From: Idiomarina tyrosinivorans
Lineage (GTDB): Bacteria > Pseudomonadota > Gammaproteobacteria > Enterobacterales > Alteromonadaceae
DNA length: 64,000 nt
Direction of reading: 5' to 3'
Assembly: GCF_003987475.1 (NCBI RefSeq)
Contig: NZ_PIQH01000001.1
Span: 124,001 to 188,000, forward strand
Notes under the pieces: model-generated
Told to the model about the DNA's origin: nothing
The model's input: the letters and a program-made list of their open reading frames with translations, nothing else
Databases searched by the model: none
In this document: positions 1 to 64,000 of the stretch, piece by piece
Position numbering within the stretch: position 1 is the first letter of the stretch
Layout of the letters: each line of letters begins with the position of its first letter
Translations under genes and position numbers: made by a program

Positions 1-1
1 G

Positions 2-238
2 GATAATACCCTTGATGTGCAGCGTGACCATGTATTCTTGCTAAAACACTGTTTGCGTTGGCTTGACCCAGAAGGGGTGATTTTGTTCTCCAATAATCGT
101 AAGAAATTCAAGCTGGACGAGCAGGCGCTCAAAGGTTTAGGGCTGGAAGTGATGGATAAAACGCAAGCATCAATTCCACCAGATTTTGCCCGCCATAAGG
201 GCATTCACCATTACTACATTATTACTCGGGAGCAGTAA
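2..238 (+). CDS. rlmL: 23S rRNA methyltransferase RlmKL, C-terminal end (partial)
   Basis: The window opens inside this gene. The frame is open from base 2 and ends at TAA 236-238, leaving about 78 C-terminal residues. The tail contains [23 protein letters not shown] and [12 protein letters not shown], which fit the end of the RlmK Rossmann-fold methyltransferase domain. In the known family the protein is bifunctional: the N-terminal half methylates G2445 and the C-terminal half G2069 of 23S rRNA. The following genes (glutaredoxin-like, uup) start directly at or before the preceding stops, so this is the head of an operon. Only the end is visible, so intactness of the rest cannot be judged. 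Confidence 0.88.
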
Positions 239-475
239 GTGCAGGATTTTTACTTGCTAACCAAGCAACAGTGTCCGCTATGTACCGAGGCGTTAAAGCT
301 GATTAACCAACAGCCGCTTGAGGAGCCTATTCGATTACATGTGGTAGATATTGCTGAGCAACCGGAGTTACAGGAAGAATATGCTTGGTTGGTACCGGTT
401 TTGGTTCGCGCTAGCGATGACAGTGAGTTGCGCTGGCCCTTCGCAGAGCAGTTAGGCGAGTTTTTACAAGTATGA
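239..475 (+). CDS. Glutaredoxin-like (DUF836) thiol-redox protein
   Basis: This is a 78-residue protein starting with GTG immediately after the rlmKL stop. A CPLC redox motif lies at residues 12-15, after a first beta strand (DFYLLTK), and the rest fits a compact thioredoxin fold with a proline-containing strand near residue 52 (LVPVLVR). This is the layout of the DUF836 glutaredoxin family found between rlmKL and uup in related bacteria. It would reduce disulfides in the cytoplasm; its substrate is unknown. Its stop overlaps the uup start by 4 bases (ATGA), which indicates translational coupling. Confidence 0.82.
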   Translation: MQDFYLLTKQQCPLCTEALKLINQQPLEEPIRLHVVDIAEQPELQEEYAWLVPVLVRASDDSELRWPFAEQLGEFLQV

Positions 476-2397
476 ATTTATTGCGTATTCAAGACGCTGA
501 GCTGAGTTACGGTACTCAAGTTCTGTTAGACCAAGTGCAATTGACCGTTGATGCGGGTGAACGAGTCTGTTTGGTTGGCCGTAATGGTGCGGGAAAATCA
601 ACCCTGATGAAGGTCATTGCCGGGGAAATCCTGTTGGATTCTGGCACCGTTCAGGCGGTCGGTGAAACCGTTATTACGCGGTTACCGCAGGATCCGCCGG
701 CACAGAGTGACGATACCGTGTACCACTATGTCGCCGACGCCTTGGCCGACGTTGGGGCGCTGTTAGACGAGTACAATCAACTGTCGGCGCAGATTGCCGA
801 AGATGCCAGCGAGCACGCTTTAAAGCGTCTTGATCAACTACAAACCGCGATTGATGCAGCAGACGGCTGGCAATACAGCAGCCGCATCGAGAGCGTGTTG
901 AGCCGCTTAAACCTGCAACCCAACCAAGTGATGAATACCTTGTCAGGGGGCTGGTTGCGTCGCGTAGCGTTGGCTCGCGCGCTGGTGGTCAATCCCGATA
1001 TTTTGTTACTCGATGAGCCAACTAACCACCTTGATATTGAGATGGTGAAATGGCTTGAGCAACAATTAAAAGAGTTCACAGGCGCGATTGTGTTTATTAG
1101 TCACGATAGGGCATTTATTCGTGCTTTAGCGACACGCATTGTCGATTTAGACCGTGGACACTTAAGTAGCTTTCCCGGCGATTACGATCGTTACTTGAGC
1201 AAAAAGGCAGAAGCGCTCGATGTCGAAGCTAATCAACGCGCTGAGTTCGATAAAAAACTTGCCGAAGAAGAAGCCTGGATTCGTCAAGGGATTAAAGCGC
1301 GTCGGACTCGCAATGAAGGCCGTGTACGGGCGTTAAAAGCTTTACGTAACGAACGTAAACAGCGCAGAGAACTGCAAGGCAACGCAAAAATGCAAGCCAA
1401 CGAAGCAGGGCGTTCTGGTAAACGTGTGTTCGAGGGCGAAGGCTTACATTTGGCGTTTGATGACAAAACCATTTTGCAAGACTTTTCACTCAACCTGCAA
1501 CGCGGTGACAAAATTGCTTTGGTTGGCCCTAACGGCGTTGGTAAAAGTACCCTTATTCGGGTGATTTTGGGTGAGCAAGCTGTCGATTCAGGGCAGGTGA
1601 AACTTGGGACTAATCTGGAAGTCGCTTACTTTGACCAACACCGAGACCAACTTGACCCACAAAAGACCGTCATGGATAACGTGGGTGATGGGAAGCAGGA
1701 CATTCAATTTCAAGGCCGAAGCCGACACATATTGAGCTACCTGCAAGACTTTTTATTCAGCCCTGCGCAGTCGCGTACTCCGGTCAGAGCGCTGTCGGGC
1801 GGAGAACGAAATCGCGCTTTGCTCGCAAAGATTCTGCTTAAACCCAGCAACGTTTTGGTGCTGGATGAACCGACTAATGATCTAGACATTGAAACCCTTG
1901 AATTGCTTGAGCAAATTCTTGCTGAATACCAGGGCACTGTCATTTTGGTCAGTCACGATAGGGAATTCGTGGATAATACCGCGACCAGTGTGCTGTATTT
2001 TGAAGGCGAGGGTAAAGTGACTGAGATCATCGGGGGGTTTACCGAGCTCAGCCATTATTTAACAGAACGCGAGCCCAGCCAGGGAACCAAAATAGGTGCT
2101 GCACAGTCAGAGCCGCAGAAAGAAAAAAAATCAACGGCGAGAAAAGGTTCAGCTCAACCGTCGAAAAAGTTATCCTACAAGTTGAAAAGGGAGCTGGAAT
2201 TACTCCCTCAGCAGATAGATGAATTGGAGCAGCAGTTAGCAGAGCTGCAAGCGGTGATGAATGAGCCTGACTTTTTTAGCCAGCCGCACGAAAAAACAGA
2301 ACCGGTACTCAACGATATCGCTGAAATAGAAGCGCAACTTATGAGCGCTCTAGAACGTTGGGATGAACTTGAAAAACTAGCACAAGAGAGTAGTTAA
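472..2397 (+). CDS. uup: ABC-F family ATPase Uup
   Basis: This 641-residue soluble ABC-F protein has two ATPase domains and no membrane segments. The first has Walker A GRNGAGKST at residues 36-44, signature LSGGWLRR near 158 and Walker B ILLLDEPTNHLD near 180. The second has GPNGVGKST near 352, LSGGERNR near 442 and VLVLDEPTNDLD near 461. A charged helical tail from about residue 560 is the coiled-coil, DNA-binding-type C-terminus typical of Uup (E. coli Uup is about 635 residues). ABC-F proteins act on ribosomes, and Uup is linked to precise excision of transposons and to ribosome assembly or stalling. It overlaps the previous gene by 4 bases and is 4 bases from the next. Confidence 0.93.
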   Translation: MNLLRIQDAELSYGTQVLLDQVQLTVDAGERVCLVGRNGAGKSTLMKVIAGEILLDSGTVQAVGETVITRLPQDPPAQSDDTVYHYVADALADVGALLDEYNQLSAQIAEDASEHALKRLDQLQTAIDAADGWQYSSRIESVLSRLNLQPNQVMNTLSGGWLRRVALARALVVNPDILLLDEPTNHLDIEMVKWLEQQLKEFTGAIVFISHDRAFIRALATRIVDLDRGHLSSFPGDYDRYLSKKAEALDVEANQRAEFDKKLAEEEAWIRQGIKARRTRNEGRVRALKALRNERKQRRELQGNAKMQANEAGRSGKRVFEGEGLHLAFDDKTILQDFSLNLQRGDKIALVGPNGVGKSTLIRVILGEQAVDSGQVKLGTNLEVAYFDQHRDQLDPQKTVMDNVGDGKQDIQFQGRSRHILSYLQDFLFSPAQSRTPVRALSGGERNRALLAKILLKPSNVLVLDEPTNDLDIETLELLEQILAEYQGTVILVSHDREFVDNTATSVLYFEGEGKVTEIIGGFTELSHYLTEREPSQGTKIGAAQSEPQKEKKSTARKGSAQPSKKLSYKLKRELELLPQQIDELEQQLAELQAVMNEPDFFSQPHEKTEPVLNDIAEIEAQLMSALERWDELEKLAQESS

Positions 2398-2401
2398 TCG
2401 C

Positions 2402-4120
2402 ATGATAAAGCATTGGTCTTACGGCGCTATCGCGAGTGCTGTTATTGCTGCAACCACAACCGTTGCGCACGCAGACACCTTCACAGTTCAGGATTTAGGC
2501 AAACCCGCTAATGTTAGAGGGGCTTACGCAGAAAGTATTAATAATCAAGGCTTGATGTTGGCCACCGGATATTTTCCAGAGCAAGTCAATATTGATTTGA
2601 CCAAAGTACCTACAAGCCTGTTAGTTAATTTGGGCTATACAAGTGCTGAAGAGATTGAATCGCTAACACCCGAAGAATATGACTATCTGATTCGTAATTT
2701 GGCAAACGAACAGAACAATAATCAACGTGCGTTCCGGGTTGGCTTAAATAGAGGCCTTCTCTATGATGGACAGTGGCAATACAACAACTTTTTCGCCTCG
2801 TCAGAGGCTGGTGCGTTGCCTGCAAGTGTTAATAACTTCTTATTAGAAATAAACAATAATAATGAAGCTGTGGGTTACGGTAGTGCGCCTTATTATCCAA
2901 TAGACCATACCTATACGACGGCTGATGATGAAACGGTAACTATCCAGTTATATCAGCGTGACTTTATCAGCCGAGGGATCTGGTTCCGGAACGGTACGAC
3001 AACCCAAATTAATCCGCCTGAAACAAGCTATTTAGGCGGTGAATCTGCGATTTTAGATATTAACGACAGCGGTTTAGCAGCCGGGTACGCGAGTATTGGT
3101 GTGAGTCCAGAAGCGCAAACAGTAGCCGATAAGTGTAACGATCCAGAGCAACGAGAAGCTAGCCAAACGGCGATGTCCTGCATGTGGGCGGCGTGGTATG
3201 ACATCTCGCATGCTCGAGCCAATCCACGACCCAATATTTACAGCGCAAGTCCTATTCGAGCAAACCGTTCGATTTATGACATTCGCGGTTATTTGTGGCA
3301 GTTAGATGCCGATGGACAAGTTATTTCAAGTACAGAATTAGGCACTTTGACCGATCGTGAAACAGAAGAAGATACACGCGATTTTTCAAGTTACGCGTTA
3401 GCGGTGAATAACGCGGGCATCGCAGTAGGACAAAGTTGGACGTACTATGAAAATGACCGTACGGTAGGGAATCGCATCCGCATGCCAGCCATTTTCATCG
3501 ATGGCGAGGCTTTACCAGTGACTGAAGATAAGAATTGGCTCTGGGGTGCAGCGACCGATATCAATGACAACAACTTAGCTATTGGGTACTTAACGGAAAC
3601 GCGCGCTGCGGCACTGCGTAACAAAGGCTTTGTCTATGACGTTGATGCAGGTCAGTTGAAAGAGCTGGATGGCTTTTTCACCGGGTCATCGACCGTGCCT
3701 ATGGCCATTAACAATAACAACGTGGTTGTTGGTACCGGCGAAATTGAGGGGACCTTCAGCGACACTCGTCGCAGAGCTGGGTTTATGGTTGATCTCTCAG
3801 CAGACGCGCCGAAGTTTATTGATTTAAACGATGCGATTAGTTGCGACAGTGATTACTTTATCGTTGAAGCAAATGATATTAACGATAACGGTGAAATCAT
3901 TGCGACGGCATTGATTTCAGAAACCTATGTTGACGGCGATGGCAACGAACAAGAGCGCACAGTCGCACGAAGCGTTAAACTCACCCCAAAAGATGGCGAG
4001 TTGAACGACTGCTCCGTTGAAGAGAACAAAGTTGAGCGTCAAGGGGCATCACTCGGCTGGTTCCACCTAGCGGGATTGCTGGCTTTGGGAGTATTTATAA
4101 CTCTTGGGCGCAAACGCTAA
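2402..4120 (+). CDS. DUF3466 family exported protein with C-terminal sorting-like tail
   Basis: This 572-residue protein has a clear signal peptide (charged MIKHWS, hydrophobic core, cut after AHA at residue 24). The body carries several degenerate repeats around 'INDxGxxxG' and 'AINNNNVVVG', as in the HAF/DUF3466 family of extracellular repeat proteins. The last 25 residues are GASLG, a hydrophobic stretch and a terminal RKR. That resembles the GlyGly-CTERM tails processed by rhombosortase, although the glycine pair is weak here. The location next to uup and before rmf is a conserved gene order in Alteromonadales, to my knowledge. The function is unknown; an outer-surface or secreted protein is inferred. 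Confidence 0.82.
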   Translation: MIKHWSYGAIASAVIAATTTVAHADTFTVQDLGKPANVRGAYAESINNQGLMLATGYFPEQVNIDLTKVPTSLLVNLGYTSAEEIESLTPEEYDYLIRNLANEQNNNQRAFRVGLNRGLLYDGQWQYNNFFASSEAGALPASVNNFLLEINNNNEAVGYGSAPYYPIDHTYTTADDETVTIQLYQRDFISRGIWFRNGTTTQINPPETSYLGGESAILDINDSGLAAGYASIGVSPEAQTVADKCNDPEQREASQTAMSCMWAAWYDISHARANPRPNIYSASPIRANRSIYDIRGYLWQLDADGQVISSTELGTLTDRETEEDTRDFSSYALAVNNAGIAVGQSWTYYENDRTVGNRIRMPAIFIDGEALPVTEDKNWLWGAATDINDNNLAIGYLTETRAAALRNKGFVYDVDAGQLKELDGFFTGSSTVPMAINNNNVVVGTGEIEGTFSDTRRRAGFMVDLSADAPKFIDLNDAISCDSDYFIVEANDINDNGEIIATALISETYVDGDGNEQERTVARSVKLTPKDGELNDCSVEENKVERQGASLGWFHLAGLLALGVFITLGRKR

Positions 4121-4161
4121 ATTTTAAGACCGCAATGGTCTATTAAAAATTTTAAAAAAAT

Positions 4162-4212
4162 AAGCACAGTTTCAAGTTGTTACTTTTTGTCAACGAAACT
4201 GTGCTTTTTTAT
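4162..4212 (+). terminator. Rho-independent terminator after the DUF3466 gene
   Basis: A perfect 12-bp stem (AAGCACAGTTTC at 4162-4173 with its complement at 4195-4206) is followed by a T run to 4210. An A run on the left side could allow weaker function on the minus strand. It closes the rlmKL-uup-DUF3466 transcription unit before rmf. Confidence 0.88.
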
Positions 4213-4215
4213 GCA

Positions 4216-4243
4216 TTGAACTCGTCGTAAAAAAAGCTATCTA
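4216..4243 (+). promoter_or_regulatory. Candidate sigma-70 promoter of rmf
   Basis: TTGAAC at 4216-4221 is followed after 16 bases by TATCTA at 4238-4243. It lies just downstream of the preceding terminator and about 75 bases upstream of the rmf start, giving a leader long enough to contain the hairpin at 4251-4275. This is seen by eye only; no transcription start is known. Confidence 0.45.
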
Positions 4244-4250
4244 TTTAAGA

Positions 4251-4275
4251 GAGTCCTCCTTTCGTCGGGAGACTC
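4251..4275 (+). other. Stem-loop in the rmf 5' leader
   Basis: GAGT-C-CTCC at 4251-4259 pairs with GGAGACTC at 4268-4275, giving an 8-bp stem with one bulged C and a pyrimidine-rich loop. It has no T tract, so it is not a terminator. The position in the untranslated leader suggests a role in mRNA stability or translation. The rmf message of E. coli is known to be unusually stable, but a link to this hairpin is inference. Confidence 0.5.
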
Positions 4276-4316
4276 CATGGTTAGATAAACTGGAACAACA
4301 GGACGAGGAAAGCATA

Positions 4317-4490
4317 ATGAAGAGACAAAAACGTGATCGCCTTGAACGTGCCCATACACAGGGGTTTAAAGCTGGCATTTCCGGTCGCTCAAAAGAACAA
4401 TGTCCTTATCAATCACAAGATATACGATCGCATTGGCTAGGTGGCTGGCGAGATGCTATTGAGGCACGAAATACAGGGTTATTCCGTTAG
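4317..4490 (+). CDS. rmf: Ribosome modulation factor Rmf
   Basis: A 57-residue highly basic protein begins MKRQKRDRLERAH, followed by GRSKEQCPYQ and the SHWLGGWRDA block. These are near-identical to the E. coli ribosome modulation factor (55 residues). Rmf binds 30S subunits and drives 100S dimer formation when growth stops. The start codon is fixed by the family N-terminus and by a purine-rich GGACGAGGAA ribosome-binding site about 5 bases upstream. It sits alone between two terminators and immediately before the convergent fabA gene, the same neighbourhood as in E. coli (rmf-fabA-ycbZ). It is probably induced by slow growth, as in the family. Confidence 0.96.
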   Translation: MKRQKRDRLERAHTQGFKAGISGRSKEQCPYQSQDIRSHWLGGWRDAIEARNTGLFR

Positions 4491-4511
4491 ATTGTCGTGT
4501 GCGAGTTGGAG

Positions 4512-4542
4512 AAGGCCGGGGTCATGTGACTCCGGCCTTTTT
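4512..4542. terminator. Bidirectional terminator between rmf and fabA
   Basis: AAGGCCGG and CCGGCCTT at 4512-4519 and 4531-4538 pair, with a nested GTCA/TGAC, forming a long stem with a tiny loop. It is followed by TTTTT on the plus strand and by AA then C on the other side. It lies between the rmf stop (4490) and the fabA stop (4546), so it can serve both convergent genes. Confidence 0.85.
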
Positions 4543-4545
4543 AGA

Positions 4546-5058
4546 TCAGAAATTCGAGGTATCAGTGAATAAGCCGACTTTTAAGTCTTTTGCGGTATAG
4601 ATAGTTTTGCCGTCGACTTCAACGCGACCATCACCTACGCCCATGAACAGCTTGCGTTTGATCACACGCTTCATATCAATGTGGTAGGTCACTTTTTTAG
4701 CGTTCGGTAGAATTTGACCAGTGAATTTCACTTCACCAACGCCGAGTGCTCGGCCTTTGCCTGGGCCACCTTGCCAACCTAGGAAGAATCCAACCAACTG
4801 CCACATTGCATCTAAGCCCAAGCAACCGGGCATAACTGGATCGCCAATAAAGTGGCAATCGAAGAACCAAAGGTCAGGATGAATATCAAGTTCTGCATGG
4901 ATGCGGCCTTTGCCGTACTCACCACCTTCGTCGCAGATCTCTACGATGCGATCCATCATTAACATATCAGGTGCAGGCAAACGGCTGTTACCTGGACCAA
5001 ACATTTCGCCGCGACTGCAGGCAAGTAAATCCTCACGGGTAAAACTAGATTGTTTCAT
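4546..5058 (-). CDS. fabA: 3-hydroxydecanoyl-ACP dehydratase/isomerase FabA
   Basis: This is a 170-residue hot-dog fold enzyme. The catalytic His lies in [12 protein letters not shown] (about residue 69) and the Asp in GLDAMWQLV (about residue 83), as in E. coli FabA. It dehydrates beta-hydroxydecanoyl-ACP and isomerises the product to the cis-3 form, the entry point for anaerobic-type unsaturated fatty acid synthesis. I chose ATG at 5058 because AAGG lies 6 bases upstream and the length fits the family. An upstream in-frame ATG at 5079 would add 7 residues. A FabR-like palindrome lies about 50 bases upstream, which suggests repression in response to unsaturated acyl chains. The Lon-type protease gene lies upstream in the same orientation. 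Confidence 0.95.
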
Positions 5059-5103
5059 ATCGACCTTATTACTTTGCATTGTAAGTCATCAAAGGTCGCT
5101 AGC

Positions 5104-5125
5104 TTAGCGAACAGTTGTACGCTAA
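5104..5125. promoter_or_regulatory. FabR/DesT-like operator upstream of fabA
   Basis: TTAGCG A ACA GT TGT A CGCTAA is a 22-bp palindrome broken at only two symmetric positions and the centre. It sits between fabA and the Lon-type protease gene. From memory, FabR of E. coli binds an AGCGTACA-type palindrome ahead of fabA and fabB. The match and position fit that role; the regulator itself is not in this window. Confidence 0.62.
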
Positions 5126-5139
5126 ACAACTCCGACAAG

Positions 5140-7062
5140 TCAGTTATTTGAATAACTTTTTCGAAAGATCCTCGATAGCCAGTGCTGGTGCTCGTCATCA
5201 CCGTGACTCTGTTGCCGAATAACGCGGTATATATCGCGGCTGGACTGCTGGGCTAAAAGGCTAATCGCTTGTTCAACGGTTTCTACCGCGTGAATCGTGA
5301 ATAACCCTGCAGATACCGCTTGTTGCACATCGTCATTGAGACATAACTGGCCAACGTTGGCCTGAGGAATGATCACGCCATGCTCGCCATTCAAGCCGCG
5401 CTGCTTACACAACTCAAAGTACCCTTCAATTTTATCGTTTACCGCACCGATAGCCTGAACTTGACCAAATTGATCTACCGCTCCGGTTACTGCTAACGCT
5501 TGCTGCAAAGGAACTTCTGCCAGTGCTGACAACAGGCAGCATAACTCGCCCATAGAGGCGCTATCGCCATCAACTTCATGGTAGGACTGCTCAAAAACCA
5601 CCGTTGCTGATACGTTCATGGGTTGGTGGCGTGCAAACTGGTTTGCTAGGTAGGCGCTTAAAATCATTACACCTTTGGTGTGAATGTTGCCCGATAAGTC
5701 AGCTTTGCGTTCGATATCAATAATATCACCGTCGCCAAAGTGCACGGTTGCAGTGATTCGAGACGGTTCACCAAATTCGACACCGCCTGTGGAAACCACC
5801 GTCAAACCATTCACTTGGCCGACTTTCTTACCTTCGGTCTCAATTAACACTTGGTGCTGCAAAATAGCACGCCGACTGAAATCGGCGAGCAAACCTTCGC
5901 GCTCAATGCGGCGCTTCTCGGCTGCGACCATTGCTTCCGCATCAATTTGCGAGCGACCATTAGCCCTAGCTTGTTGATGCGCCTCTTGCAAATACTGTAG
6001 TAAGGTGACGCTGGCAAGGCTGAGCTCGTTCTCGAATTCTGCGAGGCGAAAACTGAATTTCAACCACTGTTGATAGCCACTCTCCGTTAATGGCAAAACA
6101 TCGGCATATTGCCACAACCAATGTAGGTAACCGAAGTAGGGTGCGACACCATATTGTTGAATGGGGTAGTACGCCGAGTAATCCGCTAAAAACGCAAAAT
6201 GGTCAAAAAAGTCAGGATCATATTCGCGAAGTTGCGCCAGTTCATTGCGCCCGCCAGCAAGGAAAACTTTGATTGACAGTGGTACGGCTTGGGGCCGATA
6301 AAAATACGCTGGGCCTTGTTCCGGCTGTGGTTGTGGCCAGTCGAAGCGATTGTTGGCGAGGCTATGCTTGAGTCGGCTCCAGAGGTTCGGTTGGTCTAAT
6401 AAACTGACTGCATCGATAACCAGCACACCGCCGTTTGCGCGCAACAAAGCGCCAGGTTCGATCAGTTGCAGATCAGCGCGAACTGTGCCTTCGATAGATT
6501 GCAGACCTAGCTGCCCAAACAGCGAAGCTTCTGTCACCCGATCACAATAAATAAAGGGTTCTGGGTGTTGCTGTTGAACGATAATGCTCGCGAGTGGTTG
6601 ATCTTCAAAGTCAGTCAGTTCACTTTGTTTGATTCGATGGCAATAGTCCATGAAACTTTCGGTGGAAAAATCCGCAAAAACCTTAAGTGGATCGACACGT
6701 TGCTCAATGGGCTGCTGTAGGTATTCAACTAGTTTGGTAATCGCCGCGTCCGCGCTGCCACTTGGCACATTCACGCACAACGGGCGTAAAGGATCACTGG
6801 GGTTAGTGAAGTATAGCCAGTCGTAGAATTTAGCATGCTGCCAACTGACTTTACCAAATGTTGCCTGAAGCCATGGCAGTTTCAATGCGTTATGCGGAAA
6901 TAGTAGAAAACCATGAGAAAAACGGCTTTGCTGGGCCAAAGCATCGGTAACGGCATGTAATGCCCGTTGTTGACCGGCTAGTGGTTCCTCAGTCAGTTTT
7001 TCTGGCATTTGCTGCATCCAAAAACTGACGGGAGGTGACAGTTTTTCAGAAGGTAACGGCAT
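5140..7062 (-). CDS. Lon-type ATP-dependent protease, YcbZ/LonH subfamily
   Basis: This is a 640-residue protein. The C-terminal third is a Lon protease domain with the catalytic Ser in DGDSASMGEL (about residue 499) and Lys in NDKIEGYFE (about residue 542), the Ser-Lys dyad of family S16. The N-terminal part lacks a good Walker A motif but has an AAA-like substrate region (LLRANGGVLVIDAVSLL), as in the YcbZ branch. The gene order rmf-fabA-ycbZ is the same as in E. coli, which supports the subfamily call. It ends 81 bases before the fabA start and may be cotranscribed with it. Substrates are not known. Initiation at ATG 7062 is the first start in the frame. Confidence 0.85.
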   Translation of the reverse strand: MPLPSEKLSPPVSFWMQQMPEKLTEEPLAGQQRALHAVTDALAQQSRFSHGFLLFPHNALKLPWLQATFGKVSWQHAKFYDWLYFTNPSDPLRPLCVNVPSGSADAAITKLVEYLQQPIEQRVDPLKVFADFSTESFMDYCHRIKQSELTDFEDQPLASIIVQQQHPEPFIYCDRVTEASLFGQLGLQSIEGTVRADLQLIEPGALLRANGGVLVIDAVSLLDQPNLWSRLKHSLANNRFDWPQPQPEQGPAYFYRPQAVPLSIKVFLAGGRNELAQLREYDPDFFDHFAFLADYSAYYPIQQYGVAPYFGYLHWLWQYADVLPLTESGYQQWLKFSFRLAEFENELSLASVTLLQYLQEAHQQARANGRSQIDAEAMVAAEKRRIEREGLLADFSRRAILQHQVLIETEGKKVGQVNGLTVVSTGGVEFGEPSRITATVHFGDGDIIDIERKADLSGNIHTKGVMILSAYLANQFARHQPMNVSATVVFEQSYHEVDGDSASMGELCCLLSALAEVPLQQALAVTGAVDQFGQVQAIGAVNDKIEGYFELCKQRGLNGEHGVIIPQANVGQLCLNDDVQQAVSAGLFTIHAVETVEQAISLLAQQSSRDIYRVIRQQSHGDDEHQHWLSRIFRKSYSNN

Positions 7063-7073
7063 GCGTAATCCTT

Positions 7074-7179
7074 GTTATCCAGTATTTAATGCAAATGATA
7101 CCAGCTTTCTTTGATAAGCGTGCTGTCGACAGCGAGCAAATCATTAAAACTGCTTATACTTACGTAAATACTGGATAAC
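7074..7179. repeat. Perfect 15-bp inverted repeat around the Lon-type gene promoter region
   Basis: GTTATCCAGTATTTA at 7074-7088 recurs as its exact complement TAAATACTGGATAAC at 7165-7179, with 76 bases between. The left arm is 12 bases upstream of the protease gene start and the right arm is near the end of a decayed receptor gene. It could be a pair of operator half-sites, the ends of a very small mobile element, or the product of an inversion. No coding frame is seen between the arms. Confidence 0.7.
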
Positions 7180-7204
7180 GGCTGGTACCGTTATGGTCGG
7201 ATTC

Positions 7205-7678
7205 TTAGAATGCGAATCTAACGGCAAACCTCAGTGTTCTCGGCTCAATAGGGTGGAAGTGTACATCTTCAATGCCCGATGCGGGCTCTCCGGCGAGTCT
7301 TGATGCGTAGTAATAATCGATGTCATGGTCATTACTGTTAAACAGGTTAAGCGCATCTAACTGAAATTGCCACTGTCCGATTTTATAAGACGATCCCCAG
7401 TTGACTACCGTAAAATCATTCGATGTCATGTCATTAAAACTGTCTAATGTTCGCTCGCCAAAATGTCTTAGTCTCAAGCTAGTACTCAGCGCAGAGGATA
7501 TATTCCAGTTAGCGCCAATACTGGCGACCATCGGTAACGCACCATCGATATAGCGTCCTTCGCCATCAGCATCTGTTGTAAAGCGTGAACGAGTCCAGGC
7601 TAACTCAGTATCATATCGGCGGATGTTGGAAAAGTATAAGCGCGTGCTACGTAAATTCAGGAGCAGCCTAGGCCACAA
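7205..7678 (-). pseudogene. TonB-dependent receptor, C-terminal remnant
   Basis: About 145 residues match the end of an outer-membrane TonB-dependent receptor. They include alternating beta strands, ELAWTRSRF, GRYIDGALPM, LRHFGERTL, DALNLFNSNDHDIDYYY, HFHPIEPRTLRF and the terminal aromatic residue needed for barrel assembly. Complete receptors of this type have 650 or more residues and a plug domain, so most of the gene is missing. The frame upstream of about residue 15 no longer looks like receptor. A short frame at 7735-7737 (MLLNKQTLALTRR...) could be a leftover N-terminus, but this is speculative. A quasi-palindrome (7641-7706) sits exactly at the break. Confidence 0.8.
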
Positions 7679-7706
7679 ACGCGGTCAGATTTTACGTAGC
7701 GACGCG
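7641..7706. repeat. Inverted repeat at the break of the receptor remnant
   Basis: CGCGTGCTACGTAAA at 7641-7655 pairs with TTTACGTAGCGACGCG at 7691-7706, differing by one inserted base. Ten bases (GCTACGTAAA) are perfectly complementary. The repeat coincides with the point where receptor similarity stops, so it may be the footprint of the rearrangement that removed the 5' part of the gene. Confidence 0.6.
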
Positions 7707-7895
7707 TTAGCGCAAGCGTCTGCTTATTGAGTAGCATTTTGGTTAAATCCTTAATTGCGCATAATGTATATTATGTTAAATTAATAATATATATGGTTAA
7801 GCCAGTTAGTAAGTGTTGCCTCCAAAATCGTCTGCTCTGTCGCTATAATGTTCATTACCACAGTTAATCCTCTCAGATTTTAAGGACGTGCGTCT

Positions 7896-8117
7896 GTGTT
7901 CACTCAGCTAAAACAAATTGCTCGTAAGATGAAAACACAGCTCGTGGCGCTCTACTTTGCCGCTCGTGATCCGCGAACGCCAATAGTGACAAAATGTCTT
8001 ATTGCTTTGATTGTCGGTTATTCACTGAGTCCCATTGATTTGATTCCCGATGTTATTCCAGTGCTTGGCTTGCTAGATGATGGAGATGACTCGCGCCGAC
8101 GTAGTGAACGAACTTAA
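7896..8117 (+). pseudogene. YkvA/DUF1232 family membrane protein, apparently truncated
   Basis: The first 63 residues are a good DUF1232 protein: a basic N-terminus, AARDPRTP, a membrane segment and the family hallmark LSPIDLIPDVIPVLGLLDD. Right after LLDD the frame changes to a charged, unrelated tail (GDDSRRRSERT) and stops at 73 residues. Members I know usually continue with another hydrophobic region. In another frame the downstream bases read MTRADVVNELKGQLVN then stop, perhaps the tail of a different gene. A deletion joining two genes near base 8085 is the likely explanation. Start is GTG 7896, with TAAGGA further upstream. Confidence 0.6.
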
Positions 8118-8137
8118 AGGACAATTAGTCAATTAAC

Positions 8138-8578
8138 ATGAGACGTTTGAAAGGCTACTCCAACATTTTCTATTCCATGCTACTGGCAGTGATTATGATT
8201 TCGGTGGTAAGCGGCTGTTTAATGATTCCTACCTTGCTCGAATTCAAGTTACAAATGGCGGTAGATTGGCGATTATCTGGAAGCCAGCGATTATGGACTG
8301 TTAGCTTTCATGTTTTAGCGTCCATTATTTCACTGATATTGATGGGCGCATTGTGGCAAGTTCATATGAAGTTGGGCTGGCGTAAGCAACAGCATCGCGG
8401 GAGTGGAACCTTCTGCGCAATAAGTTTGGTTGTTATGGCAGTGACTGGCGTTGGGCTTTATTATTTAAGTCAGTTAGATATGCAACTCTGGACTGCCCTA
8501 GCCCATACCGCTTTGGGGCTTGCTTTTACTCTGGCCTTTCTGCTGCATCTGCTATTTAGTATTCGCAGTCGCCGCTAA
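8138..8578 (+). CDS. Four-helix membrane protein, DUF4405/cytochrome b-like
   Basis: This 146-residue protein has four hydrophobic segments (about residues 12-32, 53-75, 88-110 and 118-140). Histidines occur at the membrane boundaries (FHVLASIIS, VHMKLG, AHTALG, LHLLF). The arrangement resembles small DUF4405-type or di-haem cytochrome b-like proteins, but I cannot prove haem binding. It follows the truncated YkvA gene with a short spacer. The stop codon TAA at 8576-8578 abuts the left 26-bp repeat of the island and overlaps the probable ancestral stop of the convergent MFS gene. Confidence 0.55.
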   Translation: MRRLKGYSNIFYSMLLAVIMISVVSGCLMIPTLLEFKLQMAVDWRLSGSQRLWTVSFHVLASIISLILMGALWQVHMKLGWRKQQHRGSGTFCAISLVVMAVTGVGLYYLSQLDMQLWTALAHTALGLAFTLAFLLHLLFSIRSRR

Positions 8579-8584
8579 TTGTGA

Positions 8585-8734
8585 CCTTTAAGCCCGGAAC
8601 GTGCGCTCAACGACACTTGGAAAAGCGTAAAAGAAGTGTTTGACAGCGCTGATAAAAGGAAGGCATGGAAAGCCTTCGAAGAAGCAAAAAACTATATGAA
8701 TGAGCAATCGCTATTTGAACTTAAGCAAAAATAG
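8585..8734 (+). pseudogene. C-terminal fragment of an unrecognised protein
   Basis: An open frame from 8585, immediately after a TGA, to TAG 8732-8734 encodes 49 residues with coding-like composition (NDTWKSVKEVFDSADKRKAW and more, ending ELKQK). It has no start codon near the left end, and its first eight codons are the 26-bp repeat. This fits a gene cut by the island boundary. A family could not be assigned. The APC permease gene starts 12 bases further on. Confidence 0.4.
8586..8611 (+). repeat. 26-bp direct repeat, left copy (island boundary)
   Basis: These 26 bases (beginning CTTTAAGCCCGG and ending GCGCTCAAC) are identical to 15913-15938. In the right copy they encode part of the MFS transporter C-terminus on the minus strand. 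Read in that same frame, the left copy continues leftwards as LKGHN and a TAG stop at 8575-8577. It therefore looks like the original end of the MFS gene, displaced 7.3 kb by an insertion. Confidence 0.85.
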
Positions 8735-8745
8735 GAGTTACTGAC

Positions 8746-9912
8746 GTGTCGAACAAGTTAGTAAGGGAAACAGGTTTATTTGGCGCACTTGTCATCGGGC
8801 TGGGTTCAATCATTGGTACAGGTGCCTATGTAAGCGTGGGACTGAGTGCTGAAATTGCTGGCTCAGGTATAGTGTTCGCAATCTTAATAGCCGCGGCGAC
8901 GGCATTAATGAACGGTCTATCATCGGCACAGCTTGCCGCTGCTCACCCCGTCAGCGGTGGAACGTACGAATACGGCTACCAGTTCTTGAATCCGTTAAGT
9001 GGCCGTATTGCCGGCATACTTTTTGTCGTAGCTAAAAGCGCATCTGCAGCGACCGCAGCGCTCGCGGTTGCCTGGTATATCAGTCTAAGTATCAGCGTGC
9101 CCTTCTGGGTCGTTAACTTTATCGCTGTCGGTCTTTTGCTCATGTTCACGGTCCTTGTGTTAGCTGGTGTACGTCGGACGAACTGGCTCAATTCATTATT
9201 GGTCTTAGTAAGCTTGCTGGGTTTAGTAACATTTATTGCTGCGGGCTTTAGCGAGCGTGACGCACAAGAAATAGTCGTGAGCGTATCGTCACCACTATCA
9301 CTATTTCATGCGGCTGCTTTGATGTTTGTTGCTTTCACAGGGTACGGGCGAATTGCGACCATGGGTGAGGAAATCAGAGCGCCTCGTCAAAATATCCCCA
9401 AGGCCGTGATTATTACGCTTGCCTTTATTAGTGCGATTTATATTTCGGTTGGCCTGACGATCTTGCATATGGGGGGGATCTCATCTTTTGAACAAAGTAA
9501 CTTCAATATCGCGCACCTAATCGCTGACCCAAATTGGCGCTGGGTCGTGATTATTGGAGGCTTGGTCGCAATGAGCAGCGTTGTTTTAAATCTAATACTA
9601 GGCGTATCACGGGTTATTCTTGCCATGGCTCGTCGAGGCGACTTACCTAATCGGATAGCGGTGTTGAGTACTGACAATAAGTCTGCACCAGCTGCTACAT
9701 GGTTAACGTTCGCTGTAATGTCATTGATTGCGACGCTCGGTGGTGTCAAAACCGCTTGGACATTGAGTGCGTTCACGGTATTGATATATTACGGAATAAC
9801 CAATATCGCGGCATTGAAAGTCCCTCCAGCACAGCGGTTCATACCTAAGTGGGTCTCTATTCTTGGGATCTTGGGTTGCTTCGGACTCGTGCTTTTAGCC
9901 GCCATCGCTTGA
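8746..9912 (+). CDS. APC superfamily amino acid/amine permease
   Basis: This 388-residue integral membrane protein has about 11-12 hydrophobic helices. Helix 1 contains GLGSIIGTGAYVSVG, the conserved substrate-binding break of APC transporters, and helix 6 contains FVAFTGYGRIATMGEEI, also typical of the family. It probably moves an amino acid or amine across the inner membrane; the substrate cannot be told from sequence. The start is GTG 8746 with AGGAG 8-9 bases upstream. The protein is somewhat short for the family (often 420-450), the end being a hydrophobic LVLLAAIA. It lies at the left edge of the island, with a transposase remnant just downstream on the other strand. Confidence 0.82.
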   Translation: MSNKLVRETGLFGALVIGLGSIIGTGAYVSVGLSAEIAGSGIVFAILIAAATALMNGLSSAQLAAAHPVSGGTYEYGYQFLNPLSGRIAGILFVVAKSASAATAALAVAWYISLSISVPFWVVNFIAVGLLLMFTVLVLAGVRRTNWLNSLLVLVSLLGLVTFIAAGFSERDAQEIVVSVSSPLSLFHAAALMFVAFTGYGRIATMGEEIRAPRQNIPKAVIITLAFISAIYISVGLTILHMGGISSFEQSNFNIAHLIADPNWRWVVIIGGLVAMSSVVLNLILGVSRVILAMARRGDLPNRIAVLSTDNKSAPAATWLTFAVMSLIATLGGVKTAWTLSAFTVLIYYGITNIAALKVPPAQRFIPKWVSILGILGCFGLVLLAAIA

Positions 9913-9921
9913 CTGGAGCTT

Positions 9922-10164
9922 TTATAGCCGACCGACGGGCTCTTTGCGGTCGGCACTTGCAAACTTAATATCTTCACTCCCTGAGTTCTCTCTGGGTTTA
10001 GATAAAGCTGTGATGTGATAATCGGGTCGCAACGTTTGCCGATCCATATCGAGTATATAGTCACCAAAACGATTAATGTGTGCGGTTCGGTAAGGCGATA
10101 GCCTGGCAATAATGTCGGCAAATTGACCTTTCCTTTGAACTAACACAATCTTATCGATGAAATT
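9922..10164 (-). pseudogene. Tn3-family transposase, C-terminal remnant
   Basis: On the minus strand the frame is open from 10164 (after a TGA) to a TAA at 9922-9924. It contains DIIARLSPYRTAHINRFGDY followed by ILDMDRQTLRPDY. The 'LSPYxTxHINRFGDYxLDxxR' block is, from memory, characteristic of the end of Tn3-family TnpA proteins, which are normally near 1000 residues. Everything upstream is missing. The possible internal start GTG 10146 is not evidence of function. I did not find convincing 38-bp terminal inverted repeats. The remnant shows that a Tn3-type transposon once visited the island. Confidence 0.55.
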
Positions 10165-10238
10165 TCAATTATATGACAGATCCAAACTCATCGGTCTTGT
10201 GGATTTTTTTCGTGGGGAGCCGTCACCAACCCCTCAAA

Positions 10239-11699
10239 TCACGGGTTTCCTTGCACAGCTATCCAAAATGGGAAACGACCATTTATTGGCTGCTCTCGCA
10301 CTACGGTTAAGGTTGTGCTGTCGATAATCGCGATCTTGTTTTCGCCAGTTACTGATACAAAAATAAATCGACCATCAGCGCTTGCTCTCACACCATGTGG
10401 TCCCGCGCCAACGTCTATCGTATGAACCAGTTTAAGTTTGTCTGTATCAATTATCGATATAGTAGAATCTGAAATTGCCCCAGTGACTACTAAGTGGCTA
10501 TTTGGAATTACGTCAATCCCTCCATGTCCTGTACCGACTTTGAATACTTTAAGCACTTTCTCTGATGCGATATCTAATACACCAACCTTTCCTGTAAAAT
10601 CTCTAAGCCACAACCTTTTATCATCTCGGCTTATGTCAATGTTATGCGGTGTTTTTATACCAGGTGTCGATATCTCATTTTCTTTTATTAAGCTTTGCAT
10701 ATTAATGACGGCAATAGCACCGGCTCCCTGCAGAGTAACGAATGCTTTGCTCCCATCAGCGTTGAAAACTGTGTTGTGAGGCTCCTTGCCAACCTTTATC
10801 TTTTTTATGACCTTCATTTTTTCCATATCAATCACTGTCACAGAATGCTGTTTAGGAACAACCGCAAATCCTAGTTTTCCATTTGGTGAAATTTTAACAC
10901 CTTGTGCTATGTCTCCTGCTGCCAGATTTGCCAAGATCTTACCAGAATCAGTATCAATTATATAAACTTGACCTGTTTTAAAACCCGAGACTAATAAACG
11001 ACTTCCGTCAGGCGTGATAGCATCATAATGTGCGCCTTTCACCCCCTCCCATACTTGTAGTGATGGGAGTTTTTCTATTTGGCTACTGTTTTGAGCTGCT
11101 ACGTAGATGGGGGATGGCAGCGTTTCATCTAACGTTAGTGCATAGGAGTTATCAGGAACTTTATTAGCGGAGATCGATGGTTTCTGGCCTATCATGCTTA
11201 ATCGTAGCTTGTAAACATCAGTTCCTGATATGTCTTCGTTTGCGATTGCGTTGATTTCATTAGCAGTATACGGCAAGAACGGTTTTTGAAGTTGATTATC
11301 ATTTCCAAACGACGTGACAATAAAATTTAACACATCGGCAATTTGTTGATCGCTTAAGGCTCCTTTCCAAGCCGGCATGTTACCACTGTAGTCTATGCCA
11401 TTTACCTCAATCGAGCCAGTCAATCCATAATTGACAACTTTTACTAAATATTGTCTTCCTGTGATACCTGTTTCTAAATTAAACATTTCGACAGCATGAC
11501 CCTTTTGGGGAGGAAATGAACCCGGAACACCTGATCCATCCATTTGATGACAGGCTGCGCAATAACTTTTATAAACTTGCGCTCCGTCGTCGAAATTTTG
11601 ACTATTATCTTGCTCAGCATGCGTTACATTTGCCTGCAAACCCAACAGAATGGCAATGGCTAACGGCTTCAAAAAAATAGTCGGTTTTTGGTAGCACAT
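10239..11699 (-). CDS. Periplasmic cytochrome c / YVTN beta-propeller fusion protein
   Basis: This is a 486-residue protein. A signal peptide ends after VTHA (about residue 28). A class I cytochrome c domain follows, with CAACH at residues 47-51 and a probable Met ligand in GNMPAWKG. From about residue 180 the rest is a seven-bladed YVTN-type propeller with repeated 'DTDSGKI', 'PHNTVFNADGSKAFV', 'GPHGVRASADGRFIFV' units. The architecture recalls cytochrome cd1/NirN-like proteins, but d1-haem binding is not shown. I chose ATG 11699 because AAGGAAT lies upstream and the signal peptide begins there; the frame extends further without a good start. It is A+T-rich compared with neighbours. Its promoter region was altered by the adjacent IS256 element. 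Confidence 0.75.
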   Translation of the reverse strand: MCYQKPTIFLKPLAIAILLGLQANVTHAEQDNSQNFDDGAQVYKSYCAACHQMDGSGVPGSFPPQKGHAVEMFNLETGITGRQYLVKVVNYGLTGSIEVNGIDYSGNMPAWKGALSDQQIADVLNFIVTSFGNDNQLQKPFLPYTANEINAIANEDISGTDVYKLRLSMIGQKPSISANKVPDNSYALTLDETLPSPIYVAAQNSSQIEKLPSLQVWEGVKGAHYDAITPDGSRLLVSGFKTGQVYIIDTDSGKILANLAAGDIAQGVKISPNGKLGFAVVPKQHSVTVIDMEKMKVIKKIKVGKEPHNTVFNADGSKAFVTLQGAGAIAVINMQSLIKENEISTPGIKTPHNIDISRDDKRLWLRDFTGKVGVLDIASEKVLKVFKVGTGHGGIDVIPNSHLVVTGAISDSTISIIDTDKLKLVHTIDVGAGPHGVRASADGRFIFVSVTGENKIAIIDSTTLTVVREQPINGRFPFWIAVQGNP

Positions 11700-11747
11700 T
11701 TTTTTATTCCTTAATGATGCAAACGTGGTTACTACTTGGAAGAATGA

Positions 11748-11846
11748 TATAGTCGAGAGGACGCCATTAAAAAGGATTCTCAGCTGAGTACTGCCTCTCA
11801 AGAAGCATATGCCACACTAAAGGATAAAGCAACAATTCGTCTGTAA
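11748..11846 (+). other. Short coding-like fragment cut by the IS256 left end
   Basis: The plus-strand frame after a TGA at 11745-11747 encodes 32 residues (REDAIKKDSQLSTASQ and more). Its composition looks like a real protein. The frame ends at a TAA contributed by the left terminal sequence of the insertion element. It is probably the leftover of a gene interrupted or deleted next to the insertion. I do not recognise the family, and a chance frame cannot be excluded. Confidence 0.25.
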
Positions 11847-13126
11847 TTTCCAGTTTACCCATTGATTTCACTTATTCAGCTCCGTCCATGGTCAGGTACT
11901 TTTTGCCGGAGCTCCATTCGTCCGATATTTCCATAATCACGGCGGTCACCAATCGTAGGCAAGACGCCTCATTCGGAAACAATGTTGCCACACGTGTTCG
12001 CCGCTTTATTTCTTTGTTTACGCGTTCAAGCGCATTGGTCGTTCTTAAACGACGCCGATGACCCGCTGGCAGTGCTAATATTGCCAAGCCTTCAGGAAGC
12101 GCTGTTTCTGCCCATGCTGCGAGTTTCGGTGCGCTTTGCTCATATTTCTTGCACAGCAGCTCGATGTGACGTTTTGCTTCCTCTGGTGTCTTGGCATCAA
12201 ACACACTACGAATGTCGTCGGCCACTTGCGTCTTCATGGCTTGCTTCGGTACATAGCTCTGTGCGTTTTGCTGCAGGTGGAACTGGCAACGCTGCCAAGG
12301 CACACTTGGAAAAACGCTCTTGCGGGCAGCTTTGAGCCCCTCATGAGCGTCGCTTACAAACAGTTTCATACCGTGCAAGCCTCTGTCTTTCAAGCTCAGA
12401 AGGAAATCACGCCAATGTACTTCTTGCTCTGAGAGCGATACTGAGCACCCTAGAAGCTCTCGATGCCCCGACTCATTCACGCCCATCGCAACGAGTACTG
12501 CGCAATCGATAACTGAGCCACCATGACGGACTTTTTCATAGCGGGCATCAAGCACCACATAAGGAAAGCTTCCAAGGGGTCGTTCGCGCCATTGCTGTAA
12601 GTGAACATCAAGCTCATGGGCTGCACGGCTCACTTGTGTGGAGCTGATTTCAAAACCGCAAAGCTCTTCAGTGACACGTGCAACTTTACGCGTTGAAACG
12701 CCCTGTACGTACATCTCAGCGAGCGCTAATTTAAGTGCCTTCTCTGAGCGTAGCCCGCGCTCTAAACTGCTTGGGTAAAAGTCTGTATCGCGCGTTTGAG
12801 GAATGTTTAAATCAAGCTTCCCAAAACGACTCTGAAGTGCTTTCTTCTTGTAGCCATTAGCATACCCTTGGCGCTCTTCAGAGCGCTCCCAAGGGCCGGC
12901 GCCGAGATGTCGCTCACGCTCCAGGCGCATGGCTTCATTCAACAAAATACTAATGGCTTCAGCAGTTCCATCTAAGCCTTGTTCAATCAATAATTCCAAA
13001 ACATCGCCAATCGATCTATCCTGTATATCGCAGGTCATTGTGGTTCCTCTTTCAATTTACTTTGGTCGGTAAATCAAAAGGATAAACTTTGACCTGCGCC
13101 TTTTCCAGCTCAGGCGAAATTACAGA
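11840..13126. mobile_element. IS256-family insertion sequence
   Basis: The element is about 1.29 kb. It carries one full-length transposase gene and ends in the 11-bp inverted repeat TCTGTAATTTC (11840-11850) and its complement GAAATTACAGA (13116-13126). Similarity between the ends is weak further inward. Size and gene fit the IS256 family, which usually makes 8-9 bp target duplications. Here the 9 bases outside the right end (AAGAATGAT, 13127-13135) do not recur at the left end but at 11740-11748, 91 bases outside it. Confidence 0.8.
11872..13038 (-). CDS. IS256-family transposase
   Basis: This is a 388-residue transposase of the Mutator-like IS256 family. The DDE triad is visible: Asp in YVVLDARYEKVR, Asp in KLFVSDAHEGLKAA and Glu in TTNALERVNKEIKRR, with the family C/H motif around WQRCQFHLQQNA. 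Length is normal and there is no frameshift, so it could be active. It starts at ATG 13038 with GAGGAACC just upstream and reads towards the cytochrome/propeller gene. It lies inside the element bounded by the 11-bp inverted repeats. Confidence 0.93.
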   Translation of the reverse strand: MTCDIQDRSIGDVLELLIEQGLDGTAEAISILLNEAMRLERERHLGAGPWERSEERQGYANGYKKKALQSRFGKLDLNIPQTRDTDFYPSSLERGLRSEKALKLALAEMYVQGVSTRKVARVTEELCGFEISSTQVSRAAHELDVHLQQWRERPLGSFPYVVLDARYEKVRHGGSVIDCAVLVAMGVNESGHRELLGCSVSLSEQEVHWRDFLLSLKDRGLHGMKLFVSDAHEGLKAARKSVFPSVPWQRCQFHLQQNAQSYVPKQAMKTQVADDIRSVFDAKTPEEAKRHIELLCKKYEQSAPKLAAWAETALPEGLAILALPAGHRRRLRTTNALERVNKEIKRRTRVATLFPNEASCLRLVTAVIMEISDEWSSGKKYLTMDGAE

Positions 13127-13214
13127 AAGAATGATGCACTAACCACTAAAGCGCCCCACTTCCATAATTCAGTTATCCAGAATGCTGATAACTAAATTTA
13201 TTATAATTACCAGA

Positions 13215-14072
13215 CTAAACTATGTCGTCGATCCACGCCAACTCGGAGTGCCGCTCCTTATGCTTCACAATAAACAAGGGCCGATAAAAATCGTTATTTA
13301 TCGGTATCTCCTTTACCATAGCTGCTTCCAGTAGAAGAGGTGTCGTGATCCGAGGAACATAAGCGATACCGACACCTGATGCCACAGAATGAATGATGCT
13401 TTCGTTGGTATTAAATTGTGTAACATCTTTTGGTTCGATGACTAATTCAGCCCATAGTTGTTCGGTATATTTTCGCGTTGCAGAGCCTCGTTCCCGGATC
13501 AACCAAGGCGCAGTTTGTAGTGACCCAAACTCGTTGTCTGGTGGCGCGATAAGCACGAGACTATCCTTTTTAAAGCATCGGCTCTTCAATGCACTATGGT
13601 GATTTGGGCCTTCCACTAGGGCAATATCGTCACGAAATGTTTGTACACGGTCTAAAGCTTCATCAGTGTTACCGATAAAGACGTTGATTTGGCAGCGTGG
13701 ATAGCGCTGTTTGATGTCCCGAATATAACGGGGCAGCCAATAATTTCCAACAGTCTGACTCGCGCCAATGTTCAGCACTGTCGGCTCAGATTGCTGTCGC
13801 TGCTTAAAATACATTTGAGTGCTTTTTTCAAGCGCTAAGATATCTTGCGCTCTTTTCTTCAACCAGATTCCTTCTGATGTTAACAAGATAGTTTTGTCTG
13901 TACTCTTTCTGCCAGGCGCTCGTTGAAGTAGACGGGTATTCAGTTGTTGTTCTAACCCCTTTAGACTTAACGAGACGGCTGCAGCCGTCATATTCAATTG
14001 CTCACTGGCTGATGCCAGACTATTAGACTCTGCTACCACCGAGAAAATGTATAGTTGCCTCAAATTAATCAT
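13215..14072 (-). CDS. LysR-family transcriptional regulator
   Basis: This is a 285-residue regulator. The N-terminal winged helix-turn-helix is clear (residues 1-60: LRQLYIFSVVAESNSLASAS, then LKGLEQQLNTRLLQR). The effector domain from about residue 90 begins with VLNIGASQTVGNYWLP, as in the CysB/CbbR-like branch. It is divergent from the YeiH-type transporter gene with a 95-base A+T-rich intergenic region, the standard arrangement for LysR control of a neighbour. In E. coli YeiE and YeiH are similarly paired. The inducer is not known. The protein is slightly shorter than the usual 300 residues. Confidence 0.88.
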   Translation of the reverse strand: MINLRQLYIFSVVAESNSLASASEQLNMTAAAVSLSLKGLEQQLNTRLLQRAPGRKSTDKTILLTSEGIWLKKRAQDILALEKSTQMYFKQRQQSEPTVLNIGASQTVGNYWLPRYIRDIKQRYPRCQINVFIGNTDEALDRVQTFRDDIALVEGPNHHSALKSRCFKKDSLVLIAPPDNEFGSLQTAPWLIRERGSATRKYTEQLWAELVIEPKDVTQFNTNESIIHSVASGVGIAYVPRITTPLLLEAAMVKEIPINNDFYRPLFIVKHKERHSELAWIDDIV

Positions 14073-14167
14073 AAATAATATTTACCTTTATAGATTTATA
14101 ATTTGTTTTATTCAATATTAATTTAAATATACTCACATTACGAATTGAAAATAATGATGAGGATCGC

Positions 14168-15163
14168 ATGAAAAATATAATTCCCGGGCTACTCGCATCA
14201 ATGGGCATAGCGGCCACTGTATTGTGGGGAAAGCATCAAGTTTTCTTTTTAGAAACGATATCTCCGCTTCTAATAAGTATTGCGTTAGGGATAGTGATAA
14301 GCCACGCTTTACCCAACGTTTGGAAATCTCGGTTAACGTCTGGATTGAACGTAGCAAAAGGTACTGTCTTGCGAACCGCGATCGTCTTATACGGTTTTAA
14401 TATTACGTTTCAAGCGTTTGCAGATATTGGATTATATGGTGTACTCAGTGCAGTCACCATGGTAGCAACGATTCTATGTGTAGGTGTGTGGCTCGGAAAA
14501 CGACTGTTTGGTTTGGATACCGAGCAATCCTTATTGGTTGCCGCTGGGAGTGCTATTTGTGGTGCGGCGGCTGTCGCCGCATTCGAGCCGATCATTAATG
14601 CAAAGCCGCACAAAGTTTTGACCGCCATAAGCACAGTGGTCGTCTTTGGTACACTATCAATGCTTCTGCTTCCAACGTTGTTTGAATTAGTGCCCTTGAC
14701 GCATCACCAGTATGGTCTTTGGGCTGGTATATCCATTCATGAGGTCGCTCAAGTAGTTGTTGCAGGAGATGCAATAAGTGAATCAGCAGCACATATTGCT
14801 GTTTTAGAAAAGATGTTCCGCGTCGTATTACTGGTGCCGGTACTACTTATTGTTGCTATCTGGACAAAGTCTCGTTTTCAAGACTCGAACATATCTGTTG
14901 TTGAGAAACGGATAACAGTTCCTTGGTTCGCGTTTTTATTCATTGGCGTTATTGTGATTAATTCGCTTGAAATATTACCTTCATCATTAATCGATATTTT
15001 ATCAAACGTGGCAACGTATTTGCTATGTGTGGCGATGGCTGCATTAGGTATGCTTACTCACATTAGTGTAATCAAACAAGGAGGTCTTCAAGCGTTTGGT
15101 TTAGCGGCCATATTATTTGTGCTATTGCTTGTTGCAGGATTTGGACTAGCAACATTTGGGTGA
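14168..15163 (+). CDS. YeiH family putative sulfate/anion exporter
   Basis: This 331-residue membrane protein has about 10 hydrophobic helices. Conserved UPF0324/YeiH features include SPLLISIALGIVISHALP near residue 40, GAAAVAAFEPIINAKPHK near residue 140 and GISIHEVAQVVVAGDAISES near residue 190. Family members are annotated as putative sulfate exporters; some are linked to sulfite or taurine catabolism, and evidence is limited. A GATGAGGATCGC ribosome-binding region precedes ATG 14168. It is divergent from the LysR gene and very probably controlled by it. It is A+T-rich, like the rest of the island. Confidence 0.85.
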   Translation: MKNIIPGLLASMGIAATVLWGKHQVFFLETISPLLISIALGIVISHALPNVWKSRLTSGLNVAKGTVLRTAIVLYGFNITFQAFADIGLYGVLSAVTMVATILCVGVWLGKRLFGLDTEQSLLVAAGSAICGAAAVAAFEPIINAKPHKVLTAISTVVVFGTLSMLLLPTLFELVPLTHHQYGLWAGISIHEVAQVVVAGDAISESAAHIAVLEKMFRVVLLVPVLLIVAIWTKSRFQDSNISVVEKRITVPWFAFLFIGVIVINSLEILPSSLIDILSNVATYLLCVAMAALGMLTHISVIKQGGLQAFGLAAILFVLLLVAGFGLATFG

Positions 15164-15321
15164 CATCACATAATGGAAATATGGCGCCTTCTTTACTCAA
15201 TAGCGGTAGCTTGCCACTGGCACAACTAAATAGATTTGTTACTGCTCCAGTTTACTGGTTAACTCGATATTTTGATATAGTATTAAAAGGTATTACCCCT
15301 TATTAATCTGAGAGATCAGGA

Positions 15322-15594
15322 ATGGCGACATCCGTAAAACTGAGTGATGATATGAAAAAACGCGTGCAGAACTTGGCCGATGCTCGTCGTCGCTCAGCGC
15401 ATTGGATCATGCGTCCGGCTATCCAAGATTACGTTGAACGTGAAGAAAAACGTGAAGCGTTTAAGCAAGATGCGCGCCGTGCTTGGGAAGAATACCAACG
15501 TAATGGTGTGCATTTGACATCAGCGGAAGCCGATGAATGGTTAGCAAAGCTTGAATCGGGTGACAATGCTGAGCTGCCAAAGTGTCACAAGTAA
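15322..15594 (+). CDS. CopG/RHH-type antitoxin of a ParDE/RelBE-like pair
   Basis: This 90-residue protein has an N-terminal ribbon-helix-helix (MATSVKLSDDMKKRVQNLAD, then RRRSAHWIMRPAIQDYVERE), which would bind DNA as a dimer and repress the operon. The charged C-terminal half (WEEYQRNGVHLTSAEADEWL) is the part that wraps the toxin in such pairs. ATG 15322 is preceded by ATCAGGA. A repeated GTATTA motif at about 15281-15298 is a possible operator. It overlaps the toxin gene by 13 bases. It remains intact although the toxin frame is broken. Confidence 0.85.
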   Translation: MATSVKLSDDMKKRVQNLADARRRSAHWIMRPAIQDYVEREEKREAFKQDARRAWEEYQRNGVHLTSAEADEWLAKLESGDNAELPKCHK

Positions 15595-15872
15595 TTTGGA
15601 CCCCGTCCGCTTTAGCAGACGTGCAACGTCTGCATGAATTTTTGCGAGAGAAAGATCCGATAGTGGCGCGCGAAGCCGTCAAAAGCATTCGCCAAAACCT
15701 CCTTATTTTGGCTGGTCACCCTGAGATTGGCCGCCCGCTGGATTATATGCCCATTGAATTCAGAGAATGGCTCATTGATTTTGGCTAAAGCGGTTATGTC
15801 GCACTCTACCGTTACGATGGCGTTAAAGCGATCATCCTTGCGGTACGACATCAAAAGGAAGTTGGCTGTTAG
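15582..15872 (+). pseudogene. ParE/RelE-type toxin gene with in-frame stop codon
   Basis: The GTG start lies inside the antitoxin end. The frame gives 68 residues (VIWTPSALADVQRLHEFLRE, then FREWLIDFG), then TAA at 15786-15788. It continues in the same frame with SGYVALYRYDG and ILAVRHQKEVGC to TAG 15870-15872. Together the two parts make a 96-residue toxin of normal ParE length, and the second part contains the family's conserved 'ILAVRHQKE' end. A single base change replacing a residue after FG by TAA explains the break. The missing C-terminal strand is usually needed for toxicity, so the toxin is probably inactive. The last 4 bases overlap the MFS gene end. Confidence 0.85.
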
Positions 15873-17104
15873 TGATCGTTTGGCTTATTCAGCATAAATC
15901 CCGATAAACCCTCTTTAAGCCCGGAACGTGCGCTCAACACCGCGAGTAATATCCACGCCGTAAACAACGCAAAGATTTGATCCGGTTGCCAACCAAGATA
16001 ATCGACCAACATACCGTATATCCACGGGGCTGATGCAGTAGAGAAGATCATCAACGACGTGGTTAATGAACGAATGGCACCCAAAAACTTCGTGCCATAA
16101 AGCTCGGGCCACAACGCGCTTGCTGTAGGAGCTGTAGCACCAATACCTATGCCGAGTAGCAGCATAAAGGGCATCACAGTCCAGCTACCGTTGGTGAGTG
16201 TTATCAACGCCATAGCAGCGCCAAGTGGCAACACCATGATCGGCAATAAACGCCGTGCCGTGAAACGATCAATCATTGAGCCGGCAACCACAGACATTAA
16301 CCAGTGCCCTATTCCGTACAGTATGAAGGCCGTTGCTAAACTTTGCTGGCTCCAGCCTTCGCTAGCAATGAGACTTTGTTGTTGGATAAATAGCGCGGTC
16401 ACCATAAAAGGACCAGCAAGTACCAGTGGTAGAATTCGCCAGAAGCGCGAATCTTTTAATACGTCGCGGCGTCGCCAATGCGCTTGCGGCCCGGCATCAA
16501 TTGCCTCTGATTCAGTGGTTAATGTCGAACGCTTTAATAACCAAAACGCCAATGGTAAATAGCCCAGCAATACCAAAGCGGCGAGCAGATACCAGCGTAG
16601 GTCAAAACTCAGTGCCGCGAAAATACCCACGAGTATCGCCGGTAAAACCGCCTCGCCCAGAGGCACTCCTGAGGACGAGATACTTAACGCCTTGCCTCGC
16701 GAACGATTGAAAAACCGCGCCATGGTGGTTTGCGAAATGTGCGGTAACATGCCTTGACCAAAGAAACGCAGCAGCAGAAAGCCAATTGTCAGACTAATAA
16801 AGCCACTGATCTGCGTCATCATTAAGCACGCTGCAATTAAGCCAATCGCGCAGCCAACCACCACACGTCTCAGTGGTAAATCATCAACCACTTTACCCCA
16901 GATCAGTAATAACGTGCCGCTGGTCAAGGTGGCAAGCGCATAGCTCGCACCGTAGTCGGCCGCATTCAGGCGCAGTTGCTGCTGAATATCCGCACTAAAC
17001 CAACTAATGAAAAACGACTGACCAATATTGCCAAAGAATATGGTGAGCAAACCAAAGCTCAACAGTGGCCAATGTTGACGAATCAATTGTCGATAATTGA
17101 GCAT
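15869..17104 (-). CDS. MFS transporter with a probably replaced C-terminus
   Basis: This 411-residue protein has 12 hydrophobic helices and a central charged loop near residue 215 (LLKRSTLTTESEAID). Helix 2-3 carries WGKVVDDLPLRR, the degenerate MFS motif A. The substrate is unknown. It is the last gene of a minus-strand run SulP, Usp, MFS with gaps of only 16 and 13 bases, so one transcript is likely. The last 14 residues beyond the 26-bp repeat overlap the toxin gene end and the island edge. The ancestral end was probably LKGHN, still visible at 8575-8589. The change is short and after the last helix, so function may be kept. Confidence 0.82.
   Translation of the reverse strand: MLNYRQLIRQHWPLLSFGLLTIFFGNIGQSFFISWFSADIQQQLRLNAADYGASYALATLTSGTLLLIWGKVVDDLPLRRVVVGCAIGLIAACLMMTQISGFISLTIGFLLLRFFGQGMLPHISQTTMARFFNRSRGKALSISSSGVPLGEAVLPAILVGIFAALSFDLRWYLLAALVLLGYLPLAFWLLKRSTLTTESEAIDAGPQAHWRRRDVLKDSRFWRILPLVLAGPFMVTALFIQQQSLIASEGWSQQSLATAFILYGIGHWLMSVVAGSMIDRFTARRLLPIMVLPLGAAMALITLTNGSWTVMPFMLLLGIGIGATAPTASALWPELYGTKFLGAIRSLTTSLMIFSTASAPWIYGMLVDYLGWQPDQIFALFTAWILLAVLSARSGLKEGLSGFMLNKPNDH
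15913..15938 (+). repeat. 26-bp direct repeat, right copy (inside the MFS gene)
   Basis: This copy is identical to 8586-8611 and lies 42 bases from the present MFS stop codon. On the minus strand it encodes LSARSGLK. The MFS codons beyond it (EGLSGFMLNKPNDH) would come from island DNA if the island was inserted here. Confidence 0.85.
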
Positions 17105-17117
17105 AACCGTTGCCCTA

Positions 17118-17969
17118 TTAGCGCAACACCAATAAAGGTGATGCTGACGTCTCTAACATTTTGGTTGTGGTACTACCCACCAACAATTGACGGATCCGCG
17201 AATGTCCGTATGCACCCATAACCAACAGATCAAGCTGGTGTTGCTGTTGGTATTGATGAATACTTGCTTCCACATCCCCGGCTAACAATTCGGCCTTCGC
17301 GTCATGACCTTGCTGCTGCAGGGTTTCAACGGCCCACTGCAGCGCCGAGTGATGGTCATCGCTAGCTGCACCTACCATGACCACATGCACAGGCAAGCCT
17401 TTCAGTAATGGACTAGCGGCTACCATTTGCACGCCTTTACGAGTGGTTTCGCTATTATCAAACGCTAATAACACGCTGCTCGGTGCGTTAAAGTTATCCG
17501 GTACCAACAGCACTGGTCGGTGTACCCGTCGTAAAATCGTTTCTAGCTGGCTGCCGATGTGGTCGCCTTGTTCGTGTTCTTCGCCATGTAAACCCAACAC
17601 GGTCAGCCGAGTCTCTGGCTCGATATCTAGCAACGTATCAACCAATTGACCGTGCCGTTGGCGGCTGTTGATGGCGATCTGTGGGATTTCTTCGGCTACC
17701 GAGTTGTGCGCTTTATCAAGCATCAAGTGGCCTTGCTGCAAGGCTAATTTTGCTCGCTTTTCATCGAGTTCCGCCAGCTCATCTAGCAGCGCCTCTTGGC
17801 TACCCAAACCAATATTCCCCGACAGCTCTGACTTTGCGGGGTAGCGATTTTCATCCAGTACGTGTAGTAACGTTAGCGCAGCACCCATCCGTTGTGCGGC
17901 CCACGCCGCGTAGCGGCTGACACTGATAGCGGCACTGGAGCCGTCGATACAAGCAATAACATTTTCCAT
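17118..17969 (-). CDS. Tandem universal stress protein
   Basis: This 283-residue protein has two UspA-like domains (about 1-145 and 150-283). The second has the ATP-binding pattern MGAYGHSRIRQLL followed by GSTTTKML. The first has a degenerate GLHGEEHEQGDHIGSQ version. Such tandem proteins act in stress survival, and those next to SulP transporters are thought to modulate anion or bicarbonate uptake. Here it lies between a SulP gene (16 bases upstream) and an MFS gene (13 bases downstream), which supports a functional link to transport. The physiological signal is not visible in the sequence. Confidence 0.88.
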   Translation of the reverse strand: MENVIACIDGSSAAISVSRYAAWAAQRMGAALTLLHVLDENRYPAKSELSGNIGLGSQEALLDELAELDEKRAKLALQQGHLMLDKAHNSVAEEIPQIAINSRQRHGQLVDTLLDIEPETRLTVLGLHGEEHEQGDHIGSQLETILRRVHRPVLLVPDNFNAPSSVLLAFDNSETTRKGVQMVAASPLLKGLPVHVVMVGAASDDHHSALQWAVETLQQQGHDAKAELLAGDVEASIHQYQQQHQLDLLVMGAYGHSRIRQLLVGSTTTKMLETSASPLLVLR

Positions 17970-17985
17970 AATGACTCTCCGCTCG

Positions 17986-19473
17986 CTAGTGACTGTTTAA
18001 AATATCTTCGGCGCTGGCTTTGTCGTGTACCCCAAAACGGTCGACAATGGTTGCGCTGGCTTGATTTAACCCGAGGACTTCTACATCCGCACCCTCGCGG
18101 CGGAATTTGATCACCACCTTATCGAGAGCGCCTACCGCGGTAATATCCCAAAAATGTGCTTGGGTAAGATCAATCACCACACGGTCAACCGCTTCTTTAA
18201 AGTCGAATGCAGCAATAAATTTCTCGGAAGCGCTGAAGAATACTTGGCCAACCACGTTATAGCGGCGCTCGGTTCCTTCATTATTAATGCTCTCACTAAT
18301 GTGCAGATAATGGCCGACTTTATTAGCAAAGAATAATGAGGCCAGTAATACCCCAACACCAACGCCAATGGCTAAGTTGTGGGTAGCAACCACCACCACC
18401 ACCGTACTCAACATAACGATATTGGTCGACAAAGGATAGCGTTTAAGATCGCGGATGGACGACCAGCTAAAGGTTCCGATCGATACCATGATCATCACCG
18501 CAACAAGAGCGGCCATCGGGATTTGCCGTAACCACTCGTCCAATACCAAAATTAAAATCAGCAAGAACACACCTGCAGTGAGTGTTGATAGACGCCCACG
18601 GCCACCCGATTTTACGTTGATAATGGATTGGCCAATCATTGCACAACCCGCCATGCCACCAAATAAACCGGCACCAATATTAGCAATACCCTGGCCTTTG
18701 CATTCCCGGTTGCGATCGCTTTGGGTATCGGTGAGGTCGTCAACGATGGTCGATGTCATCATCGATTCCAGTATGCCCACCACAGCTAAACCCAGCGAAT
18801 ATGGCAATACAATCCATAGCGTTTCCAGGTTCCAAGGGACATCTGGCCACAAAAAGACGGGTAAGGTATCTGGTAGTTGCCCCATATCGCCAACAGTGCG
18901 GACGTCGATGTTCCAAATAATAGCCACAATCGTCAGGCTGATAATGCAAACCAGCGGTGACGGTAACCATTGGCCAACTTTTGGCACGCGTGGGAATAAA
19001 TAGATAATGCCTAAGCCTGCGGCAGTCATCGCATATACGTGCCAGGTTACGTTGGTCAACTCTGGTAGTTGGGCCATAAAAATTAAAATGCCAAGGGCAT
19101 TAACAAAGCCGGTGACCACTGAACGGGAGACGAAGCGCATTAGTTCACCTAAGCGTAAATAGCCCGCGATAATTTGGAAAATGCCCGTTAGCAACGTCGC
19201 CACTAATAAATATTGTAGGCCGTGCTCTTTCACTAAGGTCACCATAACCAATGCCATTGCGCCCGTCGCGGCACTGATCATGCCCGGGCGACCACCGACA
19301 AACGCGATGATGGTGGCAATACAAAATGACGCGTATAACCCGACTTTCGGATCCACGCCAGCGATGATGGAAAAAGCGATAGCTTCAGGGATTAATGCTA
19401 AAGCAACGACGATCCCCGATAAGAGATCGCCGCGAATGTTGAATAACCAGTCTCGTTTTAATGCTGCTAGCAT
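17986..19473 (-). CDS. SulP/SLC26 family inorganic anion transporter with STAS domain
   Basis: This is a 495-residue protein. The membrane part (about 12-375) starts with [20 protein letters not shown], the SulP signature. A cytoplasmic STAS domain occupies about 390-490 ([20 protein letters not shown]). Homologues carry sulfate, bicarbonate or chloride; the closest type by arrangement is the stand-alone SulP with a linked stress protein. It begins at ATG 19473 and heads the SulP-Usp-MFS run. The selectivity cannot be assigned from the sequence alone. Confidence 0.9.
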
Positions 19474-19585
19474 GGGGCCTCAGTAAAAATATTGCTGCGC
19501 TGAATTAGGATGTTTCAGGCGCGCGATGATACGCGAAACTGGCCCCGGATGCGAATCAGTGGGCGTTAGCCGCCCTATCTTGCAC

Positions 19586-20758
19586 TTACCACCAAATCAC
19601 CACACCACCGATGACAAAAATGCTGGCTAATGAGGTCACTGCATTTTTTACCGTGATGATTGAGTCACCGCCGTGATGGTGGTGATGGCCTTGCTTAATA
19701 TTGGCCAACGTCAGCAATACTGCAGTTACCACGGCAAAAACGATGTTTAAATAAAAGGTATAGTCAATGGCAAAGCGTTCTTTGGGTGCAACATCCAGCG
19801 TTGCTGTTGCGGCTTGCGGTAAAATGTCAAACGCGGCAAATCCCAAATGCAACAACAGTGCTGAAATCACGATTGATACCCACATCATAAAAGCGATGTA
19901 GAGCGCTAACTTCCAACCATAATATTTGGCGTTGACCGCAACTAATGGAGGCACCATTAAGTCCGAATAGATGAATCCCATAATACCAGCGAACAGTACA
20001 CCGTTACCGGCCAGTACCGTAGCTAATGGTATGTTGCCCATCGATCCAATAAAAGTGGCTGCCGCAACAAACGGTGCGACTAACGCATTTTCTAAAATCA
20101 CCCAGGCTTCGGGAATCTGTGGCTGATTGGTGAGGAATAGCGTATTCCAGAACTCGGCCGGCACGGCAACAGCAATAATGCCCGCCATTGTGAAGCCTAT
20201 CAGTACCTCTTTCCAGACCATTTGCCAATCGTGTTTAAAGGCATGGCTCACTTGAATCCATGCGTGCTTTGAGAAAAACGCAGGGATCTGTTCGTCGTCA
20301 GCTTGTTCTTCATCAAGTTTTTTGCGTAACCGCTGCACCGCTTTCGACGGGAACCATACGCGCATTAACAGTGAGCAGATAACAATGAGCAGCAGACCGC
20401 CGATGACTTCAGCCACTAAATACTGCCAGCCAAGGAATATCAGTATGAGTACCCCAAGTTCTATCACTAAGTTCGTTGAGGCAAACATAAACGCGACAGC
20501 GGCAATGAAGTGCGCGCCCTTCTGCATCAAAGCGCGAGCGGCTGCCAGCGCAGCAAAAGAACACGACGACGATGCCGCGCCAAAAATCGCGCTTAGGGTA
20601 AGTGCCTTCGGGGTGGGTTTGCCGAGATACTTCACTAAGCGTTGTTTGGGGACAAAAGTCTGAATCATTGCGCTGATGAGATATCCCATCGCGAAGGCCC
20701 AGCCGGCTTTCCAGAAGAATCCAAGCGAAGTTAATGCTGCATCACCTATCCATTCCAT
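19586..20758 (-). CDS. DUF318/UPF0718 permease (ArsP/YraQ-like)
   Basis: This 390-residue protein has about 10 hydrophobic helices in two related halves. The first half contains FGAASSSCSFAALAAARALM, with the conserved SSCS/SCS block of the permease family that includes ArsP. The second half contains FIGSMGNIPLATVLAGNG. A histidine-rich loop (QGHHHHHGGDS near residue 360) is unusual and suggests metal contact. ArsP exports organoarsenicals, but most family members are uncharacterised. The start is ATG 20758 with AAGGAG 6 bases upstream. It lies 112 bases upstream of the SulP gene and may have its own promoter. Confidence 0.85.
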   Translation of the reverse strand: MEWIGDAALTSLGFFWKAGWAFAMGYLISAMIQTFVPKQRLVKYLGKPTPKALTLSAIFGAASSSCSFAALAAARALMQKGAHFIAAVAFMFASTNLVIELGVLILIFLGWQYLVAEVIGGLLLIVICSLLMRVWFPSKAVQRLRKKLDEEQADDEQIPAFFSKHAWIQVSHAFKHDWQMVWKEVLIGFTMAGIIAVAVPAEFWNTLFLTNQPQIPEAWVILENALVAPFVAAATFIGSMGNIPLATVLAGNGVLFAGIMGFIYSDLMVPPLVAVNAKYYGWKLALYIAFMMWVSIVISALLLHLGFAAFDILPQAATATLDVAPKERFAIDYTFYLNIVFAVVTAVLLTLANIKQGHHHHHGGDSIITVKNAVTSLASIFVIGGVVIWW

Positions 20759-21091
20759 GATCGTTCTCCTTTGTATTTGTTATCTTTGTGGCTACGCAAT
20801 GGATAAAAATAGCGATCAAACTAGAGCGGTTGGCGGTTGATTATTGCACAGCCAAAGGTGCCGTTGGTTATTTTTAAAAATTGTTATTAGCTTGACAACA
20901 GCTCATGTCATTTCGTGGTGTTATTTACAAAAAAGCAATATAGATTAATAAAAATTATTGATGGATTGGACATAATAAAGACCCGAAGCGTGCTTTTTCG
21001 TCCCTTTAACTGCCCGATTAGCGTTTTTATCCTACAGTTTCTTTACCCCTGCCCGATAAATTTAGAGCAAGGTTGAATAAGGAGTTTTCTG
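20759..21091. other. 333-base intergenic region between divergent permease and chemoreceptor genes
   Basis: No open frame of interest was found. The left part is the A+T-rich promoter area for the minus-strand DUF318 permease. The right part holds the sigma-28-like promoter of the chemoreceptor at 21033-21059. A second imperfect GCCCGATTA motif lies at 21012-21020. The rest shows no clear structure. Confidence 0.6.
21033..21059 (+). promoter_or_regulatory. Sigma-28 (FliA)-type promoter of the chemoreceptor gene
   Basis: TACAGTTT at 21033-21040, an 11-base spacer and CCCGATAA at 21052-21059 match the FliA consensus TAAAGTTT-N11-GCCGATAA with two mismatches. It lies 33 bases before the ATG of a methyl-accepting chemotaxis protein, the expected kind of class III flagellar gene. 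Confidence 0.72.
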
Positions 21092-22732
21092 ATGCTGAAG
21101 TTAATGAGCCGGTTAAGTGTTGCTCAACGTCTTGTGTCGTTGCTCGCCATTGCCGCAATTGGAACGGTGCTGATGGTGGCGTTTATGATGTTTATTTTAC
21201 GCGGCCTTTTGGTTGATGAAGAGCAACATAAATTGGATGCAGTTCTAGCCGTTGCTCATGGCATCACGGCACATTATTACCAACAGCAGCAAGCTGGAGA
21301 ACTGACCGAGTCGCAAGCACAAGATGCAGCTATTGCGCGCTTAAACGAACTGCGTTACGAAGGTAACGAGTATGTATTTAGCCTTAATCGCGACGGAGTT
21401 CTCGTTCAACATCCTTTTAGTAAGAAGCTGGTAGGTACCGACGTCACAGGTTATAAGGACCCAGAGGGTGTGCAGTTGTTTCAACTGATGTTAGATAGAA
21501 CCCGCAGCGCAGACCAAGCAACGGTCGAGTACGTTTGGCAAAAAGGCAGTGACGCAGGAAACTTAGTGCCGAAAATTAGTCGAGTGATCACCTTTGCACC
21601 ATGGAATTGGGTGATCGGTACCGGGCAGTACATGGATAACATCAGCGCCATGTTGTGGGCGCAATTTTGGAAACTGTTTGGTTTAGCGATTGTGCTATCG
21701 CTGCCCTTGCTGGCGCTATTCGCGCTCATTATTCGCTCCATTACCCGCCCACTCGGCCGTATTCGAACCGCGATGATAGCCATTGCCGAAGGCGAAGGTG
21801 ATCTCACGCGTCGCCTGGAAACCCATGGTAATGACGAAATTTCCGCGGTAGCGGCAAGCTTTAACCAATTCGTCGCGAACATTCAGCGGTTGATTAAGTC
21901 GGTGCAGGAGTCAGCGTTGACCGAAGAAAACGTTGCCAAGCATTTGAATAGCTTAGCCAAGAGCAGCCAGCATAAATCGCAGGAACTCACCAAACAGACT
22001 GATTCAGTGGCAACCGCCATTACTGAATTATCATCCTCTGCAGGCGAAGTAGCGGACCATGCGCGCAGAGCGGCTGAATCTGCATCAACAGCCGACGAAG
22101 AGTCGGGTCGTTCAGCAATTATTGTCCGCGATTCGGTGAACCGAATTGAAGCACTTACCGCACAGTTACAAAAAGCCGGCGCAGAAGCGCGAACCTTACG
22201 TGAGGGTTCAGAAAAGATAGGCACAATCTTAAGTACGATCATCGCTATCGCTGAACAAACCAATTTACTGGCACTAAACGCTGCCATTGAAGCGGCTCGT
22301 GCTGGTGATGCTGGCCGCGGGTTCGCTGTCGTCGCCGACGAAGTGCGAACTCTCGCCACTCGCACCCAACATTCAACCGATGAAATATCAACCATTGTTG
22401 AATCAATTCAGTCAGCCATTAAAGGCGTAAACAACATCATCAATGATGTTGAACAACGTTCTGAAGAGACAAACACTGAGGCGTTGAAGGCGGAACAAGC
22501 GATCAGCCGTATTCAAGAAGCGGTTGCAAATATTTCGACAATGAATATTCAAATAGCCACCGCGACCGATGAACAAAGCCGTGTTACCAAAGATCTCAAC
22601 GTAAACATTACAGATATCAGTGAACTCTCGAATGAAAATAGTCGGTCAACAGCAGATTTAGCAGAAGTTGGGCGTGAACTTACCGAGAGCAGTGACAACC
22701 TATCCAAACTTGTCGGCCGGTTTAAAGCATAA
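21092..22732 (+). CDS. Methyl-accepting chemotaxis protein with single Cache domain
   Basis: This is a 546-residue receptor. The first membrane helix is at about 13-36 and the periplasmic sensor at about 40-190, with sCache_2-like features ([15 protein letters not shown], then [13 protein letters not shown]). The second helix is at about 192-213 and HAMP at about 214-266. The cytoplasmic signalling domain has the invariant hairpin [20 protein letters not shown] and [15 protein letters not shown]. No CheR-tethering pentapeptide is seen at the C-terminus (KLVGRFKA). sCache_2 domains often bind small carboxylates; the ligand is unknown. It is monocistronic with a sigma-28-type promoter, so it is co-regulated with motility. 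Confidence 0.95.
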
Positions 22733-22800
22733 GGTAGATAGACCATCGTTAGATGACTTTGATAACAAGCCATTAACATACTAGGCTTTGTACTCATAAG

Positions 22801-22822
22801 TTGACGCATAGTTTATGCGCAA
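22801..22822. other. Palindromic stem-loop upstream of ccoN
   Basis: CGCATA at 22805-22810 pairs with TATGCG at 22814-22819 and is flanked by TTGA and CAA. It sits in the 220-base interval between the chemoreceptor and ccoN. It lacks a T tract, so a regulator-binding site is possible. It does not fit the FNR box TTGAT-N4-ATCAA. Confidence 0.4.
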
Positions 22823-22952
22823 GTACACGGTTTTGCACCGCTTTTTATACAATCAATCTGTATTTTTAGGTTGCGACATCGTAGAATAGTGCCAGCTTTT
22901 TTAAGGTTATATAAAGCTGTCACATTTGAACTCTACACCGCGGAAACTAACG

Positions 22953-24389
22953 ATGAGTCAAACAATTCCACAACAACCGATCGAATATAATATGAAGGTC
23001 GTTCGACAGTTTACTGTCATGACCATTATTTGGGGTATCGTCGGGATGTCGTTGGGCGTGATTATTGCTGCCCAGCTGGTATGGCCTGAGTTGAACTTTG
23101 ATACACCTTGGTTCACCTACTCTCGCCTTCGCCCACTGCATACCAATGCAGTCATCTTCGCTTTTGGTACCAGTGCGTTATTTGCAACGTCTTACTATGT
23201 TGCACAAAAAACCTGTAAAACCCGCTTGTTTTCGGACAAACTGGCAGCGTTTACCTTCTGGGGTTGGCAAGCCGTTATTGTTGGCGCCATTATCACCCTG
23301 CCAATGGGTATCACTACCACGAAAGAATATGCAGAGCTTGAATGGCCAATCGATATCTTGATTGCCATCGTCTGGATCGCCTACGTAATAGTGTTTTTTG
23401 GTACCTTGGCGAAACGTAAAACGTCGCACATCTATGTTGCAAATTGGTTCTACGGTGGTTTTATTGTCACAATCGCTGCGCTCCATATTGGCAATAGTTT
23501 GGCAGTGCCGGTTTCGTTCACCAAATCCTACTCAATCTATGCCGGTGCCGTTGACGCCATGATGCAATGGTGGTGGGGACATAACGCAGTAGGTTTCCTG
23601 CTCACTGCGGGATTCTTGGGTATGATGTACTATTTTGTGCCTAAGCAAGCAGAACGTCCTGTCTACTCCTACCGTTTATCGGTTGTTCACTTCTGGGCAT
23701 TGATTTCTTTATATATTTGGGCAGGTTCGCACCATTTGCATTACACTGCCCTGCCAGATTGGACGCAGTCTGTGGGTATGGTGATGTCGGTGATTCTGTT
23801 TGTACCCTCATGGGGCGGTATGATCAACGGTATTATGACTCTGTCTGGCGCATGGCATAAACTCCGTACAGACCCTATCTTACGCTTCCTGATCGTTTCA
23901 CTGTCATTCTACGGCATGTCAACGTTCGAAGGCCCAATGATGGCGATCAAATCGGTCAATGCGCTTTCGCACTACACGGACTGGACCATCGGTCACGTTC
24001 ACTCAGGCGCTCTAGGCTGGGTAGCAATGATCACGATTGGTTCGATGTATTATCTGGTCCCTCGTTTGTTTAACCAAAAAGCGATTCACAGCATTCGTTT
24101 GGTTAATGTGCATTTCTGGCTGCACACTATCGGTGTGGTGTTCTACATCGTTTCGATGTGGATTTCAGGCGTAATGCAAGGTTTGATGTGGCGTGCCACT
24201 AACCCTGACGGCACCCTAACCTACAGCTTTGTAGAGGGTGTTCAGGCATCATACCCATTCTGGACGGGCCGATTTATTGGTGGCTTATTCATTGTTACCG
24301 GTATGTTCCTAATGGCATACAACTGTTATAAAACCATCCGTGCTGGTCAGCGTGAAACTGCTGCGGGCAACGTAGTTCAGACCGCCTAA
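22953..24389 (+). CDS. ccoN: cbb3-type cytochrome c oxidase subunit I (CcoN)
   Basis: This is a 478-residue, 12-helix catalytic subunit of the high-affinity cbb3 terminal oxidase. Haem/copper histidines are visible in [35 protein letters not shown] and [12 protein letters not shown]. It reduces O2 to water at the inner membrane. ATG 22953 is chosen because GCGGAA lies upstream and the protein starts MSQTIPQQ as in relatives; a TTG 27 bases earlier is unlikely. It is the first gene of ccoNOQP, with 10 bases to ccoO. Confidence 0.96.
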
Positions 24390-24399
24390 GGAGTCGTCG

Positions 24400-25017
24400 A
24401 TGAGCAAGATTAAACACGAATCCGTAGAGAAAAATCTGGGATGGCTTTCGATCTTTATGATCATTGCCATCTCAATTGGTGGTTTGGTTGAAATCACGCC
24501 ACTGATTTTCCAAAAACAAACCAACGAGCCGGTCGACGGGTTAAAACCTTACACTGCGTTGCAGTTGGAAGGTCGCGATATCTTTATGCGTGAAGGTTGT
24601 ACTAACTGCCATAGCCAAATGATTCGCCCTTTCCGTGCAGAAACGGAGCGTTATGGTCACTATTCGCTGGCTGGCGAATCTGTTTGGGAACACCCGTTCT
24701 TGTGGGGGTCCAAACGCACAGGACCTGACTTAGCCCGTGTAGGCGGACGTTATAGTGACCAGTGGCACTACGTGCACTTGATGAATCCACGAAATGTGGT
24801 TCCAGAATCTAACATGCCAGGCTTCCCGTGGTTGGCGGAACGTAAGCTAACAGGTGAACTCACGGCGAAGAAAATGCGCGTATTCCGCTCATTCGGTGTG
24901 CCATATACCGACGAACAAATTGCTAATGCGAAACAAGCTGTTCAAGGTAAAACTGAAATGGAAGCACTGATTGCTTACCTTCAGTCGTTGGGTACTGCAC
25001 TTAAACGGGCAGAGTAA
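24400..25017 (+). CDS. ccoO: cbb3-type oxidase monohaem cytochrome c subunit (CcoO)
   Basis: This 205-residue protein is anchored by an N-terminal helix (about 14-36). One haem c site, [12 protein letters not shown], lies near residue 66, and the Met ligand lies in [10 protein letters not shown]. It passes electrons from CcoP to the CcoN haems. Length and motif order match the family. The start ATG 24400 has AAGGAG 8 bases upstream, and the spacing to ccoN and ccoQ (10 and 4 bases) indicates one operon. Confidence 0.96.
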
Positions 25018-25021
25018 GACC

Positions 25022-25207
25022 ATGGATTATGGAACTTGGCGGGGGCTATTTACGATTGTACTTTTGGTATTGTTTATTGCCATTATTTTTTGGTCGTATA
25101 GTCGTCGCTCAAAAAAAGCATTTGATGAAGCCGCAAATTCGATTTTTGATGAAGATCAAAAATCGGAATCTGTGAGCCAAGAATCGGAGTCAAAGAAAGA
25201 TGAGTAG
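25022..25207 (+). CDS. ccoQ: cbb3-type oxidase small subunit CcoQ
   Basis: This is a 61-residue protein with one membrane helix (LFTIVLLVLFIAIIFWSYS) followed by a charged cytoplasmic tail (SRRSKKAFDEAA), the usual CcoQ form. It stabilises the complex. The start is ATG 25022, shortly after the ccoO stop; a longer in-frame reading from 24971 would overlap ccoO by 47 bases and is rejected. Its end overlaps the ccoP start by 8 bases, so the two are translationally coupled. Confidence 0.92.
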   Translation: MDYGTWRGLFTIVLLVLFIAIIFWSYSRRSKKAFDEAANSIFDEDQKSESVSQESESKKDE

Positions 25208-26153
25208 CTTCTGGAGCGCATGGATCATTGTGCTAACGCTGGGCTTGTTGATTGCCCTCATTGTGCTGTTGCGTTGGAACATGAAAAACTACACCGACGT
25301 GGAAGAAGGTGAGTTAATGGACCACGAGTTCGACGGTATCGTGGAAATTAATAACCCCCTTCCTAAGTGGTGGACCTATTTGTTCTGGGCATGTTTTGCT
25401 TGGGGTTTTATTTATTTAGCACTCTACCCTGGCTTAGGTAACTTTCCAGGGTTATTGGGTTGGAAAAGTTCCAACCAAGATGTGCAATCGCTAGCAGAGT
25501 CTAAAGCGGCGATGAAAAAGGCCAAAGAAGAAGGTTTAATTGTCCAGTATGACCGCGAAATGCGCGCTGCTGAGGCAAAATACGGTCCGATCTTTGAAAA
25601 GTATGCCTCTCAGTCAATTGATGAATTGCTTAATAACGAGAAGGCGTTGGAAGTTGGTCAACGGTTATTTCTGCAAAACTGTTCACAGTGCCACGGTTCA
25701 AACGCTATGGGTGGTCAAGGCTTCCCGAACCTAACCGACGATGATTGGTTGTATGGTGGTTCATACGAAACCATCAAAACGACGTTACGCAACGGTCGCC
25801 AAGGTCAAATGCCGGCGTGGGGTGAGCAATTTAGCGACCAGCAAATTACTGCGCTGGCAAACTATGTAGCTAGCTTAAGTGGCCGTGAGCGTGACGCTGA
25901 CTTGGTTGCTCAAGGTAAAAAACTGTTTACGGTTTGCGCCGCCTGTCACGGTCAGGACGGTAAAGGTAACCAAAATATTGGTTCAGCCAACCTAACCGAC
26001 AGCATTTGGTTGTACGGTGGCTCTATCAGCACTATTAAAGAAACCCTGAAATATGGCCGCCACGGTGTTATGCCGGCGTGGAAAGATATCCTCGGTGAGG
26101 ATAAAATACACGTAGTTGCAGCATATATTTACAGCTTATCTCACGATAAGTAA
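25200..26153 (+). CDS. ccoP: cbb3-type oxidase dihaem cytochrome c subunit (CcoP)
   Basis: This 317-residue protein has two N-terminal membrane helices (about 6-24 and 58-80). Two cytochrome c domains follow, with CSQCHGS near residue 161 and CAACHGQ near residue 246, each with a Met ligand in GQMPAWGEQ and GVMPAWKDI. It accepts electrons from soluble cytochromes and hands them to CcoO. It starts within ccoQ, and a strong hairpin terminator follows 12 bases after its stop. Confidence 0.96.
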   Translation: MSSFWSAWIIVLTLGLLIALIVLLRWNMKNYTDVEEGELMDHEFDGIVEINNPLPKWWTYLFWACFAWGFIYLALYPGLGNFPGLLGWKSSNQDVQSLAESKAAMKKAKEEGLIVQYDREMRAAEAKYGPIFEKYASQSIDELLNNEKALEVGQRLFLQNCSQCHGSNAMGGQGFPNLTDDDWLYGGSYETIKTTLRNGRQGQMPAWGEQFSDQQITALANYVASLSGRERDADLVAQGKKLFTVCAACHGQDGKGNQNIGSANLTDSIWLYGGSISTIKETLKYGRHGVMPAWKDILGEDKIHVVAAYIYSLSHDK

Positions 26154-26164
26154 GGTTGAAATAA

Positions 26165-26187
26165 GCCCCGCAACTGCGGGGCTTTTT
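26165..26187 (+). terminator. Terminator/attenuator between ccoP and ccoH
   Basis: GCCCCGC at 26165-26171 and GCGGGGC at 26176-26182 form a perfect G+C-rich stem with an AACT loop, followed by TTTTT. It sits in the middle of the cco gene run, so it may cut expression of the assembly genes relative to the structural ones. The next ribosome-binding site (AAAGGAG) starts 7 bases further on, leaving little room for a separate promoter. Confidence 0.87.
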
Positions 26188-26208
26188 GTTATTAAAGGAG
26201 AAAGTATT

Positions 26209-26706
26209 ATGGAGAAACCTTGGTATAAGCAGTTCTGGCCATGGTTTCTAATTGGCGTGCCTTTCATTGTTATTGTGGTGTGCACGACAATTATCTTCAT
26301 TTCAAACTATTTGGGCGGCTTCAATATGGTAGTCGATGACTACTATAAACGTGGTAAAGCAATTAACGCCGTCGTCCACAGAGTGAAAAAGGCGCGTGAA
26401 CTTGGCATTACCTTTGGATTTACTGCCCACGATGGTCAATTCGTTGTGCGTTACACCGGTGGTCAGCCGAAAGAATTAACAGCAATTAAAGTCAGTTTTT
26501 ATCATGCCACCATTGCTACAAAAGACTTCCAACGACTGGTTCCGGTGAATGCCGACGGTATTTACCGCACTGACATTCCAAAAGATATCAGTGGTAAATG
26601 GACTATAACCATCGAGCCATTCGATGAGAGCTGGAAAGTCAGTGAGCAATTTATGTTACCAAAAACCGACGAAACGGCGCTGGAACCTAAGCTCTATGGG
26701 GTCTGA
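26209..26706 (+). CDS. ccoH: cbb3 oxidase assembly protein CcoH/FixH
   Basis: This is a 165-residue protein with one N-terminal membrane helix (LIGVPFIVIVVCTTIIFIS) and a periplasmic domain containing MVVDDYYKRGKAIN, the FixH family hallmark. It helps assemble the cbb3 oxidase. The start ATG 26209 follows AAAGGAG by 8 bases; an upstream extension through the terminator hairpin is rejected. Its end overlaps the ccoI start by 11 bases. No ccoG gene lies between ccoP and ccoH, where many relatives have one. Confidence 0.93.
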   Translation: MEKPWYKQFWPWFLIGVPFIVIVVCTTIIFISNYLGGFNMVVDDYYKRGKAINAVVHRVKKARELGITFGFTAHDGQFVVRYTGGQPKELTAIKVSFYHATIATKDFQRLVPVNADGIYRTDIPKDISGKWTITIEPFDESWKVSEQFMLPKTDETALEPKLYGV

Positions 26707-29089
26707 TGCGGAGCGCTGCTTTCATTGTCGGCAACCGATTCCTCATAATGTGCAATTGTCGGTTGCCTACCACGGCGAAGATAAACCTGTTTGTTGCTAT
26801 GGTTGCCAAGCGGTAGCAGAAACTATTATTGGCAGCGGTATGGATAATTTTTATCAGTACCGTGATGATGATGCCCTTTTCAATACACCGTTGATACCCG
26901 AGGGTTTAACGGATTTCAGCCTTTACGATCATCCACAGTTGCAACACGATTTTGTTTCTCAACAAGGCGCTGTTCAGCAAATCGCGTTGTCCGTTGATGA
27001 TATAACCTGCGCTGCCTGCGCGTGGTTAATTGAGCGTCAATTAGGCAGCTTACCTGGGGTTAAAGACGTGGTGGTAAATGTAAGCCATCGTCGTATAACC
27101 GTGCGCTGGGATAAACAGCAGGCATCGCTTAGCGCAATACTGAATGCCTTGCTTAAAATAGGCTATCGGGCATTCCCTTTTAGGCCTGATCAACAGGAAC
27201 AAAGGCTGAAACAACAAAAGTTGTCGCTAATCAAGCGTTTAGGCGTGGCAGGCATTGCATCAATGCAAGTAATGATGGGGGCCGTCGGCTTGTATTTTGG
27301 CGTTGTTTCAGATCTAGATTCCACTGCTCGTTCGTTTTTATGGTTCATTAGTTTACTCTTCGCGACTCCCGTTATTTTATATAGTGCAACGCCATTCTAT
27401 TGGAGCGCTTTACGTAGCTTGCAAGCTGGTCGCGCTAATATGGATGTACCTGTGTCGATAGCCCTTCTTGGTGCTTATATAGCAAGCGCCTATGCGGCTT
27501 TTTCAAGACACGGTGAAGTGTATTTTGAATCAATATCAATGTTCACCTTTTTCCTGCTCGCCGGACGATATTTGGAAGTACTGGCGAAAGACAAAGCCAC
27601 ACAAGCTGCGTCGAATAGAATGACTGTGGTACCCGAATTAGCCACCCGTGAATTAGCGGATGGAGGTACCGAGAGCGTGGCGGTTCGGCAACTGCAACCC
27701 GGTGATATTATTTATGTGACCCCTGGCGCGACGTTGGCGGCTGACGGCGTTCTCTTATCCAAAACTGGCGCATTTGATGAAAGCCTGCTGACGGGAGAGA
27801 GCCAAGCGCGATTGAAGCTAGAGGGTGATGATGTGATTGCAGGCAGCATTAACCAGCAGCAACCGATTCGCGTAAAAGTTACCGCAACCCAACAGAACAC
27901 CGTTTTAGCCGGGCTTGTGGCGCTGCAAGACATGGCGTTAGCGGATAAACCGAAGGGGCAAAAGACGGTTGATAAGGTTGCGCAATATTTTGTCTTAGCA
28001 TTACTTTTGTTGGCAGGTGTAACCTACCTTATTTGGTGGTGGATACAGCCCGATCACGCACTATGGGTAACACTGTCAGTATTAGTGGCTACTTGCCCTT
28101 GCGCCCTGTCATTAGCTGCACCGACTGCCGTTACTGGCGTTATCCACCGGTTAAATCGATTAGGTGTGTTAGTAAAAAAAATGGGGCTTATTGATACGGC
28201 CGCAAAGTTGACGACGATTGTCTTTGACAAAACGGGCACGCTAACTAGAGGTGAATTCCGCATCACTGATCGCAACGATTTTGCCGACGAAGTTAATAAT
28301 AATGCAATTATTGCGAACCTTGAGGCGCAGTCCGAGCACCCTATTGGACGTTTCTTGCACAGCCTCAGCGATCAGCAGTTACAGGTGGTTGACCGCGAGA
28401 ATCATCCGGGTGCAGGCGTTGCTGGTACAATTAATGGCGTCACCTATCGCTTAGGTCGTCCTGATTGGATTAAGCAATGGCATCCTCATTGGCAACCGAC
28501 AATTGAAACGCAAGTGGTGTTAGCCACTTCCTCAGAGGTGTTAACAGAACTTCAACTCGCGGATACGCCACGTAAAGATGCGGCATCAACGATAAAAGAA
28601 TTACAGCGCCAAGGTATTCGCTGTGTAATGTTAACAGGTGATCAGCAGTCAGCAGCAGAACGCACAGCAAAAGAATTGGGGATAACCGAGGTCTTTGCTA
28701 ACTGTCTACCACAAGAAAAATTACAATGGTTGGCATTGCAACAGCAGCAGGGTCAGTGTGTGTGGATGGTTGGGGATGGTTTGAATGATGGTCCTGTACT
28801 TGCTCAAGCCGATGCTTCTATTACCTTTGCAGAAGCCTCTGATTTAGCAAGGAACGCCGCCGATACGTTGGTGTTAAAAGGCCGATTAAGCGCCATTTTA
28901 GATATTCTCTCGAGTGTGCGCAAAGCGCGCAGTATTATGCAGCAAAACTTTATATGGGCCACAGGATACAATCTGGCGATTTTACCGCTTGCGATGATGG
29001 GCATGGTGGCGCCTTGGGCTGCAGCTATCGGGATGTCACTAAGCTCTTTGTTGGTTATTGTAAATGCTTTAAGGTTATATAAATTATGA
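26696..29089 (+). CDS. ccoI: Copper-exporting P1B-type ATPase CcoI/FixI
   Basis: This 797-residue P-type ATPase has an N-terminal cysteine cluster (CFHC at 8-11, CCYGC at 33-37), typical of the FixI group. An HMA metal-binding domain with CAAC lies near residue 104. Eight membrane helices include the CPC motif in ATCPCALSLA near residue 466. The phosphorylation site is DKTGT near residue 510 and the hinge is GDGLNDGPVL. It supplies copper for CuB of the cbb3 oxidase. I chose ATG 26696, inside the end of ccoH, because the cysteine cluster starts at once; a longer in-frame reading overlaps ccoH far more. Its stop overlaps ccoS. Confidence 0.95.
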   Translation: MGSDAERCFHCRQPIPHNVQLSVAYHGEDKPVCCYGCQAVAETIIGSGMDNFYQYRDDDALFNTPLIPEGLTDFSLYDHPQLQHDFVSQQGAVQQIALSVDDITCAACAWLIERQLGSLPGVKDVVVNVSHRRITVRWDKQQASLSAILNALLKIGYRAFPFRPDQQEQRLKQQKLSLIKRLGVAGIASMQVMMGAVGLYFGVVSDLDSTARSFLWFISLLFATPVILYSATPFYWSALRSLQAGRANMDVPVSIALLGAYIASAYAAFSRHGEVYFESISMFTFFLLAGRYLEVLAKDKATQAASNRMTVVPELATRELADGGTESVAVRQLQPGDIIYVTPGATLAADGVLLSKTGAFDESLLTGESQARLKLEGDDVIAGSINQQQPIRVKVTATQQNTVLAGLVALQDMALADKPKGQKTVDKVAQYFVLALLLLAGVTYLIWWWIQPDHALWVTLSVLVATCPCALSLAAPTAVTGVIHRLNRLGVLVKKMGLIDTAAKLTTIVFDKTGTLTRGEFRITDRNDFADEVNNNAIIANLEAQSEHPIGRFLHSLSDQQLQVVDRENHPGAGVAGTINGVTYRLGRPDWIKQWHPHWQPTIETQVVLATSSEVLTELQLADTPRKDAASTIKELQRQGIRCVMLTGDQQSAAERTAKELGITEVFANCLPQEKLQWLALQQQQGQCVWMVGDGLNDGPVLAQADASITFAEASDLARNAADTLVLKGRLSAILDILSSVRKARSIMQQNFIWATGYNLAILPLAMMGMVAPWAAAIGMSLSSLLVIVNALRLYKL

Positions 29090-29286
29090 GTGTATTTTAC
29101 TTACTAATTCCTATTGCCATGGTATTGGGCGTTATCGCGGTTTACGTGTTTTTTTGGGCAGTGCGAGGGAAACAGTTTGATGACCTCGAGCGCCATGGTC
29201 ATGACATTCTGATGGACGATGATGAACGGTCTACTACCAACGGGCATCAACATCAGGAGAACCGCTCAACCAAACAGGAACGCTAA
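29086..29286 (+). CDS. ccoS: cbb3 oxidase maturation protein CcoS
   Basis: This 66-residue protein has one N-terminal membrane helix (LLIPIAMVLGVIAVYVFFWA) followed by AVRGKQFDDLERHGHDILMD, the CcoS signature (the 'GQFDDLExxxxxIL' block). It is needed for cofactor insertion in the cbb3 oxidase. The C-terminal tail is His-rich and charged. It overlaps ccoI by 4 bases and directly abuts the following gene. Confidence 0.94.
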   Translation: MSVFYLLIPIAMVLGVIAVYVFFWAVRGKQFDDLERHGHDILMDDDERSTTNGHQHQENRSTKQER

Positions 29287-29925
29287 ATGGATTTAACAAC
29301 GGCGTTGCTCATGGGATTGGCGGGCGCAGGCCACTGTTTTGCTATGTGCGGTGGTTTGGCTGCCGCGATTGGTATGCAGAATAAGCGCAGTCGTATCTAC
29401 CTCTATCATCTCGGGCGCTTGAGTTCGTACATGTTATTGGGCGCGATTGTGGCGGCGGTAGTAGACGGGTTAGGCTTGCGCATGGGACTTACCCACATGG
29501 TATTACGCTGGGTTGCAGGTGCATTTTTGATTGCACTCGGTTTATACATTACCAATATCTGGCGCGGCTTGGTGGTTATCGAGCGCATAGCGTTGCCATT
29601 GTGGCGCAGGATTCAACCACTCGCACAGCGTATTCGTCGCCATGACGGTCTATTTATGAGTTATCTAGCGGGTGCATTTTGGGGCTGGCTACCCTGTGGT
29701 TTGGTTTACAGTGCGCTCACTTGGGCTGCTATCAGTGGCAACGCCATCAATGGCGCCCTAACGATGCTATTTTTCGGTATCGGTACCTTACCAGCCATGC
29801 TTTTCGCCAGCCATTTTAGCCATGCCTTGCGCGCGGTATTGGCAACCAAAGGCTTTCGTTTACTCATGGGCACCCTGCTGATCGTTTATGGCCTTTGGAC
29901 CTGGGCAATGTTATTGATGCACTAG
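29287..29925 (+). CDS. TauE/SafE (UreH-2)-like membrane protein linked to cbb3 assembly
   Basis: This 212-residue protein has about six hydrophobic helices. It starts LLMGLAGAGHCFAMCGGLAA, the conserved GHCxxMCGG block of the UreH_2/TauE-like family located after ccoS in many gammaproteobacteria. A second conserved stretch is WLPCGLVYSALTWAAISGN. The Cys and His residues in the membrane suggest metal (copper or nickel) handling, but this is inference. It starts at the base after the ccoS stop and ends the cluster. Confidence 0.83.
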   Translation: MDLTTALLMGLAGAGHCFAMCGGLAAAIGMQNKRSRIYLYHLGRLSSYMLLGAIVAAVVDGLGLRMGLTHMVLRWVAGAFLIALGLYITNIWRGLVVIERIALPLWRRIQPLAQRIRRHDGLFMSYLAGAFWGWLPCGLVYSALTWAAISGNAINGALTMLFFGIGTLPAMLFASHFSHALRAVLATKGFRLLMGTLLIVYGLWTWAMLLMH

Positions 29926-29989
29926 GCATTTTTAGTAAATATCGGCTATGGTTTAAGGAGCATTTATTGTCGTTAAGCTTGAGGTCGAT

Positions 29990-30919
29990 ATGGAAGATTT
30001 TGCGCATATCTTGGTGGTGCTCGATCCCGCCGACGAACAGCACAAAGCGCTACGTCGCGCGTTGCATCTAGCCAGTTTTAAACAGACAAAAGTCACCGTT
30101 TTTCTCTCCATCTACGATTTTTCCTATGAGATGACAACCATGTTGTCTGCCGAAGAGCGTGAGCTTATGCGGTCGACGCTGATCCACGATCGGCGGGTGT
30201 GGATTGATGACCTGCTGTCACAAGAAGTGGCGGAAGGAATGAAAGTAGAGTCAGTGGTGGTATGGCACAACCGCCCTTTTGAAGCGATCATCGAAACGGC
30301 ACAAAAGCATGGCGCTGACTTGATTGTTAAGGGCACACACCAGCATTCTATTTGGCAGAATCTATTGTTTACTCCCACCGATTGGCATTTGATTCGTAAA
30401 GCTCCCTGCCCTGTATTGCTGGTCAAGGAGCATGCCTGGCCTGAGCACGGCAAGATCATCAGCGCCGTCAACGCCGGCTCCGAGGACGATGCGCACATCT
30501 CGTTAAACCGTAAAATCATGGACTATGCAAAATTGGTAGGGAGCTATCTCGATGCAGAGGTTCATGCAGTGAATGCCTGCCCCGGAGCGCCGATGAATAT
30601 TGCGGTTGAGATTCCTGAATACGACGTCACTCAATACACCGAAACATTATTAAAGCAACATAAACAACGGCTGGCGGAACTGGCTAAAAATTACGCGTTA
30701 GCGCCGGCACAACAGCACGTTATTCAAGGGTTACCGGAACAAGTTATTCCACAGCAAGCAAAAGATTTAGACGCCGAATTAGTGATCCTCGGAACCATTG
30801 GTAGAACTGGCTTCAAGGCTGCGCTGTTGGGTAACACGGCTGAGCACGTTATCGACCAATTAAATTGTGATGTGCTAGCAGTGAAACCCGACGGTTTTAG
30901 TTCACAAGTAGGTGGCTAG
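29990..30919 (+). CDS. uspE: Universal stress protein UspE
   Basis: This is a 309-residue tandem Usp protein matching E. coli UspE along its length, for example IYDFSYEMTTMLS, VVWHNRPFEAII, TPTDWHLIRKAPCPV and VILGTIGRTGFKAALLGN. It contributes to stress resistance, motility and cell aggregation in E. coli. In E. coli and Shewanella-like relatives fnr lies next to it, but here the 64 bases upstream hold only the TauE-like gene end. ATG 29990 gives the family length. Confidence 0.95.
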   Translation: MEDFAHILVVLDPADEQHKALRRALHLASFKQTKVTVFLSIYDFSYEMTTMLSAEERELMRSTLIHDRRVWIDDLLSQEVAEGMKVESVVVWHNRPFEAIIETAQKHGADLIVKGTHQHSIWQNLLFTPTDWHLIRKAPCPVLLVKEHAWPEHGKIISAVNAGSEDDAHISLNRKIMDYAKLVGSYLDAEVHAVNACPGAPMNIAVEIPEYDVTQYTETLLKQHKQRLAELAKNYALAPAQQHVIQGLPEQVIPQQAKDLDAELVILGTIGRTGFKAALLGNTAEHVIDQLNCDVLAVKPDGFSSQVGG

Positions 30920-30925
30920 ATAAAA

Positions 30926-30955
30926 TTCGCGCCGTCACCCGTGCTACGTTATAAT
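30926..30955 (+). promoter_or_regulatory. Candidate promoter of ttcA
   Basis: A perfect TATAAT lies at 30950-30955. A weak -35 (TTCGCG at 30926-30931) is 18 bases upstream. The ATG of ttcA is 37 bases downstream. Seen by eye only. Confidence 0.45.
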
Positions 30956-30991
30956 TGCGCCGTTTTTGCACACAGAAAGAGAGTTTGTCGT

Positions 30992-31918
30992 ATGACTCAA
31001 GCGGCTAGTCAGCGTAGCAGCCATAATTTCAATAAGCTTCAGAAGCGTCTCCGTCGTGAGACGGGGAAAGCCATTCAAACGTATAACATGATCGAAGATG
31101 GCGATCGCGTTATGGTTTGCCTATCTGGCGGAAAAGATAGTTATACCCTGCTCGATATTCTGCGCTACTTGCAGCGCGTTGCACCTATTCGGTTTGATAT
31201 TGTTGCGGTAAATTTAGACCAAAAGCAGCCGGGATTCCCTGAGCATATTCTTCCTCAGTACCTTGACGCTCAAGGGGTTGAGTACAAGATTGTAGAGGAA
31301 GATACCTACAGTATTGTGAAAGAAAAAATCCCCGAAGGAAAAACTACCTGCTCGCTCTGCTCTCGACTCCGTCGTGGCATTCTCTATCGCACCGCGACTG
31401 AGTTGAAAGCGACCAAAATCGCTTTGGGTCATCACCGTGATGACATGCTGGAAACGCTATTCTTGAATATGTTCCATGGCGGCAAATTAAAGTCTATGCC
31501 GCCTAAATTGGTCACCGACGACAAACAACATATCGTTATTCGGCCGTTAGCTTTCGTGCGCGAAAAGGACATTGAAAAGTACTCACGGACCATGGAGTTT
31601 CCTATCATTCCATGCAATTTATGTGGCTCGCAAGAGAACTTGCAGCGCCAAGCGGTTAAGCAAATGCTGAATCAATGGGATAAGCAATTCCCCGGTCGTA
31701 TTGAAAGTCTGTTTACTGCAATGCAGAACGTTGTACCGTCCCATTTGGCAGATGGTGAGTTATTTGATTTTGCTGGTGTAGACCAGACTCGAGAGGGCTT
31801 TGAAGGCGATACCGCTTTCGATCCGCCAAGCTTTAGTGAAAATTTTTCCGCCAATGACAATGCGTTGGACGACGAAGATAACGCCGTCCAACGTATTGCG
31901 ATTAAGGAGCTGCGTTAA
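30992..31918 (+). CDS. ttcA: tRNA 2-thiocytidine(32) synthetase TtcA
   Basis: This 308-residue PP-loop ATPase has the nucleotide-binding motif [12 protein letters not shown] near residue 45. Two CxxC pairs, [11 protein letters not shown] near residue 122 and [11 protein letters not shown] near 212, bind an Fe-S cluster in TtcA. It thiolates cytidine 32 of certain tRNAs. ATG 30992 is preferred; the frame extends to an upstream TTG, but that would place codons inside the -10 element. Its end overlaps the convergent bax gene by 17 bases. In E. coli ttcA also lies by uspE. Confidence 0.95.
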
Positions 31919-32723
31919 TTTCTTTCACAATTGGGCGGTTTACGCGAATCATATCATCCAATATGTCGATGTAATGCTGCCCTTTTTCTGAATAGCTATG
32001 CAAGCCCTCGATCAATTTGACCGCCGTGACAGGCTCCCCATCTAACCGCTGTTCTTCGCGAATTAGGCGCAACTCCAAGTATGCTGGGTGCGAGTTGATA
32101 TTACGCATGTAGCTGCGAATTGAGGCGTTGACCGAATCGAATTTTGCTACCTCATGGCGGCCGTCATCGTCGCGCGAAGACGGAATCAGTCCACACCCTT
32201 TTTTGTAACACCATTGGCCAAAAAAGTTTAAACCCTCGGTGGCAAAGCGTGAGGTTCCCCAGCCAGATTCATTGGCGGCCTGCACCAGCACTAACATTTC
32301 CGGAATGATATCGATGCGCCGCCGCAACAGCGTAAACAGGTCATCGTTGATCGTTTCATCCGAGAGCTCATAAACTTCGGCCATTTTTTGCAGCCACTGT
32401 TGATCGTCATTGCTTAACGTCTCGCCCTGTTGCCAGCGCTGATAGAGATTCAACAAGCGTTCACGTTGATGGAGAATGCGGAGGTTTTCTGCGTGCACAG
32501 CGGGCAGTAAAAATTCGAAAAACGCTGCCTTTTTCTTTTTCACGTCCTGATAGTTGGTAAAATCCGGCACTTCGGTATGGATTTCGACATCAGGAACAGG
32601 GGGTAAGCTTGAGCTCACCTCAGGTTCAGGCTGCCGCAATAACCACGGTGTTAATAAGGCTAACACCGTCGCGATAACAATAACGGCACCCATAAAATAC
32701 GATGTTTTCGATGCTTTCTGCAT
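31902..32723 (-). CDS. bax: Bax-type glucosaminidase-domain protein
   Basis: This is a 273-residue protein with an N-terminal membrane anchor (about 11-30) and an outward-facing domain. The C-terminal part (about 140-265) is a glucosaminidase domain with the probable catalytic Glu in [15 protein letters not shown] and the downstream block [13 protein letters not shown], both typical of Bax (E. coli Bax is 274 residues). It would cut or bind peptidoglycan, though the activity of Bax is not well established. It follows a membrane-protein gene at a distance of 5 bases, so the two are probably cotranscribed. Confidence 0.9.
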
Positions 32724-32728
32724 AAACT

Positions 32729-33496
32729 CTATGCACTCCAGTTATCTTCGTTTCTGTTCGTTGGTTGCGCACTATCGTCAGTCGTCACCTGAACGCCCAC
32801 GACATCGCGGTATAGTACACCAATCACATTATACGTCATTGGTAGCATCCAGATCAGGCCCAAAAATAATGGTAGCGCAGCAACAATCAGCAACACGCCC
32901 AAACACAGCGTGATCAACACGAATTGTGGTAGCGCCTTATGTGCAATCACAAACGAGGCATAAAGCGCGCTCAATGGCCCCATTTTTCGTTCCGCAACAA
33001 GCGGTACCGCAAGCATAAAGCAAGAGGTGATATACAACGAACTAAGAATGGTTAACGCCGGATGGAACAGCAGCGCCAGTTGATTTACGACAACAGCAAT
33101 AGCACTACTCAGTAGGCTCACGCTAACCAGCGGTAGTAGCTGTGAAAAGCCGTCGAACATATCGGTTGCCTTGCTACCCAGGCCGATACTGTGGCGAATG
33201 CCCATTAATGCGATACCGCCTAAAAACGGTGCGCTAATAGCCGTTTGCAACAAGTTCATTAGCAATTGGGTTTGCGCCGATTGCTGAATCTGTTCCAAAC
33301 TTACAAAATTGCTGGTGATCACCAAAAACACCAAAATATTGATCGCGATTAGACCGATAAAGGCTAAACATAACGGTGCCCAATGCTTTTGGGTTACCGC
33401 AAATCCCTGTTTGATGGTATCGCCGAGGGATAACTGAAAGTCACCTTTCAGTGCGCGTGCTAAGTCGCCACCAATCACTTTTTGTTGCTCTGACAT
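32729..33496 (-). CDS. Hypothetical six-helix inner membrane protein
   Basis: This 255-residue protein begins with a cytoplasmic stretch (residues 1-38) followed by about six hydrophobic segments. Motifs such as [29 protein letters not shown] and [20 protein letters not shown] are visible. It resembles uncharacterised multi-pass proteins with a DUF-type fold, and I cannot place it in a named family. It lies 5 bases upstream of bax in the same direction and divergent from rluE. No enzymatic motif is seen. Confidence 0.7.
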
Positions 33497-33591
33497 CCCT
33501 ACTTTGCCTCGTCAGTTATGGTAAAATTGCGCACAGCATAGCAAAGCTGCGCCCAGTTTGTTTTACAAATTATCTTACAGGATGTTTCGTT

Positions 33592-34191
33592 ATGAAGCCG
33601 AATCAGCGCAAGCAACCGCGCAAGTCACGCCCACGCCCAGCCAATCCGAAATTGGTCTTATTGAATAAACCTTATGGCACCCTGTCACAGTTTTCTGGCG
33701 AAGCAGGCGATAGCACCTTAAAAGCCTTCGTTCCCCACAACGACGTCTACCCTGCAGGTCGCTTGGATAAGGATAGCGAAGGGTTATTGTTGTTGACTAA
33801 CGACGGTGTGTATCAGGCGCGCTTGGCCGATCCCAAATATAAGGTTTGGAAGACCTACTGGGTTCAGGTTGAAGGAACACCCACCGCAGAGCAACTGCAG
33901 CAACTTTGTGATGGTGTTGAATTAAACGATGGTATGACCCGACCTGCGGAAGCCTTTGTGATGCCTGAACCGGCAAATCTGTGGCCCCGCAACCCGCCAG
34001 TACGCGAGCGGAAAACGGTGCCAGATAGTTGGCTGTGTATTCGAATCCGCGAAGGTAAAAACCGCCAGGTTAGGCGTATGACTGCGGCCGTCGGCTTACC
34101 CACTTTACGCCTTATTCGAGCGGCGATAGGACCGTTTAAATTGGCCAGCTTACAACCGGGAGAGTGGCGTGAAGAGCCACCAGTATGGTAG
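33592..34191 (+). CDS. rluE: 23S rRNA pseudouridine(2457) synthase RluE
   Basis: This 199-residue RsuA-family pseudouridine synthase has no S4 domain. The catalytic Asp is in [16 protein letters not shown], and the family blocks [15 protein letters not shown] and [16 protein letters not shown] are clear. The short basic N-terminus ([15 protein letters not shown]) is typical of RluE. ATG 33592 is used; a frame extension upstream runs through the promoter and the divergent gene and is rejected. A strong terminator overlaps the stop codon. Confidence 0.93.
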
Positions 34192-34209
34192 CCCCGTGGC
34201 TACCTTTTT
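34187..34209 (+). terminator. Terminator overlapping the rluE stop codon
   Basis: GGTAGCC (34187-34193) pairs with GGCTACC (34198-34204) over a CCGT loop, followed by TTTTT. The stop TAG lies inside the left arm. Confidence 0.88.
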
Positions 34210-34283
34210 AGCCCCCGCCGTGGTAGAATTCGCGGCACAAATTTTCTGCCATCACCTACAACCGATTGGACACCATAAGCAAT

Positions 34284-35399
34284 ATGTCTGAACAACCGCA
34301 AAAAGTCATTGTCGGCATGTCCGGCGGCGTAGACTCCTCAGTTTCAGCCTACCTGTTAAAACAGCAGGGCTATCAGGTTGAAGGCCTGTTTATGAAAAAC
34401 TGGGAAGAAGATGACGACGATGAATATTGTGCAGCGGCCGAAGATCTTGCCGATGCCGAGGCTGTTTGTGAGAAGCTTGAAATTCCGCTGCATACGGTCA
34501 ACTTTGCGGCAGAGTACTGGGATAACGTGTTTGAGCACTTTTTAGACGAATATCGTGCTGGGCGAACACCAAACCCCGACATTATGTGTAATAAGGAAAT
34601 CAAGTTTAAAGCATTCTTAGCCTTTGCAGCTGAAGCCTTGGGAGCCGATTTTATTGCTACCGGTCACTATGTCCGGCGTGCTTATGACGGGAGCCAATGG
34701 CAATTGCTGCGCGGGATTGATAGCAATAAAGATCAAAGCTACTTCCTTTACACCTTAAGCCACGAACATATCGCGCAAACGTTATTCCCGGTCGGTGAAT
34801 TGGAAAAACCTGAAGTGCGCAAAATTGCCGACGAACTAGGGTTGGTCACCGCAGCGAAAAAAGACTCAACCGGCATTTGTTTTATCGGTGAACGCAAATT
34901 CAAAGACTTTTTACAGCAATATTTGCCTGCCCAGCCCGGTGCCATTGAATCGGTTGATGGCGAAGCTTTGGGTCAGCATGAAGGCTTAATGTACCACACC
35001 ATTGGGCAACGCAAAGGCTTACACATTGGTGGCATGGCCGATGCCAGCGGTGAACCTTGGTACGTGGTCGATAAAGATGTAGAACGCAACGTGTTGATTG
35101 TCGCGCAAGGAAAAAATCACCCTCGCTTGTATTCCTACGGCATGCAGGTCGGCCAATTGCATTGGGTTAACCGCCAAACGCCCAAATTGCCGTTGCGTTG
35201 CAGCGTAAAAACACGCTATCGCCAAGCCGACATTCCATGCCAGGTGGTAGCCGCAGCGGATGGTCAACTGCGGGTTGAATTTGATGAGCCGGTTGCGGCC
35301 GTGACGCCCGGACAATCAGCGGTGTTCTATCTCGACAGTGTGTGTCTCGGGGGCGGCATTATTGAGGCGCGCCTGACCGATTTTGAGGTTAAGTTATGA
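34284..35399 (+). CDS. mnmA: tRNA 2-thiouridine(34) synthase MnmA
   Basis: This 371-residue enzyme has the PP-loop [15 protein letters not shown] at its start, catalytic Cys in [12 protein letters not shown] (about residue 99) and persulfide Cys in [12 protein letters not shown] (about residue 199). It thiolates U34 of Lys, Glu and Gln tRNAs. ATG 34284 is preferred over an upstream TTG. Its stop overlaps hflD by 4 bases (ATGA), the same order mnmA-hflD-purB as in E. coli. Confidence 0.96.
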
Positions 35400-36016
35400 A
35401 TGACTGGGATGATAGGGTCCTAGCGTTAGCCGGTGTGGCACAAGCCGCGACCTGTGTGCAGCGCATCGCTCGCACTGGCGAGGTTGAACCCGCAGCGGCG
35501 AGTCACACACTGATTAATAGTGTGTTTATCACCAATCCTAGCTCTACCGTCGACGTTTACGGCAGTATTCCACAACTATTACCGGGACTGCGCACCCTAC
35601 TCGACCAAATCGGTGCCGCCCGTCAGAAGGATGTCGAACTCACCCGTTATATCGTCGGTATGCTTTATCTTGCTCGCCGCTTGTCGAAGAAGCCGCAGCA
35701 ATTGCAGGCGCTTGGTCAGCGAATCGAACAAGTGCAACGGCAACGAGAAATGTTCGATTTTGCCGAACACCGTGTGTTGGAAAATTTAGCCAGCATATAC
35801 AAAGACCTTATTAGTCCACTGGCCAAACCGATGCATATTAATGGCCATCCTGATTTTCTCTCTAAGCCCGCTAATCAACATCATATTCGCGCCCTACTAC
35901 TTGCCGGTGTGCGCAGCGCCATTCTATGGCTGCAAGTTGGTGGTAAGCGTCGGCATTTCATTTTTTCACGCCGGGCCATGGCGGCCGCGGCGCAACAGCT
36001 ATTACGTCGTTTGTAG
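35396..36016 (+). CDS. hflD: High-frequency-lysogenisation protein homologue HflD
   Basis: This is a 206-residue, mostly helical protein ([20 protein letters not shown] near the start), the conserved N-terminus of HflD. Near the end [19 protein letters not shown] is also conserved. HflD is a peripheral inner-membrane protein that, in E. coli, interacts with phage lambda CII; its native role is unclear. It overlaps mnmA by 4 bases and is 9 bases from purB, so it belongs to the same transcript. Confidence 0.93.
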
Positions 36017-37398
<1,382 letters not shown>

Positions 37399-37399
<1 letters not shown>

Positions 37400-38574
37400 T
37401 GCAGCTTAACGTCGACAGTCAAAACTTCCTTGCGGAATATTGGCAACGTAAGCCGGCGCTATTTCGCCGCGGGTTTGCGGATTTTGCGGATCCGATCGCA
37501 GCAGAATTATTGGCGGGTTTAGCGTGTGAAGATGGCGTGGATTCACGAATTGTTGAATCTGCCGCAGATACCGCATCCGGATGGCGAGTCACGCACGGCC
37601 CATTTACCGATTACGAGGCATTCGGCGACAGCGATTGGACGTTGTTGGTGCAAGCGGTTAACGAGTGGTTCCCCGATGTCCAAGCATTGTTGAGCGCATT
37701 CCGTTTTATCCCGGACTGGCGTTTAGATGATGTGATGGTAAGCTTTGCCTGCCCCAATGGCGGTGTCGGTCCGCATTTAGATCAGTACGATGTGTTTATT
37801 ATTCAAGGCGAAGGCAGTCGTCGTTGGCGCGTAGGCAACAAACCCAGCAGTGCAGCGCAAGCTTTAGCGCAGCAACAAACAACCACCGATTTACTGCAAC
37901 TTGCCGAGCCGTTTGATGCCGTCATCGATGAAACCTTAGAGGCAGGTGATATTCTTTATATCCCTGCCGGTTGCCCCCATGAAGGTATCGCTATTACGCC
38001 ATCACTTGCCTACTCTGTGGGCTTTCGAGCGCCTAACCAAGCAGAGTTATTGGCGCAGTTGGTCGATGCTGCGTTGGAGCATGATAACTGGCAAACGCGT
38101 TATAGCGATGATGGGCCTGAGAGTTTTGCGGGTCAACCTTGGCAGGTGTCAGCAACGGCGTTACAGAGCTTTAAACAACTGCTCCATCAGGCGATTGATA
38201 GCGACCAAACCGATGCACTTTTATTGCGCGCACTGTCTCAATCGAAGCGCCCGTTAGCTGAGCCAGAAATGTTGGTTACCGAGCCGCTGCTGGCCGAACT
38301 GATTAAGCGCCCCGGACAACTTTGTAAGACGCCGGGTGCAAGAGTACTTGCCGCGGCAGACGGCAAAATATATGCCGCTGGTCAATGCTATCCGTTAACG
38401 ACCGGAACCTCGCCGCTAGCGCAACAATTGGGGGCGTTGACAGACGGGATCGCACTGAGTGAGCTACAGCAGCTTTGCAAAGATGACGACTGTTTAGGGT
38501 TGCTGTCAGCGCTATTGAATGACGGTGTTTTGCATTTATTGATCGATGAGGCGGATTCAACTGAAGGCGTGTAA
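37399..38574 (+). CDS. roxA: 50S ribosomal protein L16 arginine hydroxylase RoxA (YcfD)
   Basis: This is a 391-residue JmjC/cupin-type 2-oxoglutarate oxygenase. The iron ligands are the HxD in GVGPHLDQYDVFIIQ (about residue 125) and His in PAGCPHEGIAIT (about residue 195). YcfD of E. coli hydroxylates Arg81 of ribosomal protein L16. The C-terminal part is a helical and winged-helix-like region. The gene starts inside the purB stop and is translationally coupled, the same neighbourhood as purB and ycfD in related genomes. Confidence 0.9.
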
Positions 38575-38692
38575 AGGCTAGTTGCTAAACACCTGTTTGA
38601 ATCGTCAAATTATCTGTTTATTTGGAGTAGCGCACGCCCCGCTATAGTGGTAATGTGCGCGCAATTTTAGACTGAACGAGGACTTGTGATTC

Positions 38693-39733
38693 ATGTCACT
38701 ATTCGAGCATCCTGAGTTTGATCAGCATGAACAAGTGGTATTTTGCCACGATAAAGAAACTGGCTTAAAAGCAATTATTGCCATTCACGATACCACCTTA
38801 GGCCCAAGCTTAGGTGGTACTCGCCTATGGAACTACGCCTCATCGGCTGAAGCATTAACTGACGTGTTACGTTTATCACGCGGCATGACCTATAAAAGCG
38901 CTATGGCAGGATTGCCATTAGGCGGCGGTAAGGCCGTGATCATCGGTGATGCAAAAACCATTAAAAGTGAACAACTGTTCCGCGCTTATGGGCGTTTTAT
39001 CAATTCATTAAGTGGTCGATATATTACTGCTGAAGACGTTAACATCCGTACCAGTGACATCGAGCAAGTGGCAAAAGAGACCACCTTCGTCGCTGGTACT
39101 GAAGGTAAAGCGGGTGACCCTTCTCCGCATACGGCTCTAGGCACTTATTTGGGTGTTAAAGCAGCGGCTAAGCACCGCTTGGGTAGCGAAGACCTGTCTG
39201 GTGTGAAGGTCGCAATTCAAGGCTTAGGTGCCGTGGGTTACGGTTTGGCCGAGTATCTTGCCAAAGATGGTGCGAAACTGATTGTCACCGACATTAATGA
39301 AGAAGCAACGGCTAAAGCGGCGAAAGAATTAGGTGCTGAAGTTGTTGGTTTGGAAGAGATCTACGCTGTTGAAGCGGATATCTATGCGCCATGTGCGCTG
39401 GGTGCAACAGTTAACGACGATACGTTAAAAGTTTTGAAAGCAAAAATCATTGCCGGTAGTGCGAACAACCAGTTGGCTACCCCAAAACACGATAAGATCG
39501 TTAAAGACATGGGCATTTTGTACGCACCGGATTACGTAATCAATGCTGGTGGTGTCATTCACGTATGCCACGAAGCAGCTAACATGACGTTAGAAGAAAC
39601 TGAGAAGCGTGTTAACGGTATTTACGATACGCTTGATCGTTTGTTCCAGCGTGCTAACGATGAAAATCGCCCGACTGGCGAAATCGCCGACGAAATGGCG
39701 CGCGAAATTATTGCTAATGCGAAAGCGCGTTAA
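38693..39733 (+). CDS. Leucine dehydrogenase (Glu/Leu/Phe/Val dehydrogenase family)
   Basis: This is a 346-residue dehydrogenase. The catalytic Lys is in GLPLGGGKAVIIGD (about residue 80) and the second catalytic residue in GRYITAEDVN. The NAD-binding GxGxxG lies in IQGLGAVGYGLAEYL near 180. Length and motifs fit leucine dehydrogenase, which deaminates branched-chain amino acids to 2-oxoacids. The exact substrate among Leu, Val and Phe cannot be settled by eye. It is monocistronic and followed by a strong terminator that lies within the 3' coding end of the convergent gene. Confidence 0.88.
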   Translation: MSLFEHPEFDQHEQVVFCHDKETGLKAIIAIHDTTLGPSLGGTRLWNYASSAEALTDVLRLSRGMTYKSAMAGLPLGGGKAVIIGDAKTIKSEQLFRAYGRFINSLSGRYITAEDVNIRTSDIEQVAKETTFVAGTEGKAGDPSPHTALGTYLGVKAAAKHRLGSEDLSGVKVAIQGLGAVGYGLAEYLAKDGAKLIVTDINEEATAKAAKELGAEVVGLEEIYAVEADIYAPCALGATVNDDTLKVLKAKIIAGSANNQLATPKHDKIVKDMGILYAPDYVINAGGVIHVCHEAANMTLEETEKRVNGIYDTLDRLFQRANDENRPTGEIADEMAREIIANAKAR

Positions 39734-39736
39734 TTG

Positions 39737-42700
39737 CTAACGCGCTGTTTCAGCTAAGATTTCAAGCGGGTGTTTCACCCGCTTTTTTTCTATCCGCTTG
39801 ACTTGTGAACGGCACGAAAACCCTGTTGCTACCACCCCTGAAGCGCCATATTGATCAATCGGTTGCTGCCAACTCATAGCAAACAACGCATGGCTGTTGG
39901 TTTGGTTTTGTTGCTCATGCCCATAGGTTCCCGCCATACCGCAACACCCAGTCTTAACCACCGTTAACGATAAGCCAAAAGCTGCGAAAATGGTTTGCCA
40001 TTGTTTGCTGCTACCCGGCGTCAAACTCTGTTCAGTGCAGTGTGAGAGTAATTGATATTGACGATGAAATGCGGTTTCAGGTTCGCGCCCTTTTACTGCA
40101 TCGTTTAACCATTCATCAACAGTGGCAACATGGAAGTTCGCTTGTTCAGCACTCAGCACTTGGCGATATTCATCGCGATAGCAGAGCACTGTAGAAGCAT
40201 CGACACCGACCATTGCAACACCCAGTTGGTGGATGCGCCGTAACGACTTAGCGACTCGTTCGGCAGTTTCTTTAAACTCGTGTAAAAAGCCTTTCACATG
40301 TTGCGCCTTGCCATTGCCTTTGAACGGCAATAGCACCGGCGTAAAGCCGAGCTTATTGGCAAGCACAGCAAAGCTCTCTACAACTTCTGCTTCGTAGAAA
40401 CTGGTGAATGGGTCTTGCACCACAACCACCAATCGTCCGTGCTCTTCGGTCCCTAATTGTTCAATGGCCTCAACATCGAGTTCAGCGAAACCACGGCGTT
40501 GCCAACGCTGTTGCAAATTAGGCACCGACAGTTTTGGCGCGTCGACATAGCCGAATACATGGCGCATAACGGCTTTGCTCAACGGATTGTGGGTTAACGC
40601 ATTACTTAATTTGGGAAATTTTGCCATCAGCGGCGCGGTCTGCTCTACCGACTTCACTAAAAAGTCTTTTAGCGGACGCTTATAGCGGCTGTGATAATGC
40701 GCTAAAAACTTTGCTCTGAAAGTCGGTACATCAACATTTACCGGACATTGGTTGGTACACGCTTTACATGCTAAACAGGTATCCATGGCTTCTTTAACCT
40801 CGTGGTTAAAGTCGTCATCGCCCTTGTCTGGTGCGGTTACTGCAGTCTTGCTGTTTTGGAGTGGCCAACCACTCGCATCATAACCATTAGCGTTGGTTAA
40901 CCGCAGCCATTCGCGCATCAGTGTCGCCCGCCCCTTTGGCGAGAAACGTCGGTCGCCGCTCACCCGATATGATGGGCACATCGGTGAACGAGGATCGTAA
41001 TTAAAGCACAAACCATTGCCGTTACAGCTCATTGCATTGCTGTAGTCATCGCGCAATTGAATGGGAATTTGTCGGTCGTAATAGCCACGCTTGGTGTCGT
41101 CCACCGATACTAGCGTTTCTGCGGAATTCAGCGGCGTACAAATTTTGCCAGGGTTAACCTGGTTGTTTGGGTCAAACACCGCTTTGATTTTTCGCAGTTC
41201 AGTGAATAGCTGTTCACCGAAGAAATTTTCCGCGTATTCTGAGCGATAGCCTTTGCCATGCTCACCCCACATCAGGCCACCGTATTTTTGCGTTAATGCG
41301 GCAACTTGGTCGCTAATAGTGCGCAACAGTTTTTCATCTTCTGGCTCGGTAAGGTCAAGTGCCGGGCGCACGTGTAATACGCCAGCATCGACATGACCAA
41401 ACATACCGTAATGCAGTTGCTGGTCGTCTAATAGTTGCCGGAATTCGAGAATATAATCGGCCAACTGCTCTGGCGGAACCGCCGTGTCTTCGGCAAACGC
41501 CACTGGTTTGCGCCGACCTTTGGTTGCTCCTAATAGGCCGACCGCCTTTTTACGCATTGCGTAAATGGTTTGAATGCTCTCAAGGTCAGCACAAATTTGA
41601 TACCCGATCACCCCTTGTTGTTGGGTCTTGGCTTGTTTATCCAGTTCAGCCGTTAAGGCATTCACTTTTGCATCAATTTCTGCCTTATCAACACCGGTAA
41701 ACTCCACCATGTTAATACCGTTCATGGTTTGACCATCGACTTCGCTTAGGTGTGGCTCAACGGAATGCCAAATAATGTCCTGTTTTGCTAGGTTTAATAC
41801 ATTGCTATCGATGGTTTCTACCGAGGTCGCGTTTGCCTTAACCAAAAAAGGTGCGTGCCGCAGTGCTGCTTGAAAGTCGAGGTACTTAACGTTAACCAAA
41901 ACGCGTTGATTAGGAATTGGCGTAATATTCAGTTTTGCCTCGACAACGAATCCTAGAGTGCCCTCGGAACCGGTAATCAACCGTGAAACATCAATGCTTT
42001 GTTGCGCTGGATCGTACGCATGAGCCAAGTCATAGCCAGTGAGAAAACGGTTCAGTGGCGGAAACTTAGCTTCGATGGCCTGGCGGTGTTCAACACAACT
42101 CGCTAGCACCTGTTGATAGATCCGTCCGAGTTTAGTCGTTTGTTGTGCGTGTTGTTGCGCCTGTTGCAAGCTGACTGGCGCGGTCTCCAATACGTCACCG
42201 CCGACCGTAACCGTGGTTAACCCCAACACATGATCGCTGGTTTTGCCATAAACCAGCGAGCCCTGGCCAGAGGCATCGGTATTGATCATGCCGCCAAGCG
42301 TTGCGCGGTTACTGGTAGAAAGGTCAGGCGAGAAAAAGAAACCGTGCGGGCGCAACGCGTCGTTAAGCTGGTCCTTAACCAATCCCGCTTCAACCCGAAC
42401 CCAGCCCTCTTCTACGTTAATTTCTAAGACGCGATTCATGTGGCGACTCAGATCAACCACGATACCGCTGGTCAACGATTGACCATTAGTTCCTGTGCCG
42501 CCACCACGAGGTGACGTTTTAATGGTCTCAAAGCGAGATTCTGCAAGCAACGCCCCAACTTTGCTGACATCCTCAGCATTTGTCGGGTAAACAATGGCTT
42601 GTGGTAATTGTTGATAGACACTGTTATCAGTCGCAGCAATCAGCCGTTTACCGTAAGCACTTTCGATTTCCCCTGAAAATCCGCTATGGTGTAATTCAGT

Positions 42701-42763
42701 CAGGAATTCTTGATAAAGCGCTTGTTGGGTTTGCTCAACGGCGATGCGAGGTAACTGGCTCAT
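39737..42763 (-). CDS. ydiJ: YdiJ-type FAD/Fe-S D-2-hydroxyglutarate dehydrogenase
   Basis: This is a 1008-residue fusion. The N-terminal FAD-binding part has TSPRGGGTGTNGQSLTSG near residue 90. A long flavoenzyme middle follows, then two Fe-S cluster regions (SCNGNGLCFNYD, then CLACKACTNQCPVNVDVP). The C-terminal CCG-type half ends with KTGCCGMAGTYGHE. Close similarity to E. coli YdiJ (1018 residues), known to oxidise D-2-hydroxyglutarate, is clear from many identical blocks. I start it at ATG 42763 with AAGGTG upstream; a frame extension of 81 residues has no family match. The 3' end carries the terminator of the convergent gene. Confidence 0.92.
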   Translation of the reverse strand: MSQLPRIAVEQTQQALYQEFLTELHHSGFSGEIESAYGKRLIAATDNSVYQQLPQAIVYPTNAEDVSKVGALLAESRFETIKTSPRGGGTGTNGQSLTSGIVVDLSRHMNRVLEINVEEGWVRVEAGLVKDQLNDALRPHGFFFSPDLSTSNRATLGGMINTDASGQGSLVYGKTSDHVLGLTTVTVGGDVLETAPVSLQQAQQHAQQTTKLGRIYQQVLASCVEHRQAIEAKFPPLNRFLTGYDLAHAYDPAQQSIDVSRLITGSEGTLGFVVEAKLNITPIPNQRVLVNVKYLDFQAALRHAPFLVKANATSVETIDSNVLNLAKQDIIWHSVEPHLSEVDGQTMNGINMVEFTGVDKAEIDAKVNALTAELDKQAKTQQQGVIGYQICADLESIQTIYAMRKKAVGLLGATKGRRKPVAFAEDTAVPPEQLADYILEFRQLLDDQQLHYGMFGHVDAGVLHVRPALDLTEPEDEKLLRTISDQVAALTQKYGGLMWGEHGKGYRSEYAENFFGEQLFTELRKIKAVFDPNNQVNPGKICTPLNSAETLVSVDDTKRGYYDRQIPIQLRDDYSNAMSCNGNGLCFNYDPRSPMCPSYRVSGDRRFSPKGRATLMREWLRLTNANGYDASGWPLQNSKTAVTAPDKGDDDFNHEVKEAMDTCLACKACTNQCPVNVDVPTFRAKFLAHYHSRYKRPLKDFLVKSVEQTAPLMAKFPKLSNALTHNPLSKAVMRHVFGYVDAPKLSVPNLQQRWQRRGFAELDVEAIEQLGTEEHGRLVVVVQDPFTSFYEAEVVESFAVLANKLGFTPVLLPFKGNGKAQHVKGFLHEFKETAERVAKSLRRIHQLGVAMVGVDASTVLCYRDEYRQVLSAEQANFHVATVDEWLNDAVKGREPETAFHRQYQLLSHCTEQSLTPGSSKQWQTIFAAFGLSLTVVKTGCCGMAGTYGHEQQNQTNSHALFAMSWQQPIDQYGASGVVATGFSCRSQVKRIEKKRVKHPLEILAETAR
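39764..39788 (+). terminator. Terminator of the leucine dehydrogenase gene, inside the ydiJ coding end
   Basis: AAGCGGGTG (39764-39772) pairs with CACCCGCTT (39776-39784) over a TTT loop, followed by a run of T. On the minus strand the same bases encode KKRVKHPL near the end of the YdiJ homologue, so the hairpin is part of a coding region. Confidence 0.85.
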
Positions 42764-42873
42764 AACACCTTGGTAAAGGTTGCTGATTAATGCCTTAGAG
42801 TATAACGCAGATAACCACGATTCGGCAGTCTTTGTCTGAAAACTCTTAGTAAAAACAACAACAAGGAAATGGC

Positions 42874-44754
42874 ATGAAAAGAATATTCTGTTGGCTTTCA
42901 GCCATCGTAATACTGAGCTGCCAAACGGCATGGGCCGACGACTCTGGTGATGCACGCGCAGAGTATATCCGCTCTCACTATGCCAAGTATGAGTATCGTG
43001 TTCCAATGCGTGATGGCAAAACGCTTTTCACCTCGGTATACATTCCCTATGACCACAGCCGCAAATACCCTATTTTGATGCAACGCACGCCATACCGTGT
43101 TGCGCCGTATGGTGCGGGGAAATATAAAACTCAGATTGGTCCGACCGAAGCATTCGAAAAAGAAGGCTTTATTTTTGTCTTCCAAGACGTGCGCGGCAAG
43201 TTTATGTCGGAAGGTCAATTCGTCAATATGCGCCCGCAAGATGCTGAAGAGCGAGGCGGAGATGCCGTAGATGATGCCACCGATACCTACGATACCATTG
43301 AGTGGTTGGTGAATAACCTTCCCTACAATAACGGTAAAGTGGGAATGCTGGGAACTTCGTATCCGGGTTACTATTCAACAGTGGGTGTGCTTTCAGGGCA
43401 TCCAGCTTTGAAAGCCGTATCGCCACAGGCGCCAATTGCTAACTGGTTTTTTGATGATTTCCATCGCAACGGCGCATTTGTGTTGCCAATGGCATTCAAA
43501 TTCTTTGACTTCTTTGATCAGCCCCGCGATGAGCTCTATACCAATTGGCCACAGGGCGTGCAATTGAAGACACCGGACGGCTATCGGTTCTATAAAGAAC
43601 TCGGCCCGTTAAGCACGGTGAATGACAAATATTTTCATCGCACCCGCCCATTTTGGAACGATCTCACAGAACACCCGAATTACGATGAGTATTGGCAGTC
43701 ACGCAATGTCTTATCGCAAATTGAAGACATTGATACGCAAGTGTTGATCGTCGGTGGTTGGTTCGATACCGAAGATCTCTACGGTCCGTTGAAAACCTAC
43801 CAAGCCATGCAAAAAGCGGAAGACGACGGTAACGTGCGTATTGTTATGGGGCCTTGGACACATGGTGGTTGGCATCGCACCGATGGCACTCACGTGGGTG
43901 ATGCAACATTCGGATTTAGCACTAGCAAATGGTTCCAAAATAACATTGAACTACCGTTTTTCTTACACTATTTAAAAGGTGCACCGGAGCCAAAAATTGC
44001 CGAGGCCACCGTGTTTGAAACCGGTGCTGACCGCTGGCGTCAATTCTCGACATGGCCACCAAAAAATGTGCGTGATACCACTTGGTATCTGCATCAAGGT
44101 GAAGGTTTAGATCAACAACCGAGCAGCGCCGATCAACAACCGATTGAGTTTGTTAGCGATCCGAACAAACCTGTGCCTTATACCAAAGAGGTATTAACTG
44201 GCTGGGCGAAGAACTACATGGGCGAAGATCAACGTTTTGCTGCCTCACGTCCTGATGTGCTGGTGTTTGAGTCTAAACCGATGGAACAAGACTTAACCGT
44301 TGCTGGCGAAATTACTGCTGACCTTTGGGTTGCAACCAACCGCACTGCGGCTGACTGGGTTGTCAAAGTTATTGATGTTGAACCAGGCTTTGACGAACAA
44401 TCGCAATCTATTAATCCGGACGGCGATCAACAAACATTGGTGCGCTGGGGTGTCATTCGTGGTCGCTTCCGTGACAGCTTTAGCGATCCGAAACCCTTCA
44501 CCCCGAACAAACCAACGCAGGTGAAATTGGTATTGAATGATATTCTGCATACCTTCCAAAAAGGTCACCGTCTGATGGTTCAGGTGCAGAGCAGTTTCTT
44601 CCCGTTTATCGACCGTAACCCACAAACGTATGTGGACAATATTTTTGCGGCGAAGCCGGAAGACTTTGTCAAAGCGACTCACAAAGTGTTCGTTTCAGGT
44701 GACCATCAAAGCCGGATTATTGTACCGGAGCTACCGGGCCAACAACGTCCATAA
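42874..44754 (+). CDS. Secreted CocE/NonD (S15) family hydrolase
   Basis: This is a 626-residue protein with a signal peptide (MKRIFCWLSAIVILSCQTAWA) cut after residue 21. The alpha/beta-hydrolase domain has the nucleophile Ser in MLGTSYPGYYS (about residue 162), Asp in WFDTEDLYGP and His in PWTHGGWHRTD. A C-terminal jelly-roll domain (from about residue 400) is as in X-Pro dipeptidyl-peptidase-like S15 proteins and alpha-amino acid ester hydrolases. It would act in the periplasm or outside on peptides or acyl esters. The start ATG 42874 has AAGGAAA upstream. It is monocistronic with a terminator at its end. Confidence 0.87.
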   Translation: MKRIFCWLSAIVILSCQTAWADDSGDARAEYIRSHYAKYEYRVPMRDGKTLFTSVYIPYDHSRKYPILMQRTPYRVAPYGAGKYKTQIGPTEAFEKEGFIFVFQDVRGKFMSEGQFVNMRPQDAEERGGDAVDDATDTYDTIEWLVNNLPYNNGKVGMLGTSYPGYYSTVGVLSGHPALKAVSPQAPIANWFFDDFHRNGAFVLPMAFKFFDFFDQPRDELYTNWPQGVQLKTPDGYRFYKELGPLSTVNDKYFHRTRPFWNDLTEHPNYDEYWQSRNVLSQIEDIDTQVLIVGGWFDTEDLYGPLKTYQAMQKAEDDGNVRIVMGPWTHGGWHRTDGTHVGDATFGFSTSKWFQNNIELPFFLHYLKGAPEPKIAEATVFETGADRWRQFSTWPPKNVRDTTWYLHQGEGLDQQPSSADQQPIEFVSDPNKPVPYTKEVLTGWAKNYMGEDQRFAASRPDVLVFESKPMEQDLTVAGEITADLWVATNRTAADWVVKVIDVEPGFDEQSQSINPDGDQQTLVRWGVIRGRFRDSFSDPKPFTPNKPTQVKLVLNDILHTFQKGHRLMVQVQSSFFPFIDRNPQTYVDNIFAAKPEDFVKATHKVFVSGDHQSRIIVPELPGQQRP

Positions 44755-44790
44755 CCCTGTTTGGGCGTTAACCCAGAAGCCTAAAACAAA

Positions 44791-44817
44791 AAAAGGCCAG
44801 CAATTTGCTGGCCTTTT
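44791..44817. terminator. Bidirectional terminator between the CocE-type gene and ppsA
   Basis: AAAAGGCCAGCAA (44791-44803) and TTGCTGGCCTTTT (44805-44817) are perfectly complementary with a one-base gap, flanked by A and T runs. They lie between convergent genes. Confidence 0.88.
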
Positions 44818-44837
44818 CTATACTTGCTCAACAAGGT

Positions 44838-47207
44838 TTACTTCATTTGTTCAGCGAGGTATAGCCAAGTTTCTAGTACCGTGTCTGGATTCAGTGATAC
44901 TGAGTCAATGCCTTGATCTACCAACCACGCAGCAAAGTCGGCATGGTCTGAGGGGCCTTGGCCACAAATACCGACGTATTTACCGCGTTGCTTGGCTGCC
45001 TGAATGGCCATCGACAATAATGCTTTAACCGCTTCATTACGCTCATCAAATAAGTGAGCAATGACACCAGAGTCCCGGTCTAAGCCTAGCGTGAGCTGAG
45101 TTAAATCGTTGGAACCAATGGAGAAACCGTCGAAAATATCCAAGAATTGGTCGGCTAACAGAGCGTTCGATGGCAATTCGCACATCATAATTACCCGTAG
45201 GCCATTTTCGCCTTGGCGTAAGCCTTGCTCTTCCAACAGTTCGATAACCTTGCGCCCTTCCTCTAAGGTACGGACAAATGGGATCATGATTTCGACGTTG
45301 GTTAAGCCCATGTCGTTACGCACGCGTTTAATGGCTTCACACTCTAATGCGAAGCAGTCACGGAACTCTTCCGAGATATAGCGTGATGCACCGCGGAAAC
45401 CTAGCATCGGGTTTTCTTCGTCTGGTTCGTATTGATTACCGCCAATCAAGTTGGCGTACTCATTCGATTTGAAGTCAGACATCCGCACGATAACACGCTC
45501 TGGGCAGAACGCTGCGCCTAAGGTGGAAATACCCTCGGCTAACCGCGCGACATAGTATTCACGCGGGCTGCTATAGCCTGCCATCATCTTACCGATGGTA
45601 GTTTTTAGTTCATCAGTTTGTTGGTCAAAATTCAGCAGCGCTTTCGGGTGGACGCCGATCATACGGTTAATAATGAACTCTAAACGTGCCAAACCAATAC
45701 CTGCGTGCGGCAATCGCGCGAAATCAAAGGCGCGGTCAGGGTTACCCACGTTCATCATGATTTTCAGGGGTAACTCCGGCATTTCGTCGATGGCTGACTC
45801 GGTGACATCGAAGTCCAACTGGCCATCGTAAATATAACCAGTATCACCTTCAGCACAAGATACGGTGATGTCACGGCCGTTAGCGATACTGTCGGTAGCA
45901 TTACCACAACCCACAACTGCAGGGATGCCGAGTTCGCGAGCAATAATGGCAGCGTGACAGGTACGCCCGCCGCGGTTGGTAACGATGGCCGCGGCACGTT
46001 TCATGATCGGCTCCCAATCAGGGTCGGTCATATCGGTGACTAAAACATCACCCGGCTGCACCTTATCCATTTCGCTGATGTCGTTGAGTACACGCGCTGT
46101 TCCCTTACCAATGCGCTGACCGATTGCGCGGCCTTCGGTAATGATTTCGCTGCGCTGCTTCAGGTTGAAGCGCTCCATTGCTTGGCCGCTCTCATTCGAA
46201 CGCACGGTTTCAGGACGCGCCTGAACGATATATAGCTTGCCGTCAATTCCGTCTTTGGCCCACTCAATGTCCATCGGGCGGCCGTAATGCTGTTCAATAA
46301 TAACCGCTTGTTTGGCTAATGCTTCGACTTCGTCGTCAGTGATAGAGAAGCTATCGCTACGCGCGCTTTCGACATCTTCAATTTTAACCTGCTTGCCATG
46401 GCTACTATCGTCTGAGTAGACCATTTCGATTTTTTTACTGCCCAAATTACGGCGTAATACAGCCGGTTTTCCGGCCGCTAGCGTGGGTTTATGGACGTAA
46501 AACTCATCAGGGTTTACCGCGCCCTGCACCACCATTTCACCTAAGCCGAAAGATGAGGTGATAAATACCACTTGGTCAAAGCCTGACTCGGTATCAATGG
46601 TGAACATAACGCCGGATGCTGCTTTATCGCTACGCACCATCCGTTGAACGCCGGCGGACAATGCCACGCCGCGGTGGTCGTAACCTTGGTGCACGCGGTA
46701 TGAAATGGCGCGATCATTGAACAGCGATGCAAAAACGTGCTTAATCGCTTCTTTAATGGCGGCTAAACCTTTCACGTTTAAAAAGGTTTCTTGTTGCCCT
46801 GCAAATGATGCATCAGGCATATCCTCGGCGGTCGCCGAGCTACGTACTGCAAAACTTAATTCATCGTTACCACCGCTCAACGTCTGATATGACGCTTCAA
46901 TAGCGTTGGCCAAATTGTCTTGAAATGGGGTTTCGATAATCCATTGGCGGATTTTTTTACCCGCCGCTGCCAGTGCAGTGACGTCATCAACGTCGAGATC
47001 GTCAAGTAACGCATAAATTTTATCGTTAATGCCGCTTTGCTCTAGAAACTCATTAAATGCATCTGCGGTAGTCGCAAAACCTCCGGGCACTTCAACGCCT
47101 GCGCCAGATAAGTTGCTGATCATTTCGCCGAGTGAGGCGTTTTTACCGCCAACTCGTCCAACGTCTTGCATGCCTAAGTGTTCATACCAGAGTACGTAAT
47201 CTTGCAC
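44838..47207 (-). CDS. ppsA: Phosphoenolpyruvate synthase PpsA
   Basis: This 789-residue enzyme has three regions. The N-terminal PEP/pyruvate-binding domain contains [11 protein letters not shown]. The phospho-histidine domain has [15 protein letters not shown] (His near 417, equivalent to His421 of E. coli). The C-terminal TIM barrel has [14 protein letters not shown] with the active Cys near the end. It converts pyruvate and ATP to PEP for gluconeogenesis. The start is GTG 47207 with GAGGAAC upstream. It is divergent from ppsR, its regulatory kinase/phosphorylase, and a stem-loop lies in its leader. Confidence 0.96.
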
Positions 47208-47234
47208 GATGGGTTCCTCGATATTGCGCTTTTT

Positions 47235-47256
47235 AGAGACGTTTGCGTGAGTCTCT
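47235..47256. other. Stem-loop in the ppsA leader / ppsA-ppsR intergenic region
   Basis: AGAGAC (47235-47240) and GTCTCT (47251-47256) form a perfect 6-bp stem with a 10-base loop, about 28 bases upstream of the ppsA start. It may be a leader hairpin or an operator. It has no consensus with a regulator known to me. Confidence 0.4.
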
Positions 47257-47339
47257 GATGAATTTGCCTAGGCATTTTACACTTTAGCGCCCAATTAGTT
47301 AATATCTGCACACGCTTATTCATGTTATTCATGGAGTTT

Positions 47340-48155
47340 ATGCCTGTGCGAACGGCTTTTTATATCTCAGATGGTACTGCACTCACCGCGGAGGCCTTTG
47401 GCCACGCGTTATTGTCGATGTTTCCTATCGCTGTTGAACATAAAACCCTGCCCTTTATCGACAGCGAAGAAAAGGCGCAACGGGTATGTCGCCTGATCCA
47501 ACAAGCGCAAGCCGAAGACGGCGAAGCTCCGCTGATTTTTCATACCTTCGTGAACACCGAGCTGAAGCAAAAGATCACTTCTTGCGGCGGCGTGAGTTAC
47601 GATTTTCTGGATAAATTTGTCGGGCCACTTGCCGCCGAGTTAGGGGTTGAGGCGCAGCCCAAAACGCACCGAACTCACGGCATTCATCAAGATTACAGTT
47701 TCCGTATTGATGCGATAAATTACACGCTTGACCATGATGACGGCAAAAAGCTCAATAAACTGAGTGAGGCCGATATTATTCTTATTGGTGTGTCGCGCAC
47801 AGGGAAAACCCCAACCAGCCTTTATCTGGCATTACAGTACGGTATTAAAGCGGCGAATTATCCGATTACTGACGATGATGATTTCGAGAGCTTGCGATTG
47901 CCTGCCGCGCTGAAGCCGCACCGTCATAAGCTTTTTGGCTTGACTCTTGAGCCCGATCGGCTGCATGAGATTCGTTCGAAACGGCGCGAAGGTAGCCGCT
48001 ACGCATCACTGCAGCAGTGCCGTTTCGAACTTGCTGAGGTGGAAAAATTGTATCGCCGAGAGGCTGTGCCGTTTATCGATTCGACACGCTTTTCGGTGGA
48101 AGAAATTGCCGCAAAAATTTTGGCTGAGACCAATTTAAAAAGGCACCGCTACTAA
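47340..48155 (+). CDS. ppsR: PEP synthase regulatory protein PpsR (DUF299 kinase/pyrophosphorylase)
   Basis: This 271-residue protein begins with [20 protein letters not shown], the DUF299 start, and has the P-loop [15 protein letters not shown] near residue 150. PpsR is a bifunctional kinase and pyrophosphorylase that inactivates and reactivates PpsA by threonine phosphorylation. It is divergent from ppsA, the classic arrangement. ATG 47340 is chosen because GGAG lies 4 bases upstream; the frame has earlier ATGs at 47322 and 47331 that would add only a few residues. Confidence 0.95.
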
Positions 48156-48169
48156 CAGCGATGCCTTTT
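48137..48169. terminator. Bidirectional terminator between ppsR and the DUF1338 gene
   Basis: AAAAGGCA and CGCT on the left pair with AGCG and TGCCTTTT on the right around the sequence ACTAAC, with single-base bulges. A T run follows on each strand. The left arm overlaps the ppsR stop. Confidence 0.8.
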
Positions 48170-48204
48170 CCCCATCTTACCAGTATTCAACCAATGCTAT
48201 CGGT

Positions 48205-49005
48205 TTAGCCTTTAGCGTTGGTACTCTCGAAAATCTTATCAGCAGATGCTGCAACGAAGCCCGTGTACAGTTTACTTGGGGCAATTTCGTAGCGTTTCGC
48301 AAATTCATAGAAGCAGCTAGGGATTTCCGCTTTTTTATCCGCGAATGAGACGACCACACGGTCCGCCATCGTTGACGACTGTTCTAAATAGACGTCCGCT
48401 GAACCTTTAATTTCGCCACCAGAGGTGTTTAACCGGAAGCCGGCGTCTTTCAGCTTCTGATTTACCTGTTCTAGGGTTTCGTAGCCCGGGAGGTAATTAA
48501 CGCTGACCGTGAAATGATTAGCACGGAAACCGAACGCAGACATCCAACCCGCATATTCGCTCTCGTCCAGTAATGCTAGGTATTCTTCGTAGGTTACCTG
48601 CCAATGCGTACCCGAATACAAGAACTCTGGTTTCTCAACCAGATCTGCAGGCACCGCATCAACCATACGCTGAACCAGGGCTTGCAATTGTGGCGAAAAC
48701 TCTTCAACCAACAGCTCACTAATGAACACTTTTGGGTATGACGGATCGTCGTGTTCGTAATGCTTTGCGCGCAGTTTTTTGGCTTCAAAGTGGTAATCAC
48801 CACCCTCTTTGTAGCCCAACGCTAAAAAGTGCTGAGCCAGTTTTTCCAAGCCTACTGGCGCCGAATTAAAGGTACGAAAAGCGACGTGGTCATTGATAAT
48901 CTCATGACCTTCACCGAGCAAGTCGTGAACTTTCTGTGCCGACGGTGTGTGTTGGATGTAATCGTTCCAAAGCTGTTCGAATAACACTTCGACCTTATTT
49001 GACAT
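48205..49005 (-). CDS. DUF1338 family protein (HglS/YdcJ-like putative metal-dependent oxygenase)
   Basis: This 266-residue protein matches the DUF1338 family: HVAFRTFNSAPVGLEKL with an early His, KLRAKHYEHDDPSYPKVF and FRANHFTVSVNYLPG. It ends in a conserved region (PSCFYEFAKRYEI). A member of this family, HglS, is a 2-oxoadipate dioxygenase/decarboxylase of lysine catabolism, and the His residues here fit metal ligands. Whether this protein shares that substrate is unknown. It is monocistronic. Confidence 0.82.
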   Translation of the reverse strand: MSNKVEVLFEQLWNDYIQHTPSAQKVHDLLGEGHEIINDHVAFRTFNSAPVGLEKLAQHFLALGYKEGGDYHFEAKKLRAKHYEHDDPSYPKVFISELLVEEFSPQLQALVQRMVDAVPADLVEKPEFLYSGTHWQVTYEEYLALLDESEYAGWMSAFGFRANHFTVSVNYLPGYETLEQVNQKLKDAGFRLNTSGGEIKGSADVYLEQSSTMADRVVVSFADKKAEIPSCFYEFAKRYEIAPSKLYTGFVAASADKIFESTNAKG

Positions 49006-49091
49006 GATGACCTATAACTCCTTTAACGATGTCGACTGTAGTTGTATAGACATCCGTTAGTGTAACCTAAACTATGCTGTTGCTCTAGTTC

Positions 49092-50450
49092 CTAACCCTT
49101 TCCAGCACGCGCTTTTTTTAATGATTCGGCAACCAAAAATGCCAGCTCTAACACTTGGTCAGCGTTCAAACGCGGATCGCACTGGGTGCGGTAACGTTGC
49201 TCAAGATCTTTTTCACTGATGCAATAGGCGCCACCGGTACACTCGGTGACATCCTCCCCGGTCATTTCTAGGTGAACGCCTCCCGGGTAAGTCCCTTCCG
49301 CTTCATGCACTGCAAAGAATTGGCTGAGTTCTCGATTAATGTTGTCAAATGAACGCGTTTTTAGGCCGTTATCGGCTTTTACCGTATTGCCGTGCATCGG
49401 ATCGCTTGACCACACTACGTGGCGGCCTTCGCGTTTTACCGTACGTACCAATTTCGGTAGGTTTTCCGCTAATTTATCTGCACCCATGCGGGTAATCAGG
49501 GTTAATCGACCACTAATGTTTTCCGGGTTCAATGCGTTAATTAACTGCAGTAATTCCTGCTCCGTGGTTGTTGGCCCAATTTTTACCCCTATTGGGTTAT
49601 GAATACCCCGCATAAACTCAACGTGGGCATGGTCTAATTGCCGCGTTCTTTCACCAATCCACACCATGTGCGCGGAACAGTCGTAAGGTAGACCGGTTAA
49701 AGTATCGGTGCGAGTTAATGCTTGTTCATAGGGTAATAGCAACGCCTCATGCGAGGTAAACAATTCGGTTTCGTGAATGGTTGCATTGGTTTCACTGTTT
49801 ATCCCCAATACTTCCATAAACTTCAATGCCGACTGAATTTCTTCAGCAATTTGCAAGTAGCGCTCTTTCATCGGATTAGCCTGGATAAAGCTCATATTCC
49901 ACTTATGAACTTTATGCAGGTTTGCTAACCCGCCCTGTGCGAAGGCTCGGAGCAAATTTAACGTTGCTGCAGAGTGGTGATAAGCTTGGATCATGCGCTG
50001 CGGGTCAGGTTGCCGAGCCGCAGCAGTAAAATCCGCTTGATTGATGATGTCGCCACGATAACTCGGCAACGACACACCATCGATGGTTTCTTCATCGCTC
50101 GAGCGCGGTTTAGCGTATTGCCCAGCCATCCGTGCCACTTTGGTTATTGGGCAGGATCCGGCGAAGGTCAACACAATCGCCATTTGCAAAATCACTTTGA
50201 AGGTATCGCGAATTTTTGGTGCGTTAAAGTCTTGAAACGACTCAGCACAATCACCGCCTTGTAACAGAAACCCTTGACCTTGTGAGACCGCGCTAAGGTG
50301 GCGTTGTAGTGCCCGAGTTTCTTCCGCAAAAACTAACGGTGGGAACTGTGCCAACTGTTGCTCAACGGCACGTAAATGCTCGGCATCGGGATATTGTGGC
50401 TGTTGTTGAATTGCTTTATCGCGCCAGCTACGCGAACTCCATTGCGTCAT
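49092..50450 (-). CDS. Class II 3-deoxy-7-phosphoheptulonate (DAHP) synthase
   Basis: This is a 452-residue class II DAHP synthase. Characteristic blocks are [44 protein letters not shown] and [12 protein letters not shown]. The class II type is unlike the AroG/AroF/AroH class I enzymes of E. coli. It condenses PEP and erythrose 4-phosphate, the first step of the shikimate pathway. Note that PpsA, which makes PEP, is encoded nearby. ATG 50450 is preferred over a TTG at 50465. The feedback-binding region cannot be judged by eye. Confidence 0.93.
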
Positions 50451-50541
50451 AACACATTGATCCAATCACATATTTCGAAGCTCGAATGTAGCGAGGATAG
50501 GCGCGCTTCGCAACGCCTATCCTAGACCTTTCGGGACTTAC

Positions 50542-51420
50542 TTAATAACGATGTTGCTGTAATGCAGCAATACGTGCGGCTAAAGGCGGATGACTACTAA
50601 ACCATTGGGCCAAGCTGGAACGCTTGCCATTAATGCCAAACGCCAACATGGTGCCGTCTAACCGCGATTCTTGAGCCCGTTGTAGGCGTTGCAATGCGGC
50701 AATCATTTTTGCTGGGCTTTCTAAATGTGCCGCTCCAGCGTCTGCGCGGAATTCTCGATAACGCGAGAACCACATAACGATCAGACTCGCTAAAATGCCG
50801 AACACCAGCTCCAACGCCATCACAATACCGAAGTAGGCAAAGGTACCAAGACCTTGCTGGCTATCGTTGCTACGCGTCGCATTATTAATAGCGCCAGCAA
50901 TAACCCGCGCAAAAAACATCACAAAGGTATTCAATACGCCTTGAATCAAGGTTAGGGTCACCATATCGCCGTTAGCGATGTGTGAAATTTCGTGGGCGAG
51001 AACCGCCTCTACCTCATCTTCCGTCATCTGCTCAAGTAATCCGGTGCTCACCGCAACTAACGATGACGACTTACTTGCCCCAGTGGCAAACGCATTGGGC
51101 TCTGGAGACCGATAAATAGCCACTTGTGGCATCGGAATGCCAGCCTTTTTGGTTTGCCGAGCAACGGTGTTCAGCAACCAGCTTTCGCGAGCATCGCGAG
51201 GGCGTTCAATCACTTGTCCACCGACCGAACGCAGCGCCATCCAACGCGACATCAACAAAGAAATTAAGGCGCCGCCAAAGCCAAAAATGGCACAGAAAAA
51301 CAATAAACCACCGGTGTTTTGCACAGAAAAGCCGAACCAACGGCTTAACACCGAATAAACCACGCTAAGTACCAACAATACTGCGAGGTTGGTTGCCACA
51401 AACAGCAGTATCCGTTTCAT
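50542..51420 (-). CDS. htpX: Membrane zinc metalloprotease HtpX
   Basis: This 292-residue protease has two N-terminal helices (about 5-55), the zinc motif [14 protein letters not shown] near residue 140, two further helices and the third ligand region [14 protein letters not shown]. It degrades misfolded inner-membrane proteins alongside FtsH. The start ATG 51420 is preceded by TTAGGAG. It lies 51 bases downstream of bioD and may be partly read from it. Confidence 0.95.
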
Positions 51421-51471
51421 GGATTACACTCCTAACAACTGATAATAACTGGATATGGCGCTATTTTAGCC

Positions 51472-52188
51472 CTATTTCAATAGCGCTTGTCTAACTTTTT
51501 TTACATCGATTGCACGGCTGAACTCCATACTTGTCCAAGCCTCGTTAAAGTCCAATAAACCGATGTTTGGTGACGCTAAGCTGCGTTTTAGCGTCGCAAT
51601 ATTTTCCGCTTGATACGGCATTGGGTTGGGTGTCGTTTGCACCCCAATCCAGCCAATGCACTCAGCGCCATCGGCGGCGATGGCGAGCTCGGTTAATTTA
51701 GCATGGTTAAGGCAACCAAGTTTCAACCCGACAACCAGTATGACTTTTGCTTTCGCGGCGGCAACCACCTCAGAAAGGTAGCGTACTGGCTGTTGTTGGC
51801 TATGACTGAGCGGTAAGCGCCAACCTCCGGCACCCTCAATTAACGCGACGTCAGCCGTAGACTGTTGTCGCAGACGCTGAAACTGTTCAAGGACTTCGGC
51901 ATTACTGATAGTGATTTGCGCTTCTTCGGCAGCAATATGTGGCGCAATCGCAGGGACAAATGCCCAGGGATTTACCGCTGTATAATCCATTGCTTCACTG
52001 CAATGTGCGCGTAAATAGCGCGCATCACTGTTTTGCCATTGGCCATCGATGTTTTCACAGCCGGTTGCCAAAGGCTTCATCGCCAAGGTGCGCAGTCCCG
52101 ACGCGTTTAGTGCATTGAGTAGCGCTACGGCGGCTACCGTTTTCCCGGCATCGGTATCTGTTCCGGTTACAAAAAGTAATTCGGCCAT
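51472..52188 (-). CDS. bioD: Dethiobiotin synthetase BioD
   Basis: This 238-residue P-loop enzyme has GTDTDAGKT at residues 9-17 and the conserved MKPLATGC and EGAGGWRLPL. It closes the ureido ring of dethiobiotin from DAPA, ATP and CO2. It is the last gene of the minus-strand run bioB-bioF-bioC-bioD, 5 bases after bioC. No bioH is present in the window. Confidence 0.94.
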   Translation of the reverse strand: MAELLFVTGTDTDAGKTVAAVALLNALNASGLRTLAMKPLATGCENIDGQWQNSDARYLRAHCSEAMDYTAVNPWAFVPAIAPHIAAEEAQITISNAEVLEQFQRLRQQSTADVALIEGAGGWRLPLSHSQQQPVRYLSEVVAAAKAKVILVVGLKLGCLNHAKLTELAIAADGAECIGWIGVQTTPNPMPYQAENIATLKRSLASPNIGLLDFNEAWTSMEFSRAIDVKKVRQALLK

Positions 52189-52193
52189 GATTT

Positions 52194-52961
52194 TTAGTTA
52201 ACCTTAACGCTGCCTGTAATGTCTAATATCTGCCACTCAAGAGAAATCTGATTATCGTTCCCGGCGGCCTTTTGGGCTTGCTGTTGCCAACGTTTTAATT
52301 GTCGAGGGGTGAGTAAGCCGCGCTCTGAAACACCATGATAGGATGCGCCAACGCCACGAATACTGCGCATGGCGTCAGTCAGTGTGGGGAAATGTTGTTG
52401 TTCAGTACGTAGATGCATTTCGACTTCTGGAAACACGGCTGCGACTTGCGCATGCAATAGTGAAACCTCAGCAAATCGCATCACTCGCGGACTGCCGGTG
52501 GCGTGCAGTGCACTGCTGCGCAAGCTACTAAATGTTCCTGCGGCCAATGTGTTTATGGTAATGCGCCCACCGGGCATAACTACTCGGCGAATTTCACGCA
52601 GGACTTGGCTAAAGTCTTCCGCCCATTGCAGTGAAAAATTGGCAAATACCCAGTCAGCACTGTCGTTTGCTAACGGTAAATCCTCAAAGTCGGCTTTCAG
52701 CCAGGAGCCACCATTATAGGTTTGCTGTGCTTGAGTTAGCATGGCGGCGGCGATATCAATGCCGGTGTAGGTGTTAGCTCGTTGCCGCAAGGTGAGAAAC
52801 TGTGAGCCAGGGCCGCACCCCAAGTCCAACACATGTTGGGCATGAAAATCTTCGGGTAAATAGTTGAGGAGCTGCTGCGCCGCTGCTGCTTGTTGGCTGG
52901 CATGCTGCTGGTATTGCTGCGCGGCGGCAGAAAATCGCCGTTCAATAAGCTGCTTATTCAA
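52194..52961 (-). CDS. bioC: Malonyl-ACP O-methyltransferase BioC
   Basis: This 255-residue SAM methyltransferase has DLGCGPGSQFLTL (motif I, about residue 47) and WVFANFSLQWAEDF, the BioC-type 'NLALQW' block. It methylates malonyl-ACP to start pimeloyl synthesis. It overlaps bioF by 4 bases. A pimeloyl-ACP methyl esterase (BioH or equivalent) must be encoded elsewhere. Confidence 0.92.
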   Translation of the reverse strand: MNKQLIERRFSAAAQQYQQHASQQAAAAQQLLNYLPEDFHAQHVLDLGCGPGSQFLTLRQRANTYTGIDIAAAMLTQAQQTYNGGSWLKADFEDLPLANDSADWVFANFSLQWAEDFSQVLREIRRVVMPGGRITINTLAAGTFSSLRSSALHATGSPRVMRFAEVSLLHAQVAAVFPEVEMHLRTEQQHFPTLTDAMRSIRGVGASYHGVSERGLLTPRQLKRWQQQAQKAAGNDNQISLEWQILDITGSVKVN

Positions 52962-54127
52962 TGCTGAATCCCCTCATCACGCAAAACCTTGAAACCACGT
53001 TCTAGCGCAGCGAAAGCCTCGTTGCCGTGTGCAGCAGATACACAAAATCGCACTCGAGCGCTCCCCTCTGCAACGGTGGGTGGGCGAATAGCAACGGCCC
53101 AAACCCCTTGCTCACGCATCACCTCTGCGCAGCGGTTGGCGTTCTCGCTAGAGCCCATTATTGCGACCTGAATGGCAGATTCAGAGGCCACAGTCGCTAT
53201 ACCGAAATGCTCAAACAGTTGCCGCATGCGGTGAATGTTTTGTTGTAACCTTTGGCGCGCTTCGATACCTTCTGCGGTCACAAGCCAACTAATCACTTCA
53301 AGCAAAAACGCCGCTTGTGAGGCAGGCATCGCGGTGGAGTAAATGTACTCGGGGGCAAATTGTTGGATCGCATCAATGGTCTCTGCATCGGCGCCGATGA
53401 AGGCACCGTGGCAGCCTAGAGCTTTACCAAAAGTGGCGGTATAAACTGCATCGTTTGGCATTTTATGAGGGGCCACAATCCCCCTCCCAGCTTCACCCAG
53501 CGCTCCGATACCGTGCGCATCATCAAGTAACAAACGCGCTTGGTATTGGCGTGCTAGACGAATCAACTCAGCCACTGGTGCCTGATCGCCATCCATACTG
53601 AAAACGCCTTCGCTAACGATCCACTTACCAATATTCGACGGTTCTCGGTGCAACCATTGTTGTAACTGGCTGGTGTCATTGTGGCGAAAGCGACGAAAGC
53701 GCTTACCCGATTGTTGCATGCCGCTGATCAACGATGCATGTACTAAGCGGTCGGCAAAGATTTTTTCATCTGTTTCAGGTAGCAATGCTAAACAGGCTTG
53801 GTTGGCGGCAAAACCACTACTCATCAACAATACGTGCTCTGACCCTAGCCATTGCTGCAACCGTTCCTGCAGCGCTTGATGTGCTGTAGAATGGCCAGTC
53901 ACTAAGGGCGAACCGCCGCTACCACTTCCCCATTGCAGGACCGCCTGCGCGGCCAGTTGTCGCAGCTGGGGATGGTCGTTAACCGCCAAATAATCATTGC
54001 TAGCAAACTGCCAGTATTGTTTACCGTCAACCGCCACACGCCCCGCTTCACTGTGACCGCGAGCGCGTAATCGCCGATATTGGGTTGAATGACGCCGCGC
54101 GGTTAGGCGCTGAAGCAACTCTTTCAC
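52958..54127 (-). CDS. bioF: 8-amino-7-oxononanoate synthase BioF
   Basis: This is a 389-residue PLP enzyme. The Lys that binds PLP is in TATFGKALGCHGAF (about residue 230), and LLDDAHGIGALGEAGRG is typical of the alpha-oxoamine synthases. It condenses pimeloyl-ACP with alanine. The start is GTG 54127, 6 bases after the bioB stop. The ribosome-binding site is weak, so coupling to bioB is likely. Confidence 0.94.
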   Translation of the reverse strand: MKELLQRLTARRHSTQYRRLRARGHSEAGRVAVDGKQYWQFASNDYLAVNDHPQLRQLAAQAVLQWGSGSGGSPLVTGHSTAHQALQERLQQWLGSEHVLLMSSGFAANQACLALLPETDEKIFADRLVHASLISGMQQSGKRFRRFRHNDTSQLQQWLHREPSNIGKWIVSEGVFSMDGDQAPVAELIRLARQYQARLLLDDAHGIGALGEAGRGIVAPHKMPNDAVYTATFGKALGCHGAFIGADAETIDAIQQFAPEYIYSTAMPASQAAFLLEVISWLVTAEGIEARQRLQQNIHRMRQLFEHFGIATVASESAIQVAIMGSSENANRCAEVMREQGVWAVAIRPPTVAEGSARVRFCVSAAHGNEAFAALERGFKVLRDEGIQH

Positions 54128-54133
54128 CGTCAG

Positions 54134-55174
54134 TTACGACGCATCATAATATTTGACTGGTTGCTGTTGTTCGGTCAGCGCGTCATTAATCACCGCCTGA
54201 TGAATATCATCATCATAACCATGGTGTTGTTCTGGGCTAATACCTAAGCGCTGAAATAAACGCAAGTCCGCGTCTGCTTCAGGGTTGGCAGTGGTTAACA
54301 GTTTTTCACCGTAGAAAATGGAGTTTGCGCCGGCCAAGAAACTTAATGCTTGCAGTTCGTCGTTCATATTTTCCCGCCCGGCAGAAAGGCGAACGTGACT
54401 TTCTGGCATTAAAATGCGAGCCACCGCAATGGTGCGGACAAATTCAAATGGGTCAAGATCGTCGAGGTTTTCAAATGGCGTACCTTTAACCTTAACCAAC
54501 ATATTGATTGGTACACTCTCAGGGTGAAGCGGTAGATTTGCTAGCTGTACTAAAAGCGATGCCCGATCATCAACACTTTCTCCCATGCCGACAATGCCGC
54601 CGGCGCAGACTTTCATCCCCGCATCGCGGACATTTTGCAGAGTATTCAAACGGTCGCTATAGGTACGGGTAGTGATAATGTCACCGTAGAATTCAGGTGA
54701 GGTATCAAGGTTGTGATTGTAGTAGTCCAGTCCAGCTTGTTTCAGTGCTTGCGCTTGTTCAGGCGATAGCATGCCAAGCGTCATGCAGGTTTCTAGGCCC
54801 AGCTTTTTGACCCCTTTTACCATTTCGATAACGTAAGGCATGTCACGATCTTTCGGATTACGCCATGCCGCGCCCATACAAAAACGGCTGGCGCCCAATG
54901 ATTTTGCATGCTCTGCCTCGGCGAGCACTTTTTCCACAGCCATCAAGCGTTCACGATCGAGGCCGGTATGGTAGTGGGCACTTTGCGGACAATACTTACA
55001 GTCTTCTGGGCACGCACCGGTTTTAATCGAAAGTAAGGTGCTCACCTGAACTTCATTCGGGTTGAAGTGTTGGCGATGGACAGACTGCGCACGGAATACC
55101 AGATCATTAAATGGCATTTGTAGCAGTTGTTTGACCTCGTCGACGGTCCAATCGTGACGCAATTCGCTCGACAT
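54134..55174 (-). CDS. bioB: Biotin synthase BioB
   Basis: This 346-residue radical-SAM enzyme has the cluster motif [16 protein letters not shown] near residue 53 and the [10 protein letters not shown] block. It inserts sulfur into dethiobiotin. It is the first gene of the bioBFCD run and is divergent from bioA, with a BirA-type operator in the 114-base interval. Confidence 0.97.
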
Positions 55175-55232
55175 TAGAAATTCCTTTGATTATCTGGGCT
55201 ATATCTCGACTAGGATACTGAGGGACGGTACA

Positions 55233-55265
55233 CTGTCAACTTAAAGAATTATCATAAGTTTACAA
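55233..55265. promoter_or_regulatory. BirA-type operator between bioB and bioA
   Basis: CTGTCAACTT (55233-55242) and AAGTTTACAA (55256-55265) form an imperfect inverted repeat with a 13-base spacer. They match the known biotin-operator pattern TTGTAAACC...GGTTTACAA. Its position between the divergent genes implies repression of both by biotinyl-AMP-bound BirA, as in E. coli. Confidence 0.8.
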
Positions 55266-55288
55266 CCGATTAAAATGTGAGCGGATTT

Positions 55289-56599
55289 ATGAGTATAGCG
55301 TTCGGCGACGCGTTTTTACCTAATGCCCAAGCGATTGATAAAGAACACCTCTGGCATCCATATACCTCAATGATTGATCCATTGCCTACCTATCCGGTAG
55401 TTGCTGCAGCAGGCGTTGAATTAACGCTCGCGGATGGCCGTCGGTTAATCGATGGTATGTCCTCTTGGTGGGCAGCTATCCATGGCTATAATCACCCGCA
55501 ACTCAATGCGGCTGCTCACCAACAAATCGATCAAATGGCGCACGTCATGTTTGGCGGTATTACCCATCCACCAGCGGTGGCATTGGCAGACCGCTTGGTT
55601 AAGATAACGCCGGCGCCGCTTCGCCGCGTCTTTATTGCAGACTCAGGCTCCATCAGCATTGAAGTGGCGATCAAAATGGCGGTGCAGTATTGGCAAGCGC
55701 GCAAGGAAACCGCTAAGACCGAGTTGCTCACCATTCGCGGTGGCTATCACGGTGACACGTTCGCCGCCATGTCGGTTTGTGACCCGGTAAACGGCATGCA
55801 TCATCTGTTTAAAAATACCCTTATTCCGCAACGTTTTGTGGCTCGCCCCGAAACGACCTTCGAGCAACCGTGGGATGACACTGACATCGCTGAACTAGCG
55901 CAGCAGTTAGCGCGCCATCATCAGAGCATTGCCGCAGTGGTACTTGAGCCGATTGTTCAAGGCGCGGGAGGTATGCGCTTTTATCACTCGCAGTATTTAC
56001 GCGAGGTAAGGCAACTTTGTGACCGTTACGACGTGTTGTTGATTGCCGACGAAATTGCTACAGGCTTTGGTCGCTCTGGCAAACTGTTTGCCTGTGAGCA
56101 TGCGGCAATCAGTCCAGACATTATGTGTGTGGGAAAAGCATTGACCGGAGGCTATATGACCCTGGCCGCCACGTTAACCACGGACGACGTTGCGCTAACC
56201 ATTAGCCGAGGTGAAGGCGGCGGCGCATTAATGCATGGTCCAACATTTATGGGTAACCCACTGGCCTGCGCCGTTGCGGTCGCAGCTATCGACACACTGA
56301 TGGGTTCGGACTGGCAAAGCCGTGTAGCGGCTATTGAACAACAATTATGCACTGAACTGTTGCCATTAAAGCAGCTTCAATCGGTGGCGGATGTGCGGGT
56401 GTTAGGCGCCATTGGTGTGGTTGAAATGCGCGAAAATATCGATGTTGCAAGCGCGCAGCAGCAGTTTGTCGAAGCTGGGGTGTGGATTCGACCTTTTGGC
56501 CGCCTGCTCTACATTATGCCGCCTTACATTATTAATGCTGAGCAATTAAGCCGCTTAACCCAAGCGATGGCAGATTATGCTAACGACGTCATCGAGTAA
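55289..56599 (+). CDS. bioA: Adenosylmethionine-8-amino-7-oxononanoate aminotransferase BioA
   Basis: This 436-residue class III aminotransferase has the PLP Lys in CVGKALTGGYM (about residue 280) and HPYTSMIDPLPTYP and MSSWWAAIHGYNHPQ near the start, as in BioA. It makes DAPA using SAM as amino donor. ATG 55289 is chosen for the AGCGGA ribosome-binding site 5 bases upstream; a GTG 12 bases earlier is possible. Its 3' end overlaps the convergent membrane-protein gene by 25 bases. Confidence 0.95.
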   Translation: MSIAFGDAFLPNAQAIDKEHLWHPYTSMIDPLPTYPVVAAAGVELTLADGRRLIDGMSSWWAAIHGYNHPQLNAAAHQQIDQMAHVMFGGITHPPAVALADRLVKITPAPLRRVFIADSGSISIEVAIKMAVQYWQARKETAKTELLTIRGGYHGDTFAAMSVCDPVNGMHHLFKNTLIPQRFVARPETTFEQPWDDTDIAELAQQLARHHQSIAAVVLEPIVQGAGGMRFYHSQYLREVRQLCDRYDVLLIADEIATGFGRSGKLFACEHAAISPDIMCVGKALTGGYMTLAATLTTDDVALTISRGEGGGALMHGPTFMGNPLACAVAVAAIDTLMGSDWQSRVAAIEQQLCTELLPLKQLQSVADVRVLGAIGVVEMRENIDVASAQQQFVEAGVWIRPFGRLLYIMPPYIINAEQLSRLTQAMADYANDVIE

Positions 56600-56940
56600 T
56601 AGACTAACGCGCCGCCACTGGCAAAAATTAAAATCCAGAGGTTTAACCATAAGTGGTGGCGACTTTCTTTGTACAACAGAATATTTAGGCCAATACTAAT
56701 AACGCTGAGTAAAAAGCCCATAAACATCGAGCCAACAAATAAGTCGCTGAGGGTTATTTGCCAGTACTCGCGGACGCTAATCCCGAAAAATTCGGTCAAA
56801 ATGGTATCGGGCTCTGGACGGGCGTAGTGAAATACAATCGCGGCGATAATGAAAAAGCCCCACCCAGCAAGATTGGTCAACGCCAATACGTGTAACCAAA
56901 ATTTTGCGGTTAATAAGTCCTTGGGGTGCCCTACTTTCAT
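56575..56940 (-). CDS. Small inner membrane protein, function unknown
   Basis: This is a 121-residue protein with three hydrophobic segments (about residues 14-36, 63-90 and 97-117). The start is uncertain among three consecutive ATGs at 56940-56946; the last, MKVGHPKDLL, has the best spacing from AGGA. Loops such as ARPEPDTILTEFFGISVREY are distinctive, but I cannot assign a family. It overlaps bioA by 25 bases at the 3' end and is divergent from asnS. Confidence 0.6.
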   Translation of the reverse strand: MKVGHPKDLLTAKFWLHVLALTNLAGWGFFIIAAIVFHYARPEPDTILTEFFGISVREYWQITLSDLFVGSMFMGFLLSVISIGLNILLYKESRHHLWLNLWILIFASGGALVYYSMTSLA

Positions 56941-57046
56941 CATCATTCCTGTTGCTAAAAGTGCTTTGCTACTTGAGTCTGCGCCAAAGCAAGGTAACAT
57001 AGCAAGACTTATCTTTTAGTTTTTCATTGTTGGAGTAATAACGTCA

Positions 57047-58447
57047 ATGTCATACGCTTCTGTAGCTGAAGTGCTCGGCGGCAAGATTGCTGTCGACTCG
57101 CAGATCACGGTACGTGGCTGGGTTCGTACAAGACGCGACTCAAAAGCGGGTATTTCTTTCATTAATATTCACGACGGTTCGTGCTTTGATGCATTGCAAG
57201 CGGTTGTGCCTGCAGAATTGTCGAATTATGAGAATGAAGTGCAGAAGCTAACCACTGGCTGTTCTATCGCTATTACTGGCGTTGTTGTTCGCTCTCAGGG
57301 CAAAGGTCAATCGTTCGAGTTGCAAGCGACCAACGTCAGAGTGTACGGCTGGGTAGAAGATCCTGACACCTATCCGATGTCGCCCAAACGCCATTCAATG
57401 GAATATTTGCGTGAGTATGCTCATTTGCGGCCTCGGACCAATATTACTGGCGCCGTAATGCGGGTTCGTCACACCCTAGCACAGGCAATTCATCGCTTTT
57501 TTGATGAGCGCGGTTACCTGTGGGTCAGCACCCCTATTATCACGACCTCCGACTGCGAGGGTGCGGGAGAAATGTTCCGGGTCTCGACCTTAGATATGCT
57601 CAACGTCCCTAAAACTGAAGATGGCAAAGTGGATTTTAGCCAAGACTTTTTCGGGAAAGAGGCATTTTTGACAGTTTCAGGGCAGTTGAACGTAGAATCT
57701 TATGCGTCTTCGTTGTCAAAGGTGTATACCTTCGGGCCGACATTCCGTGCCGAAAACTCCAACACCAGTCGTCATCTCTCGGAATTCTGGATGGTAGAGC
57801 CAGAAGTCGCTTTTGCGGACCTTAATGATATTGCTGGCTTAGCCGCAGATATGTTGCAATACGTTTTTGCTGCAGTGTTGCGTGAGCGCCCTGATGACAT
57901 GGCATTTTTCGCACAGCGTATTAAGGCGGATGCGGTAGAACGTTTGCAAGCAATCGTCGACAGCGAATTCGTTCATATGGACTACACCGACGCCATTGAA
58001 ATTTTGCAAAACTGCGGAGAAAAATTTGAATACCCGGTTGAATGGGGTGTCGATTTGCAGTCAGAACACGAACGTTATTTGGCAGAGAAACATGTTGGTG
58101 GTCCCGTTATTCTGAAAAACTATCCGCGCGACATTAAAGCCTTTTACATGCGCCAAAACGAAGATGGCAAAACCGTTGCAGCAATGGATGTATTGGCGCC
58201 AGGTATTGGTGAAATTATCGGTGGTAGCGCCCGTGAAGAGCGCTTGGATATTCTTGATAAGCGGATTGAAGAAATGCAGCTGCCAAAAGAAGAATATCAG
58301 TTCTACCGCGATTTACGCCGCTACGGCACAGTTCCACACGCAGGCTTTGGTTTAGGCTTCGAGCGCTTAGTGGCTTACGTTACCGGCGTGCAAAATATTC
58401 GGGACGTCATCCCGTTCCCTCGCGCACCGAAAAGCGCAGCCTTTTAA
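57047..58447 (+). CDS. asnS: Asparaginyl-tRNA synthetase AsnS
   Basis: This is a 466-residue class II synthetase. An OB-fold anticodon-binding domain is at about 15-105 ([20 protein letters not shown]). The catalytic core has motif 2 [20 protein letters not shown] and motif 3 [20 protein letters not shown]. The AsnRS-specific [20 protein letters not shown] is present. It charges tRNA-Asn directly. The start ATG 57047 has TTGGAG upstream. The gene ends in a G+C-rich 9-bp hairpin without a T tract that overlaps the end of the next gene. Confidence 0.97.
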
Positions 58448-58468
58448 GCCATACCCTATTGCTGGCGA

Positions 58469-59044
58469 CTATTCGGTCGCCAGCGTCACTAGGGACTTGG
58501 GATTTAAGAAAAACCCTGATGGATCTTTTTCTGGTTTAATCGGCGTCGGCACTGCTGGTGTACCAATGTACAAGAATCCTACTATCTCATCATCATCGCC
58601 GCATTCTAGCTGCTCTCGTACATAATCGTCTTCCGCCATCCAACCGGTGCGCCAAATTGCGCCTAAACCTTGGGCGAATGCCGCTTGCTGCATCGCCATA
58701 GTGGCACAGGCGGCACTGCATAATTGCTCATTGCGCGGCACTTTATCGTGGGCACGGTACTGCAAACAACAGGCAATAACTAACGGCGCGCGAAACGGTA
58801 TTTGCCCGGCTCGCTCAACAACGTCGTCCGAGTATTCGCGGTTTAGTGCGGCTTGTTGAAAAACATCCCCCAGTAACTGCCGGTCTGCCCCAGCGAATTC
58901 AATAAAACGATACGGCGTTAGCGCCATATGATCGGGCGCCCGTACCGCGGCACGATGAATCAGTGTCAATTGCTCTGCGCTTGGGCCCGGTTCCATTAGC
59001 CGCGGCATCGACGAGCGTTGCGTTAACAAATCCAATGCATCCAT
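58469..59044 (-). CDS. YdjA-type nitroreductase
   Basis: This 191-residue FMN-dependent nitroreductase-fold protein contains LLTQRSSMPRLMEPGPSAEQ near the start and SAACATMAMQQAAFAQGLGA in the middle, as in E. coli YdjA (183 residues). It would reduce nitro groups or quinones using NAD(P)H; the physiological substrate is unknown. It is divergent from sppA; in E. coli ydjA and sppA are also neighbours. Start ATG 59044. Confidence 0.9.
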   Translation of the reverse strand: MDALDLLTQRSSMPRLMEPGPSAEQLTLIHRAAVRAPDHMALTPYRFIEFAGADRQLLGDVFQQAALNREYSDDVVERAGQIPFRAPLVIACCLQYRAHDKVPRNEQLCSAACATMAMQQAAFAQGLGAIWRTGWMAEDDYVREQLECGDDDEIVGFLYIGTPAVPTPIKPEKDPSGFFLNPKSLVTLATE

Positions 59045-59149
59045 GACTACCCCTTAATGATCATGCTTAGTTACATTCTTCCGCTGGAACATTGTAGGTC
59101 GGTCAGTTATTCTGCGACACTGAAAAAGTTCCAGTTGAAGTGAGTGGTT

Positions 59150-61003
59150 ATGAAATCTCTGCGTGCAATGTTCGGCTATTTGTGGCGGTTTATCAATGGC
59201 ATTCGTCGTGTCATCGTAAACCTCGTGTTCTTTTCAGTACTTGCCGCGGTATTGATTTTTCTGTTCCACGATGAAGAGCCGATTGTGGTGCCCGATAACG
59301 CCATCTTAGAAGTTAATCCGGTGGGTACGTTGGTCGAGGAACTGACCTATAAAGACCCGTTGGCACAATTTTTTGATCGTGCGTTTCATCAACAAGATGA
59401 CCGGCCCGAAGTATTGGTGACTGACTTAGTCAAAAGCATAGAGAACGCGACCAATGACGAGCGTATTGGCGCGATTCATTTAGACTTGAGTGCGTTGTTT
59501 CCAAGCGGTATCAATAAGCTAAAAATGGTCGGCCAGGCACTGCAGAAATTCCGCGAAGCTGGGAAGCTGGTGATTGCATCGGGGGACTTTTATAATCAAC
59601 AGCAATATTACCTAGCGTCTTACGCCGACAAAGTGTATTTGAATCCGATGGGTTCAGTAGAACTCGATGGCTTTAATTACACGCAACTGTATTTTAAAGA
59701 CTTGCTCGATAAGCTAAAAATCAATCCACATATCTTTAAAGCCGGTAAATATAAGTCTGCGGTCGAGCCTTTTATTCGGAATAACATGTCAGATGAAGCG
59801 CGCGAGGCTAATCAGGCATTGTATGGTGAAATGTGGCAAAGTTTTGTCGCTGATATCGAAGCTAACCGCGACATTAGCCCTATGATTACCAGCGGTAGTT
59901 TAAGCGACTACGAAACCGCATTTACTGAAGCCAATGCCGATACCGCCAAAATGGCGCTCAATACAGGCTTAGTCGATGCCTTACTGACCCGTTCAGAGTT
60001 GCGCGCAGAACTCATCAACCTGTCAGGATACGATGAGGACGAGGAAAGCTATCGTAAAATTGGGTTTCAGCAATACCTTCACGCGCCGAGTGTTGAACAA
60101 ATTTTGCCCGACAAAGATAAACCACAAATCGCCGTCGTTGTTGCGCGTGGTCAAATCGTTAATGGTTCGATGAAGCCCGGCATGATTGGTGGCGACAGCA
60201 CAGCCGCACTATTGCGTAAAGCGCGGTTGGATGAGAACACCAAAGCGGTGGTGTTACGTATTGATAGTCCTGGTGGCAGTAGCTTTGCTTCGGAAATCAT
60301 TCGCCAAGAAGTGTTGGAATTGAAAAAAGCGGGCATCCCTGTTATCGCCAGCATGAGCAGTGTCGCTGCTTCTGGCGGCTACTGGATTGCAGCCAGTGCA
60401 GATCAAATCTGGGCAGCGCCTACAACCATTACGGGCTCTATCGGGGTGTTTGGCATGTTCTTTACGGTAGAAGACAGTTTAAATGCCATTGGTGTACACG
60501 CGGACACCGTGCAAACGACCGATATGCAACCGATCACCAACGTCACTGCCCTACCGGAACAACAGCAAGCCATACTGCAGCGTTCAGTAGAAAATGCGTA
60601 TCAGAAATTTTTAAACATCGTTGCCGATGGTCGAGGCATGTCTGTTGAAGCAGTGGACGATATCGCCCAAGGTCGTGTTTGGACAGGGCGCCAAGCGCTT
60701 GAGCGGGGCTTGGTTGACCACTTGGGAGACTACGATGACGCTATCCAAGCGGCGGCAAAATTAGCAGAGCTGGATGACTATCGCGTTAAAACCATTAAGC
60801 AAGATGTATCGACGCGGTTTAAGTGGATGATGGAGCTTTCCTCAGTTGCCAGCACTCTTCTGCCTGATGCCGGCCAAGCCAATGCCAATAATTGGTTAGT
60901 CCAACAGGCGCAGCAATTATTCGACAGTGCTGCACCGTTAGGTCACTTTAACGATCCTCAAGGGGTTTATTCTTACTGTGCGTTATGCCTGCAACCACGT
61001 TAA
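59150..61003 (+). CDS. sppA: Signal peptide peptidase A SppA (67K type)
   Basis: This is a 617-residue protein with an N-terminal membrane helix (about 21-42) and two tandem S49 peptidase domains. The catalytic Lys is in AGKYKSAVEPFIRN (about residue 203) and Ser in MSSVAASGGYWIA (about residue 402), the Lys-Ser pair of E. coli SppA (618 residues). It digests released signal peptides. ATG 59150 is preferred over GTG 59144. ansA follows after 53 bases, as in E. coli, and they are probably cotranscribed. Confidence 0.95.
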   Translation: MKSLRAMFGYLWRFINGIRRVIVNLVFFSVLAAVLIFLFHDEEPIVVPDNAILEVNPVGTLVEELTYKDPLAQFFDRAFHQQDDRPEVLVTDLVKSIENATNDERIGAIHLDLSALFPSGINKLKMVGQALQKFREAGKLVIASGDFYNQQQYYLASYADKVYLNPMGSVELDGFNYTQLYFKDLLDKLKINPHIFKAGKYKSAVEPFIRNNMSDEAREANQALYGEMWQSFVADIEANRDISPMITSGSLSDYETAFTEANADTAKMALNTGLVDALLTRSELRAELINLSGYDEDEESYRKIGFQQYLHAPSVEQILPDKDKPQIAVVVARGQIVNGSMKPGMIGGDSTAALLRKARLDENTKAVVLRIDSPGGSSFASEIIRQEVLELKKAGIPVIASMSSVAASGGYWIAASADQIWAAPTTITGSIGVFGMFFTVEDSLNAIGVHADTVQTTDMQPITNVTALPEQQQAILQRSVENAYQKFLNIVADGRGMSVEAVDDIAQGRVWTGRQALERGLVDHLGDYDDAIQAAAKLAELDDYRVKTIKQDVSTRFKWMMELSSVASTLLPDAGQANANNWLVQQAQQLFDSAAPLGHFNDPQGVYSYCALCLQPR

Positions 61004-61056
61004 ACTAAGGCCAATACCTTTATTGGCGGAAAAACTGAGGGGTTGGAGAGCCTGAG

Positions 61057-62070
61057 ATGACGAAAAAGCGCATTTACGTTGCCTACACCGGTGGCACAAT
61101 TGGAATGAAAAAATCGGCCCAGGGCTATGTTCCTGTGGCCGGCCATTTAGGTGAATGCGTCCAACGGATGCCAGAATTTTTTCGTGAGGAGATGCCAGAA
61201 TTCACCATCAACGAATACCAGCCGTTGATGGACTCCTCGAATATGGCGCCGCGCGATTGGCAAGCTATCGCCGACGACATAGCCACGCATTATCATGACT
61301 ACGACGGCTTTGTGATTTTGCATGGCACCGACACCATGGCGTATACCGCCTCAGCACTGTCGTTCATGTTTGAAAATCTGGACAAGCCAGTGATCGTCAC
61401 GGGTTCGCAAATTCCGCTTGCCGCTTTACGCTCCGATGGTCAAACGAACCTTCTTAACGCGCTTTACATTGCCGCCAATTACCCCATTCATGAAGTCAGC
61501 TTGTTCTTCAACAATACGCTGTACCGCGGAAATCGAGCGACTAAAGCGGATGCCAACGGCTTCAACGCTTTTGCGTCACCAAATTTTCCAGCGTTGCTAG
61601 AAGCCGGCATTCAAATAAAGGTGCAAGCAGGTAAAGTTGTGCCGATTGGCAAGGCTGAGTTAAATGTCACGCCAATTACGCCGCAACCGGTGGGTGTGGT
61701 TATGCTCTACCCAGGCATCTCTGCAGATATCATCGAGAACGTTATTAAGCAACCTGTTAAAGCATTGATTATTCAAAGCTATGGGGTTGGCAATGCGCCC
61801 CAAGATCCAGCCTTACTCAATAGCCTTAATAGCGCCATTCAGCAAGGCTTAGTTGTGGTAAATTGTACCCAGTGCTTTCGTGGTCGGGTCAACATGGATG
61901 GCTATGCAACTGGCAATGCGTTGGCCGAAATTGGTGTCGTTAGCGGCGCCGATATGACCATTGAAGCAGCACTCACTAAGCTTCACTATCTGCTTTCACA
62001 ACCGTTAAGTCCCGAGCAGATCCGGCAACAAATGACCCAAGATCTGCGCGGGGAACTGAGCAGCAATTAA
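61057..62070 (+). CDS. ansA: Type I (cytoplasmic) L-asparaginase AnsA
   Basis: This is a 337-residue enzyme. The first catalytic Thr is in [12 protein letters not shown] (residue 14) and the second in [20 protein letters not shown] (about residue 90). Length and start fit E. coli AnsA. It hydrolyses asparagine to aspartate and ammonia. It follows sppA in the same order as E. coli. Its stop overlaps the convergent prpD end by 4 bases, and no terminator is visible. Confidence 0.94.
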
Positions 62071-63560
62071 GTCGCTTTCTGGGTCCAAAGCGTTAACCAC
62101 TCATTAACCGGTGTAGCCAGCAGCGCCTGATGATCGTCGTAGCTGGCAAAAATCCTATCCGCTTTTTGGCGCGGGAATTGGGTCAGCAAATTGCGATAAA
62201 ACTTATCCGCAAGCACAGGTATCCCCTCCTCGCGACGACGTCGATGGCCAATCGGATACTCCACCGCCACTTGCTCGGTGCTACTGCCGTCGCTGAAGGT
62301 TATCTGGATGGCGTTAGCAATTGAGCGCTTTTGCGGATCTAAGTAATCCTTTGAATACTGGTCCGATTCAACGACCACCATTTTCTCCCGTAAACGATCA
62401 ATTTCGGGATGTTGTTGGTGGTATTCATCTTCGTAGTGATCGGCAGTAACCTCTCCCTCCAATAGCGCCACCGCTGTCATATACTGCAAACAATGATCGC
62501 GATCTGCCGGGTTGGCTAAATCGCCCTCTTTAGAAATAATCCGAATAGCTGATTCGTGGGTTGTCAGAGTGATTTTCTCAATCTCTTCCACTCGATCCAC
62601 CACTTCAGGATGCAGCTTAACGCCTGCCTCACAGGCTGTTTGGGCGTGAAATTCGGCTGGAAAAGACAGCTTAAACAAAATATTCTCCATCACATAGCTG
62701 CCAAAATCGCGATCGAAGCTGAATTGCCACTGTTGTTTGGGTTTGAGCTGTTGGTCGCTATTGCGTTTGTTGAATAAGACCTCGTAAAACCCCCATTGTG
62801 GCGCGGTCAATGCACCTGGCACGCCCATTTCGCCACGCATTGCAATGTCGGCCAAGCGCACTGCGCGTGAGGTCGCGTCGCCAGCAGCCCAGGACTTACG
62901 AGAGCCCGCATTTGGGGCATGGCGGTAGGTCCGTAAAGCCTGGCCGTCCACCCAAGCATGCGATATCGCGGCCATTAGCTGCTCTCTGCTACCCCCCATA
63001 AGCCAAGTTGCAACAGCCGTTGAGGCCACTTTAACCAGCACCACATGGTCTAAACCCACACGATTGAAACTGTTTGCTAGCGCCAGAACTCCCTGAATTT
63101 CATGGGCTTTAATCATAGCTTCTAGGACAGTTTTCATTGTTAACGGCGCTTTACCTGCGGCGACACGTTGCTGCGATAGGTAGTCACAGACGGCGAGAAT
63201 AGCGCCGAGATTATCTGATGGATGGCCCCATTCCGCTGCAAGCCAAGTGTCGTTATAGTCTAGCCAGCGGATGATACAGCCAATATCCCAAGCGCTTTTC
63301 ACCGGGTCCATGCGATAGTCGGTGCCAGGCACGCGCGCGCCATGGGGAACCTGAGTCCCTTCAACCAGTGGGCCCAAATGTTTAGTACATTCTGGATAGC
63401 GCAACGCTAGCATGCCACAACCGAGGGTATCGGCTAGGCAATGCCTTGCAGTTTGCCACGCTTCATCAGACTCAACGTTGTAATTCAGCACGTAGTCAGC
63501 AATATCTTGTATGACGTGATCGTAATCAGGACGTTTATTCGCTTCTACCGTGGCAGACAT
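62067..63560 (-). CDS. prpD: 2-methylcitrate dehydratase PrpD
   Basis: This 497-residue MmgE/PrpD-family protein begins with a typical block ([17 protein letters not shown]), then [20 protein letters not shown] and [20 protein letters not shown]. PrpD dehydrates 2-methylcitrate in the methylcitrate cycle for propionate, for example from branched-chain amino acids and odd-chain lipids. The start ATG 63560 has GAGGAG 5-7 bases upstream; a GTG 6 bases earlier is also in frame. prpB, prpC and acnD are not adjacent, so this prpD is a stand-alone gene here. Confidence 0.9.
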
Positions 63561-63872
63561 AATCACTCCTCGTTGAAAAATGCGTGCTATTTAAGTCTAC
63601 GAGATAACTGAGATTTTGCTCACAATAGGCAAAAAAAACCCGGAACCAATCCAGATTGTTCCGGGTATAGGGGAATGGCTCAATGAAGAGCCGTGCGCTA
63701 ACTCATGATGCCACAATGATTGTGGAAATTTTGAGCAGTACACACAAGCATAGACAACTTTTTAAAAAATGGAAAATTTTTCTTTGGAACTTTTAACCTC
63801 ATGAAAAGTAAAGATTTTGTAAAAATTCTACAAAAATTAATCACAGCTTATTCGCGCTTTATCCCCAGCTTT
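63561..63872. other. 312-base intergenic region upstream of prpD
   Basis: No coding frame of interest was seen. It holds a minus-strand terminator at 63631-63666, then an A+T-rich stretch with an inverted repeat TTTTGTA (63815-63821) / TACAAAA (63829-63835), a possible regulator-binding site. The prpD promoter must lie between the terminator and 63560 or overlap the hairpin. Confidence 0.55.
63631..63666 (-). terminator. Minus-strand terminator downstream of the TatD-family gene
   Basis: ACCCGGAAC-C-AATC at 63638-63651 pairs with GATTGTTCCGGGT at 63654-63666, with one bulged base. On the minus strand it is followed by a run of eight T (plus-strand A at 63631-63638). It ends transcription from the gene at the right edge before prpD. 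Confidence 0.83.
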
Positions 63873-64000
63873 TTACACATGCTGCTTGAACAACTCATTG
63901 AAGTTATTGGTGGTCACTTCGGCCACTTCTTCAATGCTTACCCCCTTCACTTCTGCCAGACACTTCGCGACATCTGCGACATAGGCTGGCTGGTTTTGTT
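63873..64000 (-). CDS. TatD-family deoxyribonuclease, C-terminal end (partial)
   Basis: On the minus strand the frame runs in from the window edge and ends at TAA 63873-63875. The visible 41 residues contain NQPAYVADVAKCLAEVKGVS and EEVAEVTTNNFNELF. The 'NEPAYV...VAKxLAExKGxSxEEVAxxTTxNFxxLF' pattern is the typical end of TatD/YcfH metal-dependent hydrolases. The active-site part is outside the window, so subtype cannot be told. Confidence 0.82.
   Translation of the reverse strand, partial: QNQPAYVADVAKCLAEVKGVSIEEVAEVTTNNFNELFKQHV

Follow-up and report, generated by a model that had tools for sequence, protein, structure and literature searches.

How did a block of accessory genes come to lie between two perfect 26-bp direct repeats at the 3' end of an MFS transporter gene, close to the chromosomal dif site of a marine Idiomarina bacterium? 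The repeats alone could pass as att sites, and only the longer island of a relative, the congener G006, exposes both ends of the block as what appear to be broken genes. The features of the locus, which lies in a 64-kb stretch of DNA called here the window, are listed in Table 1.

Direct repeats at the MFS locus

The 26-mers at 8586-8611 and 15913-15938 are identical without a mismatch, identity ends at each edge of both copies, and no other copy occurs in the 2,426,240-bp genome in a search allowing up to 3 mismatches. No other exact direct repeat in the window is as long: the longest falls to 17 once the right copy is removed. In 20 simulated 64-kb sequences from a second-order Markov model the longest direct repeat was only 14-18, which places the 26-mer beyond chance. 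In the MFS gene, which runs on the minus strand at 15869-17104, the right copy codes for LSARSGLK. The left copy, in the same frame, gives LSARSGLKGHN followed by a TAG (8575-8577), and this stop codon overlaps that of gene 8138-8578 on the plus strand, a TAA at 8576-8578. The preliminary description of this DNA had reported the exact repeats, their excess over chance and the coding of both copies, and all three points hold.

The exact 26-mer is absent from the genomes of 84,980 species and from 2.9 million viral contigs, collections from which records of this genome or very near ones may have been excluded; the earlier idea of finding it there as an att core thus gained no exact copy. Its best ungapped match in the collected loci, with nine stretches of its own genome set aside, is 19/26, and 10 shuffled queries reach 17-19, so that an att-site reading of the 26-mer, which had neither an exact copy nor a match above the shuffled level, was rejected as a candidate. 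A XerC-like half site within it, CGTGCGCTCAA, which by eye agrees with the XerC arm of E. coli at 8/11 positions, is followed by no XerD-like arm and was also discarded. The 26-mer has no above-chance match in the G006 island, and is for this reason assigned to the target. A target duplication of 26 bp is unusually long.

Table 1. Features of the locus, in window coordinates
Feature	Position	Strand	Remark
Chromosomal dif site	7754..7781	+	one match in genome
Small membrane protein	8138..8578	+	DUF4405 below cut-off; convergent neighbour of the putative pre-insertion MFS gene
Left 26-bp direct repeat (putative target duplication)	8586..8611	.	minus strand reads LSARSGLK, then GHN-TAG
Cytochrome-c-like gene remnant, 5'-truncated	8612..8734	+	CxxCH segment also missing
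APC-type amino acid permease	8746..9912	+	97% aa identity to G006 protein
Tn3-family transposase gene, C-terminal fragment	9913..10120	-	10017-10120 87.5% identical to intact G006 tnpA
Deletion junction	10090..10120	.	fusion of two ~30-bp tnpA-derived G006 stretches; crcB and arsenic-type operon missing
Cytochrome c and YVTN-type beta-propeller protein	10239..11699	-	start by analogy to G006
IS256/Mutator-family insertion sequence	11823..13143	-	transposase 11872-13038
LysR-type regulator	13215..14072	-	
YeiH-family putative sulfate exporter	14168..15163	+	
CopG/RHH antitoxin	15322..15594	+	
ParE-type toxin pseudogene	15582..15872	+	in-frame stop 15786-15788
tnpA (Tn3 family) gene, last ~40 bp	15873..15912	-	now supplies the MFS tail
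Right 26-bp direct repeat	15913..15938	.	inside MFS reading frame
MFS transporter gene, insertion target, chimeric 3' end	15869..17104	-	

Content and origin of the insert

The insert between the repeats measures 7,301 bp (8612-15912). G006 has a larger island to which the interior of this insert aligns collinearly, for the most part at 93-95% identity; the three long blocks against G006:C1 are 94.1%, 95.1% and 92.8% identical and one 268-bp piece 89%. The left homology starts inside the cytochrome-like gene of G006, clearly from 8615 and possibly from 8606; this gene is called cytochrome-c-like after a CxxCH motif recognised by eye in its G006 product, and matches no Pfam family. The right homology extends into the 3' end of tnpA of G006 and G005. 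Each homology ends no more than about 3 bp away from a repeat, leaving junction fillers of 3 nt (8612-8614) and about 2 nt, which may alternatively be diverged homology. By this comparison the insert appears to be bounded by broken genes: a cytochrome-c-like one at its left end and, at its right end, the final ~40 bp of a tnpA of the Tn3 family. Since both ends lie inside genes, the 26-mer derives from the target and the MFS tail comes from a transposase remnant, the insert is not an intact transposon, nor is it an island that carries an integrase next to an att site.

The cargo is ordinary transposon-linked baggage. Pfam scans of the six likely genes between the repeats, and of six further ORFs there with a length of 80 aa or more, found no integrase, in agreement with the preliminary description; these further ORFs match no Pfam family, and the one transposase in the interior belongs to the IS256/Mutator family. 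ARAGORN detected no tRNAs across the window. In G006 the reading frame of the ParE-type toxin counterpart is open, and its product matches PF05016. Relative to G006 an arsenic-type operon has been lost at tnpA-derived repeats, and the only exact repeats of at least 17 bp in the G006 region are two, both tnpA-derived. This loss, before or after capture, and the insertion of the IS256-family element, which is flanked by an 8-bp duplication, CACTAAAG (11815-11822 and 13144-13151), and is absent in G006, are events separate from capture, the latter being the later. The insert without the IS has a GC content of 43.7%, against 47.8-49.7% in three flanking gene stretches; the stretch from dif to the left repeat is likewise low (43.8%), which counts against a GC contrast confined to the insert. 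The whole insert matched no phage, and 58 plasmid records matched it at 60-80% identity, each over less than 80% of its length; the 20 of these 58 that were listed are partial matches to single genes or to the toxin-antitoxin pair. One scan of viral contigs found no YeiH relative.

The MFS target gene

The insertion of foreign DNA in the MFS 3' end is well supported. The earlier proposal that this insertion gave the gene a new tail stands, with an interior that matches the island of another species at 93-95% and a tail, EGLSGFMLNKPNDH, that derives from the transposase remnant; orthologues naturally ending in this way were looked for, and 0 of 14 relatives do so. The part of the proposal that implied a discrete mobile element with attachment-like repeats is not supported, since the ends fall inside genes, the exact 26-mer was not found in the genome or viral collections and an integrase has no room beside either repeat. 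Island genes without the left repeat, named beforehand as one of two cases that would speak against insertion, do occur in G006; the island sits at a different location there, which we take as a sign that the repeat is target sequence and not as a refutation of the insertion.

The empty site that had been suggested as a check was not found in related genomes, which were searched at one per species, and the closest MFS relative in the genomes searched shares 47% aa identity; we therefore infer the pre-insertion state, in which gene 8138-8578 was contiguous with the MFS gene. The actual MFS protein of 411 aa lies within the 401-413 aa of its relatives and the product of the joined flanks, 400 aa, is just under, so that protein length does not decide for or against insertion. 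When tails are measured from the conserved GAIRS block, that of the actual protein, 70 aa, exceeds those of all 14 relatives (56-68) and the joined-flank tail of 59 falls inside their range, which is weak evidence. The gene 8138-8578 was matched in 10 of 246 family genomes searched, its own included. Synteny of this gene with the MFS gene was tried as support and abandoned: in the nine other loci, which span only about 1.5 kb on each side, tblastn gave no hit to this MFS (0/9).

Proximity to dif

A distance of 831 bp separates the start of the insert from dif, which is the sole match (7754-7781) in a scan of the window for at least 17/22 arm positions and at least 7 per arm; the insert boundaries are not dif-like. 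Related modules (at least 75% identity) occur in six congeners and lie within 2 kb of dif in four of them. A partial second dif repeat stands beside dif in three congeners, with phage-family genes between the copies in two. Long repeats of the target type were looked for around related modules and the idea was dropped: in loci L078, L079 and L080 the repeats begin at dif itself, L077 has three repeats of 16-20 bp, none of which brackets its module (7439-8057), and L075 of G005 has no exact repeats of at least 16 bp. The present case suggests that the Idiomarina dif neighbourhood collects transposon-linked modules. It is highly unlikely, if conceivable, that an undescribed terminus-linked activity of Idiomarina captures broken DNA beside dif and leaves target duplications of ~26 bp, which would make this neighbourhood both a dustbin and a nursery for integrase-less island modules. 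A literature search found nothing tying Idiomarina to dif, genomic island and transposon, and nothing joining target site duplication with long direct repeats (at least 5 of 6 concepts together). If repeated cases of long duplications near dif are found, capture at terminating forks becomes testable.

Proposed capture of a fragment and alternative explanations

We give about an even chance to the explanation that the insert came as a linear piece from a larger accessory island and was captured non-homologously into the MFS 3' end near dif with duplication of 26 bp of the target. The fragment, from an island of the kind present in G006, would have been cut through the cytochrome-like gene at one end and the tail of the Tn3-family transposase gene at the other, and would have joined the MFS 3' end without homology, ~0.8 kb from dif, at a break or stalled fork of the break- and fork-prone terminus. 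The duplication could arise by fill-in of a 26-nt staggered break, for which 26 bp is long in end joining, or by replication template switching with a return point 26 bp behind the point of departure; we infer such a route and do not prove it. The observations beneath this explanation are the exact repeats, the foreign collinear interior, the ends inside genes and a 26-mer untraceable in the donor-type island.

Exact direct repeats that bound foreign DNA could also be attL and attR, left when a tyrosine recombinase, either acting in trans or no longer present, integrated a circle at a 26-bp core. This length is plausible for an att core and the G006 island encodes a tyrosine recombinase at the TnpS position, but site-specific integration is unlikely here: there is no integrase among the 12 ORFs scanned inside and no room for one at either repeat, as gene remnants abut both, the insert ends both fall within genes, the target, an MFS tail and not a tRNA, is poorly conserved, and the 26-mer, absent in exact form from the genome and viral collections, contains no inverted repeat of at least 4 bp. 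A single crossover of a circle already bearing at least 26 bp of this MFS end, for example an island excised from such a locus or a plasmid with a trimmed homologous segment, is improbable in the same degree. It has a precedent in E. coli conjugation tests, where the consulted part of PMC3240628 gives a duplication product in 56/60 clones and duplications of 109-950 bp in 14 sequenced clones, which its authors read as single crossovers of circles with a trimmed homologous end. The locus would require, however, a circle in which MFS sequence joined the cytochrome remnant to the tnpA remnant, and none was seen. Moreover, 26 bp is short for RecA-dependent exchange.

The tetranucleotide TCAA, common to the end of the 26-mer and to the G006 cytochrome-like gene at the junction, would fit homology-facilitated illegitimate recombination, in which the incoming DNA was the insert already joined to MFS sequence, the MFS side being homologous and the cytochrome end illegitimate at this microhomology. 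We consider this quite improbable, since it needs a prior insert-MFS junction and an illegitimate join that lands by chance just 26 bp from it. The transposase gene remnants at 9913-10120 and 15873-15912 would suit a transposase product, a fragment that a Tn3-family element or another enzyme inserted in one-ended or aberrant form and with an unusual duplication. Such a product is very improbable: Tn3-family insertions give 5-bp duplications, and the inverted-repeat score of 8 for the last 80 bp of the insert ends was reached by 46/200 shuffles (4/200 for the IS ends). PF01526 matches nothing in the genome (E <= 0.001) in a search that also misses the short remnants of the window, and so excludes only a substantial tnpA copy.

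Comparison with known systems

The insert also differs from mobile elements that it resembles in part. It shares with Xer-exploiting elements (IMEX) the closeness to dif, but its boundaries are not dif-like and the single dif match of the genome lies 0.8 kb outside it. Like att-bounded genomic islands it is foreign DNA between exact direct repeats; it differs from them in lacking an integrase beside an att site, in ends that lie inside genes, and in a target for which no conservation, shared core or tRNA was found.

The G006 island has the layout of tnpS/tnpT (Tn4651-like) Tn3 transposons, which in the consulted part of PMC7157771 comprises a Tn3 transposase, a tyrosine recombinase and a divergent gene. 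It encodes a Tn3 transposase (NF033527) with an adjacent tyrosine recombinase, beside an RHH-ParE pair, and a divergent gene with coiled-coil-like matches in the place described for TnpT. Among the plasmid matches listed, the closest to this transposase is 69.0% identical, and TnXax1 transposases are 52.7% identical. Its toxin-antitoxin pair stands at the tnpA 3' end, whereas most published Tn3 pairs, as far as that part of PMC7157771 describes them, are directly upstream of the resolvase gene. The insert of the window retains only tnpA remnants and has no complete tnpA, resolvase or terminal inverted repeats, and a 26-bp duplication in place of the 5-bp one.

Illegitimate (RecA-independent) DNA capture, within which template-switch models have been proposed for island assembly in the consulted part of PMC5350276, differs in that the mechanism is here a reconstruction and that an Rpn-type nuclease (PF04754) was not found in the genome. 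The insert resembles this class in its ends without homology, which lie at arbitrary positions within donor genes with possible short filler or microhomology at the junctions, and an island that looks mobile and has perfect repeats at its flanks can thus be a captured fragment.

The repeats and the inserted DNA

The preliminary description claimed a 26-bp identity between the two repeats, which is exact, and held that chance cannot explain it, which is borne out by 20 Markov-simulated windows that reach 14-18 bp against the 26 observed. The window has no longer exact direct repeat than this pair, and a search of the own genome (2,426,240 bp, 21 contigs) allowing 3 mismatches finds two copies, both at this site. 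The reading frames and stops described at the repeats are also correct, and the feature is real. Without its IS256/Mutator-family insertion sequence (IS) the insert has a GC content of 43.7%, against 47.8% to 49.7% in three gene stretches that flank it; a similarly low value, 43.8%, holds for the short piece from the chromosomal Xer site, dif, to the left repeat.

Features of the window and of related loci, the insert genes in order from left to right
Feature	Locus	Position	Remark
TonB-dependent receptor C-terminal fragment	window	7205-7678	one side of dif; PF00593 below its cut-off
dif	window	7754-7781	ATTGCGCATAATGTATATTATGTTAAAT
Broken gene, presumably DUF1232-like	window	7897-8110	other side of dif
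Left 26-mer	window	8586-8611	
Insert	window	8612-15912	
Cytochrome-c-like gene remnant	window		leftmost
APC permease	window		
Tn3-type transposase (tnpA) fragment	window	9913-10120	
Cytochrome c/beta-propeller gene	window		
IS	window	11823-13143	flanked by copies of CACTAAAG; G006 uninterrupted at that point
LysR regulator	window		
YeiH-family exporter	window		
Ribbon-helix-helix (RHH) antitoxin	window		
ParE pseudogene	window		in-frame stop
Second tnpA 3' end	window		about 40 bp; rightmost
Right 26-mer	window	15913-15938	
MFS gene	window	15869-17104 (-)	
MFS-USP-SulP set	window	15869-19473	
Short C-terminal tnpA pieces	L040 (G006)	1970-2001, 7115-7459	between cargo modules
Tn3-family region	L043 (G006)	11007-16829	
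Partial dif repeats	L078	8766, 10589	180 bp exact
Partial dif repeats	L079	10845, 12671	20 bp exact
Partial dif repeats	L080	6393, 7835	17 bp exact

A relative with an uncut island

The APC protein matches 31 of 295 genomes of the family at E <= 1e-90, own genome counted, and the one match at 97% among those 31 is in a congener (G006), where the whole arrangement lies on a single contig, reversed relative to the window. Identity to this island is 94.1% for window 8607-10120, 95.1% for 10090-11822 and 92.8% for 13145-15892, with a separate 268-bp piece at 89.2%. The cytochrome-like gene is intact there (158 aa, with a CxxCH motif seen by eye), and its protein matches no Pfam family. Between the propeller and APC genes G006 has crcB and an MFS gene, a putative GAPDH-like gene, an SBF-family transporter and an LMWPc-ArsR fusion, all absent from the window; apart from crcB, we infer these to be an arsenic-type operon. 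Their absence coincides with the join of two short tnpA-like stretches at 10090-10120, so deletion from the window is the simplest reading.

Ends of the insert and the MFS tail

At the left end, homology to the cytochrome-like gene of G006 is beyond doubt from 8615 onward and may begin at 8606, and the start of the gene is missing. At the right end, homology to tnpA of G006 and of a second congener, G005, reaches about 15910 (blastn ends at 15892; the remainder is by alignment and eye). These limits show that both ends are broken genes and that the 26-mer is part of neither. Among the loci compared, with nine own-genome stretches set aside, the best match to the 26-mer is 19/26, and 10 shuffled queries do equally well. 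Any inverted repeat between the two 80-bp insert ends is at chance level, its score being reached in 46 of 200 shuffles.

From the reach of the tnpA homology, the MFS protein tail EGLSGFMLNKPNDH is translated from the tnpA remnant; such an ending is absent from all 14 MFS relatives compared, of which 13 come from genome loci and one from a Morganella plasmid. The earlier reading, an insertion that gave the MFS gene a new tail, stands, with the interior collinear with G006. The protein has 411 aa, its joined-flank version 400 and relatives 401-413, and from the conserved GAIRS block to the C-terminus the figures are 70, 59 and 56-68, respectively; length is a weak guide here. A Morganella plasmid (L113) has a similar MFS, SulP and USP set together, and MFS relatives at E <= 1e-60 occur on 14 Proteus, Providencia and Morganella plasmids, which suggests a mobile anion-transport cluster.

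The dif neighbourhood

The dif pattern, with at most 2 mismatches, has exactly one match in each of the 19 genus genomes searched. In its XerC arm the own genome has the C of GCGC, where the other 18 have T. The dif of G005 (1,387,613-1,387,637) agrees in position and sequence with the Idiomarina loihiensis L2TR dif printed in PMC2731167.

The right part of the insert matches 25 of 395 genomes, including 10 of the genus. Apart from the own genome and three members with weaker matches (63-68%), these 10 comprise six congeners whose matches are at least 75% identical. In four of these six the match lies close to dif (327 bp in G005, 339 in G014, 340 in G009 and 1,593 in G011), and therefore the dif neighbourhood tends to gather these modules. 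The tendency is not absolute: the distance is 51 kb in G006 and 828 kb in G016, and G014 has a second module copy on a 15.5-kb contig with no dif match. In the own genome dif lies 831 bp from the insert start and 5.4 kb from the query part. The order in G011, by eye from translations, is Lon-like gene, dif, MCP and ccoN; against that order, all of the window from dif up to its MCP gene at 21092 is additional, MFS, USP and SulP included. The gene remnants on both sides of dif suggest repeated gain and decay at the site.

Partial dif repeats stand beside dif in three Idiomarina genomes (L078, L079 and L080). Phage-family genes lie between them in L079, where one encodes a rolling-circle replication protein, and in L080, an arrangement to be expected of remnants of Xer-exploiting filamentous phages.

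Origin of the duplication

Arbitrary insert ends and an exact target duplication are as predicted for two routes. A linear fragment would be joined into a staggered break whose ends are then filled in, or a nascent strand would switch template and come back a short way behind its departure point. The vicinity of dif is a place where replication forks meet and breaks arise. The main weakness of the case is that no empty site is found in the collections used, where MFS relatives are at best 47% identical.

A site-specific recombinase could also have made the insertion, but a scan of 12 ORFs between the repeats (six likely genes and six overlapping ORFs, the latter with no family match at all) finds no integrase, in line with the preliminary description. 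No conserved target is found, a tRNA search of the window with ARAGORN is negative, and no second use of the 26-bp core is found in the genome and viral contig collections. Each of the other rivals requires an intermediate that is not observed: integration of a circle through a short shared stretch of MFS sequence, illegitimate recombination facilitated by homology, or an aberrant transposase event.

Comparison with known elements

In G006 the intact tnpA (1003 aa, matching NF033527) is preceded by a tyrosine recombinase gene, a divergent gene with coiled-coil-like matches lies farther out, and an RHH-ParE pair sits at the tnpA 3' end. Short tnpA pieces separate the cargo modules of this island, as if modules were gained or lost through recombination at tnpA ends. 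The Tn3 elements in the accessible part of PMC7157771 have no toxin-antitoxin position of this kind, and the layout may be undescribed so far. The single unusual point of the insertion is a 26-bp target duplication without an evident enzyme; its cargo and transposon background are of known kinds.
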